Below, piece after piece: positions 1-64,000 of a DNA stretch of 64,000 nt. The position numbers were made by a program, and so were the translations under genes. Numbering within the stretch: position 1 is the stretch's first letter; each line of letters begins with the position of its first letter. Under the pieces are notes generated by a model, which was not told the origin of the DNA, made no database searches, and worked only from the letters and a program-made list of their open reading frames with translations. The DNA is from an uncultured Pelagibacteraceae bacterium (GTDB lineage: Bacteria; Pseudomonadota; Alphaproteobacteria; Pelagibacterales; Pelagibacteraceae): assembly GCA_902595635.1 (NCBI GenBank), contig CACJQT010000005.1:1-64000 (forward strand). Reading direction: 5' to 3'.

Positions 1-396
1 AACGCTGCATTGAAAAGAAAATTTACAATTCCTATAAAATTTATTGGAAATACTCACGAAAAAAAAGAAATTAATTCTCAAATAAAACAATTAGGTCTTT
101 CAATTCAGTGTGGGGGTAGAGTCGCTAACCTTGGTGACAAAGTTAATAAATCTAAAGCAATTAATGTATTCTTAAAAATGGTTAAAAGTAAAATTAAAAA
201 TCCGATCAAAACTATTGGGGTTGGGGACAATCATAATGATATAAACATGCTTAAAAATACTGATATTCCATGCTTAGTTTTCAATAAGTATTTTAAGACA
301 ACTAACTTAAATATAAAAAAATTAATAACTTCCAGTAAGCCATCTCCTCAGGGCTGGGCTGATGTGATCAAAAAGGCGGTACTTAAATTAAAATAA
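1..396 (+). CDS. HAD-family phosphatase, mannosyl/glucosyl-3-phosphoglycerate phosphatase-like, C-terminal part (5' truncated by window)
   Basis: GDNHNDINML HAD motif IV-like; frame open to the window edge; adjacent to GpgS-like gene. Confidence 0.7.
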   Translation, partial: NAALKRKFTIPIKFIGNTHEKKEINSQIKQLGLSIQCGGRVANLGDKVNKSKAINVFLKMVKSKIKNPIKTIGVGDNHNDINMLKNTDIPCLVFNKYFKTTNLNIKKLITSSKPSPQGWADVIKKAVLKLK

Positions 397-413
397 TGTG
401 ATTAGTAGCAGCC

Positions 414-1634
414 ATGAGTGAATTTTCACAAAATGGAATAGTCTCAACATTGCATGATTTTGGGACCAAATCCACCAAAGAAATAGAAGGTGAACTATTA
501 AAATTTTCTAGTGAGAGAAAAATGGAATTAATTTTACCATGTCTCTTCTCTGAGATTGAAGGTGATGCTTTACCCAATATCGTTTCAGAAATAAAAAAAA
601 CTAATTATTTAAATCACATAATTATAGGTCTCGATAAGGCTAACGAGGATCAAGCTAGAAAGGCATGGACTTTTTTCGAGCAACTTGAAACACCTTTTAC
701 AATTTTATGGAATGACGGACCAAATTTAAAAAAGTTAGACAAAGAATTAAAAAAAAAGGATTTAGCCCCAAGTGAAAAAGGTAAGGGTAGAAATGTATGG
801 TATTGTATAGGAATGTCAATTGCTAGAGATACAGCAAGATCTGTGGCTTTACATGATTGTGATATAAAAACTTATGACAGACGCATGCTAGCTAAATTGT
901 TTTATCCTGTTGTAAATCCTCTTTTTAATTTTGAGTTTTGTAAAGGATACTATCCAAGAGTTGCTGATGGTAAAATGAATGGCAGAGTTGCAAGATTATT
1001 AGTTTTTCCTTTATTGACAGCTTTAGAAAAAACTATTGGTAAAAGTGATTATCTAGATTTCATGAAATCTTTTAAATATCCTCTCGCAGGGGAATTTTCA
1101 TTTAGGCGTAATGTTTTACCTGAATTAAGGATTTCCTCTGACTGGGGTATAGAAATTGGAATTTTATCTGAAATGCAAAGGAGTTATTCTCCACAAAACA
1201 TATGTCAGGTTGATCTTGCAGAAACTTATGATCACAAGCACCAGAAACTATCTATTGATGATGAAACAAAAGGTTTGTCTAGAATGTCTATAGACATTAT
1301 AAAAACTTTTATTAAAAAATTAGCTACACAAGGACATTCTTTTAGTAGAGAAAAATTTAGATCTTTGAAAGCAACTTATTATAGGTCAGCTTTAGATTTA
1401 ATTGATATATATAGAAGTGATGCACAAATGAATGGTCTAAAATTTGATTCTCACACCGAAGAAAAGGCTGTTGAACTTTTTGCGATAAATATAATGAAAG
1501 CTGGTGAAGCATTTTATTTAAATCCTATGGATACACCATTTATTCCAACTTGGAGCAGAGTTAAAAGTGCTATTCCTGATTTTTTAGATAGGCTTCAAGA
1601 TGCTGTAAATGAAGATAACAAGCAATACATTTAA
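414..1634 (+). CDS. gpgS: Glucosyl-3-phosphoglycerate synthase-like glycosyltransferase
   Basis: 406 aa; ALHDCDIKTYDRRML DxD-like region and overall GpgS-like architecture; next to HAD phosphatase. Confidence 0.75.
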   Translation: MSEFSQNGIVSTLHDFGTKSTKEIEGELLKFSSERKMELILPCLFSEIEGDALPNIVSEIKKTNYLNHIIIGLDKANEDQARKAWTFFEQLETPFTILWNDGPNLKKLDKELKKKDLAPSEKGKGRNVWYCIGMSIARDTARSVALHDCDIKTYDRRMLAKLFYPVVNPLFNFEFCKGYYPRVADGKMNGRVARLLVFPLLTALEKTIGKSDYLDFMKSFKYPLAGEFSFRRNVLPELRISSDWGIEIGILSEMQRSYSPQNICQVDLAETYDHKHQKLSIDDETKGLSRMSIDIIKTFIKKLATQGHSFSREKFRSLKATYYRSALDLIDIYRSDAQMNGLKFDSHTEEKAVELFAINIMKAGEAFYLNPMDTPFIPTWSRVKSAIPDFLDRLQDAVNEDNKQYI

Positions 1635-2287
1635 TTTTTTTTTTTATTACAAACAAAAAATAATTTTCTTGGAAAAGAACCCTCTTCGAAATAATCAATA
1701 GACAAATTTTCATATCCATTTATTAAATTTTGTATTGTATTTTTTGAAAAAAAATGAATTATAAAACCATCTATTTCATATAAATCTTCTCCTCTATGAA
1801 TTCCTTTTTTATAGTCCCCATCATCAGTATTTCTGACTGTGTAAATATTTATTCCTCCCGGTTTTAAAATTCTATGAATCTCGCTATTAAGTTTGTCCAA
1901 ATCTTTCTGAGTTAAAGCCATGCAATAAAGCATATGTGAATAACAAGCATCAACTGAATTACTCTCAAATGGCAAGTCCTCTCTTATATCAAATTTTAAT
2001 GTAGAAATTGAAGATGTTAGATTTTCTTTTTTTATTTTTTCATTGATAACTTTAATTCCATTTTCACTATAGTCTAATGCGGTAACATTTATCGAATTTT
2101 TTCCAAAGTAAATGCTATCTCTTCCTAGGCCTGCTCCTAACTCAACAATTTTAGAACAATTGTTTTCTTTGAAAATATTTAAAGCTTTTTTTGCAGGTAA
2201 ACTTGGTTCTAAACCAAACATCTCAGGCTTATTTGAGAAATTAGTTTCCCAATGCTGAGATTGTCGGTTTAAAATATTTTTATCCAA
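1631..2287 (-). CDS. Class I SAM-dependent methyltransferase
   Basis: VELGAGLGRDSIYF motif I, ILKPGG motif. Confidence 0.85.
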   Translation of the reverse strand: MDKNILNRQSQHWETNFSNKPEMFGLEPSLPAKKALNIFKENNCSKIVELGAGLGRDSIYFGKNSINVTALDYSENGIKVINEKIKKENLTSSISTLKFDIREDLPFESNSVDACYSHMLYCMALTQKDLDKLNSEIHRILKPGGINIYTVRNTDDGDYKKGIHRGEDLYEIDGFIIHFFSKNTIQNLINGYENLSIDYFEEGSFPRKLFFVCNKKKN

Positions 2288-2288
2288 T

Positions 2289-2948
2289 TTACTTAGAGGG
2301 ATCTGGGACCTTTCTTAGATAAGGTTTTACAGTTTCCCATCCATCTGGATATATTTTTTTAGCTTCATCATCTTTAATCGCTGGCAAAATAACAACATCC
2401 TCTCCCTTTTTCCAATTAGCAGGAGTAGCTACTTTATGTTTAGCTGTTAGCTGCATAGAGTCTATTGCACGCAAAATCTCTAAAAAGTTTCTTCCAGTTG
2501 CCATAGGATATGTAAGATATAATCCAATTCTCTTATCAGGTCTGATTACAAAAATAGTTCTTACAGTTTCATTATCAACTGCAGTTCTACCCATTGAGGT
2601 TGTTCCAGCATCTGCTTCCAACATATTAAACAATTTTGCTACTTTTAAATCTTCATCAGCAATAATTGGATAATTTGGTTTTGTACCAGATACATCTTTA
2701 ATATCATCTAGCCATTTTTTATGATCCTCTACCCCATCAACGCTTAAACCAATTACTTTGACATTTCTTTTATCGAATTCATCTTTCATTAATCCTAAAG
2801 CACCAAGTTCTGTAGTACAAACTGGTGTAAAATCTTTAGGGTGTGAAAAAATAACTCCCCAACTATCACCTAACCATTCGTGAAAAGAAATATCTCCTTC
2901 AGTTGTTTTAGCTTGAAAATCAGGACACATACTATTTATTTTTAACAT
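2289..2948 (-). CDS. Peroxiredoxin (1-Cys/Prx6-type, AhpC/TSA family)
   Basis: SHPKDFTPVCTTELG active-site motif. Confidence 0.93.
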   Translation of the reverse strand: MLKINSMCPDFQAKTTEGDISFHEWLGDSWGVIFSHPKDFTPVCTTELGALGLMKDEFDKRNVKVIGLSVDGVEDHKKWLDDIKDVSGTKPNYPIIADEDLKVAKLFNMLEADAGTTSMGRTAVDNETVRTIFVIRPDKRIGLYLTYPMATGRNFLEILRAIDSMQLTAKHKVATPANWKKGEDVVILPAIKDDEAKKIYPDGWETVKPYLRKVPDPSK

Positions 2949-3022
2949 TGTCTCCTCCTTATAAAAAAAATATTATATGAAAGATTGTTTTACTAAGCAA
3001 ACTTTTATAAAGTTAAGTATTT

Positions 3023-3718
3023 ATGATATTTGAACAACTTTTCGATCAAAAATCTTCTACATACACTTATATAATTGCAAGTGGTGAAGGTAGAGAAGCA
3101 TTAATAATTGATCCAGTCATTGAACATTCTGATGAGTATTCAACTATATTAAATAATTTAGATCTTAAACTTGTAAAAGTAATTGATACTCACATTCATG
3201 CTGATCACATCTCAGCATTAAATGAATTAAATAAAAGAACAAACTGTATAAGAGTTATGGGAGAAAAATCTAAATCAGAAGTGATAGATCTAAGAATTAA
3301 AGATGGTGAAAAAATTAAAGTTGAAGAAGTTGAACTTCAAGCAATTTATACTCCTGGTCATACTGATTGCTCATATAGTTTTTTGATGAATGATAGAGTT
3401 TTTACTGGAGATACACTTTTAATAAATGGAAGTGGTAGAACAGATTTTCAAAATGGTAATGCTTACGATGCTTACGATTCTATATTTAATAAACTATTAA
3501 AACTACCCGAAAAAACTCTCGTATTTCCTGCTCATGATTATAATGGCAAGAAATTTTCCACTATTGAAAATGAAAAAAATAATAATCCAAGATTACAAGT
3601 AAGCTCAAAAGAAGAATACGCAGACATAATGAACAATCTAAATCTTGCAAATCCTAAAATGATGGATGTCGCAGTGCCTGCTAATGTAAAAGGGCTTACT
3701 TTAGACAATATTAATTAA
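3023..3718 (+). CDS. MBL-fold metallohydrolase, persulfide dioxygenase (ETHE1)-like
   Basis: DTHIHADHIS, TPGHTDCSYS, FTGDTLLINGSGRTDFQ motifs. Confidence 0.85.
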   Translation: MIFEQLFDQKSSTYTYIIASGEGREALIIDPVIEHSDEYSTILNNLDLKLVKVIDTHIHADHISALNELNKRTNCIRVMGEKSKSEVIDLRIKDGEKIKVEEVELQAIYTPGHTDCSYSFLMNDRVFTGDTLLINGSGRTDFQNGNAYDAYDSIFNKLLKLPEKTLVFPAHDYNGKKFSTIENEKNNNPRLQVSSKEEYADIMNNLNLANPKMMDVAVPANVKGLTLDNIN

Positions 3719-3755
3719 CTTTAAATTTCAACATTAATAACTATATAGGCAGTCT

Positions 3756-4331
3756 ATGAATGACTATTTGCAATCAATTATTGATAGGGATCCAGCGGCA
3801 AGATCTAAGTTAAGTGTAATATTAACGTACCCTGGCGTTAAGGCTGTATTTTTTCACAGAATTGCAAATTTTTTTGCTACTGCAAAATTCGATCTTATCG
3901 CAAGAATAATTTCTCAATTTTCAAGATTTTTAACTGGTATTGAAATTCATCCAAGAGCTAAGATAGGTAAAAATTTATTTATTGATCACGGTATGGGCGT
4001 CGTTATAGGTGAAACATCTGACATTGCAGATAACGTAACAATTTATCATATGGTTACTTTAGGTGGAATATCTCCAAGCATAAATTCCAATGATCAAAGA
4101 GAAATTAAAAGACACCCTACTCTTCATGATAATGTTGTTGTTGGTTCAGGGGCACAAATTTTGGGGCCTGTAGTTGTAGGGAAAAATGCAAGAATTGGTG
4201 CTAATGCAGTTGTAACAAAAAATGTTCCTGAAAATGCTGTTATGGTAGGAATACCTGCTAAGAATGTTGGAACAGCAACTGAAGAATTTAAACCTTATGC
4301 TGTTACAAATGGCAATGAGGAAAAAGAATAA
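3756..4331 (+). CDS. cysE: Serine O-acetyltransferase
   Basis: Hexapeptide-repeat acetyltransferase; [23 protein letters not shown] motif; directly before cysK. Confidence 0.92.
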
Positions 4332-5332
4332 TGAAAAATTACAAGGATGATTTTATCCAATCAATTGGAAATACTCCTTTAATAAAACTGAAAGCTGCAT
4401 CTGAAATAACTGGCTGTAACATTTATGGTAAAGCCGAATATTTAAATCCAGGAGGATCTGTAAAAGACAGAGCAGCACTTGCTTTAATAAGGGATGCTGA
4501 ACAAAAAAAATTAATATTTAAAGGTGGAATAATTGTAGAAGGAACTGCAGGAAACACTGGCATTGGTTTATGCCTTATTGGAAATTCACTTGGTTACAAA
4601 ACGATTATTGTAATGAATGATAATCAAACTCAAGAAAAAAAAGATACATTAAGAAATATTGGTGCAGATTTAAAATTAGTTCCACCAAAACCTTATAAAG
4701 ATGAAAATAACTTTGTTAAAGTTGCTGCTAGAATGGCTGAAGACCTAAAAAGTTCAAATAATCACGGAGTTGTTTGGGCAAATCAATTTGATAATACAGC
4801 AAACTCAAAAGGTCACTATAATACAACGGGTCCTGAGATATGGGAACAAACTGAAGGTAAAGTTGATGGATTTGTATGTTCTTCTGGAACTGGGGGAACT
4901 ATTGGTGGAGTAAGTAGTTTTTTAAAAGAAAAAAATAAAGATATAAAAATTTATCTATCAGATCCAAAGGGATCCTCTCTTTACAATCACATTGAAAACG
5001 GTGAGTTAAAAGCTGAAGGTGGATCAATAACTGAAGGCATTGGATCCAGCAGAGTAACTGCTAATTTTGCAGAAGCAAAAATAGATGGAGCCTTTTCAAT
5101 TGAAGATAAAGAGTCTTTGCCAATACTATATGATTTAATCAAAAATGAAGGTTTAAGTCTTGGAACAAGTTGTGGAGTAAATATTGCAGGCGCAATAAGA
5201 TTGGGTAAAAAATTAGGACCAGGAAAAACTATTGTCACTATTCTTTGCGACAAATCAGACAGATACAACTCAAAGATGTTTAATAAACCTTTTTTAATTG
5301 AAAAAGGTTTACCTTATCCCGATTGGATATAA
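4331..5332 (+). CDS. cysK: Cysteine synthase (PLP-dependent)
   Basis: GNTPLIKL, NPGGSVKDRAA PLP-lysine motif, EGTAGNTGIGL. Confidence 0.93.
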   Translation: MKNYKDDFIQSIGNTPLIKLKAASEITGCNIYGKAEYLNPGGSVKDRAALALIRDAEQKKLIFKGGIIVEGTAGNTGIGLCLIGNSLGYKTIIVMNDNQTQEKKDTLRNIGADLKLVPPKPYKDENNFVKVAARMAEDLKSSNNHGVVWANQFDNTANSKGHYNTTGPEIWEQTEGKVDGFVCSSGTGGTIGGVSSFLKEKNKDIKIYLSDPKGSSLYNHIENGELKAEGGSITEGIGSSRVTANFAEAKIDGAFSIEDKESLPILYDLIKNEGLSLGTSCGVNIAGAIRLGKKLGPGKTIVTILCDKSDRYNSKMFNKPFLIEKGLPYPDWI

Positions 5333-5414
5333 TCACGCATATCAGCACTGTAATAAAACCATTACATTTTTAACTTACAATAAATAATAATAATTAAAAA
5401 ATTAAGGAAATTTT

Positions 5415-5789
5415 ATGGACGCAAAAGAAGTAGTTAAAAAAGGATATGAACTTTTTGGCAAAGGAGATATGGAGGGATTTATGGAAATGGTACATGATGA
5501 TATCACTTGGATTTATCCTGGGGATAAGCATCCAATGTCAGGAACTCATAAAGGCAAAGAGGCATATATGAAAACCATGATGCAAGTTCCAAATCTTTGG
5601 AGTAATTTTTCAGTAACCCCTGATATGATGATTAGTGAGGGGAATAAAGTGTTTGTTAAAGCAACTGCTAAGGCAGATGGCATGGATACTATTTTTGGTC
5701 ATTATTTTGAAGTAGGCGATGATGGTAAACTGACATTATTTATTGCGTTTGATGACACACTAAGCATGTTCAATGCAATTAAGAAGTAA
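5415..5789 (+). CDS. SnoaL-like / NTF2-fold protein
   Basis: 124 aa; YELFGKGDMEGFMEMVHDDITWIYPG typical of SnoaL-like domains. Confidence 0.8.
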   Translation: MDAKEVVKKGYELFGKGDMEGFMEMVHDDITWIYPGDKHPMSGTHKGKEAYMKTMMQVPNLWSNFSVTPDMMISEGNKVFVKATAKADGMDTIFGHYFEVGDDGKLTLFIAFDDTLSMFNAIKK

Positions 5790-5795
5790 GAGTTT

Positions 5796-6263
5796 ATGAA
5801 AAAATTATATTTTATTTTAATTTTCGTATTTATGTCGAGTACAGCTTTTGCTGAGCAAGGACAAATTAAACAAACTGGTTTTTTCTCTGGCACTTCTAAA
5901 GTTATAGGTGATGATAAAGGCAATTTTTCGATAATATATGAAGGAACTATTGGTAATAAAGCTATTGAGGGAACAACTTTTGGTGACAGATCTTCATCAT
6001 ATTGTGTTGGATCAATTGTTGGACTTAAAGGAAAAGGTTTTGAGACAGGCGTTTGTATAAACAAATTTGAAGATGGTAGTACTACAACAACACATTACGA
6101 AGGCGTAATGGGAAAAATATTAAGATGGAAGTTTGTAAGTGGAACAGGGAAATATGAGAATATTTCTGGAGGTGGAACAACATCTTATGCGCAAATTGAT
6201 TCAGCTAAAGATGGAGTTGTACAATCTTACAATCAAATCGTTGGTACTTATAATTTGAACTAA
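5796..6263 (+). CDS. Secreted beta-barrel-like protein of unknown function
   Basis: Signal peptide MKKLYFILIFVFMSSTAFA; FVSGTGKYENISGGG resembles allene-oxide-cyclase/dirigent-type barrels. Confidence 0.6.
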   Translation: MKKLYFILIFVFMSSTAFAEQGQIKQTGFFSGTSKVIGDDKGNFSIIYEGTIGNKAIEGTTFGDRSSSYCVGSIVGLKGKGFETGVCINKFEDGSTTTTHYEGVMGKILRWKFVSGTGKYENISGGGTTSYAQIDSAKDGVVQSYNQIVGTYNLN

Positions 6264-6276
6264 CTGAAAGGAAAAA

Positions 6277-6675
6277 ATGAAAAAAACAATTTTAGTATTA
6301 ATTTTAAGTTTATTTACAGCTAATGTTTACGCAGATAGCCATGTAAAGAGAATTTTATCAACAAGTCAAACAGGAATGGGAAATGATATTGTATACCCTA
6401 CAGGAAAAGCAAAAATAACAGCTTTTGAATTTACTGTACCTGTAGGAGCTCCAGTAACTCCTCATACGCACTCATTTCCAGTTCTAATTATGATTCAGCA
6501 AGGTGAAATTGAATTAATTCATGAAGGAAAAACCCAAGTATTCAAAGCTGGTGATGCATTTGTTGAAGATGTTGGAATTGTACACGAGTCGAAAAATATT
6601 GGAAATGTTCCAGTTAAAGCGATTGTAGTTGCAATTGGTGTCGAAGGACAGAAAATTATGACACCGGTAAAATAA
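6277..6675 (+). CDS. Secreted cupin-domain protein
   Basis: Signal peptide; PVTPHTHSFPVLIMIQQGEIELIHEGKTQVFKAGDAFVEDVGIVHESKN cupin motifs. Confidence 0.85.
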   Translation: MKKTILVLILSLFTANVYADSHVKRILSTSQTGMGNDIVYPTGKAKITAFEFTVPVGAPVTPHTHSFPVLIMIQQGEIELIHEGKTQVFKAGDAFVEDVGIVHESKNIGNVPVKAIVVAIGVEGQKIMTPVK

Positions 6676-6688
6676 AAAGGAAAAAGAA

Positions 6689-6979
6689 ATGATCATAAAA
6701 ATAGAAGAAAATATAAAATCATTTTCATCTTGGATGAATATGGTAAAAGCGAATGCTGAAAAAATTAAAGGATTTGGTGCTACGATTATTTTTGCAGGTG
6801 TATCAAAAGAAGACCCTACAAAATTTACTGTAATCGTTAAGTATGCAACCATGGAAGGTTTTGAAGCATTTAAAAATGACAAAGAACTTCATGCAGCAAG
6901 AGCTGAAGCAGGCGTGGATTTAGATTCAGCAAAGGTTACACCGATGCATGAAGATTTTATGGAAAATTTTAGTGGATAA
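6689..6979 (+). CDS. Small dimeric alpha/beta-barrel-like protein (DUF3764-like)
   Basis: 96 aa; same length and layout as the next gene. Confidence 0.5.
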   Translation: MIIKIEENIKSFSSWMNMVKANAEKIKGFGATIIFAGVSKEDPTKFTVIVKYATMEGFEAFKNDKELHAARAEAGVDLDSAKVTPMHEDFMENFSG

Positions 6980-7006
6980 ACAATCAATATAAAGAAAGGA
7001 TAAAAT

Positions 7007-7297
7007 ATGGAAACAGAAACACTAGTAGTAGCTCATTTAAAAGAAGGTATGTTAGAAAAATTTATGGGCTTTATGCAATCAGATGCTGGTATGGCAGAAA
7101 GATCGAAAGTTGCAAATGTATCAAAAACAATTGGAACAGTTGCACCTGACAAAAAAACAGTAATGTTTAAAATTTTTGTGACCGATAAAGCTGCTCTTAA
7201 AGCTTTTATAGATGGAAGCAATCCAGTATCAGCTCCAGTTATGAAAGAAGTTATGGAAAGTTACAGTGTCTACGAATTAAATAAAGTAGATATGTAA
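7007..7297 (+). CDS. Small dimeric alpha/beta-barrel-like protein
   Basis: 96 aa; VMFKIFVTDKAALKAFIDGSNP parallels the preceding protein. Confidence 0.5.
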   Translation: METETLVVAHLKEGMLEKFMGFMQSDAGMAERSKVANVSKTIGTVAPDKKTVMFKIFVTDKAALKAFIDGSNPVSAPVMKEVMESYSVYELNKVDM

Positions 7298-7320
7298 TAA
7301 TTTTTGTAATAAGGTTTGTA

Positions 7321-7611
7321 ATGCCTTCAGGATATATCATATTAAATATTAATGTGTTAAATCCTGAAAATTACAAAGAGTATTTGGAAAAAGCTCCTCC
7401 AACTGCTCAAATGTTTGGTGGCGAGTACATAATAAGAGGTGGCGAAAATGAAGTCATTGAAGGTGAGTGGAAATATCCAAGAACTGTTGTAATTAAATTC
7501 CCATCTTATGAAAAAGTTTTTGAGTGGTACAATTCAGAAATATATAAACCTATCAGACAAATTAGATTAGATAATACAGTATCAAATACATTAATAATTA
7601 AAGGAGCATAA
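7321..7611 (+). CDS. DUF1330 family protein
   Basis: 96 aa; GYIILNINVLNPENYKEYLEKAPP and IRGGENEVIEGEWKYPRTVVIKFPS are DUF1330-like. Confidence 0.85.
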   Translation: MPSGYIILNINVLNPENYKEYLEKAPPTAQMFGGEYIIRGGENEVIEGEWKYPRTVVIKFPSYEKVFEWYNSEIYKPIRQIRLDNTVSNTLIIKGA

Positions 7612-7622
7612 AGGAGAAAAAA

Positions 7623-7943
7623 ATGTCAATATTAGAAAAATATAGTGCTGCAATTAAAAATAAAGATGAAGCAGCAATGAACGAACTTTTGCATGATGAT
7701 TTTAAATTCACAATGCATAAATCAGGGAGTGTTTTAACTAAAAGTGATGTTATCAAATGGGCAATGAGTGGTGACATTAAGCAAGATAAAACTAGAATTG
7801 TTTATGAAAATGATGAAGTTGGTGTTCACCATGCGTTTGTAACATTTGATGATGGTAATGTAGAAGCAGTTATGGCAGTCTACAAATACAAAGATGGCAA
7901 AATGATTAGTTTAGAAACTGGCGCAACGCCAATGCCAAAATAA
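7623..7943 (+). CDS. SnoaL-like / NTF2-fold protein
   Basis: YSAAIKNKDEAAMNELLHDDFKFTMHKSG. Confidence 0.75.
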   Translation: MSILEKYSAAIKNKDEAAMNELLHDDFKFTMHKSGSVLTKSDVIKWAMSGDIKQDKTRIVYENDEVGVHHAFVTFDDGNVEAVMAVYKYKDGKMISLETGATPMPK

Positions 7944-8540
7944 GTGAACAACATAGATTTTTATTTTTCTATTGGAAGTACTTATACTTATCTTTCGGTT
8001 ACTCGAGCACTAGAAGCAGAAAAACAACATCAAATTAAGTTTAACTGGACTCCTTTTAGTGTGAGAGCAATAATGAAAGAAATGAACAATGTTCCCTTTC
8101 CTAAAGAAAAAAAAAATAAAGTAGATTACATGTGGAGAGACATAGAAAGACGAGCAAAAAATTATGGATTTTTTGCTAAAACACCAGTCCCTTACCCTTT
8201 AACAGAATTTGATTTAGCTAATAAAATTGCAATATTAGGTTTAAAAAATAATTGGGGTGTAGATTACGTTCAGCTTACGTATAAACGATGGTTTCAAGAA
8301 GGAAAAGAGCCTGCTGTTGAACCAAACTTGAGTGAAATCTGCGAAAAACTAAGCTTAGATAAAGAAAAGATTGTTTCAGAGGCAAGCTCTGAGGAAGTTA
8401 ATAATATTTATTTATCAAATACAGAAAAGGCTAGAAAAAATAAAATATTTGGAAGTCCGTCATTTATTGTAAAAAATGAAATATTCTGGGGAGATGATAG
8501 AATGGAAGATGCAATCAAATGGTCGAAGGCAAATGAATAA
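7944..8540 (+). CDS. DsbA-family / 2-hydroxychromene-2-carboxylate isomerase-like (kappa GST) protein, GTG start
   Basis: IDFYFSIGSTYTYLSV N-terminus; FGSPSFIVKNEIFWGDDRMEDA C-terminal motif. Confidence 0.85.
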   Translation: MNNIDFYFSIGSTYTYLSVTRALEAEKQHQIKFNWTPFSVRAIMKEMNNVPFPKEKKNKVDYMWRDIERRAKNYGFFAKTPVPYPLTEFDLANKIAILGLKNNWGVDYVQLTYKRWFQEGKEPAVEPNLSEICEKLSLDKEKIVSEASSEEVNNIYLSNTEKARKNKIFGSPSFIVKNEIFWGDDRMEDAIKWSKANE

Positions 8541-8868
8541 TATAACTGCTTATATAATTTTATTAATCGCAGTAATTCTTGGAACAGCATCTAACAGTTT
8601 TGCTAAAAGTGCTCAAGGTTTTACATTATTAATACCTAGTATAATCACAGCAGTAACAATTGTTGGATGCATGTATACTTTGTCTTTAGTTATGAAAAGT
8701 ATACCAGTTGGAATAACGTATGCCTCTTTTGCGGGCCTATGTATAATTGCTACAGCTGCTGTTGGTGTTATAAAATTTAATCAAGTACCAAATTTTTATA
8801 CAATAATTGGATTGATTTTAATTATATCGGGTGTCTTAATAGTTAACTTATTAGGAACAAATAAATGA
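8533..8868 (+). CDS. Small multidrug resistance (SMR/EmrE) family transporter subunit
   Basis: Four TM segments; internal ATG at 8533 fits SMR N-terminus (MNNITAYIILLIAV) better than the 8476 start. Confidence 0.8.
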   Translation: MNNITAYIILLIAVILGTASNSFAKSAQGFTLLIPSIITAVTIVGCMYTLSLVMKSIPVGITYASFAGLCIIATAAVGVIKFNQVPNFYTIIGLILIISGVLIVNLLGTNK

Positions 8869-9200
8869 AACCATTATCTGGTTATATTTATTTAGTATTA
8901 GCTATATCAACAGGAATTGCCGCAAATAGTTTTGCTAAAATTTCAGATGGATTTTCAAAATTAACTCCAACGATATTATCAATAGCTTTTATGTGTATAA
9001 CTATGTATGGACTTGCAAAAGCTATGTCTATGATACCAGTAGGTTTTACTTATGCTACTTATAGCGGGATAACAGTGGCTGCTATTTTAGTCTTCGGTAT
9101 GATTAAATATAACCAGATACCAAATATGTATGGGTTAATTGGGATTTTTTTAATTATTATTGGCGTTGTAATGGTTAATTATCTTGGAAGAATTAATTAG
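8865..9200 (+). CDS. SMR family transporter, second subunit
   Basis: Paralogue of preceding gene; 4-nt overlap suggests a heteromeric pair. Confidence 0.8.
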   Translation: MKPLSGYIYLVLAISTGIAANSFAKISDGFSKLTPTILSIAFMCITMYGLAKAMSMIPVGFTYATYSGITVAAILVFGMIKYNQIPNMYGLIGIFLIIIGVVMVNYLGRIN

Positions 9201-10096
9201 CTCTTATTAAGTAATAAAATTAGTACTCCTACTACAAATATAATTATCCCTAAAATTTCTGTAATTTTAACTTTTTCTTTAAACATATACTTTGAAGACA
9301 CGTAGCTAAATAATAATTCTATTTGGCCGATAGCTCTAACAAATGAAGACTGTATTAATGTAAAAGCGTAAAACCAAGATAATGTTGCAAGAAATCCAGC
9401 TAACCCTGCTGTCAAACATTCGTACTTGTTTTCATATAATTTTTTAAACTGTGTCTTTTCAAATATAATTAAATAAATAGTAACTAATGTTGTTTGTATA
9501 ACTAGACCAAAAAATAGGGTTGCTATAGCTTTTTCAAAGTTATTACTAAAATTTTCCAATGTTAATGCTGATGCTCTAAAATATACAACGCTTAAACCCA
9601 GGAATAGCCCTGCGGATAAACCAATTAAAGTTGTTTTTGAAAATAAGTTTTTTAGAAATAAACTTAAGTCTTTAATCGAAAGTATAATTACTCCAATTGT
9701 AGATACGATAATACCTGTTATTCCAAATTTATTTAATTTGTCCCCTATTATCAAATATTCAAAAATTGCAACCTGAATAACTTCAGTCTTACTTAATGAA
9801 GTTCCAACTACAAAATTAGCAAATCTAAATAAGTAAAGTAAAACAAATGTAAAAATTATTTGGAAAATTGAACCTAATAATACGTTAAATATAAATTTTT
9901 TTTGACTTAGAATTTCAGGGATTACATTTAAGTCTTGAAAATACAAAAAAAATAAAATTGTCCCAAATGGTAATGCAAAAGCAAATCTTACATAAGTAGA
10001 TGCAATAGTTGATACCTTTTGATTAAGTTTTTTCTGTAAAGTTGATCTAAGATTTTGAAAAAAAGCCCCAGAAATAGCTACAATTATCCAATTCAT
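9197..10096 (-). CDS. EamA/DMT-family transporter
   Basis: About ten TM segments, DMT-like architecture. Confidence 0.75.
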   Translation of the reverse strand: MNWIIVAISGAFFQNLRSTLQKKLNQKVSTIASTYVRFAFALPFGTILFFLYFQDLNVIPEILSQKKFIFNVLLGSIFQIIFTFVLLYLFRFANFVVGTSLSKTEVIQVAIFEYLIIGDKLNKFGITGIIVSTIGVIILSIKDLSLFLKNLFSKTTLIGLSAGLFLGLSVVYFRASALTLENFSNNFEKAIATLFFGLVIQTTLVTIYLIIFEKTQFKKLYENKYECLTAGLAGFLATLSWFYAFTLIQSSFVRAIGQIELLFSYVSSKYMFKEKVKITEILGIIIFVVGVLILLLNKS

Positions 10097-10171
10097 TGAT
10101 GATTATTAATATTGTATTTAATTTTAAAGTCGACTTAAATAGTATCATTTAACAAAAAAGAGGGAAATAAC

Positions 10172-11161
10172 ATGAAAATCTTAAAAAGAATAATATTTTC
10201 TCTGATTTTCGTTTCTTTTGCCAGTGCAAGTTTGGCAGAAACAAAAATGAGAATTACGCTTCAATTACCATTAAAGGCTCACTTAGGTCAGAACCTTTTG
10301 GTATTTAAAAAAGAATTAGAATCTAGATCAGACATTAAAGTAGAGATTTACGACTCTGCACAACTTTACAAAGATAAAGAGGTACCACAAGCTGTAGGTT
10401 CAGGAGCGATCGAAGCTGGTGTTGCATCTATAACAAGATTTGCAGGAACTAATCCTGAAGTTGATGTTTTTTATCTTCCATTCTTATTTGATTCAGAACA
10501 AAAAGTAAGAAAAGCAACTCAAGCTGGATCTGAGATAAGAGCTATTCTTGATCCTGCAATAGCAAAGACAGGAGCAGTTCCACTTTATTATCAAGCTTAT
10601 GGATCAGCAATTATGTTGTCCAATGGTGGCCCGATGAAAACTCCAGCTGACTTTAAAGACAAAAAAATCAGAGTATTTGGAAAAACACTTGGAGCTTTTG
10701 TAAGTTCTTTAGGTGGTAAACCAGCTTTAATATCTGGATCTGAGCAATATTTAGCTTACCAAAGAAATACTGTTGATGCAGGTATGACCGGTGTATCTGG
10801 TGTAAAATCTAGAAAATTATATCAAGTAATGGATACTTTAACCGTTACAAACCATGGCGATATCGAATTCGTTGTTGTTGCTAATGACAAATGGCTAAGC
10901 TCATTAACTCAAAAACAAAGAGACGCTATAGCTGAAGCATCAAAAGTAGCTGAAAAAGCTGTTAGAGATGACATGGCTAATATCGAAGCTGGGGCTTACA
11001 AAGAAGCAAAAGCAAATGGAATGAACATTGTAAACCTAAGTAGTTCTGAAGTTTCTGCTCTTAAAAAAGCATCGTCATCTGTTATTGATGATTACATTTC
11101 TAGAACAGGTGGAGCTGGTGGAGTTGGTGATCAACTTGTAAAAGCTGCAAACAAACTTTAA
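10172..11161 (+). CDS. dctP: TRAP transporter substrate-binding protein
   Basis: Signal peptide; DctP-like fold; followed by DctQ and DctM. Confidence 0.93.
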   Translation: MKILKRIIFSLIFVSFASASLAETKMRITLQLPLKAHLGQNLLVFKKELESRSDIKVEIYDSAQLYKDKEVPQAVGSGAIEAGVASITRFAGTNPEVDVFYLPFLFDSEQKVRKATQAGSEIRAILDPAIAKTGAVPLYYQAYGSAIMLSNGGPMKTPADFKDKKIRVFGKTLGAFVSSLGGKPALISGSEQYLAYQRNTVDAGMTGVSGVKSRKLYQVMDTLTVTNHGDIEFVVVANDKWLSSLTQKQRDAIAEASKVAEKAVRDDMANIEAGAYKEAKANGMNIVNLSSSEVSALKKASSSVIDDYISRTGGAGGVGDQLVKAANKL

Positions 11162-11173
11162 ATCGTATAAATA

Positions 11174-11197
11174 CCCCGCACGTAAGTGCGGGGTTTT
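11174..11197 (+). terminator. GC-rich hairpin between dctP and dctQ
   Basis: CCCCGCAC-GTAA-GTGCGGGG: 8-bp perfect stem, GNRA-type tetraloop, followed by TTTT. Confidence 0.85.
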
Positions 11198-11200
11198 CAA

Positions 11201-11677
11201 ATGAATACCTACGACAAAATTGTAAAATATTCTGGCTATTTAGCTTCAGCGTTATTTATTATGATAGGCTTTATAGTTTCTTATGAAGTTATCATGAGAT
11301 ACATATTTAATTCACCTACTATTTGGGTAAATGAAATTTCTCGATTTTTACAAATTTGGGCCACTTATTTAGCTTTAACTTATACTTTTCATAAAAATGA
11401 TTTTATCAGAATAACAGTTATATATGACAAAGTAGGAGATAAAGGAAAAAAGATATTAGATTTAATAAGTGCAATATTCATTTTAATTTTTAGTGGATTT
11501 GTACTTTATTTTGGATGGTTAATTGCTTACGACTCTCTTAAAGTTGGGAGAACAAGCTCTACAATTTTAGATGTTCCATCCTTTCTTACAGAATTTGCGA
11601 TACCATTATGTTTTGCATTTTTAGTAATAAGAGTGCTTTTTGAAGTACCTAAATACATCAAAGATATAATTAAATGA
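11201..11677 (+). CDS. dctQ: TRAP transporter small permease
   Basis: Four TM; WVNEISRFLQIWATY; ATG at 11201 preferred over the GTG at 11186, which lies in the hairpin. Confidence 0.88.
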   Translation: MNTYDKIVKYSGYLASALFIMIGFIVSYEVIMRYIFNSPTIWVNEISRFLQIWATYLALTYTFHKNDFIRITVIYDKVGDKGKKILDLISAIFILIFSGFVLYFGWLIAYDSLKVGRTSSTILDVPSFLTEFAIPLCFAFLVIRVLFEVPKYIKDIIK

Positions 11678-12945
11678 CAGTAGCAATAATCTTATTTTTG
11701 TTATTTTTTGTACTTTTTTTAGGAGTGCCAATAGCATTTGGTTTAGGTTCCATAGGATTGGGTTTAATGTTATTTGGAGATATTTCTCCTTTAATGATCC
11801 CACAAACTTTTTACAGTGTGGCAGATAACTTTATTTTATTAGCTGTTCCGATGTTTTTGATGATGTCTAATATATTGTTAAAAGCAGGTGTTGGAGAAGA
11901 TCTTTTTAATTTTGCTCAAAGCTGGGTTGGAAATTTTCCAGGGGGTTTAGCAATAGCAACTATTGTTTCTTGCAGTATTTTTGCTGCTATATCTGGATCA
12001 TCAGTGGCTACTGCTGCAACAATCTCAACTGTAGCATTTCCTGCAATGATTAATAGAGGTTATCACAGAAATTTTACTTTAGGTATTTTGGCAGCGGGTG
12101 GAACTTTAGGGATTTTAATTCCTCCATCAATTCCAATGATTGTTTATGCATTTGTTGTTGAAGAGTCTGTACTAAGTATGTTTCTTGCAGGAATTGGGCC
12201 AGGAATAGTTTTAGCATTATTTTTTATTATCTTTTCAGTTTTTTACGTAAAATTTTTTAATAAAGAAGTTCAAAATGTATCCAGTACTTTAGAAGAAAAA
12301 ATTAAATACACAAAAAGAGGTTTGCCAATATTATTAATGGCCTTCATCATGCTAGGTGGAATTTATGCTGGAATTTATACACCAACAGAGGCAGGTGGTA
12401 TTGGTTTTTTAATATCATTTATCTATGTTGTGGCTAAAAAAAGATTAGATTTTAAAGGTTTTATCGAAGCTGGTTTGGAGACAATGAAAACTACAGTTAC
12501 TATATTTATAATTATTGCAGGAGCTAAAGTTTTTGGTAAAGCAATTTCTCTTTATAGAATTCCTCAAGATTTATCATCTTTCATAGTTACTAATATTAAT
12601 GAGACTGGTTTATTTATACTAGTTGTTTGTATTACTTTGTTAATCTTAGGATTTATAATGGAAACTCTTTCATTAATTTTAATCATGATGCCTATATTTT
12701 CGATTTCAATCGCTGCAATGAATATTGATTTAATTTGGTTTGGAATAATTTTTACACTAATGATTGAGTGTGCATTAATTACACCACCCGTTGGACTAAA
12801 TATTTATGTTCTCCAAGCAATTGGTAAAGCAAAAATGTCAGAAATAGCTAAAGGTGTGATACCTTTTGTCATTATAATGTTATTTACAGTATTTGTTATT
12901 TACTTATTCCCTGACCTAGCATTATATATACCTTTTAAATTATAA
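11674..12945 (+). CDS. dctM: TRAP transporter large permease
   Basis: PQTFYSVADNFILLAVPMFLMMSNIL; GGTLGILIPPSIPMIVYA. Confidence 0.93.
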   Translation: MTVAIILFLLFFVLFLGVPIAFGLGSIGLGLMLFGDISPLMIPQTFYSVADNFILLAVPMFLMMSNILLKAGVGEDLFNFAQSWVGNFPGGLAIATIVSCSIFAAISGSSVATAATISTVAFPAMINRGYHRNFTLGILAAGGTLGILIPPSIPMIVYAFVVEESVLSMFLAGIGPGIVLALFFIIFSVFYVKFFNKEVQNVSSTLEEKIKYTKRGLPILLMAFIMLGGIYAGIYTPTEAGGIGFLISFIYVVAKKRLDFKGFIEAGLETMKTTVTIFIIIAGAKVFGKAISLYRIPQDLSSFIVTNINETGLFILVVCITLLILGFIMETLSLILIMMPIFSISIAAMNIDLIWFGIIFTLMIECALITPPVGLNIYVLQAIGKAKMSEIAKGVIPFVIIMLFTVFVIYLFPDLALYIPFKL

Positions 12946-12947
12946 AT

Positions 12948-13823
12948 ATGTTTTCAAAAATAAAATCAAAAGATAAAGCAGAACAATTAAGACAATTATT
13001 AAATGGACCAGAAATAATTGTAATGCCAGGATGCTTTGATGCATTATCAGCAAAATTAATTGAAAGAGAAGGTTTGAAAGTTGGATTTATGTCTGGCTTC
13101 AGTGTTTCATCTACAAAGCTTGGTATGCCGGACACAGGTTTAATTTCTTTTTCTGAAATGGCAGAACAAGTAAGAAATATATGTAATGCTACATCAATTC
13201 CAATAATATTTGATGGGGATACTGGATATGGAAATTCAGTGAACGTATTTAGAACTGTAAGAGGATATGCGGATGCAGGAGCAGCTGGTGTGATGATTGA
13301 AGACCAAAAGTGGCCAAAAAAATGTGGTCACACAAAGGGTAAAGATGTTGTCGATCTTGATGAGGCAAACTCAAGAATTAAAGCTGCGGTGGATGCAAGA
13401 GAATATGGAAATAAAGATATCTTAATAATGGCAAGAACTGATGCCATAGCAACTAGAGGATTAGATGATGCAATTAAAAGAATGCAATCTTTTTCAAAAC
13501 TTGGTGTTGATATTTTATTTATTGAAGCTGTTAAAAATAAAGAAGATATGAAAAGAATTATTAAAGAAGTTCCAGGTCATCATATGTTAAATTTGATCGA
13601 AGATGGTGAAACCCCATTATTGGAAATTAATGAAATAGAGGAAATTGGTTATAAAATTGCTGTAATGCCTCTAACCCTAATGAGTGCATCAGTAAAAACG
13701 ATGCAAGAATGTTTGAATAATATGAAAAATAAAGTTTATAATAAAAATGTTTCTAAATTTTCAGACTTAAGAGATATAGTTGGCTTCAACGAATATTACG
13801 ATATTGAAGACAAATATAAATAA
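12948..13823 (+). CDS. Isocitrate lyase/PEP mutase family enzyme
   Basis: MPGCFDALSAKLIE, FDGDTGYGN, GVMIEDQKWPKKCGH motifs. Confidence 0.88.
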   Translation: MFSKIKSKDKAEQLRQLLNGPEIIVMPGCFDALSAKLIEREGLKVGFMSGFSVSSTKLGMPDTGLISFSEMAEQVRNICNATSIPIIFDGDTGYGNSVNVFRTVRGYADAGAAGVMIEDQKWPKKCGHTKGKDVVDLDEANSRIKAAVDAREYGNKDILIMARTDAIATRGLDDAIKRMQSFSKLGVDILFIEAVKNKEDMKRIIKEVPGHHMLNLIEDGETPLLEINEIEEIGYKIAVMPLTLMSASVKTMQECLNNMKNKVYNKNVSKFSDLRDIVGFNEYYDIEDKYK

Positions 13824-14044
13824 TGTTTCCAAAAAAATTTTCTAAAATTCTTTTCGTTTTTTTTATGGGTTTAGGAATGAGTTTGTTAATGACCCTAATT
13901 ATTACATTTATAAATACAGGTTATGATGAATTTTATTATAAAAGATTTTTCAAAGCTTGGTCTATTAGTTTGCCAGTTGCATTAGTTGCAACGACTTTTG
14001 TTGCACCATTGGTTAATAAATTAGTGGAAAAAATTACTAAATAG
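13823..14044 (+). CDS. DUF2798-like small membrane protein
   Basis: 73 aa, two TM segments; 1-nt overlap with upstream gene. Confidence 0.6.
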   Translation: MFPKKFSKILFVFFMGLGMSLLMTLIITFINTGYDEFYYKRFFKAWSISLPVALVATTFVAPLVNKLVEKITK

Positions 14045-14056
14045 AGAGGATGTCAT

Positions 14057-14971
14057 ATGAGTGAAAATATAGCTTTTATAGGAGTTGGTAATATGGGAAA
14101 CCCAATGGCCTGTAATTTAAAAAATGCTGGGAAAAAAGTTAAGGTTTTTGATGTTTCTAAAGAGATGATTGATAAAGCCATTGAAAATAATCTTGATGTT
14201 GAGAAGGATTTTGGAAAGCTAATCAATAGCGAAACATCTGTAGTAATCACTATGTTACCCGAGGGAAAACATTCAAAAGAAGTTTATTTAAAAGAAAATG
14301 GTGTTCTAGATAAAGTTTCTAAAAATTGTCTACTAATAGATTGTTCAACAATCGATATAGATACCTCTAAAGAAATAGGAAAGAAAGCAAATGAAAAAGG
14401 TATTAAGATGATTGATGCACCAGTAAGTGGTGGAGTGATGGGTGCACAAAAAGCAACTTTAAATATTATGGTTGGTGGATCAAATGATGCATTTAATCAA
14501 GCTTTACCTATTTTAAAATTAATGGGTAAAAATATTTATCATGCTGGAGAGATAGGAAGCGGAAACGGCGCAAAGATTTGTAACAACATGTCTCTTGGAA
14601 TAACAATGATTGCTGCTTCAGAGTCATTAATGTTAGCAAGAAGATTGAATATAGATATAAAGAAAGTTCATGAAATTATGAAAAATGCTTCCGGAAATAG
14701 TTGGCCTATTTCAGTTTATCCACCTTTACCTGGATTAATTGAAGGAACTCCATCTAACAATAAATATAAGCCCGGCTTTTCTGCAGGTATGATGAACAAA
14801 GATTTAAAACTTGCAAATGAATGTGCTAAAAATGCAAATGCATCTACTCCATTAGGAGAGATGGCATTAGAAATATTTTCAAAGTTTTGTGAAGATGGAA
14901 ACGGTTTGAAAGATTTTTCAGCTATATCAAAGGTTATTGGTGGAGATGCTTGGGATTATCCAATAGAATAA
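14057..14971 (+). CDS. 3-hydroxyisobutyrate dehydrogenase-family NAD(P)-dependent oxidoreductase
   Basis: IGVGNMGNPMACNL; DAPVSGGVMGAQKATLNIMVGG; GNGAKICNNM. Confidence 0.9.
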   Translation: MSENIAFIGVGNMGNPMACNLKNAGKKVKVFDVSKEMIDKAIENNLDVEKDFGKLINSETSVVITMLPEGKHSKEVYLKENGVLDKVSKNCLLIDCSTIDIDTSKEIGKKANEKGIKMIDAPVSGGVMGAQKATLNIMVGGSNDAFNQALPILKLMGKNIYHAGEIGSGNGAKICNNMSLGITMIAASESLMLARRLNIDIKKVHEIMKNASGNSWPISVYPPLPGLIEGTPSNNKYKPGFSAGMMNKDLKLANECAKNANASTPLGEMALEIFSKFCEDGNGLKDFSAISKVIGGDAWDYPIE

Positions 14972-15544
14972 TTACCAAGAGGAATTTGGACTTTCCAAAA
15001 ATTTTAACTCATCTGGTGTAGATTTTCTTCCCATAACTTTATTTCGATGAGGATATCTATGAAATCTTTTAATTGCAGCGGTATGATCCTTCCAAAATTT
15101 TTTTATCTCATTATAGTTTGGATGGCTAGATAAATAGTTATCCAACAATTTATATGCTCTATCATGATCTATTACTTCTTCGCTGTGAATGTATGGTAGT
15201 AACATAAAAAAACGCTGATATTCATCCATTTGATCAAGATACCCGTTATAGACTGCATCATTTACAATCAGTCTTGCTTTATGGTCAAACTCGAAAGCTT
15301 TTTTATCGTCTCTATATAAATTTCTTGAAAATTGATCCAATAAAATAACTAAAGCCAGAGTGCTTAATGGTTCATCTTGCCAATCATCATATTCATTCAA
15401 AGTAGCTTTTTCATGATCATCTTTGAATTTGTCTCTAATCAATTGATCAAAATTATCATCTCTTTTAAATCGCTTTTCAACGACCATATCATCAAACCAA
15501 AAATCTAATATTGCTTTGGCTCTATCATTCATAAACTTTGTCAA
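14972..15544 (-). CDS. DUF924 family protein
   Basis: ILDFWFDD; ALVILLDQFSRNLYRDDKKAF; RFFMLLPYIHSE. Confidence 0.9.
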   Translation of the reverse strand: MTKFMNDRAKAILDFWFDDMVVEKRFKRDDNFDQLIRDKFKDDHEKATLNEYDDWQDEPLSTLALVILLDQFSRNLYRDDKKAFEFDHKARLIVNDAVYNGYLDQMDEYQRFFMLLPYIHSEEVIDHDRAYKLLDNYLSSHPNYNEIKKFWKDHTAAIKRFHRYPHRNKVMGRKSTPDELKFLESPNSSW

Positions 15545-15917
15545 CTTTTACCTGATATGACTCAACAAGTCTGTTGGTTTCATTTGCCATTGCTACAACT
15601 GCAATAAGTTCACTTAACATCTCTGTAGTAGCACCTTTAGATTTAGCAGCGATACTGTGAGATTTAATACAATACTCACAACTATTTGTCATTGAAACTG
15701 CTACATAAATAAGCTCTTTTGTCATTTCATCTAAAGCGCCTTTTTTCATCACTTGCTGTATAGAAGTCCAAGTTCTCTCTAAAGTTTCTGGGTTGTTGGC
15801 TAACATTTTCCAAAAATTGTTTATGTAGTCTGTATTTCTCTTCTTTTTAATATCTTCAAATACCTCTTTTACCTTTCCTGTTGCATCAGCTTCTTCAATC
15901 ATATTAAAAACTGCCAT
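15525..15917 (-). CDS. Carboxymuconolactone decarboxylase/AhpD-like protein
   Basis: SMTNSCEYCIKSHSIAAKSKGAT CxxC-like motif. Confidence 0.85.
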   Translation of the reverse strand: MAVFNMIEEADATGKVKEVFEDIKKKRNTDYINNFWKMLANNPETLERTWTSIQQVMKKGALDEMTKELIYVAVSMTNSCEYCIKSHSIAAKSKGATTEMLSELIAVVAMANETNRLVESYQVKVDKVYE

Positions 15918-15926
15918 TTCACCTCC

Positions 15927-17609
15927 TTAATTGTAAATTGTTTCTATTTTAGGCATTAATCTTAATAATTCCTTAGTATATTCATGATTTGGATTTTTAA
16001 ACAACTCTTCTGTCTCAGATACCTCGCATAGTTTTCCATTTCTTAAAACTCCAATGTCATCACACATTTGTCGTACAACTGGTAGATCATGACTTATAAA
16101 AAGTATAGTTAAATTAAGTTGTTCCTGTAAATCTTTAAGTAAATTTAGTATTTGTGCCTGAATACTCACATCCAAAGCAGATGTTGGTTCATCACAAACT
16201 AATAATCTTGGTTTTGTTGCTAACGCTCTTGCAATAGAAATTCTTTGTCTTTGTCCTCCTGAAAACTCATGAGGATATCTTTCGGATGAAGACTTGGATA
16301 ATTCCACAGAGTCTAAGAGATCATTTATATACTCATTTAATTCATTAGAACTAATATTTTTATCATGTAACTTTATAGGTTCGGCAATGATATCTTTAAC
16401 TTTAAGCCTGCCATTCAATGAAGAGTATGGATCTTGAAATATCATTTGAATTTGTTTTCTAAATTTAAGTAATTCTTTGTTACTTTTGATATTATTGATA
16501 CATACATCATCAAAATAAATTTCACCTGAAGTGGGTTTAAATAAATTAACAATCATTTTTGCAATTGTAGTCTTTCCACTGCCACTTTCACCAACAAGTC
16601 CGAAAGATTTTCCTTCTTGTATATTAAATGAAACAGTATCAACTGCTAATACATTATTTTGAGACTTTTCTGTAAAAAAACCTTCATTAAAAGTTTTACA
16701 AAGATTTTTTATTTGAACTAAATCTTTTTTAAAAATCTCTCTTTTATTCCATCTATTTAGAATTTTTAAATTAATATTTTCCTGGTTATTATTTTCTTTA
16801 TCTATAATTTTAAATCTGGATATCTTTTTATTTGTGGGAGGAACAGAACTAACTAAACTTTTTGTATAAGTTTCTTTTGGTTCTGTTAATATTTGCTTTG
16901 TTGTTCCCAATTCTACCAAATTACCATTTTTCATTACAGCAACTCTATTGGTAGTCTCTGCTATAACTCCCATATCATGTGTTATTAATATAACTGCTAA
17001 ATTTCTTTCTTTAGTCAGCTTTTTGATAAGTTCTAATATTTGTGATTGTATTGATACATCAAGTGCAGTTGTGGGCTCATCTGCAATTAACAACTCTGGT
17101 TCACAACATAGGGAAAGTGATATAACAACCCTCTGTCTCATACCTCCTGAAAATTGATGAGGATAATCATTAAATCTTTTTTCAGCATCTTTTATGCCTA
17201 CTTCTTTTAAAAGATTTATTGATTTTTCTTTTGCTTCTGAGTTACTGAGGTTAAGATGAGTCTGGATTGTTTCAATAAGTTGTTGTCCAATTGTTAAGAT
17301 AGGATTTAAAGATGTCTGGGGATCTTGAAAAATAAATCCAATTTTTTTTCCTCTTAAACTTAGAATATTTTTTTTATTTTCATGAATATTTATGTCACTT
17401 AAATAAATTGATCCTTCAGATACTTTCCCTGGTTCGTCAATTAAATCAATTATTGCATTTGCTACGGTACTTTTTCCAGACCCAGATTCCCCAACTAATC
17501 CTACAATTTCTCCTCTTTTTATCTCAATATTAATGTCTTTTGCAGCATGAACCGTCTCTTTTCTCAATTTATAATCCACGCTTAAATTTTGTATTTTTAA
17601 AAAACTCAT
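15927..17609 (-). CDS. Peptide/nickel-type ABC transporter ATPase, fused DppD-DppF
   Basis: Two Walker A (GESGSGKST, GESGSGKTT) and two signature motifs (FSGGMRQR, FSGGQRQR) in 560 aa. Confidence 0.95.
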   Translation of the reverse strand: MSFLKIQNLSVDYKLRKETVHAAKDINIEIKRGEIVGLVGESGSGKSTVANAIIDLIDEPGKVSEGSIYLSDINIHENKKNILSLRGKKIGFIFQDPQTSLNPILTIGQQLIETIQTHLNLSNSEAKEKSINLLKEVGIKDAEKRFNDYPHQFSGGMRQRVVISLSLCCEPELLIADEPTTALDVSIQSQILELIKKLTKERNLAVILITHDMGVIAETTNRVAVMKNGNLVELGTTKQILTEPKETYTKSLVSSVPPTNKKISRFKIIDKENNNQENINLKILNRWNKREIFKKDLVQIKNLCKTFNEGFFTEKSQNNVLAVDTVSFNIQEGKSFGLVGESGSGKTTIAKMIVNLFKPTSGEIYFDDVCINNIKSNKELLKFRKQIQMIFQDPYSSLNGRLKVKDIIAEPIKLHDKNISSNELNEYINDLLDSVELSKSSSERYPHEFSGGQRQRISIARALATKPRLLVCDEPTSALDVSIQAQILNLLKDLQEQLNLTILFISHDLPVVRQMCDDIGVLRNGKLCEVSETEELFKNPNHEYTKELLRLMPKIETIYN

Positions 17610-18535
17610 TTTTTTAATTTAGGATTAAGTGTGTCTCTCATCCAATCTCCTAATAAATTAATCGAAAAAGCTAAAACAACTAAGAATATTGCTGGAAAAA
17701 AGGTAATCCACCATTCACCGGAAAATAAAAAGTCATTTCCAAGTCTAATTAAAGTTCCTAAAGAAGGAGTAGTTGGAGGAACACCAACACCCAGAAAACT
17801 CAATGTGGCTTCCGCAATGATTGCTAATGCAAGACCTATAGTTCCTATAACAAGAACTGGTCTCATTATATTTGGAAGAATATGCTTAAACATTACTATA
17901 AAATTAGAAACTCCAATGATTGTTGAAGCTGAAACATAATCTTTATTTTTTTCAACTAAAGTTGCTGCTCTTGATACTCTTGCAAACTGTGGCCACTCTG
18001 AAATACCAATTGCAAAAATTAAAACATATATTGCCATTTCGTCATGAAGTTCACGCGAAATTATACCTCGCGCAATACCATCAACAAGAAGTGCCATCAA
18101 AATACTTGGAACTGTTAACTGAACATCTGTTAATCTCATAACAATCATTTCATACTTGCCACCAAAAAAACCAGCGGTAAGACCTAATCCAACTCCTAAA
18201 ATTAAACTAAATAAAATTGCTGAGAAACCAACTATTAAAGATATTCTAGATCCATAAAGAATAGTAGATAACATATCTCTTCCTTGTCCATCAGTACCAA
18301 GTAAAAATTCTACTTTTCCTTCGCTAGTCCAAGATGGTGGGGTGAATGCGTCCATTAAAGATAAAGATGATGGATCGAATGGATTATAAGGTGTAATAAA
18401 TTCTACAAAAAATGAACAAAAAAATATTATTGCTAATAAAATCGATGAAACTATTGCTGTAGGAGATTTTATAAAACTGAAATAAATTTCACTATCTTTT
18501 ATTTTATCCCAAGTTGTTAAAGCTTTATTATCCAC
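17606..18535 (-). CDS. Peptide-type ABC transporter permease (DppC-like)
   Basis: TDGQGRDMLS; EATLSFLGVGVPPTTPSLGTLI. Confidence 0.93.
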   Translation of the reverse strand: MDNKALTTWDKIKDSEIYFSFIKSPTAIVSSILLAIIFFCSFFVEFITPYNPFDPSSLSLMDAFTPPSWTSEGKVEFLLGTDGQGRDMLSTILYGSRISLIVGFSAILFSLILGVGLGLTAGFFGGKYEMIVMRLTDVQLTVPSILMALLVDGIARGIISRELHDEMAIYVLIFAIGISEWPQFARVSRAATLVEKNKDYVSASTIIGVSNFIVMFKHILPNIMRPVLVIGTIGLALAIIAEATLSFLGVGVPPTTPSLGTLIRLGNDFLFSGEWWITFFPAIFLVVLAFSINLLGDWMRDTLNPKLKK

Positions 18536-19511
18536 TAGCTGAATCTCCTTTAACTCTGATTCTTGGATCTATAATGTAATACAAGATATCGACTATAAAA
18601 TTTATCATTACAAAAACGAATGCTATAAATACTAAATATGCTGACATAATTGGAATATCTACAAACTGAACAGCTTGAATGAAAAGAAATCCCATACCTG
18701 GCCATTGAAATACTGTTTCTGTAATAATTGAAAATGCAATTAATGTTCCAATATTTATACCAGCAATAGTTATTACTGGAATTAGTCCATTTTTAAGTGC
18801 GTGCTTATAATTAATGCTTTTTTCATTAATGCCTCTGGCTCTTGCAAACTTTATGTAATCAGTCTGAAGTATTTCCATCATTTCAGCTCTAACTAGTCTT
18901 ATTATATAGGTCATTTGAAAAAGACTTAAAGTAACTGATGGTAATATGATTGCTTTTAATCCTGATATGGTTAAAAAGCCTGTCGACCAAAATCCTAGAT
19001 CTACCACCTCGCCTCTTCCAAACGATGGTAGAACGCCCAATATAACTGCAAAAAGATAAATAAATAAAATACCAATTACAAAAGTTGGAAGAGAAACACC
19101 TAATAAAGAAACTGCTAAGATAAAATCACTCAAAAAACCTTTTCTTTTTATGCCTGTATATACTCCCAATAAAGTACCTGAAACCAATGCAATTAAAGCA
19201 GATATTAAAACTAATTCAATTGTTGCCGGTAATCTTTCAATGATTAATTCTGATACAGGTCTTCTTAATTGATAAGATATTCCAAATTCTCCTTTTGAGG
19301 CATTAATTATAAACCTAGTAAATTGCACATGAATTGGGTCCATTAAACCCAAAGTTTCTCTTAACTCAGCTCTTTCTTCATCAGATGTTTCCTCACCTAC
19401 CATGTTATTTATTGGGTCTCCGACAAAATTAAAAAGAGAGAATGATACAAAAGCTACGACAAGCATAACCATTGCAGATTGAAACAATCGTTTGAAAAAA
19501 TACTTTATCAA
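18528..19511 (-). CDS. Peptide-type ABC transporter permease (DppB-like)
   Basis: YIRLVRAEMMEILQTDYIKFARARG-type BPD permease motif. Confidence 0.93.
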   Translation of the reverse strand: MIKYFFKRLFQSAMVMLVVAFVSFSLFNFVGDPINNMVGEETSDEERAELRETLGLMDPIHVQFTRFIINASKGEFGISYQLRRPVSELIIERLPATIELVLISALIALVSGTLLGVYTGIKRKGFLSDFILAVSLLGVSLPTFVIGILFIYLFAVILGVLPSFGRGEVVDLGFWSTGFLTISGLKAIILPSVTLSLFQMTYIIRLVRAEMMEILQTDYIKFARARGINEKSINYKHALKNGLIPVITIAGINIGTLIAFSIITETVFQWPGMGFLFIQAVQFVDIPIMSAYLVFIAFVFVMINFIVDILYYIIDPRIRVKGDSASG

Positions 19512-19531
19512 TTTATGAAATTTTATTTTTA

Positions 19532-19561
19532 TACAAGCCCTTAAATTAAAAAGGGCTTGTA
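19532..19561 (-). other. Stable hairpin between the dpp-type SBP and permease genes, without clear U-tract
   Basis: TACAAGCCCTT-AAATTAAA-AAGGGCTTGTA: 11-bp perfect inverted repeat. Confidence 0.8.
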
Positions 19562-19570
19562 ATAAATTAT

Positions 19571-21133
19571 TTAGTCAAAGCTCGCAAAACGGAATAACGG
19601 TTCGTTATTCGGTCTTATCGGAACATTAACATCTTTTTTTGCAGCCCAAGATATAACTTGGTGATGTAAAGGAAGATAAGAAATATCATCTTTTACTATT
19701 TTCCAAGCTTTAGCTATCGCAGCATTTCTCTTATCTAGGTTAACTTCACCTTCCATAACTCTTATCGCGGCATCTACATCAGAGTTACTAAAGTTAACTC
19801 TGTTCCAGCTTGCTCCACTTTCATATAAGTAATGGAAAACATAATGACTATCTAAAGTTGGAACTCCCCAACCTAACATATAAAAGTCACCTTGATTATC
19901 TTTTAGTTCTTTAAAGTGCTTACTTTTTGTTTGAGCAAATAAATTTACTTTAACACCGATTTTACCTAACATACCAACAACAGCTGTACATATAGCTTCA
20001 TCATTTACATACCTGTCATTTGGACATCTAAGCTCAACTTCAAATCCATTTGGATATCCAGCATCAGCTAAAAGTTTTTTTGCAGCAGCTACATCATAAG
20101 GAAGTCTCTTATCAAGTTCCTCTGTGTATCCATTAACACCTGGAAAAGTAATTATTCCAGCAGGTTCACTTAAACCTCTCATTACTTTTTTCTTAATAGC
20201 CTCAATATCTATTGCTTGATAGAGAGCTTGTCTTACTGCTTTCTTTTTAAATGGGTTATCACCTGTATTACCTGTTCTAAGTTTATCTGCTCCCTGATCC
20301 ATTCCTAGGAATATAGTTCTCATTTGAGCAGTGCTTTCCACTTTGTGAGCAGGTGAATTTTTAATTCTAGCCAAATCCTGCACAGGTGCATCAGTAACAA
20401 CATCAATTTCACCAGATAAAAGAGCTGCAACTCTAGTAGCTGCATTTTTTATAGGTAGTAGATGAATTTCAGTTACTTTATCATCTTTCATTGTTCCCCA
20501 CCATTTTTTATTACGTTTGAAAACTGTTTTAGTGTTTGGTTCTCTTAATGTAATTTTAAATGGTCCAGTCCCCATAGCATTTGTGGCTGAAAATGTTTCT
20601 TGTCCAGCATCCCAGTTCTGCGCCATAACTGCAAAATTCTTTTCACTCCATTTTTTTGACATTATAAAAATGTTTGAAAGTTGGTTTAAAAGAATTGGAT
20701 TTGGTTTACTTGTTGTTATTTCTACTGTGTAGTCATTAACTGCTTTTACACCTGATACTGTACTTATATATTCTTTAAAATCAGATGTTCTTTGTTTTGC
20801 TCTTAAAATACTAAATACAACATCTTCAGATGTAAATGGAGTTCCATCAGAAAATTTAACATCTTCTCTTAATTTAAAGATCCAAGTATTAGGACCTTGA
20901 GTTCTCCATTCTGTTGCCAGTTGAGGTCCAATTTTCATATCTAATCCTCTAGTAACTAGAGCTTCATATACTTGTCTAGATACTTGAGTGGTAGGACCTT
21001 CGTTTTGAGCATGAGGATCAAGTGTTAAACTATCACCCTGCATTGACCATTTAATAGTTTTTGCAAATGCTTGTGTTGGAGCAAAAGCTAGAAAAAAAGC
21101 CAATAAAATTTTTATAAAATACCCATACTTCAT
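19571..21133 (-). CDS. Family 5 (peptide/nickel) ABC substrate-binding protein
   Basis: Signal peptide; MQGDSLTLDPHAQNEGPTTQVSRQVYEAL; KLREDVKFSDGTPFTSEDV. Confidence 0.95.
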   Translation of the reverse strand: MKYGYFIKILLAFFLAFAPTQAFAKTIKWSMQGDSLTLDPHAQNEGPTTQVSRQVYEALVTRGLDMKIGPQLATEWRTQGPNTWIFKLREDVKFSDGTPFTSEDVVFSILRAKQRTSDFKEYISTVSGVKAVNDYTVEITTSKPNPILLNQLSNIFIMSKKWSEKNFAVMAQNWDAGQETFSATNAMGTGPFKITLREPNTKTVFKRNKKWWGTMKDDKVTEIHLLPIKNAATRVAALLSGEIDVVTDAPVQDLARIKNSPAHKVESTAQMRTIFLGMDQGADKLRTGNTGDNPFKKKAVRQALYQAIDIEAIKKKVMRGLSEPAGIITFPGVNGYTEELDKRLPYDVAAAKKLLADAGYPNGFEVELRCPNDRYVNDEAICTAVVGMLGKIGVKVNLFAQTKSKHFKELKDNQGDFYMLGWGVPTLDSHYVFHYLYESGASWNRVNFSNSDVDAAIRVMEGEVNLDKRNAAIAKAWKIVKDDISYLPLHHQVISWAAKKDVNVPIRPNNEPLFRFASFD

Positions 21134-21194
21134 TTCTCTCTCCTATATTATTAAAATAAAAATCTAACTTATTAATTATGTAAACTAAAGTGAT

Positions 21195-21920
21195 TTAATT
21201 CACTATTTTTTTGAAGTTTTCGTAAAGAATTTTAGAATATTTGTTCATAGATTGAATATTGTCTTTCGCATCACTATCAAATTTATTAAGAGCTCCCCGT
21301 CCTAACTGACTCTCTAAAGCAGACTTATATTCAGGCACACATCCCCAGTCTCCTACAGTAGTATCTTTTATCTCTATATGAAATTGAATACCGTAAGCAT
21401 GTTTTTTATATTTAAAAATTTGGTATTTCGTTTCAGGAGATGACGCTAAAAGAGTTATATCATTATTATTTTCTAGATTTTGAACTTCATATGAGTGCCA
21501 TTGAAGTGATTTAATAATATCAGGATATTCTTTAAATAATAAATCATCCTTTTTACTATTTAAAAAATTAATATCTAAAATACCTATTTCTGGATTTTTT
21601 GATTTAACTACTTTACCTCCAACTACCTCTCCTAATAATTGACAACCTAAACAAAAACCTAAATACGGTTTATTTAAATCTACAACAAATTCTTTGATTT
21701 TCTTTTTCTCATCTATTAACCACGGGTAATCTTTTACCATCCAAGTATCCATTGGTCCACCCATACAAAACATTGCATCAAATCCAGTTAAATCATCAGG
21801 TATCTTTTCACCCTCATCAAGTTCTATAGTTTTAATATTAACTTTATCCTCTAACATTAAATCTTTAATATAACCAGGATCCTCAATTTTGATGTGTTGA
21901 AGAACAATTATATTTTTCAT
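21195..21920 (-). CDS. Type 1 glutamine amidotransferase-like protein
   Basis: YLGFCLGCQLLGEVVGG nucleophile motif; YGIQFHIE. Confidence 0.9.
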   Translation of the reverse strand: MKNIIVLQHIKIEDPGYIKDLMLEDKVNIKTIELDEGEKIPDDLTGFDAMFCMGGPMDTWMVKDYPWLIDEKKKIKEFVVDLNKPYLGFCLGCQLLGEVVGGKVVKSKNPEIGILDINFLNSKKDDLLFKEYPDIIKSLQWHSYEVQNLENNNDITLLASSPETKYQIFKYKKHAYGIQFHIEIKDTTVGDWGCVPEYKSALESQLGRGALNKFDSDAKDNIQSMNKYSKILYENFKKIVN

Positions 21921-22720
21921 GTGGCTGGCTTGAGCAATTTTAAAATTTTTTTATGATTTGATGAATTATTTGAAACAATTATATTTCCACCTAATGAAGC
22001 ATCCTTATTATCCCATGTAGTAATTATTCCACCTGATGCTTTTATAATTGGTATTATTGGATGTATATCCCAAATTTTGTTAGCACATTGAGCTACAACA
22101 TCTAATCTTCCTTCTGCTAATTGACAGTATGTTAGTGCATCGAAACATGGAAACTGCATTCTCTTAATAAATTTCATAATTTTTTTTTGTTTTTGAAAAG
22201 ACAAAGTTCCATGAAAAGCCGCAGCTAACTTTAAATAATTAAATTTAATTTTTTTGTTAACTTTTAATTTTCTTCTTTTTCCATTTTCAAATACAAAAGC
22301 AAATTTGTCATTTTGATTTAAATAGTATCTTCTCATTCTTGGGAAATTGGCTAAACCAACCATTGGTTTATTCTTATAATTTAAAGAAATTAAATTGCTC
22401 CATGTAGGATTACCAGCAACGAATGATCTTGTTCCATCAATTGGATCAATTATCCAAGAAAATAGACTTTTTGTTTTTTTTACTCCAAACTCTTCACCAA
22501 TAATTTGATGATCTGGGAACTTGTCATTAATCTTTTGTCTTATAAATTTTTCAAAAGCTTTATCAGCACTGGTAACTGGATCGTAACCTTTGCCTTTTAA
22601 CTTGTTATTAATTGTAAAAGTTTTGTTAAGTTTAGTGTAATAGAAATTATTTAAATCCTTAGCAAGCTTATTCAAAAAGGTGTAATAAATCTTGAAATCT
22701 TTTGTTTTTTTGAAGGTCAT
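21917..22720 (-). CDS. Inositol monophosphatase family protein (HisN-like)
   Basis: IGEEFG; WIIDPIDGTRSFVAGNPTW; CANKIWDIHP. Confidence 0.9.
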   Translation of the reverse strand: MTFKKTKDFKIYYTFLNKLAKDLNNFYYTKLNKTFTINNKLKGKGYDPVTSADKAFEKFIRQKINDKFPDHQIIGEEFGVKKTKSLFSWIIDPIDGTRSFVAGNPTWSNLISLNYKNKPMVGLANFPRMRRYYLNQNDKFAFVFENGKRRKLKVNKKIKFNYLKLAAAFHGTLSFQKQKKIMKFIKRMQFPCFDALTYCQLAEGRLDVVAQCANKIWDIHPIIPIIKASGGIITTWDNKDASLGGNIIVSNNSSNHKKILKLLKPAT

Positions 22721-22807
22721 TTATCAGATGAGTAATAGTTAAAATATACAACTAGTTCAAATAAAATATCTTGAAAATTTTAGAATTTGGTAGAAGAATC
22801 CAGATAG

Positions 22808-23911
22808 ATGAAAATAGAAATCGATTCTAAAAAAGTATTTATAAATAGTGGAGATAATAAAGAAGAAATACATCCTTTTTGGCTTAGAGAAAGAATTAAT
22901 AACGAAGATGCTCTGGATAAAGGAAATCAACAAAGATTATTTGATCCAAATTCTATAAATACTAATATTGATATAGAAAAAATTGAGAATAAAGATGGAT
23001 TGCTTAATTTATTTTTCAATGATGGAACCAATTATAAAATAAAAGAAGATCAAATATTAAGTGAGTATAAATCACAAAATCTTGATCCTATTTCAATTGA
23101 TAAAATTAAATGGGATTCAAATTTTAATAATTTTCAAAAATTTAAATTTGAAAATGATATTTTTGAAAAAAAAATCATGTATGATTTATTGGTATCATTT
23201 TATAAATATGGTTTTGTAGTTTTAACTAATGTTCCAACTGAAGATAATTTTATTATAAAATTTGCAAATTCAATTGGTAGTGTCAGAAGAACAAATTTTG
23301 GTGAATTTTTTAATGTAAGATCTGTTCCTAATCCAAATGATTTGGCTTATACATCGTTAGCATTATCTCCACATACAGATAATCCATACAGAAAACCAGT
23401 TCCTTGTGTTCAATTATTGCATTGTATTACAAATAATGTGAGTGGAGGAAATTCTACCTTGGTTGATGGTTACACAGTAAGCGAAAAAATCAATAAGGAT
23501 TATCCAGAATATTATGAAATTTTATCTTCAGTTAAAGTAAAATTTAAATTTATAGATAAAACAGTTGTTCTAGAAGATATGTCTGAGTTAATTAAACTAG
23601 ATGAAAAAAATAATTTTAAACAAGTTAGATTTAGTCCAAGATTAGATTATGCTCCGATATTAGAAAAATCGAAATTGGATTTATTCTATAAAGCTAGAAA
23701 TAAAATTTCTGAATTATACAACTCTGATAAATATAAAGTTGAGTTCAAATTAGAAAATGGAGATTTATTAATGATGGACAATCACAGATTACTTCATGGT
23801 AGAACAAAGTATGATGTCAATGAAGGTGATAGATATTTACAAGGATGCTACATTGATTTCGACAGTACAGAAGGTAAACTTAGACATTTAAAAAGAAAAT
23901 TTAATCTTTAA
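22808..23911 (+). CDS. Gamma-butyrobetaine hydroxylase-like Fe(II)/2OG dioxygenase
   Basis: DUF971-like N-term (HPFWLRERI); LSPHTDNPYRKPVPCVQLLHC; MMDNHRLLHGR TauD/GBBH motifs. Confidence 0.88.
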   Translation: MKIEIDSKKVFINSGDNKEEIHPFWLRERINNEDALDKGNQQRLFDPNSINTNIDIEKIENKDGLLNLFFNDGTNYKIKEDQILSEYKSQNLDPISIDKIKWDSNFNNFQKFKFENDIFEKKIMYDLLVSFYKYGFVVLTNVPTEDNFIIKFANSIGSVRRTNFGEFFNVRSVPNPNDLAYTSLALSPHTDNPYRKPVPCVQLLHCITNNVSGGNSTLVDGYTVSEKINKDYPEYYEILSSVKVKFKFIDKTVVLEDMSELIKLDEKNNFKQVRFSPRLDYAPILEKSKLDLFYKARNKISELYNSDKYKVEFKLENGDLLMMDNHRLLHGRTKYDVNEGDRYLQGCYIDFDSTEGKLRHLKRKFNL

Positions 23912-24488
23912 ATAATTCTTTTATTTTTTCTTCAGCGTTTTTTATCGATTTTTCATAATCTAAAGCCATTTGATCTGCTGCAACTATATCGATTTTTTTA
24001 ATACCAAAAAAATTTAACATATGTATCAGCCATGGAGTTAAAAAGTCTTCTTCCCCTTGTATTTTTGTTCCACCAGAAGTAATTACTAGATAGACCTGCT
24101 TATCTTCTAATAAACCTTTTCTTCTTCCGTCATCCCCGTATTTAAATGTCAATTTTACTCTGGCTGCAAGATCAGCCCAAGCTTTCAGTGTTGCTGGTGG
24201 GCCAAAATTATAAATTGGCACTGATATAATGATTACATCACATTCTTTTAACTCCGATACTAACTTGTCAGACAATTCAAACATTTTTTTATGTTCGTCT
24301 GTTTGCTCATTCTCTGGAATTTTCATTCCAGACTCAGTTAAACCAGATATAAAAAGCATTTCGTCATCTAGGTCTCTATAAATGACCTCATCATTATCTT
24401 TTTTAACTTTATCAAGTATTTTTTTTGCAAGCATCCTTGAGGTAGAACCTTCTTTTCTAGCACTGCAATCGATTTGGTATATTTTCAT
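23901..24488 (-). CDS. NAD(P)H dehydrogenase (quinone)/FMN-dependent reductase, flavodoxin-like
   Basis: IISVPIYNFGPPATLKAWAD; start set to MKIYQIDCSARKEGSTSR at 24488. Confidence 0.85.
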   Translation of the reverse strand: MKIYQIDCSARKEGSTSRMLAKKILDKVKKDNDEVIYRDLDDEMLFISGLTESGMKIPENEQTDEHKKMFELSDKLVSELKECDVIIISVPIYNFGPPATLKAWADLAARVKLTFKYGDDGRRKGLLEDKQVYLVITSGGTKIQGEEDFLTPWLIHMLNFFGIKKIDIVAADQMALDYEKSIKNAEEKIKELFKD

Positions 24489-24490
24489 TT

Positions 24491-25198
24491 TTATCCAAGT
24501 TTTTGAAGTATAGGAAAATACTTTAATATGTAAAATCCTAAAGCTTGCAACTGGTTTGTAATCATTAATATTCCTGTTATCAATAATAATCCTCCACCAA
24601 GTCTTGAAATAGTTATCATTTTTGATTTTAGATTTTTTGTAACAACCATAAAACGTTGAATCAAATAACCTGATGCAATAAATGGCAATGCTAACCCTAG
24701 CGAATAAGACACAAGTAACAATATACCTCGATTCAAACTTTGCTCGATCGAAGCTAAAGCTAATATTGATCCCAAAATAGGACCAATACATGGAGTCCAT
24801 CCAAATCCAAAAGCCATACCAACTAATATGGAGCTAAAATTTCCTGATTTAATCTCAGTATTAATTCTTTTTTCATAATTTAAAAACTTAATATTAATTA
24901 ATCCCATAATATGAAGGGAGAAAATGATTATAATACTTCCTGCGATAATTCTTAATTCAAAAGAGTTACTCAAAATTAAAGAACCTAAAAAAGTTGCGGT
25001 AGCTCCAAAGCTTATAAAAACAATTGAAAAACCAAAAGTAAATAAAACTATAGGGAATATATTAATTGTTTTTTTTTCTAATAACTCATTTAAAGAGCTT
25101 CCAGAAATATAAGATATATATCCAGGTATTAATGGAAGTACACATGGAGACAAAAAGCTTATCAATCCAGCTCCAAATGCAACAAATAATTCTATCAT
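24491..25198 (-). CDS. ccdA: Cytochrome c biogenesis protein CcdA-like
   Basis: FLSPCVLPLIPGYISYISG; FGFGWTPCIGPILGSILALA. Confidence 0.92.
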   Translation of the reverse strand: MIELFVAFGAGLISFLSPCVLPLIPGYISYISGSSLNELLEKKTINIFPIVLFTFGFSIVFISFGATATFLGSLILSNSFELRIIAGSIIIIFSLHIMGLINIKFLNYEKRINTEIKSGNFSSILVGMAFGFGWTPCIGPILGSILALASIEQSLNRGILLLVSYSLGLALPFIASGYLIQRFMVVTKNLKSKMITISRLGGGLLLITGILMITNQLQALGFYILKYFPILQKLG

Positions 25199-27880
25199 TT
25201 AACCAGTATTTTTCATCGCAGCTGAAATACCTGCAATAGAAGTTAATAATGCATCATTAAGATCATTTTTTTTATCTGAATTTAATTTTTTGTTTTTGAT
25301 TTTATTCATAACTACTGCTTGAATTATATTTAATACTTCTGTGTAAATATTTCTTACAATAACTCCTGATCTAAATTTTTTTCTTTCATTTATAATTTCT
25401 TTTGGCGTAATCTTTTTATTTAATTTCTTAATAACTCTAAATTGGAACCTAAGTTTTTTTCCAACTCTTTTTAAATCTTTGTCAGCTAAATACTCCTCAT
25501 ATATTTTTGAAATATCTGGGTCCACTTTTGAAATTACCATATCCAAGATATCCATCATTGAATTGAAGAAAGGCCAGTTTTTTTCCATATCTATTAGTGT
25601 TTTTTCAAATTTTTTAATTGATGAATATCTTAAAGCTTCTGCACTTCCAAGCCATGCTGGTAGCATTAGTCTTATTTGTGTCCAAGCAAATACCCAGGGT
25701 ATTGCTCTTAAACCTTTGATATTATCAATATTCTTTCTTTTAGACGGTCTTGATCCAATTGAAAGTTTTCCTAAAGACACATGTGGCGTAACGGTTTTAA
25801 AATATTTAATAAAATCTGAGCTTTGATTAATATTTTTTCTATATGAACTTTTTGAAATATCAGACATTTTTTCAATTAGATTTCTCCAATCTTTTTTAGG
25901 GACTGGCGGTGGGGTTAATGTTGCCTCCATTACAGCTCCTATATAGCTACATAAATTATAAATTGCTAAAGGCTGATATCCATATTTCTGTTGAATTACT
26001 TCTCCTTGATCTGTTATTCTGATTTTTCCATTTACCGTATTTGGTGGTTGAGATTTTAAAGTAGCTTGAATTGGACCTCCGCCTCTACCCGCAGAACCTC
26101 CTCTTCCGTGAAAGAACGTAACATCTATGTTATATTTTTTAGCAATTTTAATAATTTCTTCTTGAGCCTTATATTGATGCCAACTTGCACAAATTTTTCC
26201 AGCATCTTTGCTTGAATCTGAATATCCAATCATGACTTCTTGTTTATTTTTTATTAAATCTCTATACCACTTTAATGAAAACAAACTGGCCATTATTGAT
26301 TTTGCGTTAATTAAGTCATCTAATGTTTCAAATAAAGGGACAACTCTTAATTTGTTTTTAATATTTGCTTCTTTTTGTAAATATAAAACGGATAGAATGT
26401 CAGATGCAGATGATGTCATTGAAATAACATAAGCTCCTAAACATTCAGACGGCTCTTCAGATAAAATTTTAAATGTTGACCAAACTTCTTTATTTTCTTT
26501 ATTTTTAAAATTAAAATTTTTTATGAAATTTAATTTTTTTTTCATCTTCGATGATAAAAATTTAATTTTTTCCTCCTCACTCCATTTTAAATAATTAAGT
26601 TTATTTTTTTTCTTAACAAGTTCATTCATTAACTGTGAGTGTCTAGACGATTCTTGTCTAATATCTAGTTTTGCCAGATTAATTCCAAAACATTTTGCTC
26701 TTCTCATTAAATCTAATAATTCGCCACTTGCTATATTTTCACTTTGATTTTCCTCTAAAGACTCACGTACAATTCTAAGAGGTTTTAAAATTTCCTCTTT
26801 CGAGTTTAGCAATTTTTTATAGTCCAAAGGTTTTTTATTCACTATGAACTGTTCAATTGCTCGGTGAGTAAATCTCATTTTATCCCTTAAAGGTCTTAAG
26901 AAAACTCTGTAAGGCTCAAATGATTTTCCTGTTAGTTTTTGAATTTTTTTCGAACATTTTCTCATTGAATACGATCTAATTAATTTTGTGAGTTCTTTTT
27001 CGTACAATTTTGCTGCTTCCCATCTTGATAATAACAAAACTTCTTTAGTTACTTTTGATGTTACATTTGGGTTTCCATCTCTATCACCACCCATCCATGA
27101 TCCAAACTCGATAGGATTAAAATTTTTTGGCAAACCTTTGCCCATATTTTTTAAAAATATCTCATTGAGTCTTCTGTAGACTTTGGGAACAGTCTCCCAA
27201 AGACTATCCTCTATTATAGCTAGACCCCATCGTGCTTCATCGGTCGGGGAAGGTTTCGATCTTTTTAAGTCATCTGTATTCCAGATAATGGTAAATTCAT
27301 CGTGAATTTTTTTATTTAAAGATTTTATTTTCAAAGAGTGATCTTTAAATAACTCTCTGTCTTCAAGTATTTCTGTAATTTTATGATATTTTTGAATTAA
27401 AGTTCTTCTTTTGACCTCTGTTGGATGAGCTGTCAAAACTATTCCAATATTTAGATTTTTTGCAAAACTATAAATTTTATTATTATTAATTTTTTTATTT
27501 TTAAATAATTGCTCAAAAATTTCCTCTATAAAAATATTTTTTTGATTTTTATCGTCTCTTTTATTTTCATATTGATTAAGTTGTCTAGATGCATCAATAG
27601 ATTCTGCTAGATTTATAAAATTCATAAAATGATTAAATGCTCTTGCAATCTTGTAAGTATTTTTTGGATTTATACTTTTTATTTCTTTAGATATTTTTTT
27701 ATATGATCTTTTTTGTTTTCTGTTTGCTTTTGATAACTTTCTAATTTTTTCAACAAGATTATAAAAACTTTCTCCTTCTTGTTCTTTAATTACATTCCCA
27801 AGTACAGTTCCTAAAAATTTAACATCTTCTCTTAAAGTTTTCGTGGGTATTCTCTCATAATAAAGATCTCTTTTTATCAT
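25199..27880 (-). CDS. ppc: Phosphoenolpyruvate carboxylase
   Basis: LTAHPTEVKRRT; GSWMGGDRDGNPNVT; IGYSDSSKDAG; FHGRGGSAGRGGGP. Confidence 0.97.
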   Translation of the reverse strand: MIKRDLYYERIPTKTLREDVKFLGTVLGNVIKEQEGESFYNLVEKIRKLSKANRKQKRSYKKISKEIKSINPKNTYKIARAFNHFMNFINLAESIDASRQLNQYENKRDDKNQKNIFIEEIFEQLFKNKKINNNKIYSFAKNLNIGIVLTAHPTEVKRRTLIQKYHKITEILEDRELFKDHSLKIKSLNKKIHDEFTIIWNTDDLKRSKPSPTDEARWGLAIIEDSLWETVPKVYRRLNEIFLKNMGKGLPKNFNPIEFGSWMGGDRDGNPNVTSKVTKEVLLLSRWEAAKLYEKELTKLIRSYSMRKCSKKIQKLTGKSFEPYRVFLRPLRDKMRFTHRAIEQFIVNKKPLDYKKLLNSKEEILKPLRIVRESLEENQSENIASGELLDLMRRAKCFGINLAKLDIRQESSRHSQLMNELVKKKNKLNYLKWSEEEKIKFLSSKMKKKLNFIKNFNFKNKENKEVWSTFKILSEEPSECLGAYVISMTSSASDILSVLYLQKEANIKNKLRVVPLFETLDDLINAKSIMASLFSLKWYRDLIKNKQEVMIGYSDSSKDAGKICASWHQYKAQEEIIKIAKKYNIDVTFFHGRGGSAGRGGGPIQATLKSQPPNTVNGKIRITDQGEVIQQKYGYQPLAIYNLCSYIGAVMEATLTPPPVPKKDWRNLIEKMSDISKSSYRKNINQSSDFIKYFKTVTPHVSLGKLSIGSRPSKRKNIDNIKGLRAIPWVFAWTQIRLMLPAWLGSAEALRYSSIKKFEKTLIDMEKNWPFFNSMMDILDMVISKVDPDISKIYEEYLADKDLKRVGKKLRFQFRVIKKLNKKITPKEIINERKKFRSGVIVRNIYTEVLNIIQAVVMNKIKNKKLNSDKKNDLNDALLTSIAGISAAMKNTG

Positions 27881-28767
27881 AAGTTAATTTTAAATTTTTT
27901 ATTAATCATTCCAAATACATTTGTTTTAATTTTAAAAAGATTTCCAGAAAGAGGAAAGAGTTTTAACTCTTTTTTGCTCATACCCTTTATTGCAGTAGTG
28001 ACAAATAACTCTGAATTTCTGTAACCTCCAAATGTACAATTTGTTATATTTTTTGTAGGCATATTAACACTATGCAACTTATTACCTTTCTTATTATAAA
28101 CTGAAATACAAGATCCATTGTAATGACAAATCCATAAGTTTTGGTAATTATCTAATGTCATTCCATCAGGAGATCCCTCATTTTTACGAAATTTAATAAA
28201 TATTTTTTTACTTATAACTTTTAAGTTTTTATCTATATAAATTTTATAAACTATTTTTTTCTTACTATCAGTATGGTAAAAACATCTTTTATTTATAAAT
28301 GCTGGTCCATTTGTTATCATATAATTTTTATCTACTTGATTTAAATTTAAATTACTATCTAGACAATAGAGAGATCCATTGTGAATATTTCTCTCTAAGT
28401 TATCCATAGTTCCAAACCATAATCTTCCTTGATGGTCTGTTTTCCCATCATTTATTCTATTATTTTTAAATTTTTTCTCTATTTTAATTGAAATTTTTTT
28501 ATTTTTTTTTTTTAAATCAACTATTCTAATTTCACCTTGTAAACCTAATACAAAAGTATTTTTTGAAACATGTGCTAAAAATCCAATTTCTTTTTCGATC
28601 TTGTAAATTTTTTTATTTTTGTTTTTGTAATTAAGCTTGAATATCTTTTTTCTTTTTATATCGACATAATAAAGTGAATTATGTTCTTTAACCCAAGTTA
28701 CTCCTTCGCCTAAAATGCATTTTGAATTCCATAAAACTTCTGGTTGCGAGGTTTTAATTTTATGCAT
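27877..28767 (-). CDS. SMP-30/gluconolactonase family protein
   Basis: LGEGVTWVKEHNSLYYVDI; NDGKTDHQGRLWFGTMD; SPDGMTLD. Confidence 0.92.
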   Translation of the reverse strand: MHKIKTSQPEVLWNSKCILGEGVTWVKEHNSLYYVDIKRKKIFKLNYKNKNKKIYKIEKEIGFLAHVSKNTFVLGLQGEIRIVDLKKKNKKISIKIEKKFKNNRINDGKTDHQGRLWFGTMDNLERNIHNGSLYCLDSNLNLNQVDKNYMITNGPAFINKRCFYHTDSKKKIVYKIYIDKNLKVISKKIFIKFRKNEGSPDGMTLDNYQNLWICHYNGSCISVYNKKGNKLHSVNMPTKNITNCTFGGYRNSELFVTTAIKGMSKKELKLFPLSGNLFKIKTNVFGMINKKFKINL

Positions 28768-28789
28768 TAATAAATATAAAATTTCAAAA

Positions 28790-29632
28790 TTATATTTGTA
28801 TCACTTTTGAATTTTGCTCACCTAAGTTATCTATATTTAATTTAAGTACATCTCCAGCTTTTAAAAATTGTTGTGGCTTCATTCCCATTCCTACACCTGG
28901 CGGTGTTCCGGTAGTTATAATATCTCCTGGCTGAAGAGACATAAATTTACTTACATAAGAAACAATTTTATCAACATTAAAAATCATAGTATTTGTATTT
29001 CCTGTTTGCATTCTAATACCATTCAAATCTAAGCTCATATTAAGGTTATTTACATCTGATATTTCATCTTTTGTAACTAGATATGGTCCAATAGGTCCGT
29101 AGGTATCATGAGATTTTCCCTTAACCCATTGTCCCATTTTTTCTATTTGCCACTCTCTTTCACTCAGGTCATTTACTAAGCAGTATCCTAAAATATAATC
29201 TTGAGACTGATTTTCTTTAATATGCTTTGCTTCTTTTCCTATTACAATTCCCAACTCCACTTCCCAATCTAATTTTTTTGATCCACTAACAAGTTCAATA
29301 TTATCATTTGGTCCAGAAATACAACTCGTTGCTTTCATAAATACTATTGGTTCAGTTGGTGGTTCTGCTCCGGTTTCAGCAGCATGATCTGAATAATTAA
29401 GTCCAATTGCAATAAATTTTCCTGGATTAGCAACACAAGAACCTATTCTTTCATTTGAAGAAATTTCGGGTAAATCAGATAAATTAGTTTCTTGCAACCT
29501 AGATATGATTTTAAAATTTAATGTGCGAGGCTCTAAGTCAGACAAAATAGAACTTATATCTCTTATTTTTCCATTTTTGTCTAAAGCTGCTGGTTTTTCA
29601 TTTCCATTAGATCCAATTCTTAGTAATTTCAT
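28790..29632 (-). CDS. Fumarylacetoacetate hydrolase family (2,4-diketo-3-deoxy-sugar-acid hydrolase/ureidoglycolate lyase-like)
   Basis: IGLNYSDHAAETGAEPP; DWEVELGIVIG; SHDTYGPIGPYLVT; GDIITTGTPPGVGMG. Confidence 0.93.
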   Translation of the reverse strand: MKLLRIGSNGNEKPAALDKNGKIRDISSILSDLEPRTLNFKIISRLQETNLSDLPEISSNERIGSCVANPGKFIAIGLNYSDHAAETGAEPPTEPIVFMKATSCISGPNDNIELVSGSKKLDWEVELGIVIGKEAKHIKENQSQDYILGYCLVNDLSEREWQIEKMGQWVKGKSHDTYGPIGPYLVTKDEISDVNNLNMSLDLNGIRMQTGNTNTMIFNVDKIVSYVSKFMSLQPGDIITTGTPPGVGMGMKPQQFLKAGDVLKLNIDNLGEQNSKVIQI

Positions 29633-29649
29633 TTTATCTCCTTTAATTA

Positions 29650-30393
29650 TTAAATTGTCATTCCTCCATCTACAGAAAAAACATTTCCAGTAGTAAAAGT
29701 TGATTCATCACTTCCGAGATATATCGCAAAATCAGCGATTTCTTGTGCAGTGCCTAACCGCCCCATTGGTTGTCTTGCAATAAAGTCTTTTTTTGCTTTT
29801 ACAGGGTCTTTGCTTTGCCTTACTCTATCTTCCCATGATGGAGTAAATACTGTTCCAGGTGCAATTGCATTACATCTTATATTGTTTTTAACAAAATCAG
29901 AAGCAATAGATTTAGTAAGCCCTATAATAGCAGCTTTTGTAGCTCCATATACAAATCTATTTGGCAAACCTTTAATGCTAGAAACTACAGATGAAATATT
30001 AATTATACTGCCTGAATTATTTTTTAACATAATTGGTAGTGCTGATTTACACATAAAATACATTGATTTGATATTAACATTAAATGAAAAGTCCCAGTCA
30101 TTTTCGTCACATTCTAAAATTGTTCCATGATGAACAAATCCTACTGCATTAAATAGAATATCTATCTTATCAAATTTATTAATAAATTTTTTTATTGAAT
30201 CATTATCTGTTGAGTCAAGTTTCTGAACTTCAATTTTTGGAAACTCTTTTTTCAATTCATTTAAAGTTTTGTCATTTATATCTGTTGCAATTACCTTGGC
30301 CCCCTCATTACTAAATGCAATAGCTGTAGCTTTACCTATTCCTTGACCGGCAGCTGTCACTATTGCAATTTTATCTTTCAATCTATTTGCCAT
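29650..30393 (-). CDS. SDR oxidoreductase, DHRS6 / 2-keto-3-deoxy-L-fuconate dehydrogenase-like
   Basis: TAAGQGIGKATA; YGATKAAIIGLTKSIA; GNVFSVDGGMTI. Confidence 0.88.
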   Translation of the reverse strand: MANRLKDKIAIVTAAGQGIGKATAIAFSNEGAKVIATDINDKTLNELKKEFPKIEVQKLDSTDNDSIKKFINKFDKIDILFNAVGFVHHGTILECDENDWDFSFNVNIKSMYFMCKSALPIMLKNNSGSIINISSVVSSIKGLPNRFVYGATKAAIIGLTKSIASDFVKNNIRCNAIAPGTVFTPSWEDRVRQSKDPVKAKKDFIARQPMGRLGTAQEIADFAIYLGSDESTFTTGNVFSVDGGMTI

Positions 30394-31258
30394 TTCTGTT
30401 TAACTCCTCAATTTGTATGTACAATGAACTATGATCTTTATCAGAATGATTATTATTAACTAAATTTTGATACATTTCTTTAATTAATTTAGAAATTGGT
30501 AGTTTGAAATTGACGTTTTCTGCACTTTCTAAAATATTATTCATATCTTTTAAATGTGTAGATGTTTTACCACCTGGTTCAAAATTATTCTCTATCATTT
30601 TTTTTCCATGATTTTTAAGTATTTTGCTATCAGCAAAACCACCTTCGACTGCTTTAATAAATTTATTTGGGTCTGCTCCAGCTTTTTTACAAAGATGTAT
30701 AGCTTCTGCTACAGCTCCAATAGTAATACCTACAATTATTTGATTAGCTAATTTTGCTATTTGACCACATCCTATAGGTCCTACTAATGTTGGATTACCC
30801 ATTGTATTTAATAGATTTAGTGCTTTATTAAAAACTTCTTTTTCTCCTCCAACCATTATAGCTAAATTACCATTTTTGGCTCCCGACGTTCCACCAGAAA
30901 CAGGTGCATCTAAAAAATATGTTTCTTTTTTTTTTAAAATTTCATTAATCTTTTTTGATGTAATTGGTTTTGTAGAACTCATATCTATAACAATTGAATT
31001 CTTTTTTATATTTTCCAAAAAATCTTTATTGCTAATTACTGATAAAACTGCATCATCATCTGAGAGCATAGTTATTATAATTTTGGATTTTTCAACTGCT
31101 TCCTTAATTGAATTTACTACCTCAGCTCCATTTTTTGATAAACCTTGTGCTTTTTTATTTGTTCTATTAAATGCAGTAAGATTAAAACCTGCCTTAAGGA
31201 TATTTTGTGCCATTGGGTAACCCATTAAACCAGTTCCTATTATTGATACGTTTTCCAT
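30383..31258 (-). CDS. 3-hydroxyisobutyrate dehydrogenase/tartronate semialdehyde reductase family
   Basis: IGTGLMGYPMAQNIL; DAPVSGGTSGAKNGNLAIMVGG; GQIAKLANQ. Confidence 0.9.
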   Translation of the reverse strand: MENVSIIGTGLMGYPMAQNILKAGFNLTAFNRTNKKAQGLSKNGAEVVNSIKEAVEKSKIIITMLSDDDAVLSVISNKDFLENIKKNSIVIDMSSTKPITSKKINEILKKKETYFLDAPVSGGTSGAKNGNLAIMVGGEKEVFNKALNLLNTMGNPTLVGPIGCGQIAKLANQIIVGITIGAVAEAIHLCKKAGADPNKFIKAVEGGFADSKILKNHGKKMIENNFEPGGKTSTHLKDMNNILESAENVNFKLPISKLIKEMYQNLVNNNHSDKDHSSLYIQIEELNRNGK

Positions 31259-31260
31259 GT

Positions 31261-33036
31261 TTAATGTGAATGTCTTGGAGTTCCTTTTTTTTCAACAATT
31301 CTATTATAAACTGATCTAGTTTTAATACATGCTCCATCCTCTAATTGACCCACTGTTAATCTAGACAGTTCTTGCCATGGAGTTTGATTATTAATTATTT
31401 TAATTTTATTTTTAGATCTTCTTTTTTTAAATTCGTTAGCTGATATTAGAAGATCAACTCTTTTTTTATTTAAATCAATTTTTATTTTATCTCCTGTTTT
31501 GATTATACCTATGTCTCCACCCGCAGCTGACTCTGGTGAAACGTGAAGTATAGAGGGGCTTTCTGAAGTTCCACTTTGTCTACCATCACCAAGTGTTGGT
31601 AATGCATTTACACCTTTTTTAAGCAAAGCATCTGGTGGTTGCATATTAACTACCTCTGCAGAACCTGGATATCCTATAGGTCCACAACCCCTAATGATTA
31701 AAATTGATTTCTCATCTATATTTAATTTTTTACTATTAATTCTTTTGTGATAGTCCTCAGGTCCTTCGAATACTACTGCTTTACATATAAATGAATTAGG
31801 TCTATCTCGGTCAGATAAATATCTTTTTTTAAATTCATCGCTTATTACAGATGTCTTCATAATTGCAGAATTAAAGAAATTTCCTTTAAGTACTAAAAAA
31901 CCAGCATTCTGGGACAGATTTTTTTGGAAAGTTTTAATAACTTTTGAATTAACTTTAATCTTGCTTTTTAAATTTTGACCCAAATTTTTTCCTGTAACTG
32001 TTTTTACTTTTATATTTAGTTTTTTGTTTTTTATTAACTCTTTCATTACTGCTGGCACACCTCCTGCTTTATAAAACCCTTCCATTAAATATTTTCCAGC
32101 AGGTTGGCAATCAACAAGAAGAGGTATTTTGTGTCCTAATTTTTGCCAATTTGATAAATCGAATTTTATGCCCATATGCTTAGCAATAGCTAACAAATGA
32201 GTAGTTGCATTACTTGATCCTCCAATCGCGCTAGCAACTACAACTGCATTTTCAAATGCTTTTTTTGTCATTATTTTTGATGGAGTTAAATTTTCTCTGA
32301 CCATATTTACAATTCTTTGACCAGTTTTATAAGAAATTTTTTTTCTTTCTGGGTAAGGTGCGGGTATAATTGCACAACCAGGTAGCGACATACCTAATGC
32401 TTCTGCAATCGAATTCATTGTAGACGCGGTCCCCATAGTATTACAATGTCCGACACTTGGTGAAGATGCGGTAGCCATATCCATAAACTGATCATAATCA
32501 ATTTCACCTTTTGAATACAATTTTCTTGCTTCCCAAATTATTGTTCCTGATCCAGCTTTTTGTCCTTTGTAATGACCATCTAACATGGGTCCACCTGAGA
32601 GAATAATTGATGGAATATTTACAGTAGCTGCAGCCATTAATGCTGCGGGTGTAGTTTTATCGCAACCAGTTGTTAAAACTACTCCATCTAAGGGGTAGCC
32701 ATATAATACTTCAACTAAAGATAAATAACTTAGATTTCTATCTAAAGCAGCTGTTGGTCTTTTTCCAGTTTCTTGAATTGGATGAGTTGGAAATTCCATA
32801 GGAACTCCTCCAGCGTTCAAAATTCCTTTTTTTATATTTTTACTTAAATCTAAAATATGCCTGTTGCATGGAGAAAGATCACTTCCAGATTGAGCTATAC
32901 CAATTATTGGCTTACCTGACTGCAAATCTTTTCTTTTTAATCCGTAGTTTAAATATCTCTCTAAGTAAAGCGCAGTAAGGCCTGGGTCTTTGGGATTATC
33001 AAACCATTCTTTACTTCTTAATTTAATTTTTTTCAC
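31261..33036 (-). CDS. IlvD/Edd family sugar-acid dehydratase (arabinonate/fuconate/xylonate dehydratase-like)
   Basis: VLTTGCDKTTPA; GHCNTMGTASTMNSIAEALGMSLPG; DGRQSGTSESPSILHVSPES. Confidence 0.9.
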   Translation of the reverse strand: MKKIKLRSKEWFDNPKDPGLTALYLERYLNYGLKRKDLQSGKPIIGIAQSGSDLSPCNRHILDLSKNIKKGILNAGGVPMEFPTHPIQETGKRPTAALDRNLSYLSLVEVLYGYPLDGVVLTTGCDKTTPAALMAAATVNIPSIILSGGPMLDGHYKGQKAGSGTIIWEARKLYSKGEIDYDQFMDMATASSPSVGHCNTMGTASTMNSIAEALGMSLPGCAIIPAPYPERKKISYKTGQRIVNMVRENLTPSKIMTKKAFENAVVVASAIGGSSNATTHLLAIAKHMGIKFDLSNWQKLGHKIPLLVDCQPAGKYLMEGFYKAGGVPAVMKELIKNKKLNIKVKTVTGKNLGQNLKSKIKVNSKVIKTFQKNLSQNAGFLVLKGNFFNSAIMKTSVISDEFKKRYLSDRDRPNSFICKAVVFEGPEDYHKRINSKKLNIDEKSILIIRGCGPIGYPGSAEVVNMQPPDALLKKGVNALPTLGDGRQSGTSESPSILHVSPESAAGGDIGIIKTGDKIKIDLNKKRVDLLISANEFKKRRSKNKIKIINNQTPWQELSRLTVGQLEDGACIKTRSVYNRIVEKKGTPRHSH

Positions 33037-33048
33037 GGAATAAGAATA

Positions 33049-33840
33049 TTACGTTATACCAGCATCAACAATAAAGTTTTGTTTTGTGCATCCAGATGAT
33101 TGATCTGATGCTAAAAACATTACCATTTGAGCTACATCATTCGGTTTTAATTGTCTTTTTAAAGCCTGACTATCTAAAATAAGCTTTTTGTATTTAGGGG
33201 TTAACCAATGTTTTATTTGTCTTTCAGTAGCTATAGATCCAGGTGTTACTGAGTTTGTTCTGATATTATATTTTCCATATTCTTGTGCAAAGGATCTAGT
33301 CAAACCTACTACTGCAGATTTTGCAGTTTCATACACAACTTTATCTCCCTCACCTAACATCCACGAAACTGAACTTAAATTTACAATCGATCCAGCTTTA
33401 ATTTTTTTCATTGATTTAACAACAGCTTTTGCTGCAAAAAAATAATGTTTTAAATTGATTGCAATTCTATTTTCCCAATATTTTTCATCCACCTCATCTG
33501 TAGTATGTCTATCATCATTAGCTGCATTATTAATTAAAGCATGTATTGGACCTTTTTGTGTAATAATATTTCTAATTATTTTTTCTAATTTATTGATATC
33601 TAATAAATTGCATTTGATGAAAATGGGCGCTTTAAACTTATTTTTCTTAATTTTGTTTAAAAGTTTTTTAGTTTCTTTTAAATTAATATCTACAAAATAA
33701 ACTTCACTTCCTTGTTCACAAAAGTGTTCTACTATTGAGGCTCCAATACCTGAACCACCACCAGTAATAAATACCCTTTTATTTTTTAAATCTGAATATT
33801 TAACTTGCATTTTATATCCTTTCATCAGTTTTAGCATCAA
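33049..33840 (-). CDS. SDR family oxidoreductase
   Basis: ITGGGSGIGASIVEHF; YETAKSAVVGLTRSFA. Confidence 0.88.
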   Translation of the reverse strand: MMLKLMKGYKMQVKYSDLKNKRVFITGGGSGIGASIVEHFCEQGSEVYFVDINLKETKKLLNKIKKNKFKAPIFIKCNLLDINKLEKIIRNIITQKGPIHALINNAANDDRHTTDEVDEKYWENRIAINLKHYFFAAKAVVKSMKKIKAGSIVNLSSVSWMLGEGDKVVYETAKSAVVGLTRSFAQEYGKYNIRTNSVTPGSIATERQIKHWLTPKYKKLILDSQALKRQLKPNDVAQMVMFLASDQSSGCTKQNFIVDAGIT

Positions 33841-34906
33841 ATAATGATATTTGAGTTACATCAAAAAATAATTTAGTTTCTTTTGCTAATTCAATTTTAA
33901 TTGTTGAAGGAAATTTGGCTAAGATCTCTTGATTAGCATAATCAAAAGTTATTATCTGTTCATGACCAATATACTCACTTAAATTTGCTCTTAAATTGAT
34001 TTCAAAATCAATTTCATTAGATTTTTTAAAATAAATATGCTCTGGCCTTATACCAAAGTAAATTTCTTTATTATTTAAATTAGATTTATCTTTAAATTCA
34101 TAATCTTTAATTGGAATTTCAACATTAGAGCCACTGGCTGTAAACAATATTTCACCTGAACTTTCTTTTAAGCTTCCCTTAATTAAATTCATAGATGGTG
34201 ATCCAATAAAATCAGCTACAAACATATTACTTGGTTTATTATAAATATTTTCAGGTGTATCATTTTGCTGAATAACTCCATGGTTCATAATCGCTATCCT
34301 TGTTCCTAAACTCATTGCTTCAGTTTGATCATGAGTTACATAAACAACTGTTGTTTTCAGCTGTTGGTGAAGTTTTTTGATCTCTCTTCTCATCTCAACC
34401 CTTAGTTTTGCATCCAAGTTAGACAAAGGTTCATCAAATAAAAATATTCTTGGCTCCCTTACAAGAGCTCTACCAATTGCAACACGTTGTCTTTGACCAC
34501 CAGATAATTGTGAAGGTTTCCTCTCTAATAACTGATCAACTTGTAAAAATTTTGATACTTTTTCTAATTGTTCCTCTATTTTTTCCTTGGATGTTTTTGC
34601 TTGTTTAAGACCAAAGATCATGTTCTCTCTAACATTCATTGATGGATATAAAGCGTAAGATTGAAAAACCATCGCGATATTTCGGTCTTTTGGCTCGACT
34701 TTACTTACATTGTAATCATCAATAAAAACATTTCCTTCGTTAATAGTTTCTAAGCCAGCGATTATATTTAGTAATGTTGATTTTCCACAACCAGATGGTC
34801 CTAACAGAACCAAAAAATTACCCTCATCAATCTCTAGCTTGATTTTTCTTAAAACTTCAGTTGATCCAAAGTTTTTTGACAATTCTTCAATTTTCAACGT
34901 TTTCAT
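33812..34906 (-). CDS. Sugar ABC transporter ATP-binding protein (MalK/UgpC type)
   Basis: GPSGCGKST; LSGGQRQRVAIGRALVREPRIFLFDEPLSNLDAKLR; C-terminal TOBE-like region. Confidence 0.95.
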   Translation of the reverse strand: MKTLKIEELSKNFGSTEVLRKIKLEIDEGNFLVLLGPSGCGKSTLLNIIAGLETINEGNVFIDDYNVSKVEPKDRNIAMVFQSYALYPSMNVRENMIFGLKQAKTSKEKIEEQLEKVSKFLQVDQLLERKPSQLSGGQRQRVAIGRALVREPRIFLFDEPLSNLDAKLRVEMRREIKKLHQQLKTTVVYVTHDQTEAMSLGTRIAIMNHGVIQQNDTPENIYNKPSNMFVADFIGSPSMNLIKGSLKESSGEILFTASGSNVEIPIKDYEFKDKSNLNNKEIYFGIRPEHIYFKKSNEIDFEINLRANLSEYIGHEQIITFDYANQEILAKFPSTIKIELAKETKLFFDVTQISLFDAKTDERI

Positions 34907-34908
34907 TT

Positions 34909-35814
34909 TTATCCTTTTACAGCTCCTGAAGTTAATCCTCTGATAAAATATTTACCTGCCAATACATATACTATTAGTGTTGGAATACCGGCTATAATAG
35001 CTGAAGCCATATCTACATTGTATTCTTTTACACTTGTACTTGATAAAACCATATTGTTTAAAGCAACTTGTATAGGTGCCGCTTCACCAAAAGAAAAAGT
35101 TGATCCAAATAAAAAATCATTCCATATTTGTGTAAATTGCCAAATTATCGTTACAACAATAATCGGTGCAGATATTGGAAGTAAAATTTTAAAAAATATT
35201 TTAAAAAATCCGGCCCCGTCTATTCTAGCAGCTTTAACTAATTCCGTTGGCACAGAAACATAATAATTTCTAAAAAATAATGTTGTAAAAGGAATTCCAT
35301 AAACTGTATGCACTAATACTAATCCAACAACAGAATTTGATATTCCTAATACTCCAAGAGTTCTAGCCATAGGTAACAATATTGCTTGAAAAGGTATAAA
35401 ACATCCAAACAATAAAAAAAGGAAAACCCACTGATCTCCTTTAAATCTCCATTTAGTTAAAACATAACCTGTCATCGCTCCAATGAATGTTGAAAAAAAT
35501 ACCGCTGGCACAACCATCTTGATTGAATTCCAAAAATATGGTCTTAAAAAAGTGTCACCAGCTCCATATCCTCGTCCTCCCCATGCTACAGCCCAGGAAT
35601 CCAAATTTAATCCACTAGGCCAACTTAAAAGTGTTCCTTGACGGATCTCTTCCATTGTTTTTAATGAAGTAACAATCATCACATAAAGTGGAAAAATAAA
35701 ATATGAAGCAAAAAGAATTAAAATAAAATATAAAAACCATCTCAAAAATATATTGGTGTATTTGGATTTTTGTTCTAACCGGTGATAAGAAGTGGATTTC
35801 AAACTATCTTGCAT
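34909..35814 (-). CDS. Carbohydrate ABC transporter permease (MalG type)
   Basis: ELVKAARIDGAGFFKIFFKILLPISAPI EAA motif. Confidence 0.94.
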   Translation of the reverse strand: MQDSLKSTSYHRLEQKSKYTNIFLRWFLYFILILFASYFIFPLYVMIVTSLKTMEEIRQGTLLSWPSGLNLDSWAVAWGGRGYGAGDTFLRPYFWNSIKMVVPAVFFSTFIGAMTGYVLTKWRFKGDQWVFLFLLFGCFIPFQAILLPMARTLGVLGISNSVVGLVLVHTVYGIPFTTLFFRNYYVSVPTELVKAARIDGAGFFKIFFKILLPISAPIIVVTIIWQFTQIWNDFLFGSTFSFGEAAPIQVALNNMVLSSTSVKEYNVDMASAIIAGIPTLIVYVLAGKYFIRGLTSGAVKG

Positions 35815-36679
35815 TCTCTCTCCTTAACTCTGAGTATAAATATGGGATAATCACAGCAGCTACGGCCATAAACATCATCATTGCGCTTGCTGCAGACAAA
35901 CCAACTTGGCTTTTATGAAATGCAGTTTGTGTCATATACAAAGCAGGCATAGTTGTTGATATACCTGGGCCACCTTGTGTCAGTGCTACGATAAGATCAT
36001 AACTTTTTATAGATATATGAACTAAAATCACAAAACTTGTAAAAAAAACAGGTCTCATCATTGGAAGTAAAATCTTCCAGTAAACCGTAAATAAACTTGC
36101 GCCATCTATTTTTGCTGCCTTAACAATTTCATCTTCTACTGACCTTAATCCTGCTAAAAATAGCGCCATCACGAACCCCGCAGATTGCCAAACACCTGCT
36201 ATAACTATAGTATAGATGGCCATCTCCCTATCTACCAACCAATCAAAGGTAAAGTTCTCAAAACCCCAATCTCTAAACATTTTTTGGATACCTAAAGTTG
36301 GATTTAATATCCATTTCCAAGCAGTTCCTGTAACAATAAAAGATAGCGCCATTGGATATAAATAAATCGTTCTTAGCAAACCCTCTGCTCTGATTTTTTG
36401 ATCTAAAAAAATTGCAAGAATTATTCCTATAACAACACAGAAGATTAAAAATAAAGCTGTAAAAATAAGCAAGTTATCTACTGCAATAAGCCATTTCCTT
36501 GATGCCCAAAGTTTTTCATATTGTCCAAATCCCCAAAGCTCATACTTTGGTAGAATTTTAGAATTTGTAAAAGATATATATAAAGTCCAAAGTACAAATC
36601 CATAAACAAACCAGCCAATTAAACCAACAGCTGGGGCCATTACAATTTTGGGTAAATTTTTTTCTAACCACCTGAACAT
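35804..36679 (-). CDS. Carbohydrate ABC transporter permease (MalF type)
   Basis: EIVKAAKIDGASLFTVYWKILLPMMRPV EAA motif. Confidence 0.94.
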   Translation of the reverse strand: MFRWLEKNLPKIVMAPAVGLIGWFVYGFVLWTLYISFTNSKILPKYELWGFGQYEKLWASRKWLIAVDNLLIFTALFLIFCVVIGIILAIFLDQKIRAEGLLRTIYLYPMALSFIVTGTAWKWILNPTLGIQKMFRDWGFENFTFDWLVDREMAIYTIVIAGVWQSAGFVMALFLAGLRSVEDEIVKAAKIDGASLFTVYWKILLPMMRPVFFTSFVILVHISIKSYDLIVALTQGGPGISTTMPALYMTQTAFHKSQVGLSAASAMMMFMAVAAVIIPYLYSELRRENAR

Positions 36680-36705
36680 TATAAATATTTTTTATTTTTA
36701 GATTT

Positions 36706-36737
36706 AAAAAAGGCCACTTAATCCAAAGTGGCCTTTT
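36706..36737 (-). terminator. Hairpin between sugar SBP and MalF-type permease
   Basis: AAAAGGCCACTT-AATCCA-AAGTGGCCTTTT; on the minus strand the stem is followed by a U-tract. Confidence 0.85.
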
Positions 36738-36749
36738 AATTTTTGATTA

Positions 36750-38006
36750 CTACATATTAGCTAAAACTGAGTCAGCTAAAGCGTTAGCAGCATCCACAGA
36801 TGACATGTCAGAGTTAAAGTGCTCTGTGATTATATCTTGTAAAGCAGCTTTCATAGTATTACCTTGTGCCATTCCATGAGCAAAACTTGGAACTAATCCA
36901 CCACTTGCACCTGCAGTTTTGATATCTGCATTAGATGTTTTTGCACATTTGTCGAATTCATCCATTGATACGTCTAAACGAGCTGGTATAGAACCTTTGT
37001 ATAGGTTGAAAACTTTTTGGAAGTTTTTACCCATCATAAGCTTAGCTAGTAACTTTTGACCAGCTTGTTTATCTGGATCGCTTGATTTATAAAAGATAAA
37101 ACTATCTACGTTATATAAGTATCCATTGTTTGAAGGAGTAGCAGCACAATAGTAATCTTTACCTGGAACTTTTCCAGCAGCTGTAAATTCACCTTTTGCC
37201 CAATCACCCATAATTTGGAAACCAGCTTTTCCTTCAATAACCATACCAGTAGCAACGTTCCAGTCTCTTCCTGGGCTACCTTCGTCAGTAAAACCTTGAA
37301 GTTTTCTCATTTGATCAAAAACTTTTACTGTTGTATCACTTCTTAAACAGCTTTCTTTAAGATCTACATAACAATTTTTGTAATAGTTATTTCCTCCGAT
37401 ACCCATGGCAACTGCCTCAAAAACTGTAGCATCTTGCCAAGCTTGACCACCATGAGCAAATGGAATTATTCCAGCAGCTTGTAATTTTTCGGCAGCAGCA
37501 TTTAACTCATCCCAAGTAGTTGGAACTGAAATACCGTTTGAATCGAAAACAGCTTTATTTGCCCACATCCAGTCAATTCTGTGTATGTTTACTGGCGCAG
37601 CACAATAGGGTCCGCTGTTATTTTCACACTTGTGAATAGCTGCAATCATTGGATCTAGTAAATTATCCCAGCCCTCTGATTTAGCAACTTCATCAATATT
37701 ATATGGAGCCACAACACCTTCTTGATCATACTCTTGAATTGTCGGTCCCTTAATTTGAGATGCTGATGGAGGATCTCCAGCAACAATTCTTGCTTTTAAT
37801 GCAACGTTAGCAGCGTCTCCACCACCACCTGTTACAGGCATGTCCATCCATTCACCACCATTCGCGGCGAAATCATCTTTTAAAACTTTAAGAGCAGCAG
37901 CTTCACCACCAGACGTCCACCAATGCAAAACCTCTATTTTTGGCCCTGCAATTGATGAAGTAGATGTGAACGCTAACGTAATTAAAGCAATTATTAATTT
38001 TTTCAT
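36750..38006 (-). CDS. Carbohydrate ABC transporter substrate-binding protein (family 1)
   Basis: Signal peptide; IEVLHWWTSGGEAAALKVLKDDF. Confidence 0.93.
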   Translation of the reverse strand: MKKLIIALITLAFTSTSSIAGPKIEVLHWWTSGGEAAALKVLKDDFAANGGEWMDMPVTGGGGDAANVALKARIVAGDPPSASQIKGPTIQEYDQEGVVAPYNIDEVAKSEGWDNLLDPMIAAIHKCENNSGPYCAAPVNIHRIDWMWANKAVFDSNGISVPTTWDELNAAAEKLQAAGIIPFAHGGQAWQDATVFEAVAMGIGGNNYYKNCYVDLKESCLRSDTTVKVFDQMRKLQGFTDEGSPGRDWNVATGMVIEGKAGFQIMGDWAKGEFTAAGKVPGKDYYCAATPSNNGYLYNVDSFIFYKSSDPDKQAGQKLLAKLMMGKNFQKVFNLYKGSIPARLDVSMDEFDKCAKTSNADIKTAGASGGLVPSFAHGMAQGNTMKAALQDIITEHFNSDMSSVDAANALADSVLANM

Positions 38007-38199
38007 ATCTTCTTCCTCTTTAATGTTTGTTTAGTTAACTATTTTTTAAAAAAGAAACTATAAGTAGATTAATCGTTAATTGATAACTAAAAAAATATAA
38101 TACAACTAATAATTGATATAAATATTTCTCTTAAATTAACAGTGTTTTTTTTTTTAAAAAAAATATTTTTTTTTTTGGATTCAATCTTTAATTGAAATT

Positions 38200-39102
38200 T
38201 TAATATGTCGCGCCTCTTCCTAATCTTGCAGCACCACGAACACCACTAGCATCACCAAATTTTGGTTTTAAAAAGACTCCTTCGTACTCCCGTCCAATTA
38301 CAAATTTTCTTACCAATGAATCTACTTCATTTAAAAAATCTATTTCATTTGAAACTCCACCACCAAAAACAAAGGCATCTGGATCTAAAATATTTATAAT
38401 ACTTGAAAGTGACATTGCTAAATTAACTTTGAAATCGTCAATAAATCTTTCTGCATCTAAATCATGTTTTCTATTTAATTCAAAAATTTCGTTTGCTTTT
38501 AAATTTTTTCCATAAATTTTATTAAATCTTTTGGCTAAACCTAAACCTGATAAAAAACTTTCAATTTCTGCTTCTCGCGCATTACTAGAGTCAAATTTTT
38601 CTTTCTTGGCAGCAAAATACGGTATTTGATTATGACCCCATTCTCCTGCAACACCATTAGGACCACTGACAATTTTCTTATCAATTACTAAACCACCCCC
38701 AACTCCTGATCCTAAAATAATTCCATAAACAATTTTATAATGTTTTCCTGATCCATCGATTGCTTCAGATAAAGCAAAACAATTTGCATCATTTTCACAA
38801 AAGACTTCTTTTCCAAGTGCTCTACGTAAATCATTTTGAAAAGGTTTTTTTTCTAACCAAGTTATATTTGGACAATTTTTTACTAACCCTGTTTGAGGAG
38901 AATGGACACCTGGATGACAAACTCCAATTGGAAGTTCTTTGTTAAATTCTTGCTCTAATTTTTTATGTATATCTCTTATCGCAATTACAATTTGATTATA
39001 ATCTTTTGGACATAATATTCTAGATCTATGTTTCTCTTGTCCATCTTCTTCAAGTACTACACTTTCAATTTTAGTAGCTCCAACATCAATACCTATTTGC
39101 AT
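38200..39102 (-). CDS. ROK family sugar kinase (NagK-like)
   Basis: IGIDVGATKIESVVL; ENDANCFALSEA; GSGVGGGLVID; start trimmed to ATG at 39102; no N-terminal HTH. Confidence 0.88.
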   Translation of the reverse strand: MQIGIDVGATKIESVVLEEDGQEKHRSRILCPKDYNQIVIAIRDIHKKLEQEFNKELPIGVCHPGVHSPQTGLVKNCPNITWLEKKPFQNDLRRALGKEVFCENDANCFALSEAIDGSGKHYKIVYGIILGSGVGGGLVIDKKIVSGPNGVAGEWGHNQIPYFAAKKEKFDSSNAREAEIESFLSGLGLAKRFNKIYGKNLKANEIFELNRKHDLDAERFIDDFKVNLAMSLSSIINILDPDAFVFGGGVSNEIDFLNEVDSLVRKFVIGREYEGVFLKPKFGDASGVRGAARLGRGATY

Positions 39103-39103
39103 A

Positions 39104-39853
39104 TTAATAAGTAGCCCTTCCACCGCTCAAATCAAAAACAGCAGCTGTAGAGAATGAATTCTCTTCACTAGCCAACCAAGTTACTAACGATGCTAATTCT
39201 TCAACTTTAGCAAATTTATTTCTAGGGATTTTTGATAACATATAATTTATATGTTCTTTAGTCATTTGGTCAAAAATCCTCGTTTTTGCTGCTGCGGGAG
39301 TTACACAATTTACAGCTATATTTTTTTGTGCAAGCTCTTTACCTAATGACTTTGTTAATCCTATAACGCCTGCTTTAGATGTGCTATAAGCGCTCGCATT
39401 TGGATTTCCTTCTTTTCCAGCAATTGATGCAATATTTACTATTCTACCATAATTATTTTTTAACATAAATGGAACAACTGCTTTACAACAGTAAAAAACT
39501 GAATTTAGATTCAAATTCATTACTTTATTCCATTCGTCTAATGGATATTCTGCAACCGATGTATTCAAACCTGCAATACCTGCGTTATTTATAAAGATGT
39601 CAATTTTTCCATGTTTTTTTTCTAGTTCTTCTAAATTTTTATTTACTATTTTAAAATTAGTAACATCAACAACTTGATGACTAAGGTTTTCAGATTTTAA
39701 TTTATTAATTGCGTCTTTAATGGCACTTTCATCAATGTCCCAAATAATAACTTTTGCACCTGATTGTATAAATCTTTCTGTAATTGCAAATCCAAAACCT
39801 TGGGCACCACCTGTTATAACTGCAACTCTATTACTTAGATCAAACTTTATCAT
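39104..39853 (-). CDS. SDR family oxidoreductase
   Basis: ITGGAQGFGFAITERF; YSTSKAGVIGLTKSLGKELA. Confidence 0.9.
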   Translation of the reverse strand: MIKFDLSNRVAVITGGAQGFGFAITERFIQSGAKVIIWDIDESAIKDAINKLKSENLSHQVVDVTNFKIVNKNLEELEKKHGKIDIFINNAGIAGLNTSVAEYPLDEWNKVMNLNLNSVFYCCKAVVPFMLKNNYGRIVNIASIAGKEGNPNASAYSTSKAGVIGLTKSLGKELAQKNIAVNCVTPAAAKTRIFDQMTKEHINYMLSKIPRNKFAKVEELASLVTWLASEENSFSTAAVFDLSGGRATY

Positions 39854-39854
39854 T

Positions 39855-41318
39855 TTATTTACTTCTCTTTATTAATGGAAAACTTAAAGCAATTAAAGAT
39901 AAAACAAAAAATGTTAAAGCTATAGGTCTTTGAAGGAACATTAACCAGTTTCCATCGAAAATAACAAGCGATTGTCTTAAAGTTCCCTCTACTAATTCAC
40001 CTAAAATTAAACCTATAATTACAGGTACAACTGAAAATCCATATCTTCTCATAAAAAAACCAATAACTCCAAATAATAGCATCAACCAAACATCAATAAT
40101 TGACTGATTTAAAGAATATGTTCCACAAACAGAAACTGCAAAAATCATCGGCCATAATAATTTATTCGGAACTAGAGTTATTCTTGCAAATATTTTAGCC
40201 CCAAAAAATCCTAATACGAAGAATAAAATATTTGCAATTAGCATTGATCCAAATATTCCATAAAGAAACTCAGGTTGCTCTCTAAATAAATCTGGACCCG
40301 GTCTTACACCATGTATGATTAATCCTGTAAGTATTACTGCTGTAGTCGCACTACCAGGAATGCCCAATGCTAGCGTTGGAACCATAGCTCCTCCGGTAGC
40401 AGCATTATTTGCTGCTTCAGCTCCAGCTATCCCTTCAATTGATCCTTTTCCAAAATCCTCAGGTTTTTTTGACCATCTTTTTGCTTCAGCATATCCTATT
40501 AATGATGCAACAGTTCCTCCCTCTGCTGGTAAAACACCAATGAATGATCCTATGCCGCTAGATCTAATTATTGTTTTCCAAGTTTTTTTATAATCATCGA
40601 TTGATGGAAGTTTAACTGCCTTTAAAGCTACTCTATTAAATATTTGATTAATTAAAGTAGATTGAGTTAACATTTCACTAATGGCAAACAAACCTACTAC
40701 CACTGGAATAAAACCAATACCTTCAGTCAATTCATTAATTCCAAATGTAAACCTATCTATAGATGTCATAAAATCTTTACCAACAGTTGAAATTAGAATT
40801 CCAAAAGCACCAGCAATTAAATTTTTTATAGGACTACCTTCGCCAATTGATGCAAGCATAGTTAATCCAAAAATTGCTAGAGCAAAATATTCAGGTTGAC
40901 CGAATTCGTAAGCTAAATTTGCAAGTAAAGGTGCAAAAAATATAAGAACTACAACACTAGCAATTCCACCAATTACGCTGGAAACAGTAGCCATACCTAA
41001 AGCTCTACCAGCTTCTCCTTTTTGTGCTAAAGGGTAACCATCTAAACATGTGGCTGCTGCTGCAGGGGTTCCAGGAGTATTTATTAAAATTGCGGTAATC
41101 GCACCTCCATAAGTTCCTGCACAATAAATTGCAGTAAGTAATACAATTGCAGATAGTGGATCTAGTGTCATCGTAAATGGTAATATTAAAGCACCGCCTG
41201 TTGTTGGTCCTAGTCCAGGAAGAACTCCAAGAATTAATCCAAAAATTGTTCCAAAAAATAAAACAATTAATAATTTATAACTAAATAAAGGAGCAAAGAT
41301 TAAACCTAAATTTTCCAT
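39855..41318 (-). CDS. tctA: Tripartite tricarboxylate transporter large membrane subunit
   Basis: GLILGVLPGLGPTTGGALILPFT; AIYCAGTYGGAITAILINTPGTPAAAATCLDGYPLAQKG. Confidence 0.96.
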   Translation of the reverse strand: MENLGLIFAPLFSYKLLIVLFFGTIFGLILGVLPGLGPTTGGALILPFTMTLDPLSAIVLLTAIYCAGTYGGAITAILINTPGTPAAAATCLDGYPLAQKGEAGRALGMATVSSVIGGIASVVVLIFFAPLLANLAYEFGQPEYFALAIFGLTMLASIGEGSPIKNLIAGAFGILISTVGKDFMTSIDRFTFGINELTEGIGFIPVVVGLFAISEMLTQSTLINQIFNRVALKAVKLPSIDDYKKTWKTIIRSSGIGSFIGVLPAEGGTVASLIGYAEAKRWSKKPEDFGKGSIEGIAGAEAANNAATGGAMVPTLALGIPGSATTAVILTGLIIHGVRPGPDLFREQPEFLYGIFGSMLIANILFFVLGFFGAKIFARITLVPNKLLWPMIFAVSVCGTYSLNQSIIDVWLMLLFGVIGFFMRRYGFSVVPVIIGLILGELVEGTLRQSLVIFDGNWLMFLQRPIALTFFVLSLIALSFPLIKRSK

Positions 41319-41319
41319 T

Positions 41320-41826
41320 TTATCCGTAATAAAGATTTGTAATAATTCCAGGTGGAAATCGTAATCCTAAAATTGTTTCAAAAAATACAAAAACAATTAA
41401 AGGAAATATAATTGATACCATTATTAAATAGGTAACTCTTCTTTCTCCCCAAAAGTAAGAAACTATGATTGAAAGTAATGCTATGCCTAAAAAGAAATCT
41501 AAAAATTTTGAAACAGTTACAAAAACAACAAATGAAAGTAAAGTGATATAAAATGAATTAGGTAATTTTTTTTCATTTTTCCAAGGATTTTTAAGAGAAA
41601 TAAAATAAGTTAATAAAGTTAGTGCAATAATTAAAATTAACAGGGCCTTTGGAAATGTTGCTGGTTGGATACCTCTATTTAATATAGGAGGTACTATATC
41701 AAAAGTAAAAGTAAAGTATAATAGGATTGAAGAAATTACTATTATTACAGCTGATACAATGAATGAACTTTTAAAAAAAAGGGACAAACTTTTGTTTGTC
41801 CCTTTTTCATTATGTACATCATTCAT
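41320..41826 (-). CDS. tctB: Tripartite tricarboxylate transporter small membrane subunit
   Basis: Four TM segments between tctA and tctC; N-terminal codons overlap a terminator hairpin. Confidence 0.85.
   Translation of the reverse strand: MNDVHNEKGTNKSLSLFFKSSFIVSAVIIVISSILLYFTFTFDIVPPILNRGIQPATFPKALLILIIALTLLTYFISLKNPWKNEKKLPNSFYITLLSFVVFVTVSKFLDFFLGIALLSIIVSYFWGERRVTYLIMVSIIFPLIVFVFFETILGLRFPPGIITNLYYG
41773..41807 (-). terminator. Intrinsic terminator inside the 5' coding region of tctB
   Basis: Minus strand: AAAAAGGGACAAAC-AAAA-GTTTGTCCCTTTTTTTT; 9-bp perfect core stem plus A-U extension and T8. Confidence 0.88.
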
Positions 41827-41837
41827 TTAAATGTACA
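41813..41837 (-). promoter_or_regulatory. Small hairpin placing the tctB start codon in its loop
   Basis: TGTACAT (41813-41819) and ATGTACA (41831-41837): 7-bp stem, 11-nt loop containing the ATG at 41824-41826. Confidence 0.5.
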
Positions 41838-41844
41838 AAATTTA

Positions 41845-42819
41845 TTAATTAATGTAACCCAATGCTTTGAGTTGAGCTGTCATTTCAGCAAGCATTTCTT
41901 CCATTTGCTTGCCCCACTCATCTGCACCTACAACACTCGTCTCATCAAGACCAATTTCTGTTAGGAAATTTTTATAGTAGTTGTGGCTCATAGCTTTCAT
42001 CATTCCAGCTTCTAGTTGTTTAACTCTGTCTGCTGGAGCACCTTTTTTAGTTACGAAACCTCTAACAGTAGATAAAGAAACAGGTATACCTAATTCTTTA
42101 GCTGTTGGAGAGTCTCCAATTTTAGCCATTCTATTATTTGCTAATACAACTGAAACACAAAGTTTTCCTTCATTAATTTCAGTTAGGGCCTCACCTAAAT
42201 TTAAAACTCCTACATCAATATCTCCTTTTATTAGATTAGTTTTAATTGGCGCAACACCTTTGTAAGCAACAATAGTTGGATCTTTTAATCCACCTTTTTT
42301 AGTAAATGCAATTGCACTAACATCATCAATTCCACCAGTGTGAGTTGTTCCATATTTTAGTGATTTTGATTTTTGCGTGCTAATAAATTTCTTAGCATCT
42401 TTAATGTCATTATTACAGTTAACAACAAATAGTTGAGGATCATCAGTTCCTCTAGCTAGCGGTTGCATATCACTTATTTTGACTTTTGTTTTACCTAAAG
42501 CCATTGATACAGCGTGACCAGTAGTCCAAGTCAAAGTGTGATTACCATCAGCAGGAAGTGTCATCATATAGTCCATGGATGCAGCTCCACCACCACCTTT
42601 TTTATTAACTAATTGCATGTCTTGTTTTAAAACTCTTCTTGCTCTTAACAACATCATTCTAGTAGTAACATCTGTTCCACCACCAAAACCAGCATGAGTA
42701 ATTGCTTGTATTGGATGACCATCTGCTTTTGCAGATGTAATCATAAGTGGAAGTGCTACAACGAAAAATTCAGTTACTAAAAATGCAGCAGCTAAAAATA
42801 GTTTAAAGCTTTTTTTCAT
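41845..42819 (-). CDS. tctC: Tripartite tricarboxylate transporter substrate-binding protein
   Basis: AITHAGFGGGTDVTTRMMLLRARRVL; VNKKGGGGAASMDYM. Confidence 0.93.
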   Translation of the reverse strand: MKKSFKLFLAAAFLVTEFFVVALPLMITSAKADGHPIQAITHAGFGGGTDVTTRMMLLRARRVLKQDMQLVNKKGGGGAASMDYMMTLPADGNHTLTWTTGHAVSMALGKTKVKISDMQPLARGTDDPQLFVVNCNNDIKDAKKFISTQKSKSLKYGTTHTGGIDDVSAIAFTKKGGLKDPTIVAYKGVAPIKTNLIKGDIDVGVLNLGEALTEINEGKLCVSVVLANNRMAKIGDSPTAKELGIPVSLSTVRGFVTKKGAPADRVKQLEAGMMKAMSHNYYKNFLTEIGLDETSVVGADEWGKQMEEMLAEMTAQLKALGYIN

Positions 42820-42888
42820 TATTTTCCTCTTAAGTTAATTTATATTTAAATATTTAATCATAATCTGTTAGAAACAGTAAGAAAAAAG

Positions 42889-43881
42889 ATGACAAATAAG
42901 AAAAAAAATATTGCTTTATTACTAGGAGATCCATCAGGTATTGGACCAGAACTTATATCAAAACTTTTGACCCAAAACGAACTATCGAATGCAAATATTA
43001 CTATAATTGGTGAAAAAAATATTTTAAACGCTGGAGATAAAATTTCAGGAAATAATTCAGACCTAGAAATTGTTACTGATTTTGATGAAATAAATTTTGA
43101 TAAAAAAAGTAAGTATTTTTTAGATATCTCTAAGGGCAAAAACAAAAATTATAATTTATCAGAGTGCTCTGCGGAATCTGGAGAAACAGTTTTAAATGCA
43201 TTAAATTTAGCACTAGAACTTGCGAAAGAAAAAAAAATTGATGCTATTAATTTTGGTCCTTTTAATAAGACAAGCTTAAAACTAGGTGGATGTAAATTTG
43301 ATGACGAATTACATCATATGGCTGATAAATTAAATGTAAAAAGTTTTTTTTGTGAATTTAATGTAGTAGATAATTTTTGGACTGCACGAGTGACATCTCA
43401 TATACCTATCAAAGAAGTTCCAGAACATATTAAGAAAGATAAAATAATGAAGCCAATAAAATTGATTAATGAAGCAATGAAATTAAACGGTATAGAAAAT
43501 CCAAGAGTTGCAGTTCAAGCTCTTAACCCTCATGCAGAGTTTGGTAATGAAGAAAAAGATGAGATAATACCAGCAATAGAGGAAGCAAAAAAACTTGGTA
43601 TTAATGCTGATGGTCCTTTGCCATGTGATACTTCTTTCATTACAGCATTTAAAAATAAAAATCATGATTGTATTGTTGGAATGTATCATGATGCTCTTCA
43701 ATCTGGACTAAAGGCTTTTGGATTTGATAGAGGAGTAACAGTTCAAGGTGGTCTTCCAATTCCAATAACAACACCTGCGCATGGAACTGCGTTTGATATT
43801 GCCGGAAAAAATCAGGCAAATTTGGAGCCAACATTGCAATCGTTTAAAATTGCATTAAGAATGGCTCAAAATTTAAATTAA
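42889..43881 (+). CDS. PdxA family dehydrogenase (PdxA/PdxA2-like)
   Basis: LLGDPSGIGPELISK; GMYHDALQSGLKAFGFDRGVTVQGGLPIPITTPAHGTAFDIAGK. Confidence 0.9.
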   Translation: MTNKKKNIALLLGDPSGIGPELISKLLTQNELSNANITIIGEKNILNAGDKISGNNSDLEIVTDFDEINFDKKSKYFLDISKGKNKNYNLSECSAESGETVLNALNLALELAKEKKIDAINFGPFNKTSLKLGGCKFDDELHHMADKLNVKSFFCEFNVVDNFWTARVTSHIPIKEVPEHIKKDKIMKPIKLINEAMKLNGIENPRVAVQALNPHAEFGNEEKDEIIPAIEEAKKLGINADGPLPCDTSFITAFKNKNHDCIVGMYHDALQSGLKAFGFDRGVTVQGGLPIPITTPAHGTAFDIAGKNQANLEPTLQSFKIALRMAQNLN

Positions 43882-45057
43882 ATGTCTAAAATTAAAGATA
43901 TAAGAACAAAAGTATATCAATGGAATGGTAAAACAGTTCCTCCACAAAATAATTTTTGCACAAATGCATCAGATTTACTTTATGAAAAATCAGATGCCAT
44001 GGGTTCTTTCAGATTTCATGAATGGTTAATTTGTGAAATTGAAACTGATGATGGTCATATTGGAATTGGTAATGCAGCTCTTGCACCTCAGTTAGTAAAA
44101 AAAACTATTGATGAGTATCTTAGACCATTAGTTATAGGAGAAGATCCTTTTGATTACGCTTACATCTGGGAAAAAATGTATAGAAGAACTCATGCATGGG
44201 GAAGAAGAGGTTTAGGTATGGTTGCAATATCTGCAATTGATATTGCTATTTGGGATATATTAGGAAAATTAACTAACAAACCCGTATTTAAATTGTTAGG
44301 GGGTAGAACAAAAGAAAAGATACCTGTTTATGCATCAAAACTTTATAGCCAACCAATCAAAGATTTACAAAATGAAGCTGAAAAATATAAAAAACAAGGT
44401 TTTAAAATGTTTAAAATGAGATTTGGTTGGGGGCCAAAAGATGGTCCTGAAGGTATGAGAAAAAACATTGAACTTGTAGAAGCTGTAAGAGAAGTAATCG
44501 GGGATGATACTGACTTAATGTTAGAATGTTATATGGGTTGGAACCTAGATTATTCTAAAAGAATGATACCTAAATTGGTAAAATTTAATCCAAGATGGTT
44601 AGAAGAACCAGTTATTGCTGATGATATTCATGGGTATGCGGAACTGAATAATATGAACGCTATACCAATTTCTGGGGGAGAACATGAATTTAATCTATTT
44701 GGTTTTAAACAATTGTTAGACCTCAAAGCAGTTAGCTACATTCAATATGATAATAATAGAGTTGGTGGATTTACAATCGCTCAGAAAATAAATGCTCTTG
44801 CAGAGGCTTATCAAGTTCCAGTAATTCCACATGCAGGTCAAATGCATAACTATCATTTAACAATGTCGAATTTTAATTGTCCTATCTCAGAGTTTTTTCC
44901 AGTTCATGATGTAGAAATTGGTAACGAACTATTTTATTATATTTTTGAAGGTGATCCTGCTCCAATAGATGGAATGATCGATCTAGATGATAATGTTCCA
45001 GGTCTTGGGCTTAAGATTACAGATAAATATAAATCAGAATTTAAAATTATTGAGTAA
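43882..45057 (+). CDS. Enolase-superfamily sugar-acid dehydratase, L-rhamnonate dehydratase-like
   Basis: [51 protein letters not shown] resembles RhmD. Confidence 0.8.
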
Positions 45058-45972
45058 TTAATAATTTTCTACTTCATTGATGCTTGGCATTGAATTTGCA
45101 GCCCCTTCTTTAGTTGTAGAAATGCCAGCAACTTTGTTAGAAAATTTTAATGCATCAACAATTTTTAACGATTTAGCTAATGCCACACTAAAAGCTCCAT
45201 TAAATGCATCTCCTGCTCCAGTAGTATCTTTTACATCGTCTTTTAATTTATGAGCATCTACAAAATGGCTTTCGGTTCCATTTGAAAAATAAACTCCTTT
45301 AGAACCTAGAGTTATTAGAATATTTTTTACTCCTTTTTTTAAAAATTCTTTAGCTGCATTTTCTATTTCAGATTTTGTTTCTATTTTTTTTTCTAAATAA
45401 AAACTAGCCTCAGTTTCATTTGGTGTAAAATAGTCTATGTTTTTAAAGTCATTCTCAGATATTTTTGAAGCCGGAGCTGGATTTAAAATTGTAATTGATC
45501 CAGTATCTTTGGCTTTTTGTAAAGCATAGCTTGTAACATCATATGGAGTTTCTAATTGTGTTAAAAATATATCTGAGTTTTCAATTGCTTTTAAATTATT
45601 ATCTATATCAGAACTATTTAAAGTGCCAGCAGCGCCTGGTATGATGTTTATTGCATTATCACCTGTATTAGTATTAATCATAATACCAGCAACACCAGTT
45701 GAGTGATTTTTGTCTTTAATAATATAATCAGTATTTACTCCAGAGGATTTATATAAATTTAGTGCCATTTCAGCATTATTATCATCACCTATTTTTGTAA
45801 TAAAACTTATGTTTCCGCCAAGTCTTGCTGCAGCAATGGCTTGGTTAGATCCTTTTCCACCAGGTCCTATTAAGTGTTTTGTTCCTAAAATAGTTTGCCC
45901 CACTTCAGGAATTTTTTCACCAATAAAACATAAGTCTGCAACAAATACTCCAAATACACATATAGATTTCAT
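45058..45972 (-). CDS. rbsK: Ribokinase (PfkB family)
   Basis: GGKGSNQAIAAARLGG; DTTGAGDAFNGAFSVAL. Confidence 0.9.
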   Translation of the reverse strand: MKSICVFGVFVADLCFIGEKIPEVGQTILGTKHLIGPGGKGSNQAIAAARLGGNISFITKIGDDNNAEMALNLYKSSGVNTDYIIKDKNHSTGVAGIMINTNTGDNAINIIPGAAGTLNSSDIDNNLKAIENSDIFLTQLETPYDVTSYALQKAKDTGSITILNPAPASKISENDFKNIDYFTPNETEASFYLEKKIETKSEIENAAKEFLKKGVKNILITLGSKGVYFSNGTESHFVDAHKLKDDVKDTTGAGDAFNGAFSVALAKSLKIVDALKFSNKVAGISTTKEGAANSMPSINEVENY

Positions 45973-45976
45973 TTAA

Positions 45977-46438
45977 TTAAGACCAGACTTTACCGTCAGG
46001 AAGAATAACTCCTTTAGTAATAATAAAACATCCAAAAGGTCGAGCATCTGTAGTGGTTACAATACAATATGCTTTTTTTGCTTCTTCATAAAAATTTTGT
46101 CTTGAAATTGATCCAACTTTCCATTGGGGACCAGAATTATTTTTTACTGCTTCAATAAATTCTTTATGAGTCTCAGTAAGTTCTTCTGGTTTATCATCTA
46201 CTTCCATTCTAAGTGCAGGTGAGCCCCCTTGTGATACGGTAAAACTATCTAATGGAAAAACAGATAAAATTGCATTTGCTGCACTTTTAATATCTACCCC
46301 ATCTAATCGTATTACATTCTTGTTCATAGAGTTTGCAGGAAAATTAGCATCAGCAAGAATAATTTTCTCGCCATGACCCATAGATCTTAAATGAAAAAGT
46401 AAATCAGGGCTTAAAACTGGGTTAATATTTATTAACAT
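45977..46438 (-). CDS. fucU: RbsD/FucU family sugar mutarotase (FucU-like)
   Basis: INPVLSPDLLFHLRSMGHGEKIILADANFPA; ARPFGCFIITKGV. Confidence 0.88.
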   Translation of the reverse strand: MLININPVLSPDLLFHLRSMGHGEKIILADANFPANSMNKNVIRLDGVDIKSAANAILSVFPLDSFTVSQGGSPALRMEVDDKPEELTETHKEFIEAVKNNSGPQWKVGSISRQNFYEEAKKAYCIVTTTDARPFGCFIITKGVILPDGKVWS

Positions 46439-46456
46439 TAAAAGATTATATTACAT

Positions 46457-46492
46457 AAAAAAAAAGGGTGGAATAAAATTCCACCCTTTTTT
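46457..46492 (-). terminator. Terminator hairpin after Rbs-type SBP gene
   Basis: AAAAAAGGGTGGAA-TAAAA-TTCCACCCTTTTTT; A/T-flanked stem, potentially bidirectional. Confidence 0.88.
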
Positions 46493-46511
46493 AAATGTTA
46501 TAGACTAATGA

Positions 46512-47444
46512 TTATTTAAAATCGTTAGCGTTTTCTTTTGTCACTAGTTGTGTTCCAGTATCAATGTTTGGATCAATACTTCCACCATTAGCTAGCTCAA
46601 GTGCATATTTAACACCGTAAGCACCCATGTTATATGAGAACTGAGCAATAGTTGCAGTCATTTCACCTTTTAAGATACTTGTAGCAGCATCTGGAGTTGC
46701 ATCAAAACCAACAACGACAACATCATTCATATCTGCATCTTTAAGAGCTTGCATAGCACCTAAGCCCATATTGTCATTTGAAGCAAATATTGCTTTGATG
46801 TTAGGATTTTTCAAAATAATAGACTCAGTAACTGATCTACCTTTCGCAGTATCCCACTCAGCTGTTTGAGTAGCAACTATATTTAAACCACAATTTTTAA
46901 ATCCTTTAATTGCACCATCTCTTCTTAGTAAAGCTGTTGATTGAGACTCTATTCCAGTCAAAATTGCAACATCTGAACCTTTTGGAGTTTTGTCACAAAT
47001 GAATTTAGCAGCTAATTCTGCTCCATTCATATTGTTAGTTCCAATAAAAGTAACACCTTCATTGATCCCTTTTGTATCTACGAATACAACTGGAACACCA
47101 CTTTTGATAGCATCATCTACAATTGGAGCAAATGCATTTGGATCTCCTGGTGCAAGAGCTAAAGCATCAACACCTTTAGCAAGTTGGTCTTCCACTTGGT
47201 TAATTTGTGCTTGAACATCACCTTCTTGAGGTGGCGCAACCAAGATTAACTTGACACCTAATTTTTTAGCTTCTTCTTCAGCACCTTTAGTAACAGAAGC
47301 CCAGAAAGGATTTCCAGACCCAGGACCTTTAATACTGAATAAGATTTTTTTACCATGACCATCAGCAAAAGAAGCTGAAATCATGCTTATCGATAAAAAA
47401 ATTGCTGATACTAAAACAACAATTTTTCTTGATAGTTCTCTCAT
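46512..47444 (-). CDS. Sugar ABC transporter substrate-binding protein (RbsB type)
   Basis: Signal peptide; SIKGPGSGNPFWASVTKGAEEEAKKLGV; periplasmic binding protein type I. Confidence 0.94.
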   Translation of the reverse strand: MRELSRKIVVLVSAIFLSISMISASFADGHGKKILFSIKGPGSGNPFWASVTKGAEEEAKKLGVKLILVAPPQEGDVQAQINQVEDQLAKGVDALALAPGDPNAFAPIVDDAIKSGVPVVFVDTKGINEGVTFIGTNNMNGAELAAKFICDKTPKGSDVAILTGIESQSTALLRRDGAIKGFKNCGLNIVATQTAEWDTAKGRSVTESIILKNPNIKAIFASNDNMGLGAMQALKDADMNDVVVVGFDATPDAATSILKGEMTATIAQFSYNMGAYGVKYALELANGGSIDPNIDTGTQLVTKENANDFK

Positions 47445-47551
47445 AAATTTCCCCTTTAATAATTATTAAAGCTTAATTTAATAAAATTTTTAAAAAAAAT
47501 TCAACTGTTTACAGGGTCTCTTATGATAGCATCTATTCAACTTTGACGTGT

Positions 47552-48601
47552 TTATTTTCTTGTGCCAAAATCTCTTCTTAAAACATCCACGTAAACTGCT
47601 AATACAATGATCGAGCCAATTAATACCTGTTGCCAGAAAGAGCTTACATCCATCAAATTAAGTCCATTTCTTAAAATTCCCATAATCATTACTCCGGCAA
47701 ATACTCCAAGAACAGTTCCTCTACCACCAAAGAAACTAGCTCCACCAATTATACATGCTGCGATAGCATCCAATTCAGATTGTAATCCTGCATTAGGATA
47801 ACCAGAGTCTGTTCTTCCTGCTAAAATTAATGCTCCAATACCTGATAAAAAACCACAAAGTGAATAAACAATTATTAAAATTTTATTAACATTAATTCCT
47901 GAGGCTCTTGCTGCGCTTGGGTTGCCACCAATTGCATAAATCCACTTTCCTGTTCGACTGTGATTCAAGAAAACCCAAAAAACAAAATATACAAAAGCTA
48001 TTAAAACTAAGCTTACAGGTAGATATTGAGATTTCTCTAATCCTAACCAAGTAAGATCAATTCTACCATGACCTAAGTACCTAACTTCATCGGTAAATCC
48101 ACTTATGGGTGTTCCGCCTGATATTAAGTTTCCTGTTCCTCTAAAAATATAAAGAGTTCCTAAAGTCATTATAAAAGGATGAGGCATTCTTAAAAGTGTT
48201 ATCCCCAAACCATTTATCAACCCGCATAAAAATCCAGCAAACAAAGGTACTAGAACAACTATAAACCAAGGTGCTCCAGCTTTAGCTACTATTGCTAAAA
48301 TCATCAATGAAAGCATCATTATTGAGCCAACTGATAGATCTATACCCGCAGTCACAATAACCATAAAAACACCTAAAGCTAACATTGATTGCCAAGATAT
48401 TTGTTTGAATACGTTTGTTACATTTCTCCAAGACAAGAAGACATCTGGTTGCAAAATATGCATTACCAAGATCATGATAACTAATAAAAGTAAAATCCCA
48501 TATTTTTCAAAATATGGAATAAGTTTTACGTATAAGCTATCTTGTTTTTTTTCCTTATCGTCCATTTTATTTTTTTCCCATAATCCAACCAATGACTTCA
48601 T
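47552..48601 (-). CDS. Sugar ABC transporter permease (RbsC type)
   Basis: VMIVTAGIDLSVGSIMML; AIGGNPSAARASGINV; GGASFFGGRGTVLGVFAG. Confidence 0.94.
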   Translation of the reverse strand: MKSLVGLWEKNKMDDKEKKQDSLYVKLIPYFEKYGILLLLVIMILVMHILQPDVFLSWRNVTNVFKQISWQSMLALGVFMVIVTAGIDLSVGSIMMLSLMILAIVAKAGAPWFIVVLVPLFAGFLCGLINGLGITLLRMPHPFIMTLGTLYIFRGTGNLISGGTPISGFTDEVRYLGHGRIDLTWLGLEKSQYLPVSLVLIAFVYFVFWVFLNHSRTGKWIYAIGGNPSAARASGINVNKILIIVYSLCGFLSGIGALILAGRTDSGYPNAGLQSELDAIAACIIGGASFFGGRGTVLGVFAGVMIMGILRNGLNLMDVSSFWQQVLIGSIIVLAVYVDVLRRDFGTRK

Positions 48602-49316
48602 CTCTTGAAGTTTTATCTAATTGAGACTCAGCAAAGTTTGTTCCTTGAAAAAGTGCCATTACTCTGTCGCAAACAGTAAAAATATCATCCATTCTATGAC
48701 TTATTACTATAACACCTACGCCAGTACTTTTTAATTTGTTAATTAAGTCTAATACTTTTCCAACTTCTTTTATTGCTAAAGCAGCAGTTGGTTCATCCAT
48801 TATAACAACTTTGGCATTAAATGCTGTTGACCTAGCTATTGCAACCGCTTGTCTTTGTCCTCCAGATAATTCCTCTACTTTCTGATCAGCACTTTTAACA
48901 TTTATTTTTAGTTTCTCTAAGTGTGCGCTTGTCATTTCTTGAATTTTTTTAAAATCTAGAAATTTTAAGAAGCCAATATTTTTTGTTGGCTCTCTTCCTA
49001 AGAATATATTTTCTCCAATAGGTAAATTACCTGCCAATGCAAGATCTTGATAAACCATTTCCAAACCTAAATTTTGAGAGTCTTTTGGACTATCTAATAC
49101 GTGTTCTTTACCCTCAAAAAATAAAGCACCTGCACTTGGTTTGTACAAACCAGATAAAACTTTCATTAGTGTAGATTTGCCTGCACCATTATCTCCCACT
49201 ACACCCAAACATTCACCTTCGTGCACTTTTAAATTTACATTTTCTAAAGCAGTTATTGTTCCAAAATACTTTGTGATACCTTTAGCCTCTAAGAGCAATT
49301 TATTTGTTGAAGTCAT
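48567..49316 (-). CDS. Sugar ABC transporter ATP-binding protein, single NBD (FrcA-like)
   Basis: [34 protein letters not shown]; only 249 aa. Confidence 0.93.
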   Translation of the reverse strand: MTSTNKLLLEAKGITKYFGTITALENVNLKVHEGECLGVVGDNGAGKSTLMKVLSGLYKPSAGALFFEGKEHVLDSPKDSQNLGLEMVYQDLALAGNLPIGENIFLGREPTKNIGFLKFLDFKKIQEMTSAHLEKLKINVKSADQKVEELSGGQRQAVAIARSTAFNAKVVIMDEPTAALAIKEVGKVLDLINKLKSTGVGVIVISHRMDDIFTVCDRVMALFQGTNFAESQLDKTSRDEVIGWIMGKK

Positions 49317-49338
49317 TTAATTTAAATTAAAAAAAAAA

Positions 49339-50358
49339 TTAATTAATTGCAACAGGTTTTGACCTTAAAAGATGAACAGTTTTTCTTAGAGCTCTTTTAC
49401 AAAATCTTGGATTAAGATTTTTTGAAATTAATTTCATATCTTCAAAAACAATATTACCCATTTCCTTGAATGACTCGTCTAAAGCACCCGCTCTATGTGC
49501 AGAAAATAAAACATTTTTTAATTTTCTTATAGGGTCATTTTTTTTAACTGGTTCTTCCGGAAAAACATCAAGCGCTGCATAAATATCACCTTTTTTAAGC
49601 CTATTTTTTAAATCTTTAAAATTAACAACTGCAGCTCTACTCATTAGTATAAAAAGTGAGTTTGATTTCATAAGATTGAGTAATTTTTTATTAATCAGTC
49701 CTTTGTTTTTTGTAGTAATTGCAGCAAGCACATAAATAACTTCACATTCTTTAAACATTTTTTTTAAAGTAATTGGTTTAAATCCTTGATTAATAATTTT
49801 TTTGTTTGGTATCCAAGGATCATAGATATTTATTTTGCTCGAAAATGGTTTCAATAATGGAACCAAAGCTTTCCCTAGGTCTCCAAATCCCAATAATCCA
49901 ATTTTTTTGTCTGATAACAATGAAGACTTAAGATTTCCATCTAATCCGTACTTTTCCTTTTTATTAATGAAATCCTGATTTGCTCCATGAATATTTCTAA
50001 GAAGAGAGAGTGTAAATCCAAGCGCAATTTCTGCGACTGGTTTCGAGAAAACGGGTGAAGTTGCAATAACATGAATACCTTTATCAAAGCAATAATTATA
50101 ATCCATATTATCTAGAAAGTTACTTTCGACGTTTATTACTGCTTTCAACTTTTTTGCTTTCATTAACAAAAATTTAGGAAGATCAGGCTGTCCAATTATA
50201 AATTTCGCTTTATGAATATTATTAATATAAAATTTTTGTTTATTTGTTTTTGGTGCGAAAATAAGCTTAAATTTATTTTTTAACTCATTTAATTTTGGTT
50301 TTGAAAAAATAAGCTGCATAGTTCTTGGATACGGATCAACAATTGCAATATCTTTCAT
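49339..50358 (-). CDS. D-isomer-specific 2-hydroxyacid dehydrogenase family
   Basis: KKIGLLGFGDLGKALVPLL; FILMSRAAVVNFKDL; ALDVFPEEP. Confidence 0.88.
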   Translation of the reverse strand: MKDIAIVDPYPRTMQLIFSKPKLNELKNKFKLIFAPKTNKQKFYINNIHKAKFIIGQPDLPKFLLMKAKKLKAVINVESNFLDNMDYNYCFDKGIHVIATSPVFSKPVAEIALGFTLSLLRNIHGANQDFINKKEKYGLDGNLKSSLLSDKKIGLLGFGDLGKALVPLLKPFSSKINIYDPWIPNKKIINQGFKPITLKKMFKECEVIYVLAAITTKNKGLINKKLLNLMKSNSLFILMSRAAVVNFKDLKNRLKKGDIYAALDVFPEEPVKKNDPIRKLKNVLFSAHRAGALDESFKEMGNIVFEDMKLISKNLNPRFCKRALRKTVHLLRSKPVAIN

Positions 50359-50361
50359 AAT

Positions 50362-51516
50362 CTATAAGAGAATTTTTTTTACTTCTTCTTCTGTAAATCT
50401 TTTTGGCTTTTCACACTTAGTTTTTATTTTTTGAGGTACTCCAGTTGTTGCAGCTTTCATAGTAGACTCAATTATATCTAAAACATGAAGAGATAGCTCT
50501 CCAGAACATCGATGTTTTTTCTTTTTTTCGATTGAAAATAACATCTCAGACATTCCAACACTTCTATAGTTTGCATTTGTTGGTGACTCATTAGATCTAC
50601 CACTGGCAGATGTAATATTTATTTTTCCTAAATGCATTTTATCAGTTTTATGTTCACCCCAACGACCACCCTCTGTAACAGAAATATAAACAGATCCACC
50701 AAACATATTCGGATCAGGAACGATAATTGATCCTTTAGTTCCATAAAGTTCCATGTGATTTCTTTGATGATTAATAACATCAAAAGATAGAGTAACTTGA
50801 ATAATTGCTTCATTATGAAATTGAATTGTTGCTAAATAAGTAGTTGGTGTTTCAACCTTAAATGTTTTTCCTTTATTTGGACCTGCTCTATAATTTCTTC
50901 TTTTAAACGCCGTTAATGTTCTTCCTTGCACCTGTTTAGCTGGCCCTAAAAGATTAACAAGCGTTGTAAAAAAATAAGGACCCATATCTATTACTGGTCC
51001 TCCCTCTTTTTTATACCAAGACTCTGGTTTTGGATGAAAGTTTTCAACACCAGGAAATGCAAAGATTGCATTTCCAAGTTTGATTTGCCCAATCAAATCA
51101 GAGTCGATTAATTCCTTTGCTTTTTGTCCACCTCCTCCAAGAAAAGTATCTGGCGCATTACCAATGTATAATTTTTTTTGTTTTGCCAAAGCCACCAACT
51201 CTTTTCCTTTTTGAAAGTATGTTGCTAATGGTTTTTCTGAATAAACATGCTTGCCTGCATTTAATACTTTTTTTGATACAGAATAATGTGATTGAGGAAT
51301 TGTTAAATTTAAAATTACCTCAATGTCTTTATCTTTTAATATTTCATTAACAGTCATTGATTTGATGTTGTATAATTTCGCACATTTTTCAGCTGCTTTT
51401 TGATTAATATCCGCACAAGCAACGATTTTGAAATTATTAAAATATTGGTGTCCCCTAAAATATGTTTCTGCGATATGGCCACATCCTATGAGACCAACCT
51501 TAAAAACTTTATTCAT
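50362..51516 (-). CDS. Gfo/Idh/MocA family oxidoreductase
   Basis: VGLIGCGHIAETYFRGHQYF; VYSEKPLA. Confidence 0.9.
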   Translation of the reverse strand: MNKVFKVGLIGCGHIAETYFRGHQYFNNFKIVACADINQKAAEKCAKLYNIKSMTVNEILKDKDIEVILNLTIPQSHYSVSKKVLNAGKHVYSEKPLATYFQKGKELVALAKQKKLYIGNAPDTFLGGGGQKAKELIDSDLIGQIKLGNAIFAFPGVENFHPKPESWYKKEGGPVIDMGPYFFTTLVNLLGPAKQVQGRTLTAFKRRNYRAGPNKGKTFKVETPTTYLATIQFHNEAIIQVTLSFDVINHQRNHMELYGTKGSIIVPDPNMFGGSVYISVTEGGRWGEHKTDKMHLGKINITSASGRSNESPTNANYRSVGMSEMLFSIEKKKKHRCSGELSLHVLDIIESTMKAATTGVPQKIKTKCEKPKRFTEEEVKKILL

Positions 51517-51521
51517 GAATT

Positions 51522-53366
51522 TTAGACACCTTGTCTTTGCTTTGATTTTCCTTCTTTATGAAGTTTTAATGCCTCTTCATTTTCTTTTGTTGATGGCATT
51601 TCTAAAGTAGGACTTTCCCAGTAAGCAGAACCTTCTAGCCACTCATAAGAATGAGTTTTTATTGAAATTAAGTAAGTCACATCAGATTTTTTAGCTCTTT
51701 TAAATGCTTCTTCTAATTCAGAAATAGATGATACCTCCTCAGATTTTGCACCCATACTCTCTGCATGTTTAGCAAAATTAACAGGTACAAGATTTGGAGC
51801 TTTTGAACTATTAAATAGACAATTAAATTCTTTCCCACCTTTAAATAATTGTAGCCTATTAATAACGGCATGGCCTCCATTATCACATAAAACTATTATT
51901 AATTTATTATTTGTTATAACTGATGAATAAATATCTGAATTAAAAAGCAAATAAGATCCATCTCCTACAAAAGCTATTACTTCTTTATCTGGGTTGGCCA
52001 TTTTTACTCCTAATGCACCAGAAATTTCATAACTCATACAGCTAAAACCCCATTCGGTTTCATGTGTATTTAATTCTTTTGGCCTCCAAATTTGTACAAC
52101 TTCTCCAACCAATCCACCTGCTGCAGTAACAGCAATGTCTGTTGGATCTGAATTACGATATATTGCTCCTACAGCGTGTGCATAACTAGGTAGTTCTTGA
52201 TTAGTTGGACCGCTTTCTTTATCTACATAATCATTCCAATTTTTTAATTCATCTCTTGATTTTTTATGCCATTCATCAGGTGCTTTCCAATCTCCCAAAG
52301 CATTTGATAGCTCTTGTAAGCTTACTTTTGCATCACCTATTACTGATTGCGCCAAATGCTTACTGGCATCAAATCTAGAGACATTAACACTAACAAGTGA
52401 AAAGTTTGGGTTCTCAAAATTTGCCCACGACCCAGTTGTGAAATCAGCTAACTTTGTTCCAACAGCAATAGCTAGGTCAGTTTGTTTTGCTAAATTATTT
52501 GCTGCTTTGCCACCAAGACCACCTATGGGACCTAAAAAATGAGAATGGTCTCTCTTCATTGTAGAGTAGCCCATAACTGTTTGTGTAACTGGTATATTGT
52601 GTTTAATTGCAAAATTACTTAGATCTTCCATTGCATCAGAGTAGAAAACCCCTCCACCTGAAATCAATAAAGGATTTTTAGATTTTTTAATTTGCTCAGC
52701 TGCTTGTTTTATTTGAAAATCATCAGGTCTTGGTCGTCTTATATTATGCACTCTCTCTTTAAAAAATTCCTCAGGATATTCATATGTTTCACCTTGAACA
52801 TCTTGAGATAATGATAAGCAAGCTGGTCCGCAATCTGCTGGATCTAACATTGTTTGGATTGCTTGAGGTAATGTTTGTAAAATTTGTTCTGGTCTTGTAA
52901 TTCTATCAAAATATTTTGTTACTGGCTTGAAAGCATCATTCTGAGTAATGCCAGGATTATTAAAATGCTCAACTTGTTGAAGAACTGGGTCAGGCATTCT
53001 GTTTGCATATGTATCTCCAGGTAAAAATAAAATTGGTAATCTGTTGCTCATAGCAACAGCTGAGGCTGTAACCATATTTGTAGATCCTGGTCCAACTGAA
53101 CTAGTTGCAACAAAAAATTGTCTTCTTCTTTTGGCTCTAGCATATGCTATTCCAGTCAGAGCCATATTTTGCTCATGATGCCCTCTATAAGTTGGTAATT
53201 TATCTTGATTTTCTTGTAGAGCTTGTCCTAAACAAGCAACATTGCCATGTCCAAAAATACCAAAAGCTCCAGCAAATAACTGCTCTTTTTTACCATCTAT
53301 TAAAATTTTTTGAGCAATAAGATGTTTTATTATTGCATGTGCACAAGTGAGCTTTATTTTTTTCAT
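51522..53366 (-). CDS. iolD: 3D-(3,5/4)-trihydroxycyclohexane-1,2-dione hydrolase-like ThDP enzyme
   Basis: AGAFGIFGHGNVACLGQAL; YRGHHEQNMALTGIAYARAKRRRQFFVATSSVGPGSTN; GDGSYLLFNSDIYSSV. Confidence 0.88.
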   Translation of the reverse strand: MKKIKLTCAHAIIKHLIAQKILIDGKKEQLFAGAFGIFGHGNVACLGQALQENQDKLPTYRGHHEQNMALTGIAYARAKRRRQFFVATSSVGPGSTNMVTASAVAMSNRLPILFLPGDTYANRMPDPVLQQVEHFNNPGITQNDAFKPVTKYFDRITRPEQILQTLPQAIQTMLDPADCGPACLSLSQDVQGETYEYPEEFFKERVHNIRRPRPDDFQIKQAAEQIKKSKNPLLISGGGVFYSDAMEDLSNFAIKHNIPVTQTVMGYSTMKRDHSHFLGPIGGLGGKAANNLAKQTDLAIAVGTKLADFTTGSWANFENPNFSLVSVNVSRFDASKHLAQSVIGDAKVSLQELSNALGDWKAPDEWHKKSRDELKNWNDYVDKESGPTNQELPSYAHAVGAIYRNSDPTDIAVTAAGGLVGEVVQIWRPKELNTHETEWGFSCMSYEISGALGVKMANPDKEVIAFVGDGSYLLFNSDIYSSVITNNKLIIVLCDNGGHAVINRLQLFKGGKEFNCLFNSSKAPNLVPVNFAKHAESMGAKSEEVSSISELEEAFKRAKKSDVTYLISIKTHSYEWLEGSAYWESPTLEMPSTKENEEALKLHKEGKSKQRQGV

Positions 53367-53418
53367 TATTCTATATATAAATCTTTAACTTTTAACAATT
53401 AAACACAATTTAAAAAAT

Positions 53419-54861
53419 ATGTATAGCAATTTTGGTCAATTCATTGATGGTCAGTGGCAACAAGCAGAAAAAAAAGAAACTTATAAAGTTATCAATCCAG
53501 CAACAGAAGAAGTTTTAGGAGAAGCATCAAAAGCGTCCTCTGTTGACGTTCAAAAAGCTTTAAAATCAGCAGAGAAAGGACTCGAAACTTGGAAAAATAC
53601 CACTCCATGGCAGAGGTCTTATGTAATAAGAAAAATTGCAGATTTGATGCGTGAAAGAAAAGATGTATTGGCTAAATGGATTACACTTGAAGTTGGAAAA
53701 CCTCTTAAAGAAGCAATTGGAGAAGTTGGTGGTGGAGCAGATATATTTGAATGGAATGCAGAAGAAACTAAGAGAATTTATGGTGAAACATTACAAAGTA
53801 GATTTCCAGAAACAAGAGTTCATGTTTACTATCAGCCAGTAGGTGTTGTAGCAGCACTTGTGCCATGGAATTTTCCTATAGTTTTAGCATCTAGAAAAAT
53901 TTCAACTGCACTGGCTGCTGGTTGTTCAGTTATTTGTAAACCAGATGTAATTACGCCTGGAGCAGTTATGGAACTTGTAAATATTTGTAAAGATGCTGGA
54001 GTTCCTGATGGAGTAGTTAATTTATTATCTGGAGACCCAGCTGAAATATCAAACGAATTACTTGAATCAGATATAATAAAAAAAGTTTCTATAACTGGCT
54101 CAACACGTGTTGGAAAATTAATACTTAAAAAAGCTGCAGATAAAGTTCAAAGAGTTACAATGGAATTAAGTGGTCATTCTCCATTTATAGTATTTGACGA
54201 TGTTGACATGAATAAAGTTGCAGATATGGCAATAACAGCAAAATTTCGTAACAATGGTCAAGTTTGTATATCCCCAAATAGGTTTTACATTCAAGAAACA
54301 AGAAAAGAAGAATTTGTAAATGCTTTCGTAGATAGAGCAAAAAAATTAAAAATTGGAAATGGTATGGATGAAGGTACTGACTTAGGACCTTTAACAACAG
54401 CAAAACGTTTGGAGGAGATTGAAAAATTAGTTGAGACGACAAAGAGTGAAGGTGCAAAAGTTGTTTTAGGAGGGGGTAGACCTTCAGGATTTAATAAAGG
54501 TTATTATTTTGAACCAACAGTATTTGATGAAGTGCAGGACAATTTTACAATTATGAAAGAAGAACCTTTTGGTCCCTTAGTGCCGGTTTTAACTTTCAAG
54601 GATTTTGATGAAGTAGTTGAGAGAGCAAATAATAATGACCTGGGACTCTGTAGTTATTTGTACACAAACTCGATGGACAAAGCTAATAGAGCATCTGAAA
54701 TGATGGAAACTGGTTGCGTAGCAGTCAATACGGCGGCAGTTGCAGTTGCTGAAGCTCCATTCGGTGGAATAAAACAAACCGGTTATGGTCGTGAAGGTGG
54801 ATCTATGGCTATAAAAGATTACCTTAATATAAAGTATACCCATATGGGTCTCAAAACCTGA
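53419..54861 (+). CDS. NAD(P)-dependent aldehyde dehydrogenase (succinate-semialdehyde/2-oxoglutarate-semialdehyde DH-like)
   Basis: VPWNFPIVLASRKISTALAAGC; VTMELSGHSPFIVF; NNGQVCISPNRFYIQ; KEEPFGPLVPV. Confidence 0.92.
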   Translation: MYSNFGQFIDGQWQQAEKKETYKVINPATEEVLGEASKASSVDVQKALKSAEKGLETWKNTTPWQRSYVIRKIADLMRERKDVLAKWITLEVGKPLKEAIGEVGGGADIFEWNAEETKRIYGETLQSRFPETRVHVYYQPVGVVAALVPWNFPIVLASRKISTALAAGCSVICKPDVITPGAVMELVNICKDAGVPDGVVNLLSGDPAEISNELLESDIIKKVSITGSTRVGKLILKKAADKVQRVTMELSGHSPFIVFDDVDMNKVADMAITAKFRNNGQVCISPNRFYIQETRKEEFVNAFVDRAKKLKIGNGMDEGTDLGPLTTAKRLEEIEKLVETTKSEGAKVVLGGGRPSGFNKGYYFEPTVFDEVQDNFTIMKEEPFGPLVPVLTFKDFDEVVERANNNDLGLCSYLYTNSMDKANRASEMMETGCVAVNTAAVAVAEAPFGGIKQTGYGREGGSMAIKDYLNIKYTHMGLKT

Positions 54862-54865
54862 GTAA

Positions 54866-55657
54866 ATGAGAAAAAATAAAGCCAAAGAAATAATTAAAAA
54901 TGGCAAAACTGTAATCAATGGTTGGTTACAAATACCAAGTACTGTTTCGGCAGAAACAATGGCTCAACAAGGATGGGACTCATTAACAGTTGATATGCAA
55001 CACGGGCTTGTTGATTACTCAAATGCAATGCCAATGATGCAAGTGATTTCAGCGACAGAAGTCGTGCCTTTGGCAAGAGTTAATTGGAATGAACCTGGTC
55101 AAATTATGAAAATTTTAGATGCTGGGTGTTATGGAATCATTTGCCCAATGGTGAGTAATCGAAAAGAAGCAGAAAGGTTTGTTCAAGCATGTAAATATCC
55201 ACCAGATGGATATAGAAGTTTCGGTCCTGTAAGAGGATTAATATACGGAGGACCTGATTACGCAGATCATGCAAACGATGAAATATTAAAAATGGCTATG
55301 ATTGAAACTAAAGAAGCTTTAGAAAATCTTGATGAAATTATGAGTACCCCAGGCCTTGATGGTATCTACATAGGGCCTGCTGATTTAAGTTTGGCTATAG
55401 GAGAAAAGCCTGGTTTTGACAAAGGTGAAGATACTAAAGCTTATTCAGAAATACTTAGAATATTAGAGCATGCAAAAAAAAACAATATATTTGCTGGAAT
55501 TCATAACGGAAGTACTGACTATGCAAAAAAAATGATTGAAAAAGGTTTTCAATTTGTAACAGTTGGAGCAGACTCCAGATTTATAAGTGCGAGTGCGAAA
55601 AATACAGTTGAAAATTTAAAAGGCACAGTGAAATCAGAATTATCTAAAGCCTATTAA
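54866..55657 (+). CDS. HpcH/HpaI family aldolase (2-keto-3-deoxy-sugar-acid aldolase-like)
   Basis: GWDSLTVDMQHGLVDY; DGIYIGPADLSLAIG; VTVGADSRFIS. Confidence 0.92.
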   Translation: MRKNKAKEIIKNGKTVINGWLQIPSTVSAETMAQQGWDSLTVDMQHGLVDYSNAMPMMQVISATEVVPLARVNWNEPGQIMKILDAGCYGIICPMVSNRKEAERFVQACKYPPDGYRSFGPVRGLIYGGPDYADHANDEILKMAMIETKEALENLDEIMSTPGLDGIYIGPADLSLAIGEKPGFDKGEDTKAYSEILRILEHAKKNNIFAGIHNGSTDYAKKMIEKGFQFVTVGADSRFISASAKNTVENLKGTVKSELSKAY

Positions 55658-55681
55658 TAAATAAAGTATAAACTTTTACGT

Positions 55682-56641
55682 ATGAAAAAAATCTTAATTA
55701 TAGGATCGATACATAATCATGGTATTGATTTGCTAAAAGGAAATAAAAATTTTGAATTTGAAGTTGTAGACAATACAGATACAGAATTTTTGAAAGATAA
55801 AATAAAAGACTGTGATGCAATAAGTATTAGAACATCTAAATTGTCAAAAGAAATTATAGACTCAGCTAAGAATTTAAAAGTGATATCTAGACATGGTGTA
55901 GGCTATGATAATATAGATCTTGAAGCAACCAAGCAAAACAATATCACATTAACAATAACAGCTACAGCAAATGCTCAAGCTGTAGCAGAACATGTTTTAT
56001 TTATGCTATTCAGCATCGCAAAAAGAAATAATATGTACAACCAGACTGTAAAAACTGGAAAGTTCAGTGACAGAACTAAGCTTCCTAAAACAATTGAGTT
56101 ATGGAATAAAAGTATCTTAATTGCAGGTTTTGGTCGAATTGGAAAATGCTTACTTAAAAAATGTAAGGGTTTAGAAATGAACATTTTTGTTTATGATCCT
56201 TTTGTAAGCGAAGTGGAAATTAAAAAAGTTGGTGGTACTAAAATTAATGATTTAAATGAGAGTTTAAATAAGATGGATGTAATTTCAATTCATATGCCTC
56301 TAAACAAAAATACAAAACATTTAATCAATTATGAAATGATAAAAAAAATGAAAAAAAATTGCATTTTAATTAATGCTGCAAGAGGTGGTATTATTAATGA
56401 GGATGATCTTAATAAGGCATTAAACGAAGATTTAATTTTTGGTGCAGGGCTTGATGTTTTTGAAAAGGAACCTCCATCTTTAGATAATCCATTGCTAAAA
56501 AATGAGAAAGCATTTTTAAGCCCTCATTCAGCAGTATTTACGGAAGAATGTTTGTCTAGAATGGGTATTGAAACAGTCCAAAATATTATTGATTTTTTTG
56601 AGAATAAATTGGAAAAGTCAAAAATAGTTAAAATTTCATGA
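55682..56641 (+). CDS. D-isomer-specific 2-hydroxyacid dehydrogenase (phosphoglycerate DH-like)
   Basis: SRHGVGYDNIDL; ILIAGFGRIGKCLLKKC; NAARGGIINEDDL. Confidence 0.92.
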   Translation: MKKILIIGSIHNHGIDLLKGNKNFEFEVVDNTDTEFLKDKIKDCDAISIRTSKLSKEIIDSAKNLKVISRHGVGYDNIDLEATKQNNITLTITATANAQAVAEHVLFMLFSIAKRNNMYNQTVKTGKFSDRTKLPKTIELWNKSILIAGFGRIGKCLLKKCKGLEMNIFVYDPFVSEVEIKKVGGTKINDLNESLNKMDVISIHMPLNKNTKHLINYEMIKKMKKNCILINAARGGIINEDDLNKALNEDLIFGAGLDVFEKEPPSLDNPLLKNEKAFLSPHSAVFTEECLSRMGIETVQNIIDFFENKLEKSKIVKIS

Positions 56642-57138
56642 GTTTAAAATTAAAAAATTTTGGATTGTTAGAGTTTCTTATCATTATATCGGCTGTTTAT
56701 GTTGTAGGAATGTTGATGTGGACAGCGAGTACAAGACCTGAAGTTGAAGCTCGTGCAAATTTAGTAAAAGAAAATCATAAAAAAGTTGTCGATTTTATTA
56801 ATGGCGAGATTAATAATTGCGGAAATAATGATGAAGGGAAAATAACAGTTTGGGGTGATCCGTGTAATGCTGAATGGATTGCTGAAAAGGTTGTTAATCA
56901 TATAAATGATAATCTTAAGATTGAAAATCCATTTTCAGATGACAATAAAGTTAAAACAGATCCTGACCCGAGAATAAAAGCAGAGGGAAAAGCTGGTCAG
57001 TCAGTAGAAATGGGTGTTATTTTTATAATGTCATCAAATTTTCTAGCAGAACCAGGATCAGAGTGGATAGTTGGAACTTGTTTTAAATCTCCATGTGTTG
57101 CTGCTGGTAATAATGAATTAACTTCTTTATATAGATAG
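56638..57138 (+). CDS. Uncharacterised single-TM protein, possibly pilin/pseudopilin-like
   Basis: N-terminal FGLLEFLIIISAVYVVGML; C-terminal Cys pair GTCFKSPC; 4-nt overlap with upstream gene. Confidence 0.55.
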   Translation: MSLKLKNFGLLEFLIIISAVYVVGMLMWTASTRPEVEARANLVKENHKKVVDFINGEINNCGNNDEGKITVWGDPCNAEWIAEKVVNHINDNLKIENPFSDDNKVKTDPDPRIKAEGKAGQSVEMGVIFIMSSNFLAEPGSEWIVGTCFKSPCVAAGNNELTSLYR

Positions 57139-58041
57139 CTAATTATTTTCGATTTCTAAATTTGCACTTTTTAAAGTTTCAATTAGATATTTGTATCCAA
57201 TTTTAGCATATTCAAAAGGATTTGCTTTTGCGGGATCTTGCTCCGCTTCTACAACTAACCAACCAGAATAATTTTGTTCTTTTAACAAGTCAAAAAAAGG
57301 TTTGTAATCAATACAACCATCTCCTGGAACAGTGAAGGCTCCTTCTAAAAAAGCCTGTCTAAAACTATAATCGTGATTTAATGAATTATTTAAAACATTT
57401 TTTCTCATATCTTTGCAATGTATATGAATTATTCTTTCTTTAAATTCTTTATAAATTTTCAAACTATCCCCTTTTGCAAATAACATATGTCCAGTATCTA
57501 AAGTTAGTTTGACACTACCATCAGTGTTTTCTAATAACCTTCTTGTATCTTCTTCACTTTCAATACAAGTTCCCATATGATGATGGTAAGCAAGAGGCAT
57601 GTCTTGATCCTCTAGATATTTTCCCATTTCTGAAATTTTTTTATAATATTTTTTAGCCTCGTCTAAATCCATTTTAGGTCTTTTAGATAAATTTATATTT
57701 GGATCGCCTTGAATAGAACCATAAACTTCTGCAAAAACCATGCAGGGTGCTTTACAATCTTGAAATAGTTTCAATTGGTTTTGAATTTTTGTTTTTTCCT
57801 CTTCAAAAGTATTTTTTCTTAAATTTGCTCCATACCAACCAGAACATAATTTTAAATTATATTTATTTAATATAGGAATTAATTCTTTTGATGTTTTTGG
57901 AAATTTTCCTCCAGATTCTATTCCTTTAAATCCTGCTTCACTAGCTTCGGAAAGACATTGTTCAAGCGGAGTATCACCACCAAGCTCAGGCATGTCATCA
58001 TTGCTCCAAGCTATTGGGGCTATACCTAATTTTACTGACAT
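57139..58041 (-). CDS. iolE: Myo-inosose-2 dehydratase-like protein
   Basis: LGIAPIAWSNDDMPELGGDTPLEQCLSEASEAGFKGIESGGKFP; AYHHHMGTCIESEEDTRRLL; TLDTGHM. Confidence 0.92.
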   Translation of the reverse strand: MSVKLGIAPIAWSNDDMPELGGDTPLEQCLSEASEAGFKGIESGGKFPKTSKELIPILNKYNLKLCSGWYGANLRKNTFEEEKTKIQNQLKLFQDCKAPCMVFAEVYGSIQGDPNINLSKRPKMDLDEAKKYYKKISEMGKYLEDQDMPLAYHHHMGTCIESEEDTRRLLENTDGSVKLTLDTGHMLFAKGDSLKIYKEFKERIIHIHCKDMRKNVLNNSLNHDYSFRQAFLEGAFTVPGDGCIDYKPFFDLLKEQNYSGWLVVEAEQDPAKANPFEYAKIGYKYLIETLKSANLEIENN

Positions 58042-58067
58042 AAATAATAGTTTTGTTATGATATTAG

Positions 58068-59213
58068 ATGCTTCAAAAAATTAAACCTAAAAAATTTAAA
58101 CTTGGAATTGTTGGAGGAGGACCTGGATCTTGGATCGGGCATGTTCATAGGATTTCATCTAGATATGATGACAAATACGAAATCGTTGCAGGGGTATTTT
58201 CCAGAAGTGTTGATAAGTCTAGGAAATTTGGACAAAGTATAGGTTTAGATAAGTCTAGATGTTATTCAAATTACAAGGAGATGTCTGAAAAAGAAGCGAA
58301 AAGAAAAGATGGTATTAAAGTTGTAGCAATAATGACTCCGCCATCAAGTCATCAAATTATTGCAGAGAATTTTATAAAAAAAAATATACATGTAATTTCA
58401 GACAAACCATTTGCTGGAAATCTTGAGCAAGGAAAAAAACTTTATAAAGCAATAAAAAATAACAAAAAAATTAAATATGCACTGACTCACAACTATTCAT
58501 CTTATCCAATGGTAAGAGAGGCAAAAAATTTAGTGGAAAAAGGAAAAATTGGAAAAGTTGAATATATCAATGTTGAATATATTCAGGATTGGACAGATGG
58601 TAATAAAATTTCAAAAATAAATTCAAAAAAGGTTTTTAAATGGAAAGTTGATAAAAAAATTGTCGGTGTATCAGCAGTTCTCAATGAAATAGGATCACAC
58701 GCATATCATCTAGCAATTTATATTACAGGCCTTAAAGGAGAAAAACTGATAGCCGATGTAAGTAAATATTCGAAGGACGTTAATATGGATAATAACGCAC
58801 AAGTTTTTGTTAATTTTAATAATGGTGCGAAAGGAATTGTATGGACATGTGTAACAGCTAAAGGTGGTGTTTATGGTTTAAGAATTAGAGTATATGGATC
58901 TAAAGGAAGTTTAGAATGGGTTCAAAATGATCCAAATTATCTAAAATTTAATCCAAGCAAAGGAGCAGTAAAGTTTTTAGAAAGAGGTTATACAAAGGCA
59001 AATTTTTCAAAAAAATTTTCTAGAGTAAAATTTGGTCACCCTGAAGGATATTTAGATGCTTTTGCAAATATATATAAGGAATTTGCTGAATATTTGAAAA
59101 CAAATACAAAAAAAAGATTTTATTTTCCTAACGAAGAAGAGGGTTTGGAGACTGCTAAATTCATTGATGCATGTAAGAAATCATCATTAAAAAAACAATG
59201 GGTAAAAATTTAA
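58068..59213 (+). CDS. Gfo/Idh/MocA family oxidoreductase
   Basis: LGIVGGGPGSWIGHVHRISS; VISDKPFAGN; VLNEIGSHAYHLA. Confidence 0.9.
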   Translation: MLQKIKPKKFKLGIVGGGPGSWIGHVHRISSRYDDKYEIVAGVFSRSVDKSRKFGQSIGLDKSRCYSNYKEMSEKEAKRKDGIKVVAIMTPPSSHQIIAENFIKKNIHVISDKPFAGNLEQGKKLYKAIKNNKKIKYALTHNYSSYPMVREAKNLVEKGKIGKVEYINVEYIQDWTDGNKISKINSKKVFKWKVDKKIVGVSAVLNEIGSHAYHLAIYITGLKGEKLIADVSKYSKDVNMDNNAQVFVNFNNGAKGIVWTCVTAKGGVYGLRIRVYGSKGSLEWVQNDPNYLKFNPSKGAVKFLERGYTKANFSKKFSRVKFGHPEGYLDAFANIYKEFAEYLKTNTKKRFYFPNEEEGLETAKFIDACKKSSLKKQWVKI

Positions 59214-60211
59214 TTAACGTAGCATTATTCGGTTTGGGAAGAATAGGACTAATGCATGCGAATAATTTAATAAATAATAAAAATTTTAATCTTAAATATA
59301 TTTTCGATGTTAATAGAAAACTTGCAAAAAAAGTTTCAAAAAATCTAACTTGTCAAAATATTGAAAGTCCTCAAATAGCATATAAAGATAAAAAAATTGA
59401 TTGTATTTTTATCTCTTCCACTACATCAACTCATCTTAAATTTATATATGAAAGTATAAAAAACAATAAAACAGTATTTTGTGAAAAACCTTTAGATTTA
59501 AATTTAAAAAAAATTCAAAATTACGAAAAAAAAATAAATAAATTTAATCATAAAATTCAAATTGGATTTAACAGAAGATATGATCCAGGTCATAGTTCTC
59601 TAAAAAATAATTTAATAAAAGGCAAGATAGGAAAGCTAGAGAAAATCATTATTACTAGCAGAGATCCAGCTGCTCCATCTATAAATTATTTAAAAGCCTC
59701 AGGTGGTATTTTTAAAGATATGATGATCCATGATTTCGATCTAGCAAGATATTATGCTGGTAAAGATGAATTTGTTTCTATATTTGCTACAGGGAGCAAT
59801 ATTTCTAATAAATACTTCAATAAACTAAGAGATTTCGAACTTGCAACGGCAATTTTGAAAACAAAAAATGGAGTTCAATGCATTATAAGTAATTCGAGAC
59901 ATTGTAGTTTTGGATATGATCAAAGAGTAGAGCTCTTTGGAAGCAAAGGTATGATTATTTCTGATAATATCAAAGAAAATGAGATTAGTTTTTATTCTAA
60001 TAAAAGTACGAATGCACGATCAAGCTTTAAACATTTTTTTATAGAAAGATATGACCAGGCATACAAAGAACAGTTAAATGATCTTGCTAAATTATTCAGA
60101 TCAAATTTGAAACCTAAAAGTGGTTTTATTGATGGAAAGATTTCAATACAAATTGCAGAGAGTGCAATCCGGTCACTAAAATCAAAAAAGTTTGAAAAAA
60201 TAAAATATTAA
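59198..60211 (+). CDS. iolG: Inositol 2-dehydrogenase-like Gfo/Idh/MocA oxidoreductase
   Basis: VALFGLGRIGLMHANNL; VFCEKPLDLN; IQIGFNRRYDPGHSSLK; FKDMMIHDFDLARY. Confidence 0.85.
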   Translation: MGKNLINVALFGLGRIGLMHANNLINNKNFNLKYIFDVNRKLAKKVSKNLTCQNIESPQIAYKDKKIDCIFISSTTSTHLKFIYESIKNNKTVFCEKPLDLNLKKIQNYEKKINKFNHKIQIGFNRRYDPGHSSLKNNLIKGKIGKLEKIIITSRDPAAPSINYLKASGGIFKDMMIHDFDLARYYAGKDEFVSIFATGSNISNKYFNKLRDFELATAILKTKNGVQCIISNSRHCSFGYDQRVELFGSKGMIISDNIKENEISFYSNKSTNARSSFKHFFIERYDQAYKEQLNDLAKLFRSNLKPKSGFIDGKISIQIAESAIRSLKSKKFEKIKY

Positions 60212-60316
60212 AAATCAACTTTAGGTTGAATACAACCTGCTTCTTTACAATCTAAATAATTTTATGTTAGCTTTAATGTTTAAAAGTTAACTTTTATTTA
60301 AGAGAGGAAATTAAAA

Positions 60317-61240
60317 ATGAAAACAATAAAGAACTTTATATTAGCTGTTACTGCATGGGCAATGATGTCTGTATCAGCGTTAGCAACTGATATAATTGTT
60401 GTCTCACATGGTCAAGCTAATGACCCTTTTTGGTCGGTGGCTAAAAATGGAGTTGATGCTGCTTGTAAAGATATGGGAGTATCTTGCAAATATACTGCGC
60501 CTGGAACTTTTGACATGGTTGAAATGGCAAAACTAATTGATAACGCTGTATCACAAAAACCAAAAGGTATTGTAATTACTTTACCTGATGCAGCTGCATT
60601 AGGAAAATCTGTTAAAGCAGCAATAGCTGCAGGTATACCAGTAGTTTCTATGAACTCTGGTTCGGATGACTATGCATCACTAGGAATTAGTGCACACGTG
60701 GGTCAAACTGAATTTGAAGCTGGCGTTGGTGGCGGACAAAAAATGAAAGCTGCTGGTGGAAAGAAAGCTTTATGTGTTAACCACGAAGTTGGAAACGTAG
60801 CACTTGATAGAAGATGTGCAGGTTTCAAAAAAGGTTTTGGTGGATCTGTTGATATTCTTGGAACATCAAATGACCCAACTGAAATTCAAAAAGCTGTTGC
60901 TGCAAAATTAGGTGGTGGATATGACACTATTCTAACTTTAGGAGCTGGTTTATCTGGTGAAGCAGCACTAAAAGCTTTAGAAGCTGCTGGTAAAGTTGGA
61001 AATGTTAAATTAGGAACATTTGATATGTCGCCTAACATGTTAAAAGCTGCTGCTGCAGGTAAAGTAGAGTTTTTAATTGACCAACAACAATATCTACAAG
61101 GTTATTTGCCAATAGCTATTTTTGCTCAGTACATGAGATGGGGAACAATGCCTGCTGGTGTAGTTATGACTGGACCAGGATTTGTTACTCCTGATAATGC
61201 TGCTAAAGTAATTAAATGGGCCGCTCAAGGTTATAGATAA
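60317..61240 (+). CDS. Sugar ABC transporter substrate-binding protein (inositol-type candidate)
   Basis: Signal peptide; VSHGQANDPFWSVAKNGVDAACKDMGV; next to iolG/iolE. Confidence 0.92.
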   Translation: MKTIKNFILAVTAWAMMSVSALATDIIVVSHGQANDPFWSVAKNGVDAACKDMGVSCKYTAPGTFDMVEMAKLIDNAVSQKPKGIVITLPDAAALGKSVKAAIAAGIPVVSMNSGSDDYASLGISAHVGQTEFEAGVGGGQKMKAAGGKKALCVNHEVGNVALDRRCAGFKKGFGGSVDILGTSNDPTEIQKAVAAKLGGGYDTILTLGAGLSGEAALKALEAAGKVGNVKLGTFDMSPNMLKAAAAGKVEFLIDQQQYLQGYLPIAIFAQYMRWGTMPAGVVMTGPGFVTPDNAAKVIKWAAQGYR

Positions 61241-61251
61241 AATCTATATTT

Positions 61252-61286
61252 AAGGCCTGACTAAATTTTATAGTCAGGCCTTTTTT
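61252..61286 (+). terminator. Strong intrinsic terminator between SBP and permease
   Basis: AAGGCCTGACTA-AATTTTA-TAGTCAGGCCTT followed by TTTT: 12-bp perfect stem. Confidence 0.92.
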
Positions 61287-61296
61287 CAAAATTTAA

Positions 61297-62424
61297 ATGT
61301 CATTAAAATCAAAAAGTATTTCATCAAAAAGTAATCTTAGTGAAGACGAACGTCTAAAAAAAATTTCACCACTAAGAGTTTTATTGAATAGGCCTGAGCT
61401 GGGTGCATTAGGTGGCTCAATACTTGTATTTATATTTTTTGGAATTGTAGCTGGCGATACTGGTATGTTTAGCGCCTATGGAATGCTTAATTTCCTCGAT
61501 GTTTCAGCTAATTTAGGAATTATAGCAATAGCAGCAGCGATGTTAATGATTGGCGGTGAATTTGATTTGTCAATTGGATCAATGATTGGCTTTGCTGGAA
61601 TTTGTATTGCAATTCCTGCGATTTATTGGGGTTGGCCTTTATGGATGAGTATAGTTTTTGCTTTCGCTATGGCAGTATTGGTTGGATACTTCAATGGCAT
61701 AATGGTGGTCAAAACTGGTTTGCCATCTTTTATTGTAACACTTGCAATGCTTTTTATTTTAAGAGGTTTGACATTAGCAATAACAAGATTGATTACTGGT
61801 AGAACTCAAATTCCAGGACTAAGAGTATTAATTGAAGATGATCCATTAGCTTGGTTATTTGCTACAGATACTTTTAAATGGCTTTTTACTTGGTTGGGAT
61901 CATTAAAATTAATTGAACTAAGGACTGATGGAACTCCTCTTGCAACTGGAATACCTCCATCAGTTATTTGGTTTATTGCATTAACATTGTTTGCAACGTG
62001 GATATTGATGAAAACAAGATACGGTAATTGGATCTTCGCATCTGGAGGCGATAAGGTTGGAGCAACAAATGTGGGTGTGCCTGTTGGAAGGGTAAAAATA
62101 AGTCTATTTATTGGTACGGCAGTCGCTTCTACTATTTTTGCTTGTATTCAAGTATTAGATGCGGGTTCTGCAGATACTATGAGAGGTACTTTAAAAGAAC
62201 TAGAAGCTATTGCAGCTGCTGTTGTTGGTGGGTGTCTCTTAACTGGAGGTTATGGATCTGCAATAGGTGCAGCTTTTGGTGCAATTATATTTGGGACTGT
62301 ATCAATGGGAATATTTTATACAGATGTTGACACTGATTGGTTTAAAGTTTTCTTAGGAGCAATGATGTTGATAGCTGTAGTGTTTAATAACTATATCAGA
62401 AAGAAAGTGACTGAGAGTAAATAA
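61297..62424 (+). CDS. Sugar ABC transporter permease (RbsC type)
   Basis: [57 protein letters not shown]. Confidence 0.94.
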
Positions 62425-63221
62425 TGTCAGACTATCTCGTTCAATTTAATAATATTAGTAAGTTTTTTGGGAAGGTAATAGCACTTAAAGATGTCACTAT
62501 GAGATTAAAAAAAGGTGAGATCATGTGCCTACTTGGAGATAATGGAGCAGGAAAGTCGACTTTAATTAAAACTTTAGCAGGTGTTCATAAACCAGATGAA
62601 GGAGAAATTATATTTGAAGATAATAAAATTGTTTTTGACTCACCTAAAGATGCTTTAGATATTGGTATAGGAACAGTTTATCAAGATCTAGCATTAGTTC
62701 CTTTAATGAGTGTTACTAGAAATTTTTTTATGGGAAGAGAGCCTCAAAAAGGTATTCCTTTCCTTAAAACTTTTGATGTGGAGAAAGCAAATAAGATTGC
62801 AGCAGATAGAATGGGACAGATAGGTATTGATGTTAGAGATCCATCTCAGGCAGTTGGAACTATGTCCGGTGGTGAAAGACAATGCCTAGCAATATCACGA
62901 GCTATATATTTTGGAGCAAAAGTTTTAGTTTTAGATGAACCAACTTCTGCTTTAGGAGTTCATCAAGCATCAATGGTATTAAAATATATTGTAAAGGCCG
63001 CGTCTGAGGGATTGGCTGTAATTTTAATTACTCATAATGTACATCATGCTTACCCTGTTGGTAATAGTTTCACTGTACTTAACCGAGGAAAAAGTATGGG
63101 TACATTCCAAAAAAAAGATATTTCTAGAGAAAAGCTTCTTAGTATGATGGCTGGTGGTGAAGAATTAGACAAACTTGAAGTCGAACTTCAAGAAATGGAT
63201 AGAATTCACAACAAAAATTAG
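62424..63221 (+). CDS. Sugar ABC transporter ATP-binding protein, single NBD
   Basis: [48 protein letters not shown]; 265 aa. Confidence 0.94.
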
Positions 63222-63244
63222 ATATTACGCCATATATCTTTACC

Positions 63245-64000
63245 ATGACAAAATCATTTCCTTTGCTCTTTATATTATTATGGTCATCGGCATTCATATC
63301 TGGGAAAGAAATTGTTCAAAATGCTTCTCCATTTGCAGCTTTAGCATTTAGATTTGGGATTGTAACAATTGGTTTTCTTGTATTTGCTTATCTCAGTAAT
63401 GATAAAATTTTCGGAAAATTAAAAAATATTATTGAAAGTCTTTCAACAGGTATTTTATTTCATGGAATTTACTTAGGTGGATGTTGGTATGCATTTTCAA
63501 TTGGTATGCCAGCTGCAATTGTAGCTTTAATAGTTACACTTCAACCGATTTTAACAAATATTTTATCTGGTCCTATTTTTGGAGAAAAAATATCTTGGAA
63601 ACAGTGGGCAGGTATCAGTTTAGGTTTCATTGGTTCTGTCACTGTCTTAGGTATTGATTTTGGAAAAGAAATTCCTCCTTTAGGATTGTTAGCTACAGTC
63701 TTAGCTTTATTTGCAATAACGGCTGGAACACTGTGGCAAAAAAAATTGAGTGGAAATTTAGCTTTGTCAGTTAACAATGCTTATCAAGCAGTTGGTGGTT
63801 GCCTTTTTAATCTATTATTAATGTTTATATTTGAAAATGCTTACATAAATTTTACAACTAGTTTTATATTGGGTATGTCTCACCAAATTATATTAGTTTC
63901 ATTTGGAGCTTTTACTATTCTTATGTTTTTAATCAAAAGAGGTACTGTGGGCAAAACTACTACTTTATTTTTTTTAGTACCTCCTACTTCAGCAGTGATG
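63245..64000 (+). CDS. EamA/DMT-family transporter (3' truncated by window)
   Basis: Open frame from ATG 63245 to window end, absent from the supplied ORF list; MTKSFPLLFILLWSSAFISGKEIVQNASPFAALAFRF. Confidence 0.85.
   Translation, partial: MTKSFPLLFILLWSSAFISGKEIVQNASPFAALAFRFGIVTIGFLVFAYLSNDKIFGKLKNIIESLSTGILFHGIYLGGCWYAFSIGMPAAIVALIVTLQPILTNILSGPIFGEKISWKQWAGISLGFIGSVTVLGIDFGKEIPPLGLLATVLALFAITAGTLWQKKLSGNLALSVNNAYQAVGGCLFNLLLMFIFENAYINFTTSFILGMSHQIILVSFGAFTILMFLIKRGTVGKTTTLFFLVPPTSAVM

Follow-up and report, generated by a model that had tools for sequence, protein, structure and literature searches.

In an uncultured Pelagibacteraceae bacterium of the SAR11 group, the first codons of tctB form an intrinsic terminator directly behind tctC, a gene for a substrate-binding protein (SBP), and the tctB start codon lies in the loop of a smaller hairpin just upstream (Table 1). 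Attenuation between the SBP and permease genes at this junction is well supported by the sequence comparisons described below, and we infer that leakiness of the terminator would provide much SBP and little permease. On balance, it is probable that the junction acts as a leaky SBP/permease attenuator, readthrough of which would be raised by a ribosome entering tctB. The window referred to below is the whole stretch of DNA that was analysed (64,000 nucleotides), and the source assembly, which is 81% complete, has 45 contigs totalling 1.12 Mb.

Table 1. Coordinates of the tctCBA operon, the elements of its junction and the related loci (positions in the window unless a locus is named)
Feature	Position	Strand	Description	Basis
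tctC	41845..42819	-	SBP of a tripartite tricarboxylate transporter, at the head of the operon	ORF; PF03401, E 5.7e-19
Gap between tctC stop and tctB start	41827..41844	-	18 nt	Sequence
Hairpin 1	41813..41837	-	Stem GTACATT/(A,G)ATGTAC, tctB ATG in the loop	Fold
tctB start codon ATG	41824..41826	-	Its frame is open, and the others are closed, in all 44 relatives	Frame and spacing evidence
Hairpin 2	41775..41808	-	Terminator stem, tctB codons 7-18	Fold
U8 tract	41773..41780	-	End of the terminator	Sequence
tctB	41320..41826	-	Small membrane subunit, both hairpins at the 5' end	ORF; PF07331 from residue 23, E 1.2e-11
tctA	39855..41318	-	Large membrane subunit, 3' of tctB	ORF; PF01970, E 8.3e-160
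Terminator after SBP_bac_5	19528-19565		Strong terminator	Window scan
Terminator after SBP_bac_1	36707-36738		Strong terminator	Window scan
Terminator after Peripla_BP_4	46461-46491	-	Strong terminator	Window scan
Terminator after Peripla_BP_4	61254-61280	+	Strong terminator	Window scan
Second tctCB operon (tct2)	G000:C3, L196:640-730, about 73940-74030		Same genome; relatives L197-L232	

Spacing counts among relatives gave a tctC-tctB gap of 18-26 nt, with the 5' arm of hairpin 1 starting 8-13 nt past the tctC stop. PdxA-family dehydrogenase-like and enolase-superfamily dehydratase-like genes were located in the opposite orientation to tctC (window 42889-45057, plus strand), and short-chain dehydrogenase-like and ROK-type kinase-like genes were found 3' of tctA (window 38200-39853, minus strand). 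All these names were read from translations, and a sugar-acid substrate is a guess. In a few relatives (L102, L103 and L135), tctB was broken by frame changes into two tblastn pieces, with the hairpins still intact; these copies are perhaps pseudogenes or assembly errors.

The earlier note on this DNA had pointed to a textbook terminator lying in frame at the start of tctB, and its sequence, coordinates and form were all found as described, the hairpin occupying codons 7-18. The stem has a 9-bp G+C-containing core (41781-41802, GGGACAAAC-AAAA-GTTTGTCCC) with a 4-nt loop and is directly followed by the U8 tract, as expected of an intrinsic terminator. A-U pairs lengthen the stem to 41775-41808, and the first six residues of the U tract are also paired with the 5' A tract. 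The 101-nt junction folded with -28.1 kcal/mol in comparison with -13.6 +/- 2.9 kcal/mol for dinucleotide shuffles (z = -5.1), and none of the 200 shuffles was as good. Hairpin 2 was not listed in a generic terminator scan of the window; a dedicated scan of the same 64 kb placed it among five strong terminators.

The Rfam search returned only sub-threshold matches, none above the gathering score of any family, which ruled out a known RNA family. When 101 genomes were searched with a covariance model built on both hairpins, the strong matches scored at least 79 bits and all of them that could be placed were located at tctB. Six weaker matches were inspected and turned out to be terminator-like hairpins lacking the tctB context, mostly at gene ends, rather than further copies of the two-hairpin element. 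In the open-access literature, no paper describing the element was found and nothing relevant was retrieved for tctB/tctC together with a terminator, and the available parts of the text of an attenuator survey and of a Pelagibacter RNA screen make no mention of the site.

About 110 tctC-tctB junctions were gathered from relatives, with TctB mostly 66-100% identical, and dereplicated to 44. In the resulting alignment, the core of hairpin 2 was paired in 44 of 44 sequences, which bears out the conservation of the stem on which the proposal of the earlier note depended. Two-sided changes were detected at four core pairs, in 8, 7, 1 and 1 sequences, respectively; these counts are inflated by kinship, and still the stem sequence differs between clades and the pairing does not. 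Shifting the partner strand by 1-3 columns as a control lowered the pairing from 96% to 40-61%. The encoded peptide reads KGT..SLSL in the window clade and KRA..SLPF in most others, with the pairs preserved via double changes, so the stem covaries while the N-terminal peptide drifts, which is the pattern that the earlier note had proposed as a test. Across the aligned relatives, the U tract retained at least six T, single substitutions aside.

Synonymous identity, defined as the codon match among those of the 44 dereplicated sequences that share the amino acid, reached 98% in tctB codons 8-20 (61% expected from codon usage) and 90% in codons 2-7 (68% expected), and was 60-62% in the remaining part of tctB (50-52% expected). 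Moreover, three codons that are rare in the genome of a relative were fixed: CCC, AGG and TTG, which there make up 4.6% of the proline, 6.9% of the arginine and 12.7% of the leucine codons, respectively. Because synonymous sites are frozen and rare codons fixed, the constraint on the start of tctB is, by these sequence measures, one on RNA or DNA, beyond the protein alone.

The placement of the tctB ATG inside the loop of a second hairpin, also claimed earlier, was confirmed by the fold at the same coordinates. Hairpin 1 has an 8-bp stem (U-G counted) and a 9-nt loop; its 5' arm is non-coding and its 3' arm corresponds to tctB codons 3-5. To judge the chance rate, perfect stems of at least 7 bp around the called start were counted in an AT-rich relative and found in 23 of 402 genes. 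A start-in-loop hairpin by itself is not improbable, and its significance comes from conservation. Among the 44 relatives, hairpin 1 pairing was present in 99.7% of cells, with mostly invariant pairs leaving little covariation signal. Because covariation is uninformative where pairs hardly vary, the stronger evidence for hairpin 1 is its non-coding 5' arm, GTACATT, which is nearly invariant in the alignment although the surrounding non-coding DNA varies in sequence and length.

The lack of a Shine-Dalgarno sequence before the tctB ATG, remarked on in the earlier note, is real yet ordinary for these genomes. In the genome of a relative, an SD-like 4-mer preceded the start of 51 of 301 genes, and a control position carried one in 23 of these 301; because such 4-mers are uncommon here, their absence at tctB is uninformative. 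The GTACAT..ATGTAC dyad was detected as a single copy in the same genome and as a single copy in 400 kb of a relative, both at tctB, and this solitary occurrence led to the rejection of the dyad as an operator of a regulon.

Comparison of the reading frames indicates that hairpin 2 is coding and would be translated. Frame 0 from the tctB ATG is open in all 44 sequences, each of which has stops in both other frames. The lengths of the hairpin loop differ solely by +3 nt (L085, L095, L130 and L134), perhaps reflecting two to four events, and the non-coding spacer from the 5' arm of hairpin 1 to the ATG has lengths of 4-8 and 10 nt, in all three phases. It is this combination, an open frame, loops changing by +3 only and a spacer varying in all phases, that points to a coding hairpin; the frame and loop-insertion evidence speaks against a tctB start downstream of the hairpin, an outcome that the earlier note had named as contrary to its reading. 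In the paralogous SAR11 TctB proteins (L126-L128), the chain begins near residues 17-19 of the window TctB, and the hairpin lies just 5' of their ATG. By inference, an upstream start codon may have captured a once-intergenic terminator.

In the tct2 operon, the tctB2 GTG start lies within the 5' arm of the terminator in every relative examined. The terminator has the form AAAGCAGTGAGA..TCTCACTGCTTT with a U tract in the window clade and AGAGCAGTGA..TCACTGCTCT with a U tract in the remaining clades, and the fold of the tct2 junction from the same genome as the window gave a z of -5.2. Among 25 distinct sequences, 14 of the 15 stem pairs never fail, and one pair shows a G-C/A-U double change in six. 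The GTG was fixed in 21 of 21 dereplicated copies (GTG makes up 11 of 301 called starts in a relative), a fixation attributable to its pairing in the stem. No alternative downstream ATG, GTG or TTG start was found for tctB2, so the GTG must be used. A small hairpin over the tctC2 stop also covaries, with C-G replaced by U-A in 10 of 25 sequences.

A third type of tctCB junction was observed in a single copy from one relative (L129:440-540), in which the tctC stop and the tctB start share bases (TAATG) and a G+C-rich hairpin with a short U tract occupies codons 9-17; this copy may be a rare acquisition or contamination. Among 30 tctB loci of other Alphaproteobacteria, no clear terminator was detected in the tctB start. 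In one of them (L168) a terminator lay upstream of the gene, in another (L150) probably likewise, and the sample contained a few weak hairpins rich in G+C. These loci rule out a general habit of tctB genes, and within the limits of the 30-locus sample the in-gene terminator arrangement looks like a SAR11 feature.

All five strong terminators of the window were located directly 3' of an SBP gene and 5' of the next co-oriented gene. At the four other than hairpin 2, the downstream start codon comes after the hairpin and there is no coding overlap. The near-complete relative G082 yielded 12 distinct strong terminators in 400 kb, eight of them behind SBP genes. The four non-SBP ones (L112:9532-9560, L112:10981-11002, L123:8596-8615 and L124:5255-5288) were found after two ammonium transporters, recA and a rhodopsin gene. 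Of 11 SBP genes recognised in these 400 kb, eight have a strong terminator, two have a hairpin without a U tract and ZnuA has no strong one. The two strong hairpins lacking a U tract (L117:8440-8510 and L116:18225-18310) may be processing or stabilising elements. For the association between SBP genes and terminators, Fisher's exact test gave p ~5e-12, a rough guide since the SBP list was partly built from the terminator list, with background counts taken from the window and 400 kb of stretches from one relative. As far as predicted terminators go, SAR11 generally places one immediately behind the SBP gene, and the suggestion that the tctB element sets the SBP:permease ratio fits this genome-wide pattern. 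A further in-gene terminator suspected at DctP-DctQ of the relative was discarded as an over-long gene call, with the likely start after the hairpin.

According to the proposed mechanism, most polymerases completing tctC would stop at the U8 tract, leaving a tctC message with the terminator hairpin at its end, and a minority would read on into tctBA, which would make the SBP abundant and the permease scarce. A ribosome entering tctB in time would melt hairpin 1 at once and block hairpin 2 after a few codons. With hairpin 2 blocked, readthrough would increase, and transcription of tctBA would be tied to translation at the junction. Because the start codons of both tctB and tctB2 are transcribed before the termination point (54 nt separate the tctB ATG from the last U, and ~40 nt the tctB2 start from the termination point), translation-coupled readthrough is possible at both genes, and the tct2 operon makes translational coupling more likely. 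At the other post-SBP terminators of the window, a ribosome starting on the downstream gene could have no such influence, its start codon being transcribed only after the hairpin. With only 54 nt available, fresh initiation would usually come too late, which makes reinitiation by a ribosome that has finished tctC, with its stop 18 nt upstream, the more plausible and most likely source. The start of the hairpin 1 5' arm lies near the leading edge of such a terminating ribosome. No alternative antiterminator pairing was evident, the predicted fold consisting of two independent hairpins, and no separate leader ORF, such as would carry regulatory codons, was detected at the junction. At the pyr leader, an advancing ribosome inhibits intrinsic termination, and in an engineered reporter with the pyr terminator most transcripts were still terminated, the coupling being loose (PMC5021804). 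Due to this loose coupling, mostly termination would be expected at tctB, with a modest translation-dependent share of readthrough.

A weak promoter-like match at hairpin 1 (TGTACA-17-CATAAT, 41837-41809) could mean that transcription of tctC terminates completely and tctBA is expressed from its own promoter at the junction, which we regard as very unlikely. Promoter-like matches around the junction did not exceed the background (37 vs 40.8 in shuffles), the -10 part is not retained, other clades reading ACAAAA or similar, and the transcript would still start upstream of or within the terminator. A promoter within the junction was rejected on these grounds, the sole match being weak and not preserved in relatives. 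The only other early in-frame start of tctB, a TTG in the 3' arm of hairpin 2, is present in 44 of 44 sequences, and with it as the start the remaining N-terminus would agree in length with the paralogous TctB proteins. That this TTG is the true start and the hairpin a 5' UTR masking it is nevertheless highly improbable: the ATG frame is open throughout, the loop insertions 5' of the TTG are always +3, the TTG is already explained by base pairing, and tct2 has no comparable downstream start, its GTG being obligatory. Conservation of the nucleotides for the sake of the N-terminal peptide, with the stem incidental, can practically be dismissed; the peptide is recognisably similar across relatives, but the frozen synonymous sites, the fixed rare codons and the double compensatory changes that alter the peptide and keep the stem contradict such an explanation.

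A plain leaky terminator that also stabilises the message end deserves more weight, although we consider it less likely than not. Its intrinsic efficiency alone would set the ratio, and the overlap with tctB would be a by-product of compact packing and a start codon moved upstream. The intergenic terminators after the four other SBP genes of the window would work without overlap, the paralogous SAR11 tctB genes start just 3' of their hairpin, and initiation at tctB is probably too slow for frequent competition. In this genome, post-SBP terminators as a rule overlap no coding sequence, so that the setting of the ratio can do without translation. However, all relatives retain the start codon 5' of the terminator, the second operon repeats the arrangement with its start codon placed inside the stem, and hairpin 1 would be left without a role although its non-coding arm is conserved. 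Beyond the leaky attenuator with ribosome-dependent readthrough preferred here, we tentatively propose, as quite possible though short of probable, a distinct class of attenuators in SAR11 tripartite tricarboxylate transporter operons, in which the terminator lies in the first codons of the permease gene (with even the start codon in the stem in one paralogous operon), initiation and termination are mutually exclusive, and readthrough signals how well ribosomes are supplied where the SBP gene ends.

In translational coupling, a hairpin can mask a downstream start codon, and the tctB start likewise lies in a small hairpin with its 5' arm 8-13 nt past the upstream stop. Unlike in coupling hairpins, the terminator follows directly, so that initiation could act on transcription in addition to translation. 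The ampC leader is a translation-linked attenuator. As in attenuators of this kind, such as the pyr leader, a timely ribosome would be expected to prevent formation of the terminator, whereas the pyr and ampC systems rely on a leader peptide or a ribosome site in the leader, ahead of the regulated gene, and at tctB the terminator consists of the opening codons of the structural gene itself, at the junction of two operon genes. In cellulolytic Clostridia, internal intrinsic terminators after the SBP genes of ABC importers cut the downstream transcript and set the SBP:translocator ratio (Wu et al. 2022, PMC9045158). They resemble the SAR11 element in that a stem-loop with a U tract immediately follows the SBP gene and precedes transporter genes of the same orientation. 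However, the clostridial ones are intergenic, mostly in gaps >50 bp, and belong to ABC importers of Firmicutes, whereas the SAR11 element, known from sequence only, is placed inside tctB codons 7-18 of a tripartite tricarboxylate transporter. Together with the post-SBP pattern, this precedent provides the strongest argument for a role of the tctB element. In E. coli, ORF-internal premature 3' ends were mapped experimentally in various genes, some of them with intrinsic-terminator scores (Adams et al. 2021, PMC7815308); the tctB site is likewise within a coding sequence, but it is a predicted one, conserved at one operon junction. Internal post-SBP terminators and ribosome-inhibited termination are thus already known, and what appears to be new is the terminator within the first codons of the downstream gene.

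SAR11 bacteria are among the most abundant organisms on Earth, relying on SBP-dependent uptake and possessing very few regulators. The first 18 residues of this TctB reflect RNA structure, with protein function not the main influence, which calls for caution in annotation. A rule of SBP gene, terminator and permease in this order, simple, conserved and readable from sequence, would explain the excess of SBPs over pumps, and its in-gene version could couple the SBP:permease ratio to translation without a protein regulator.
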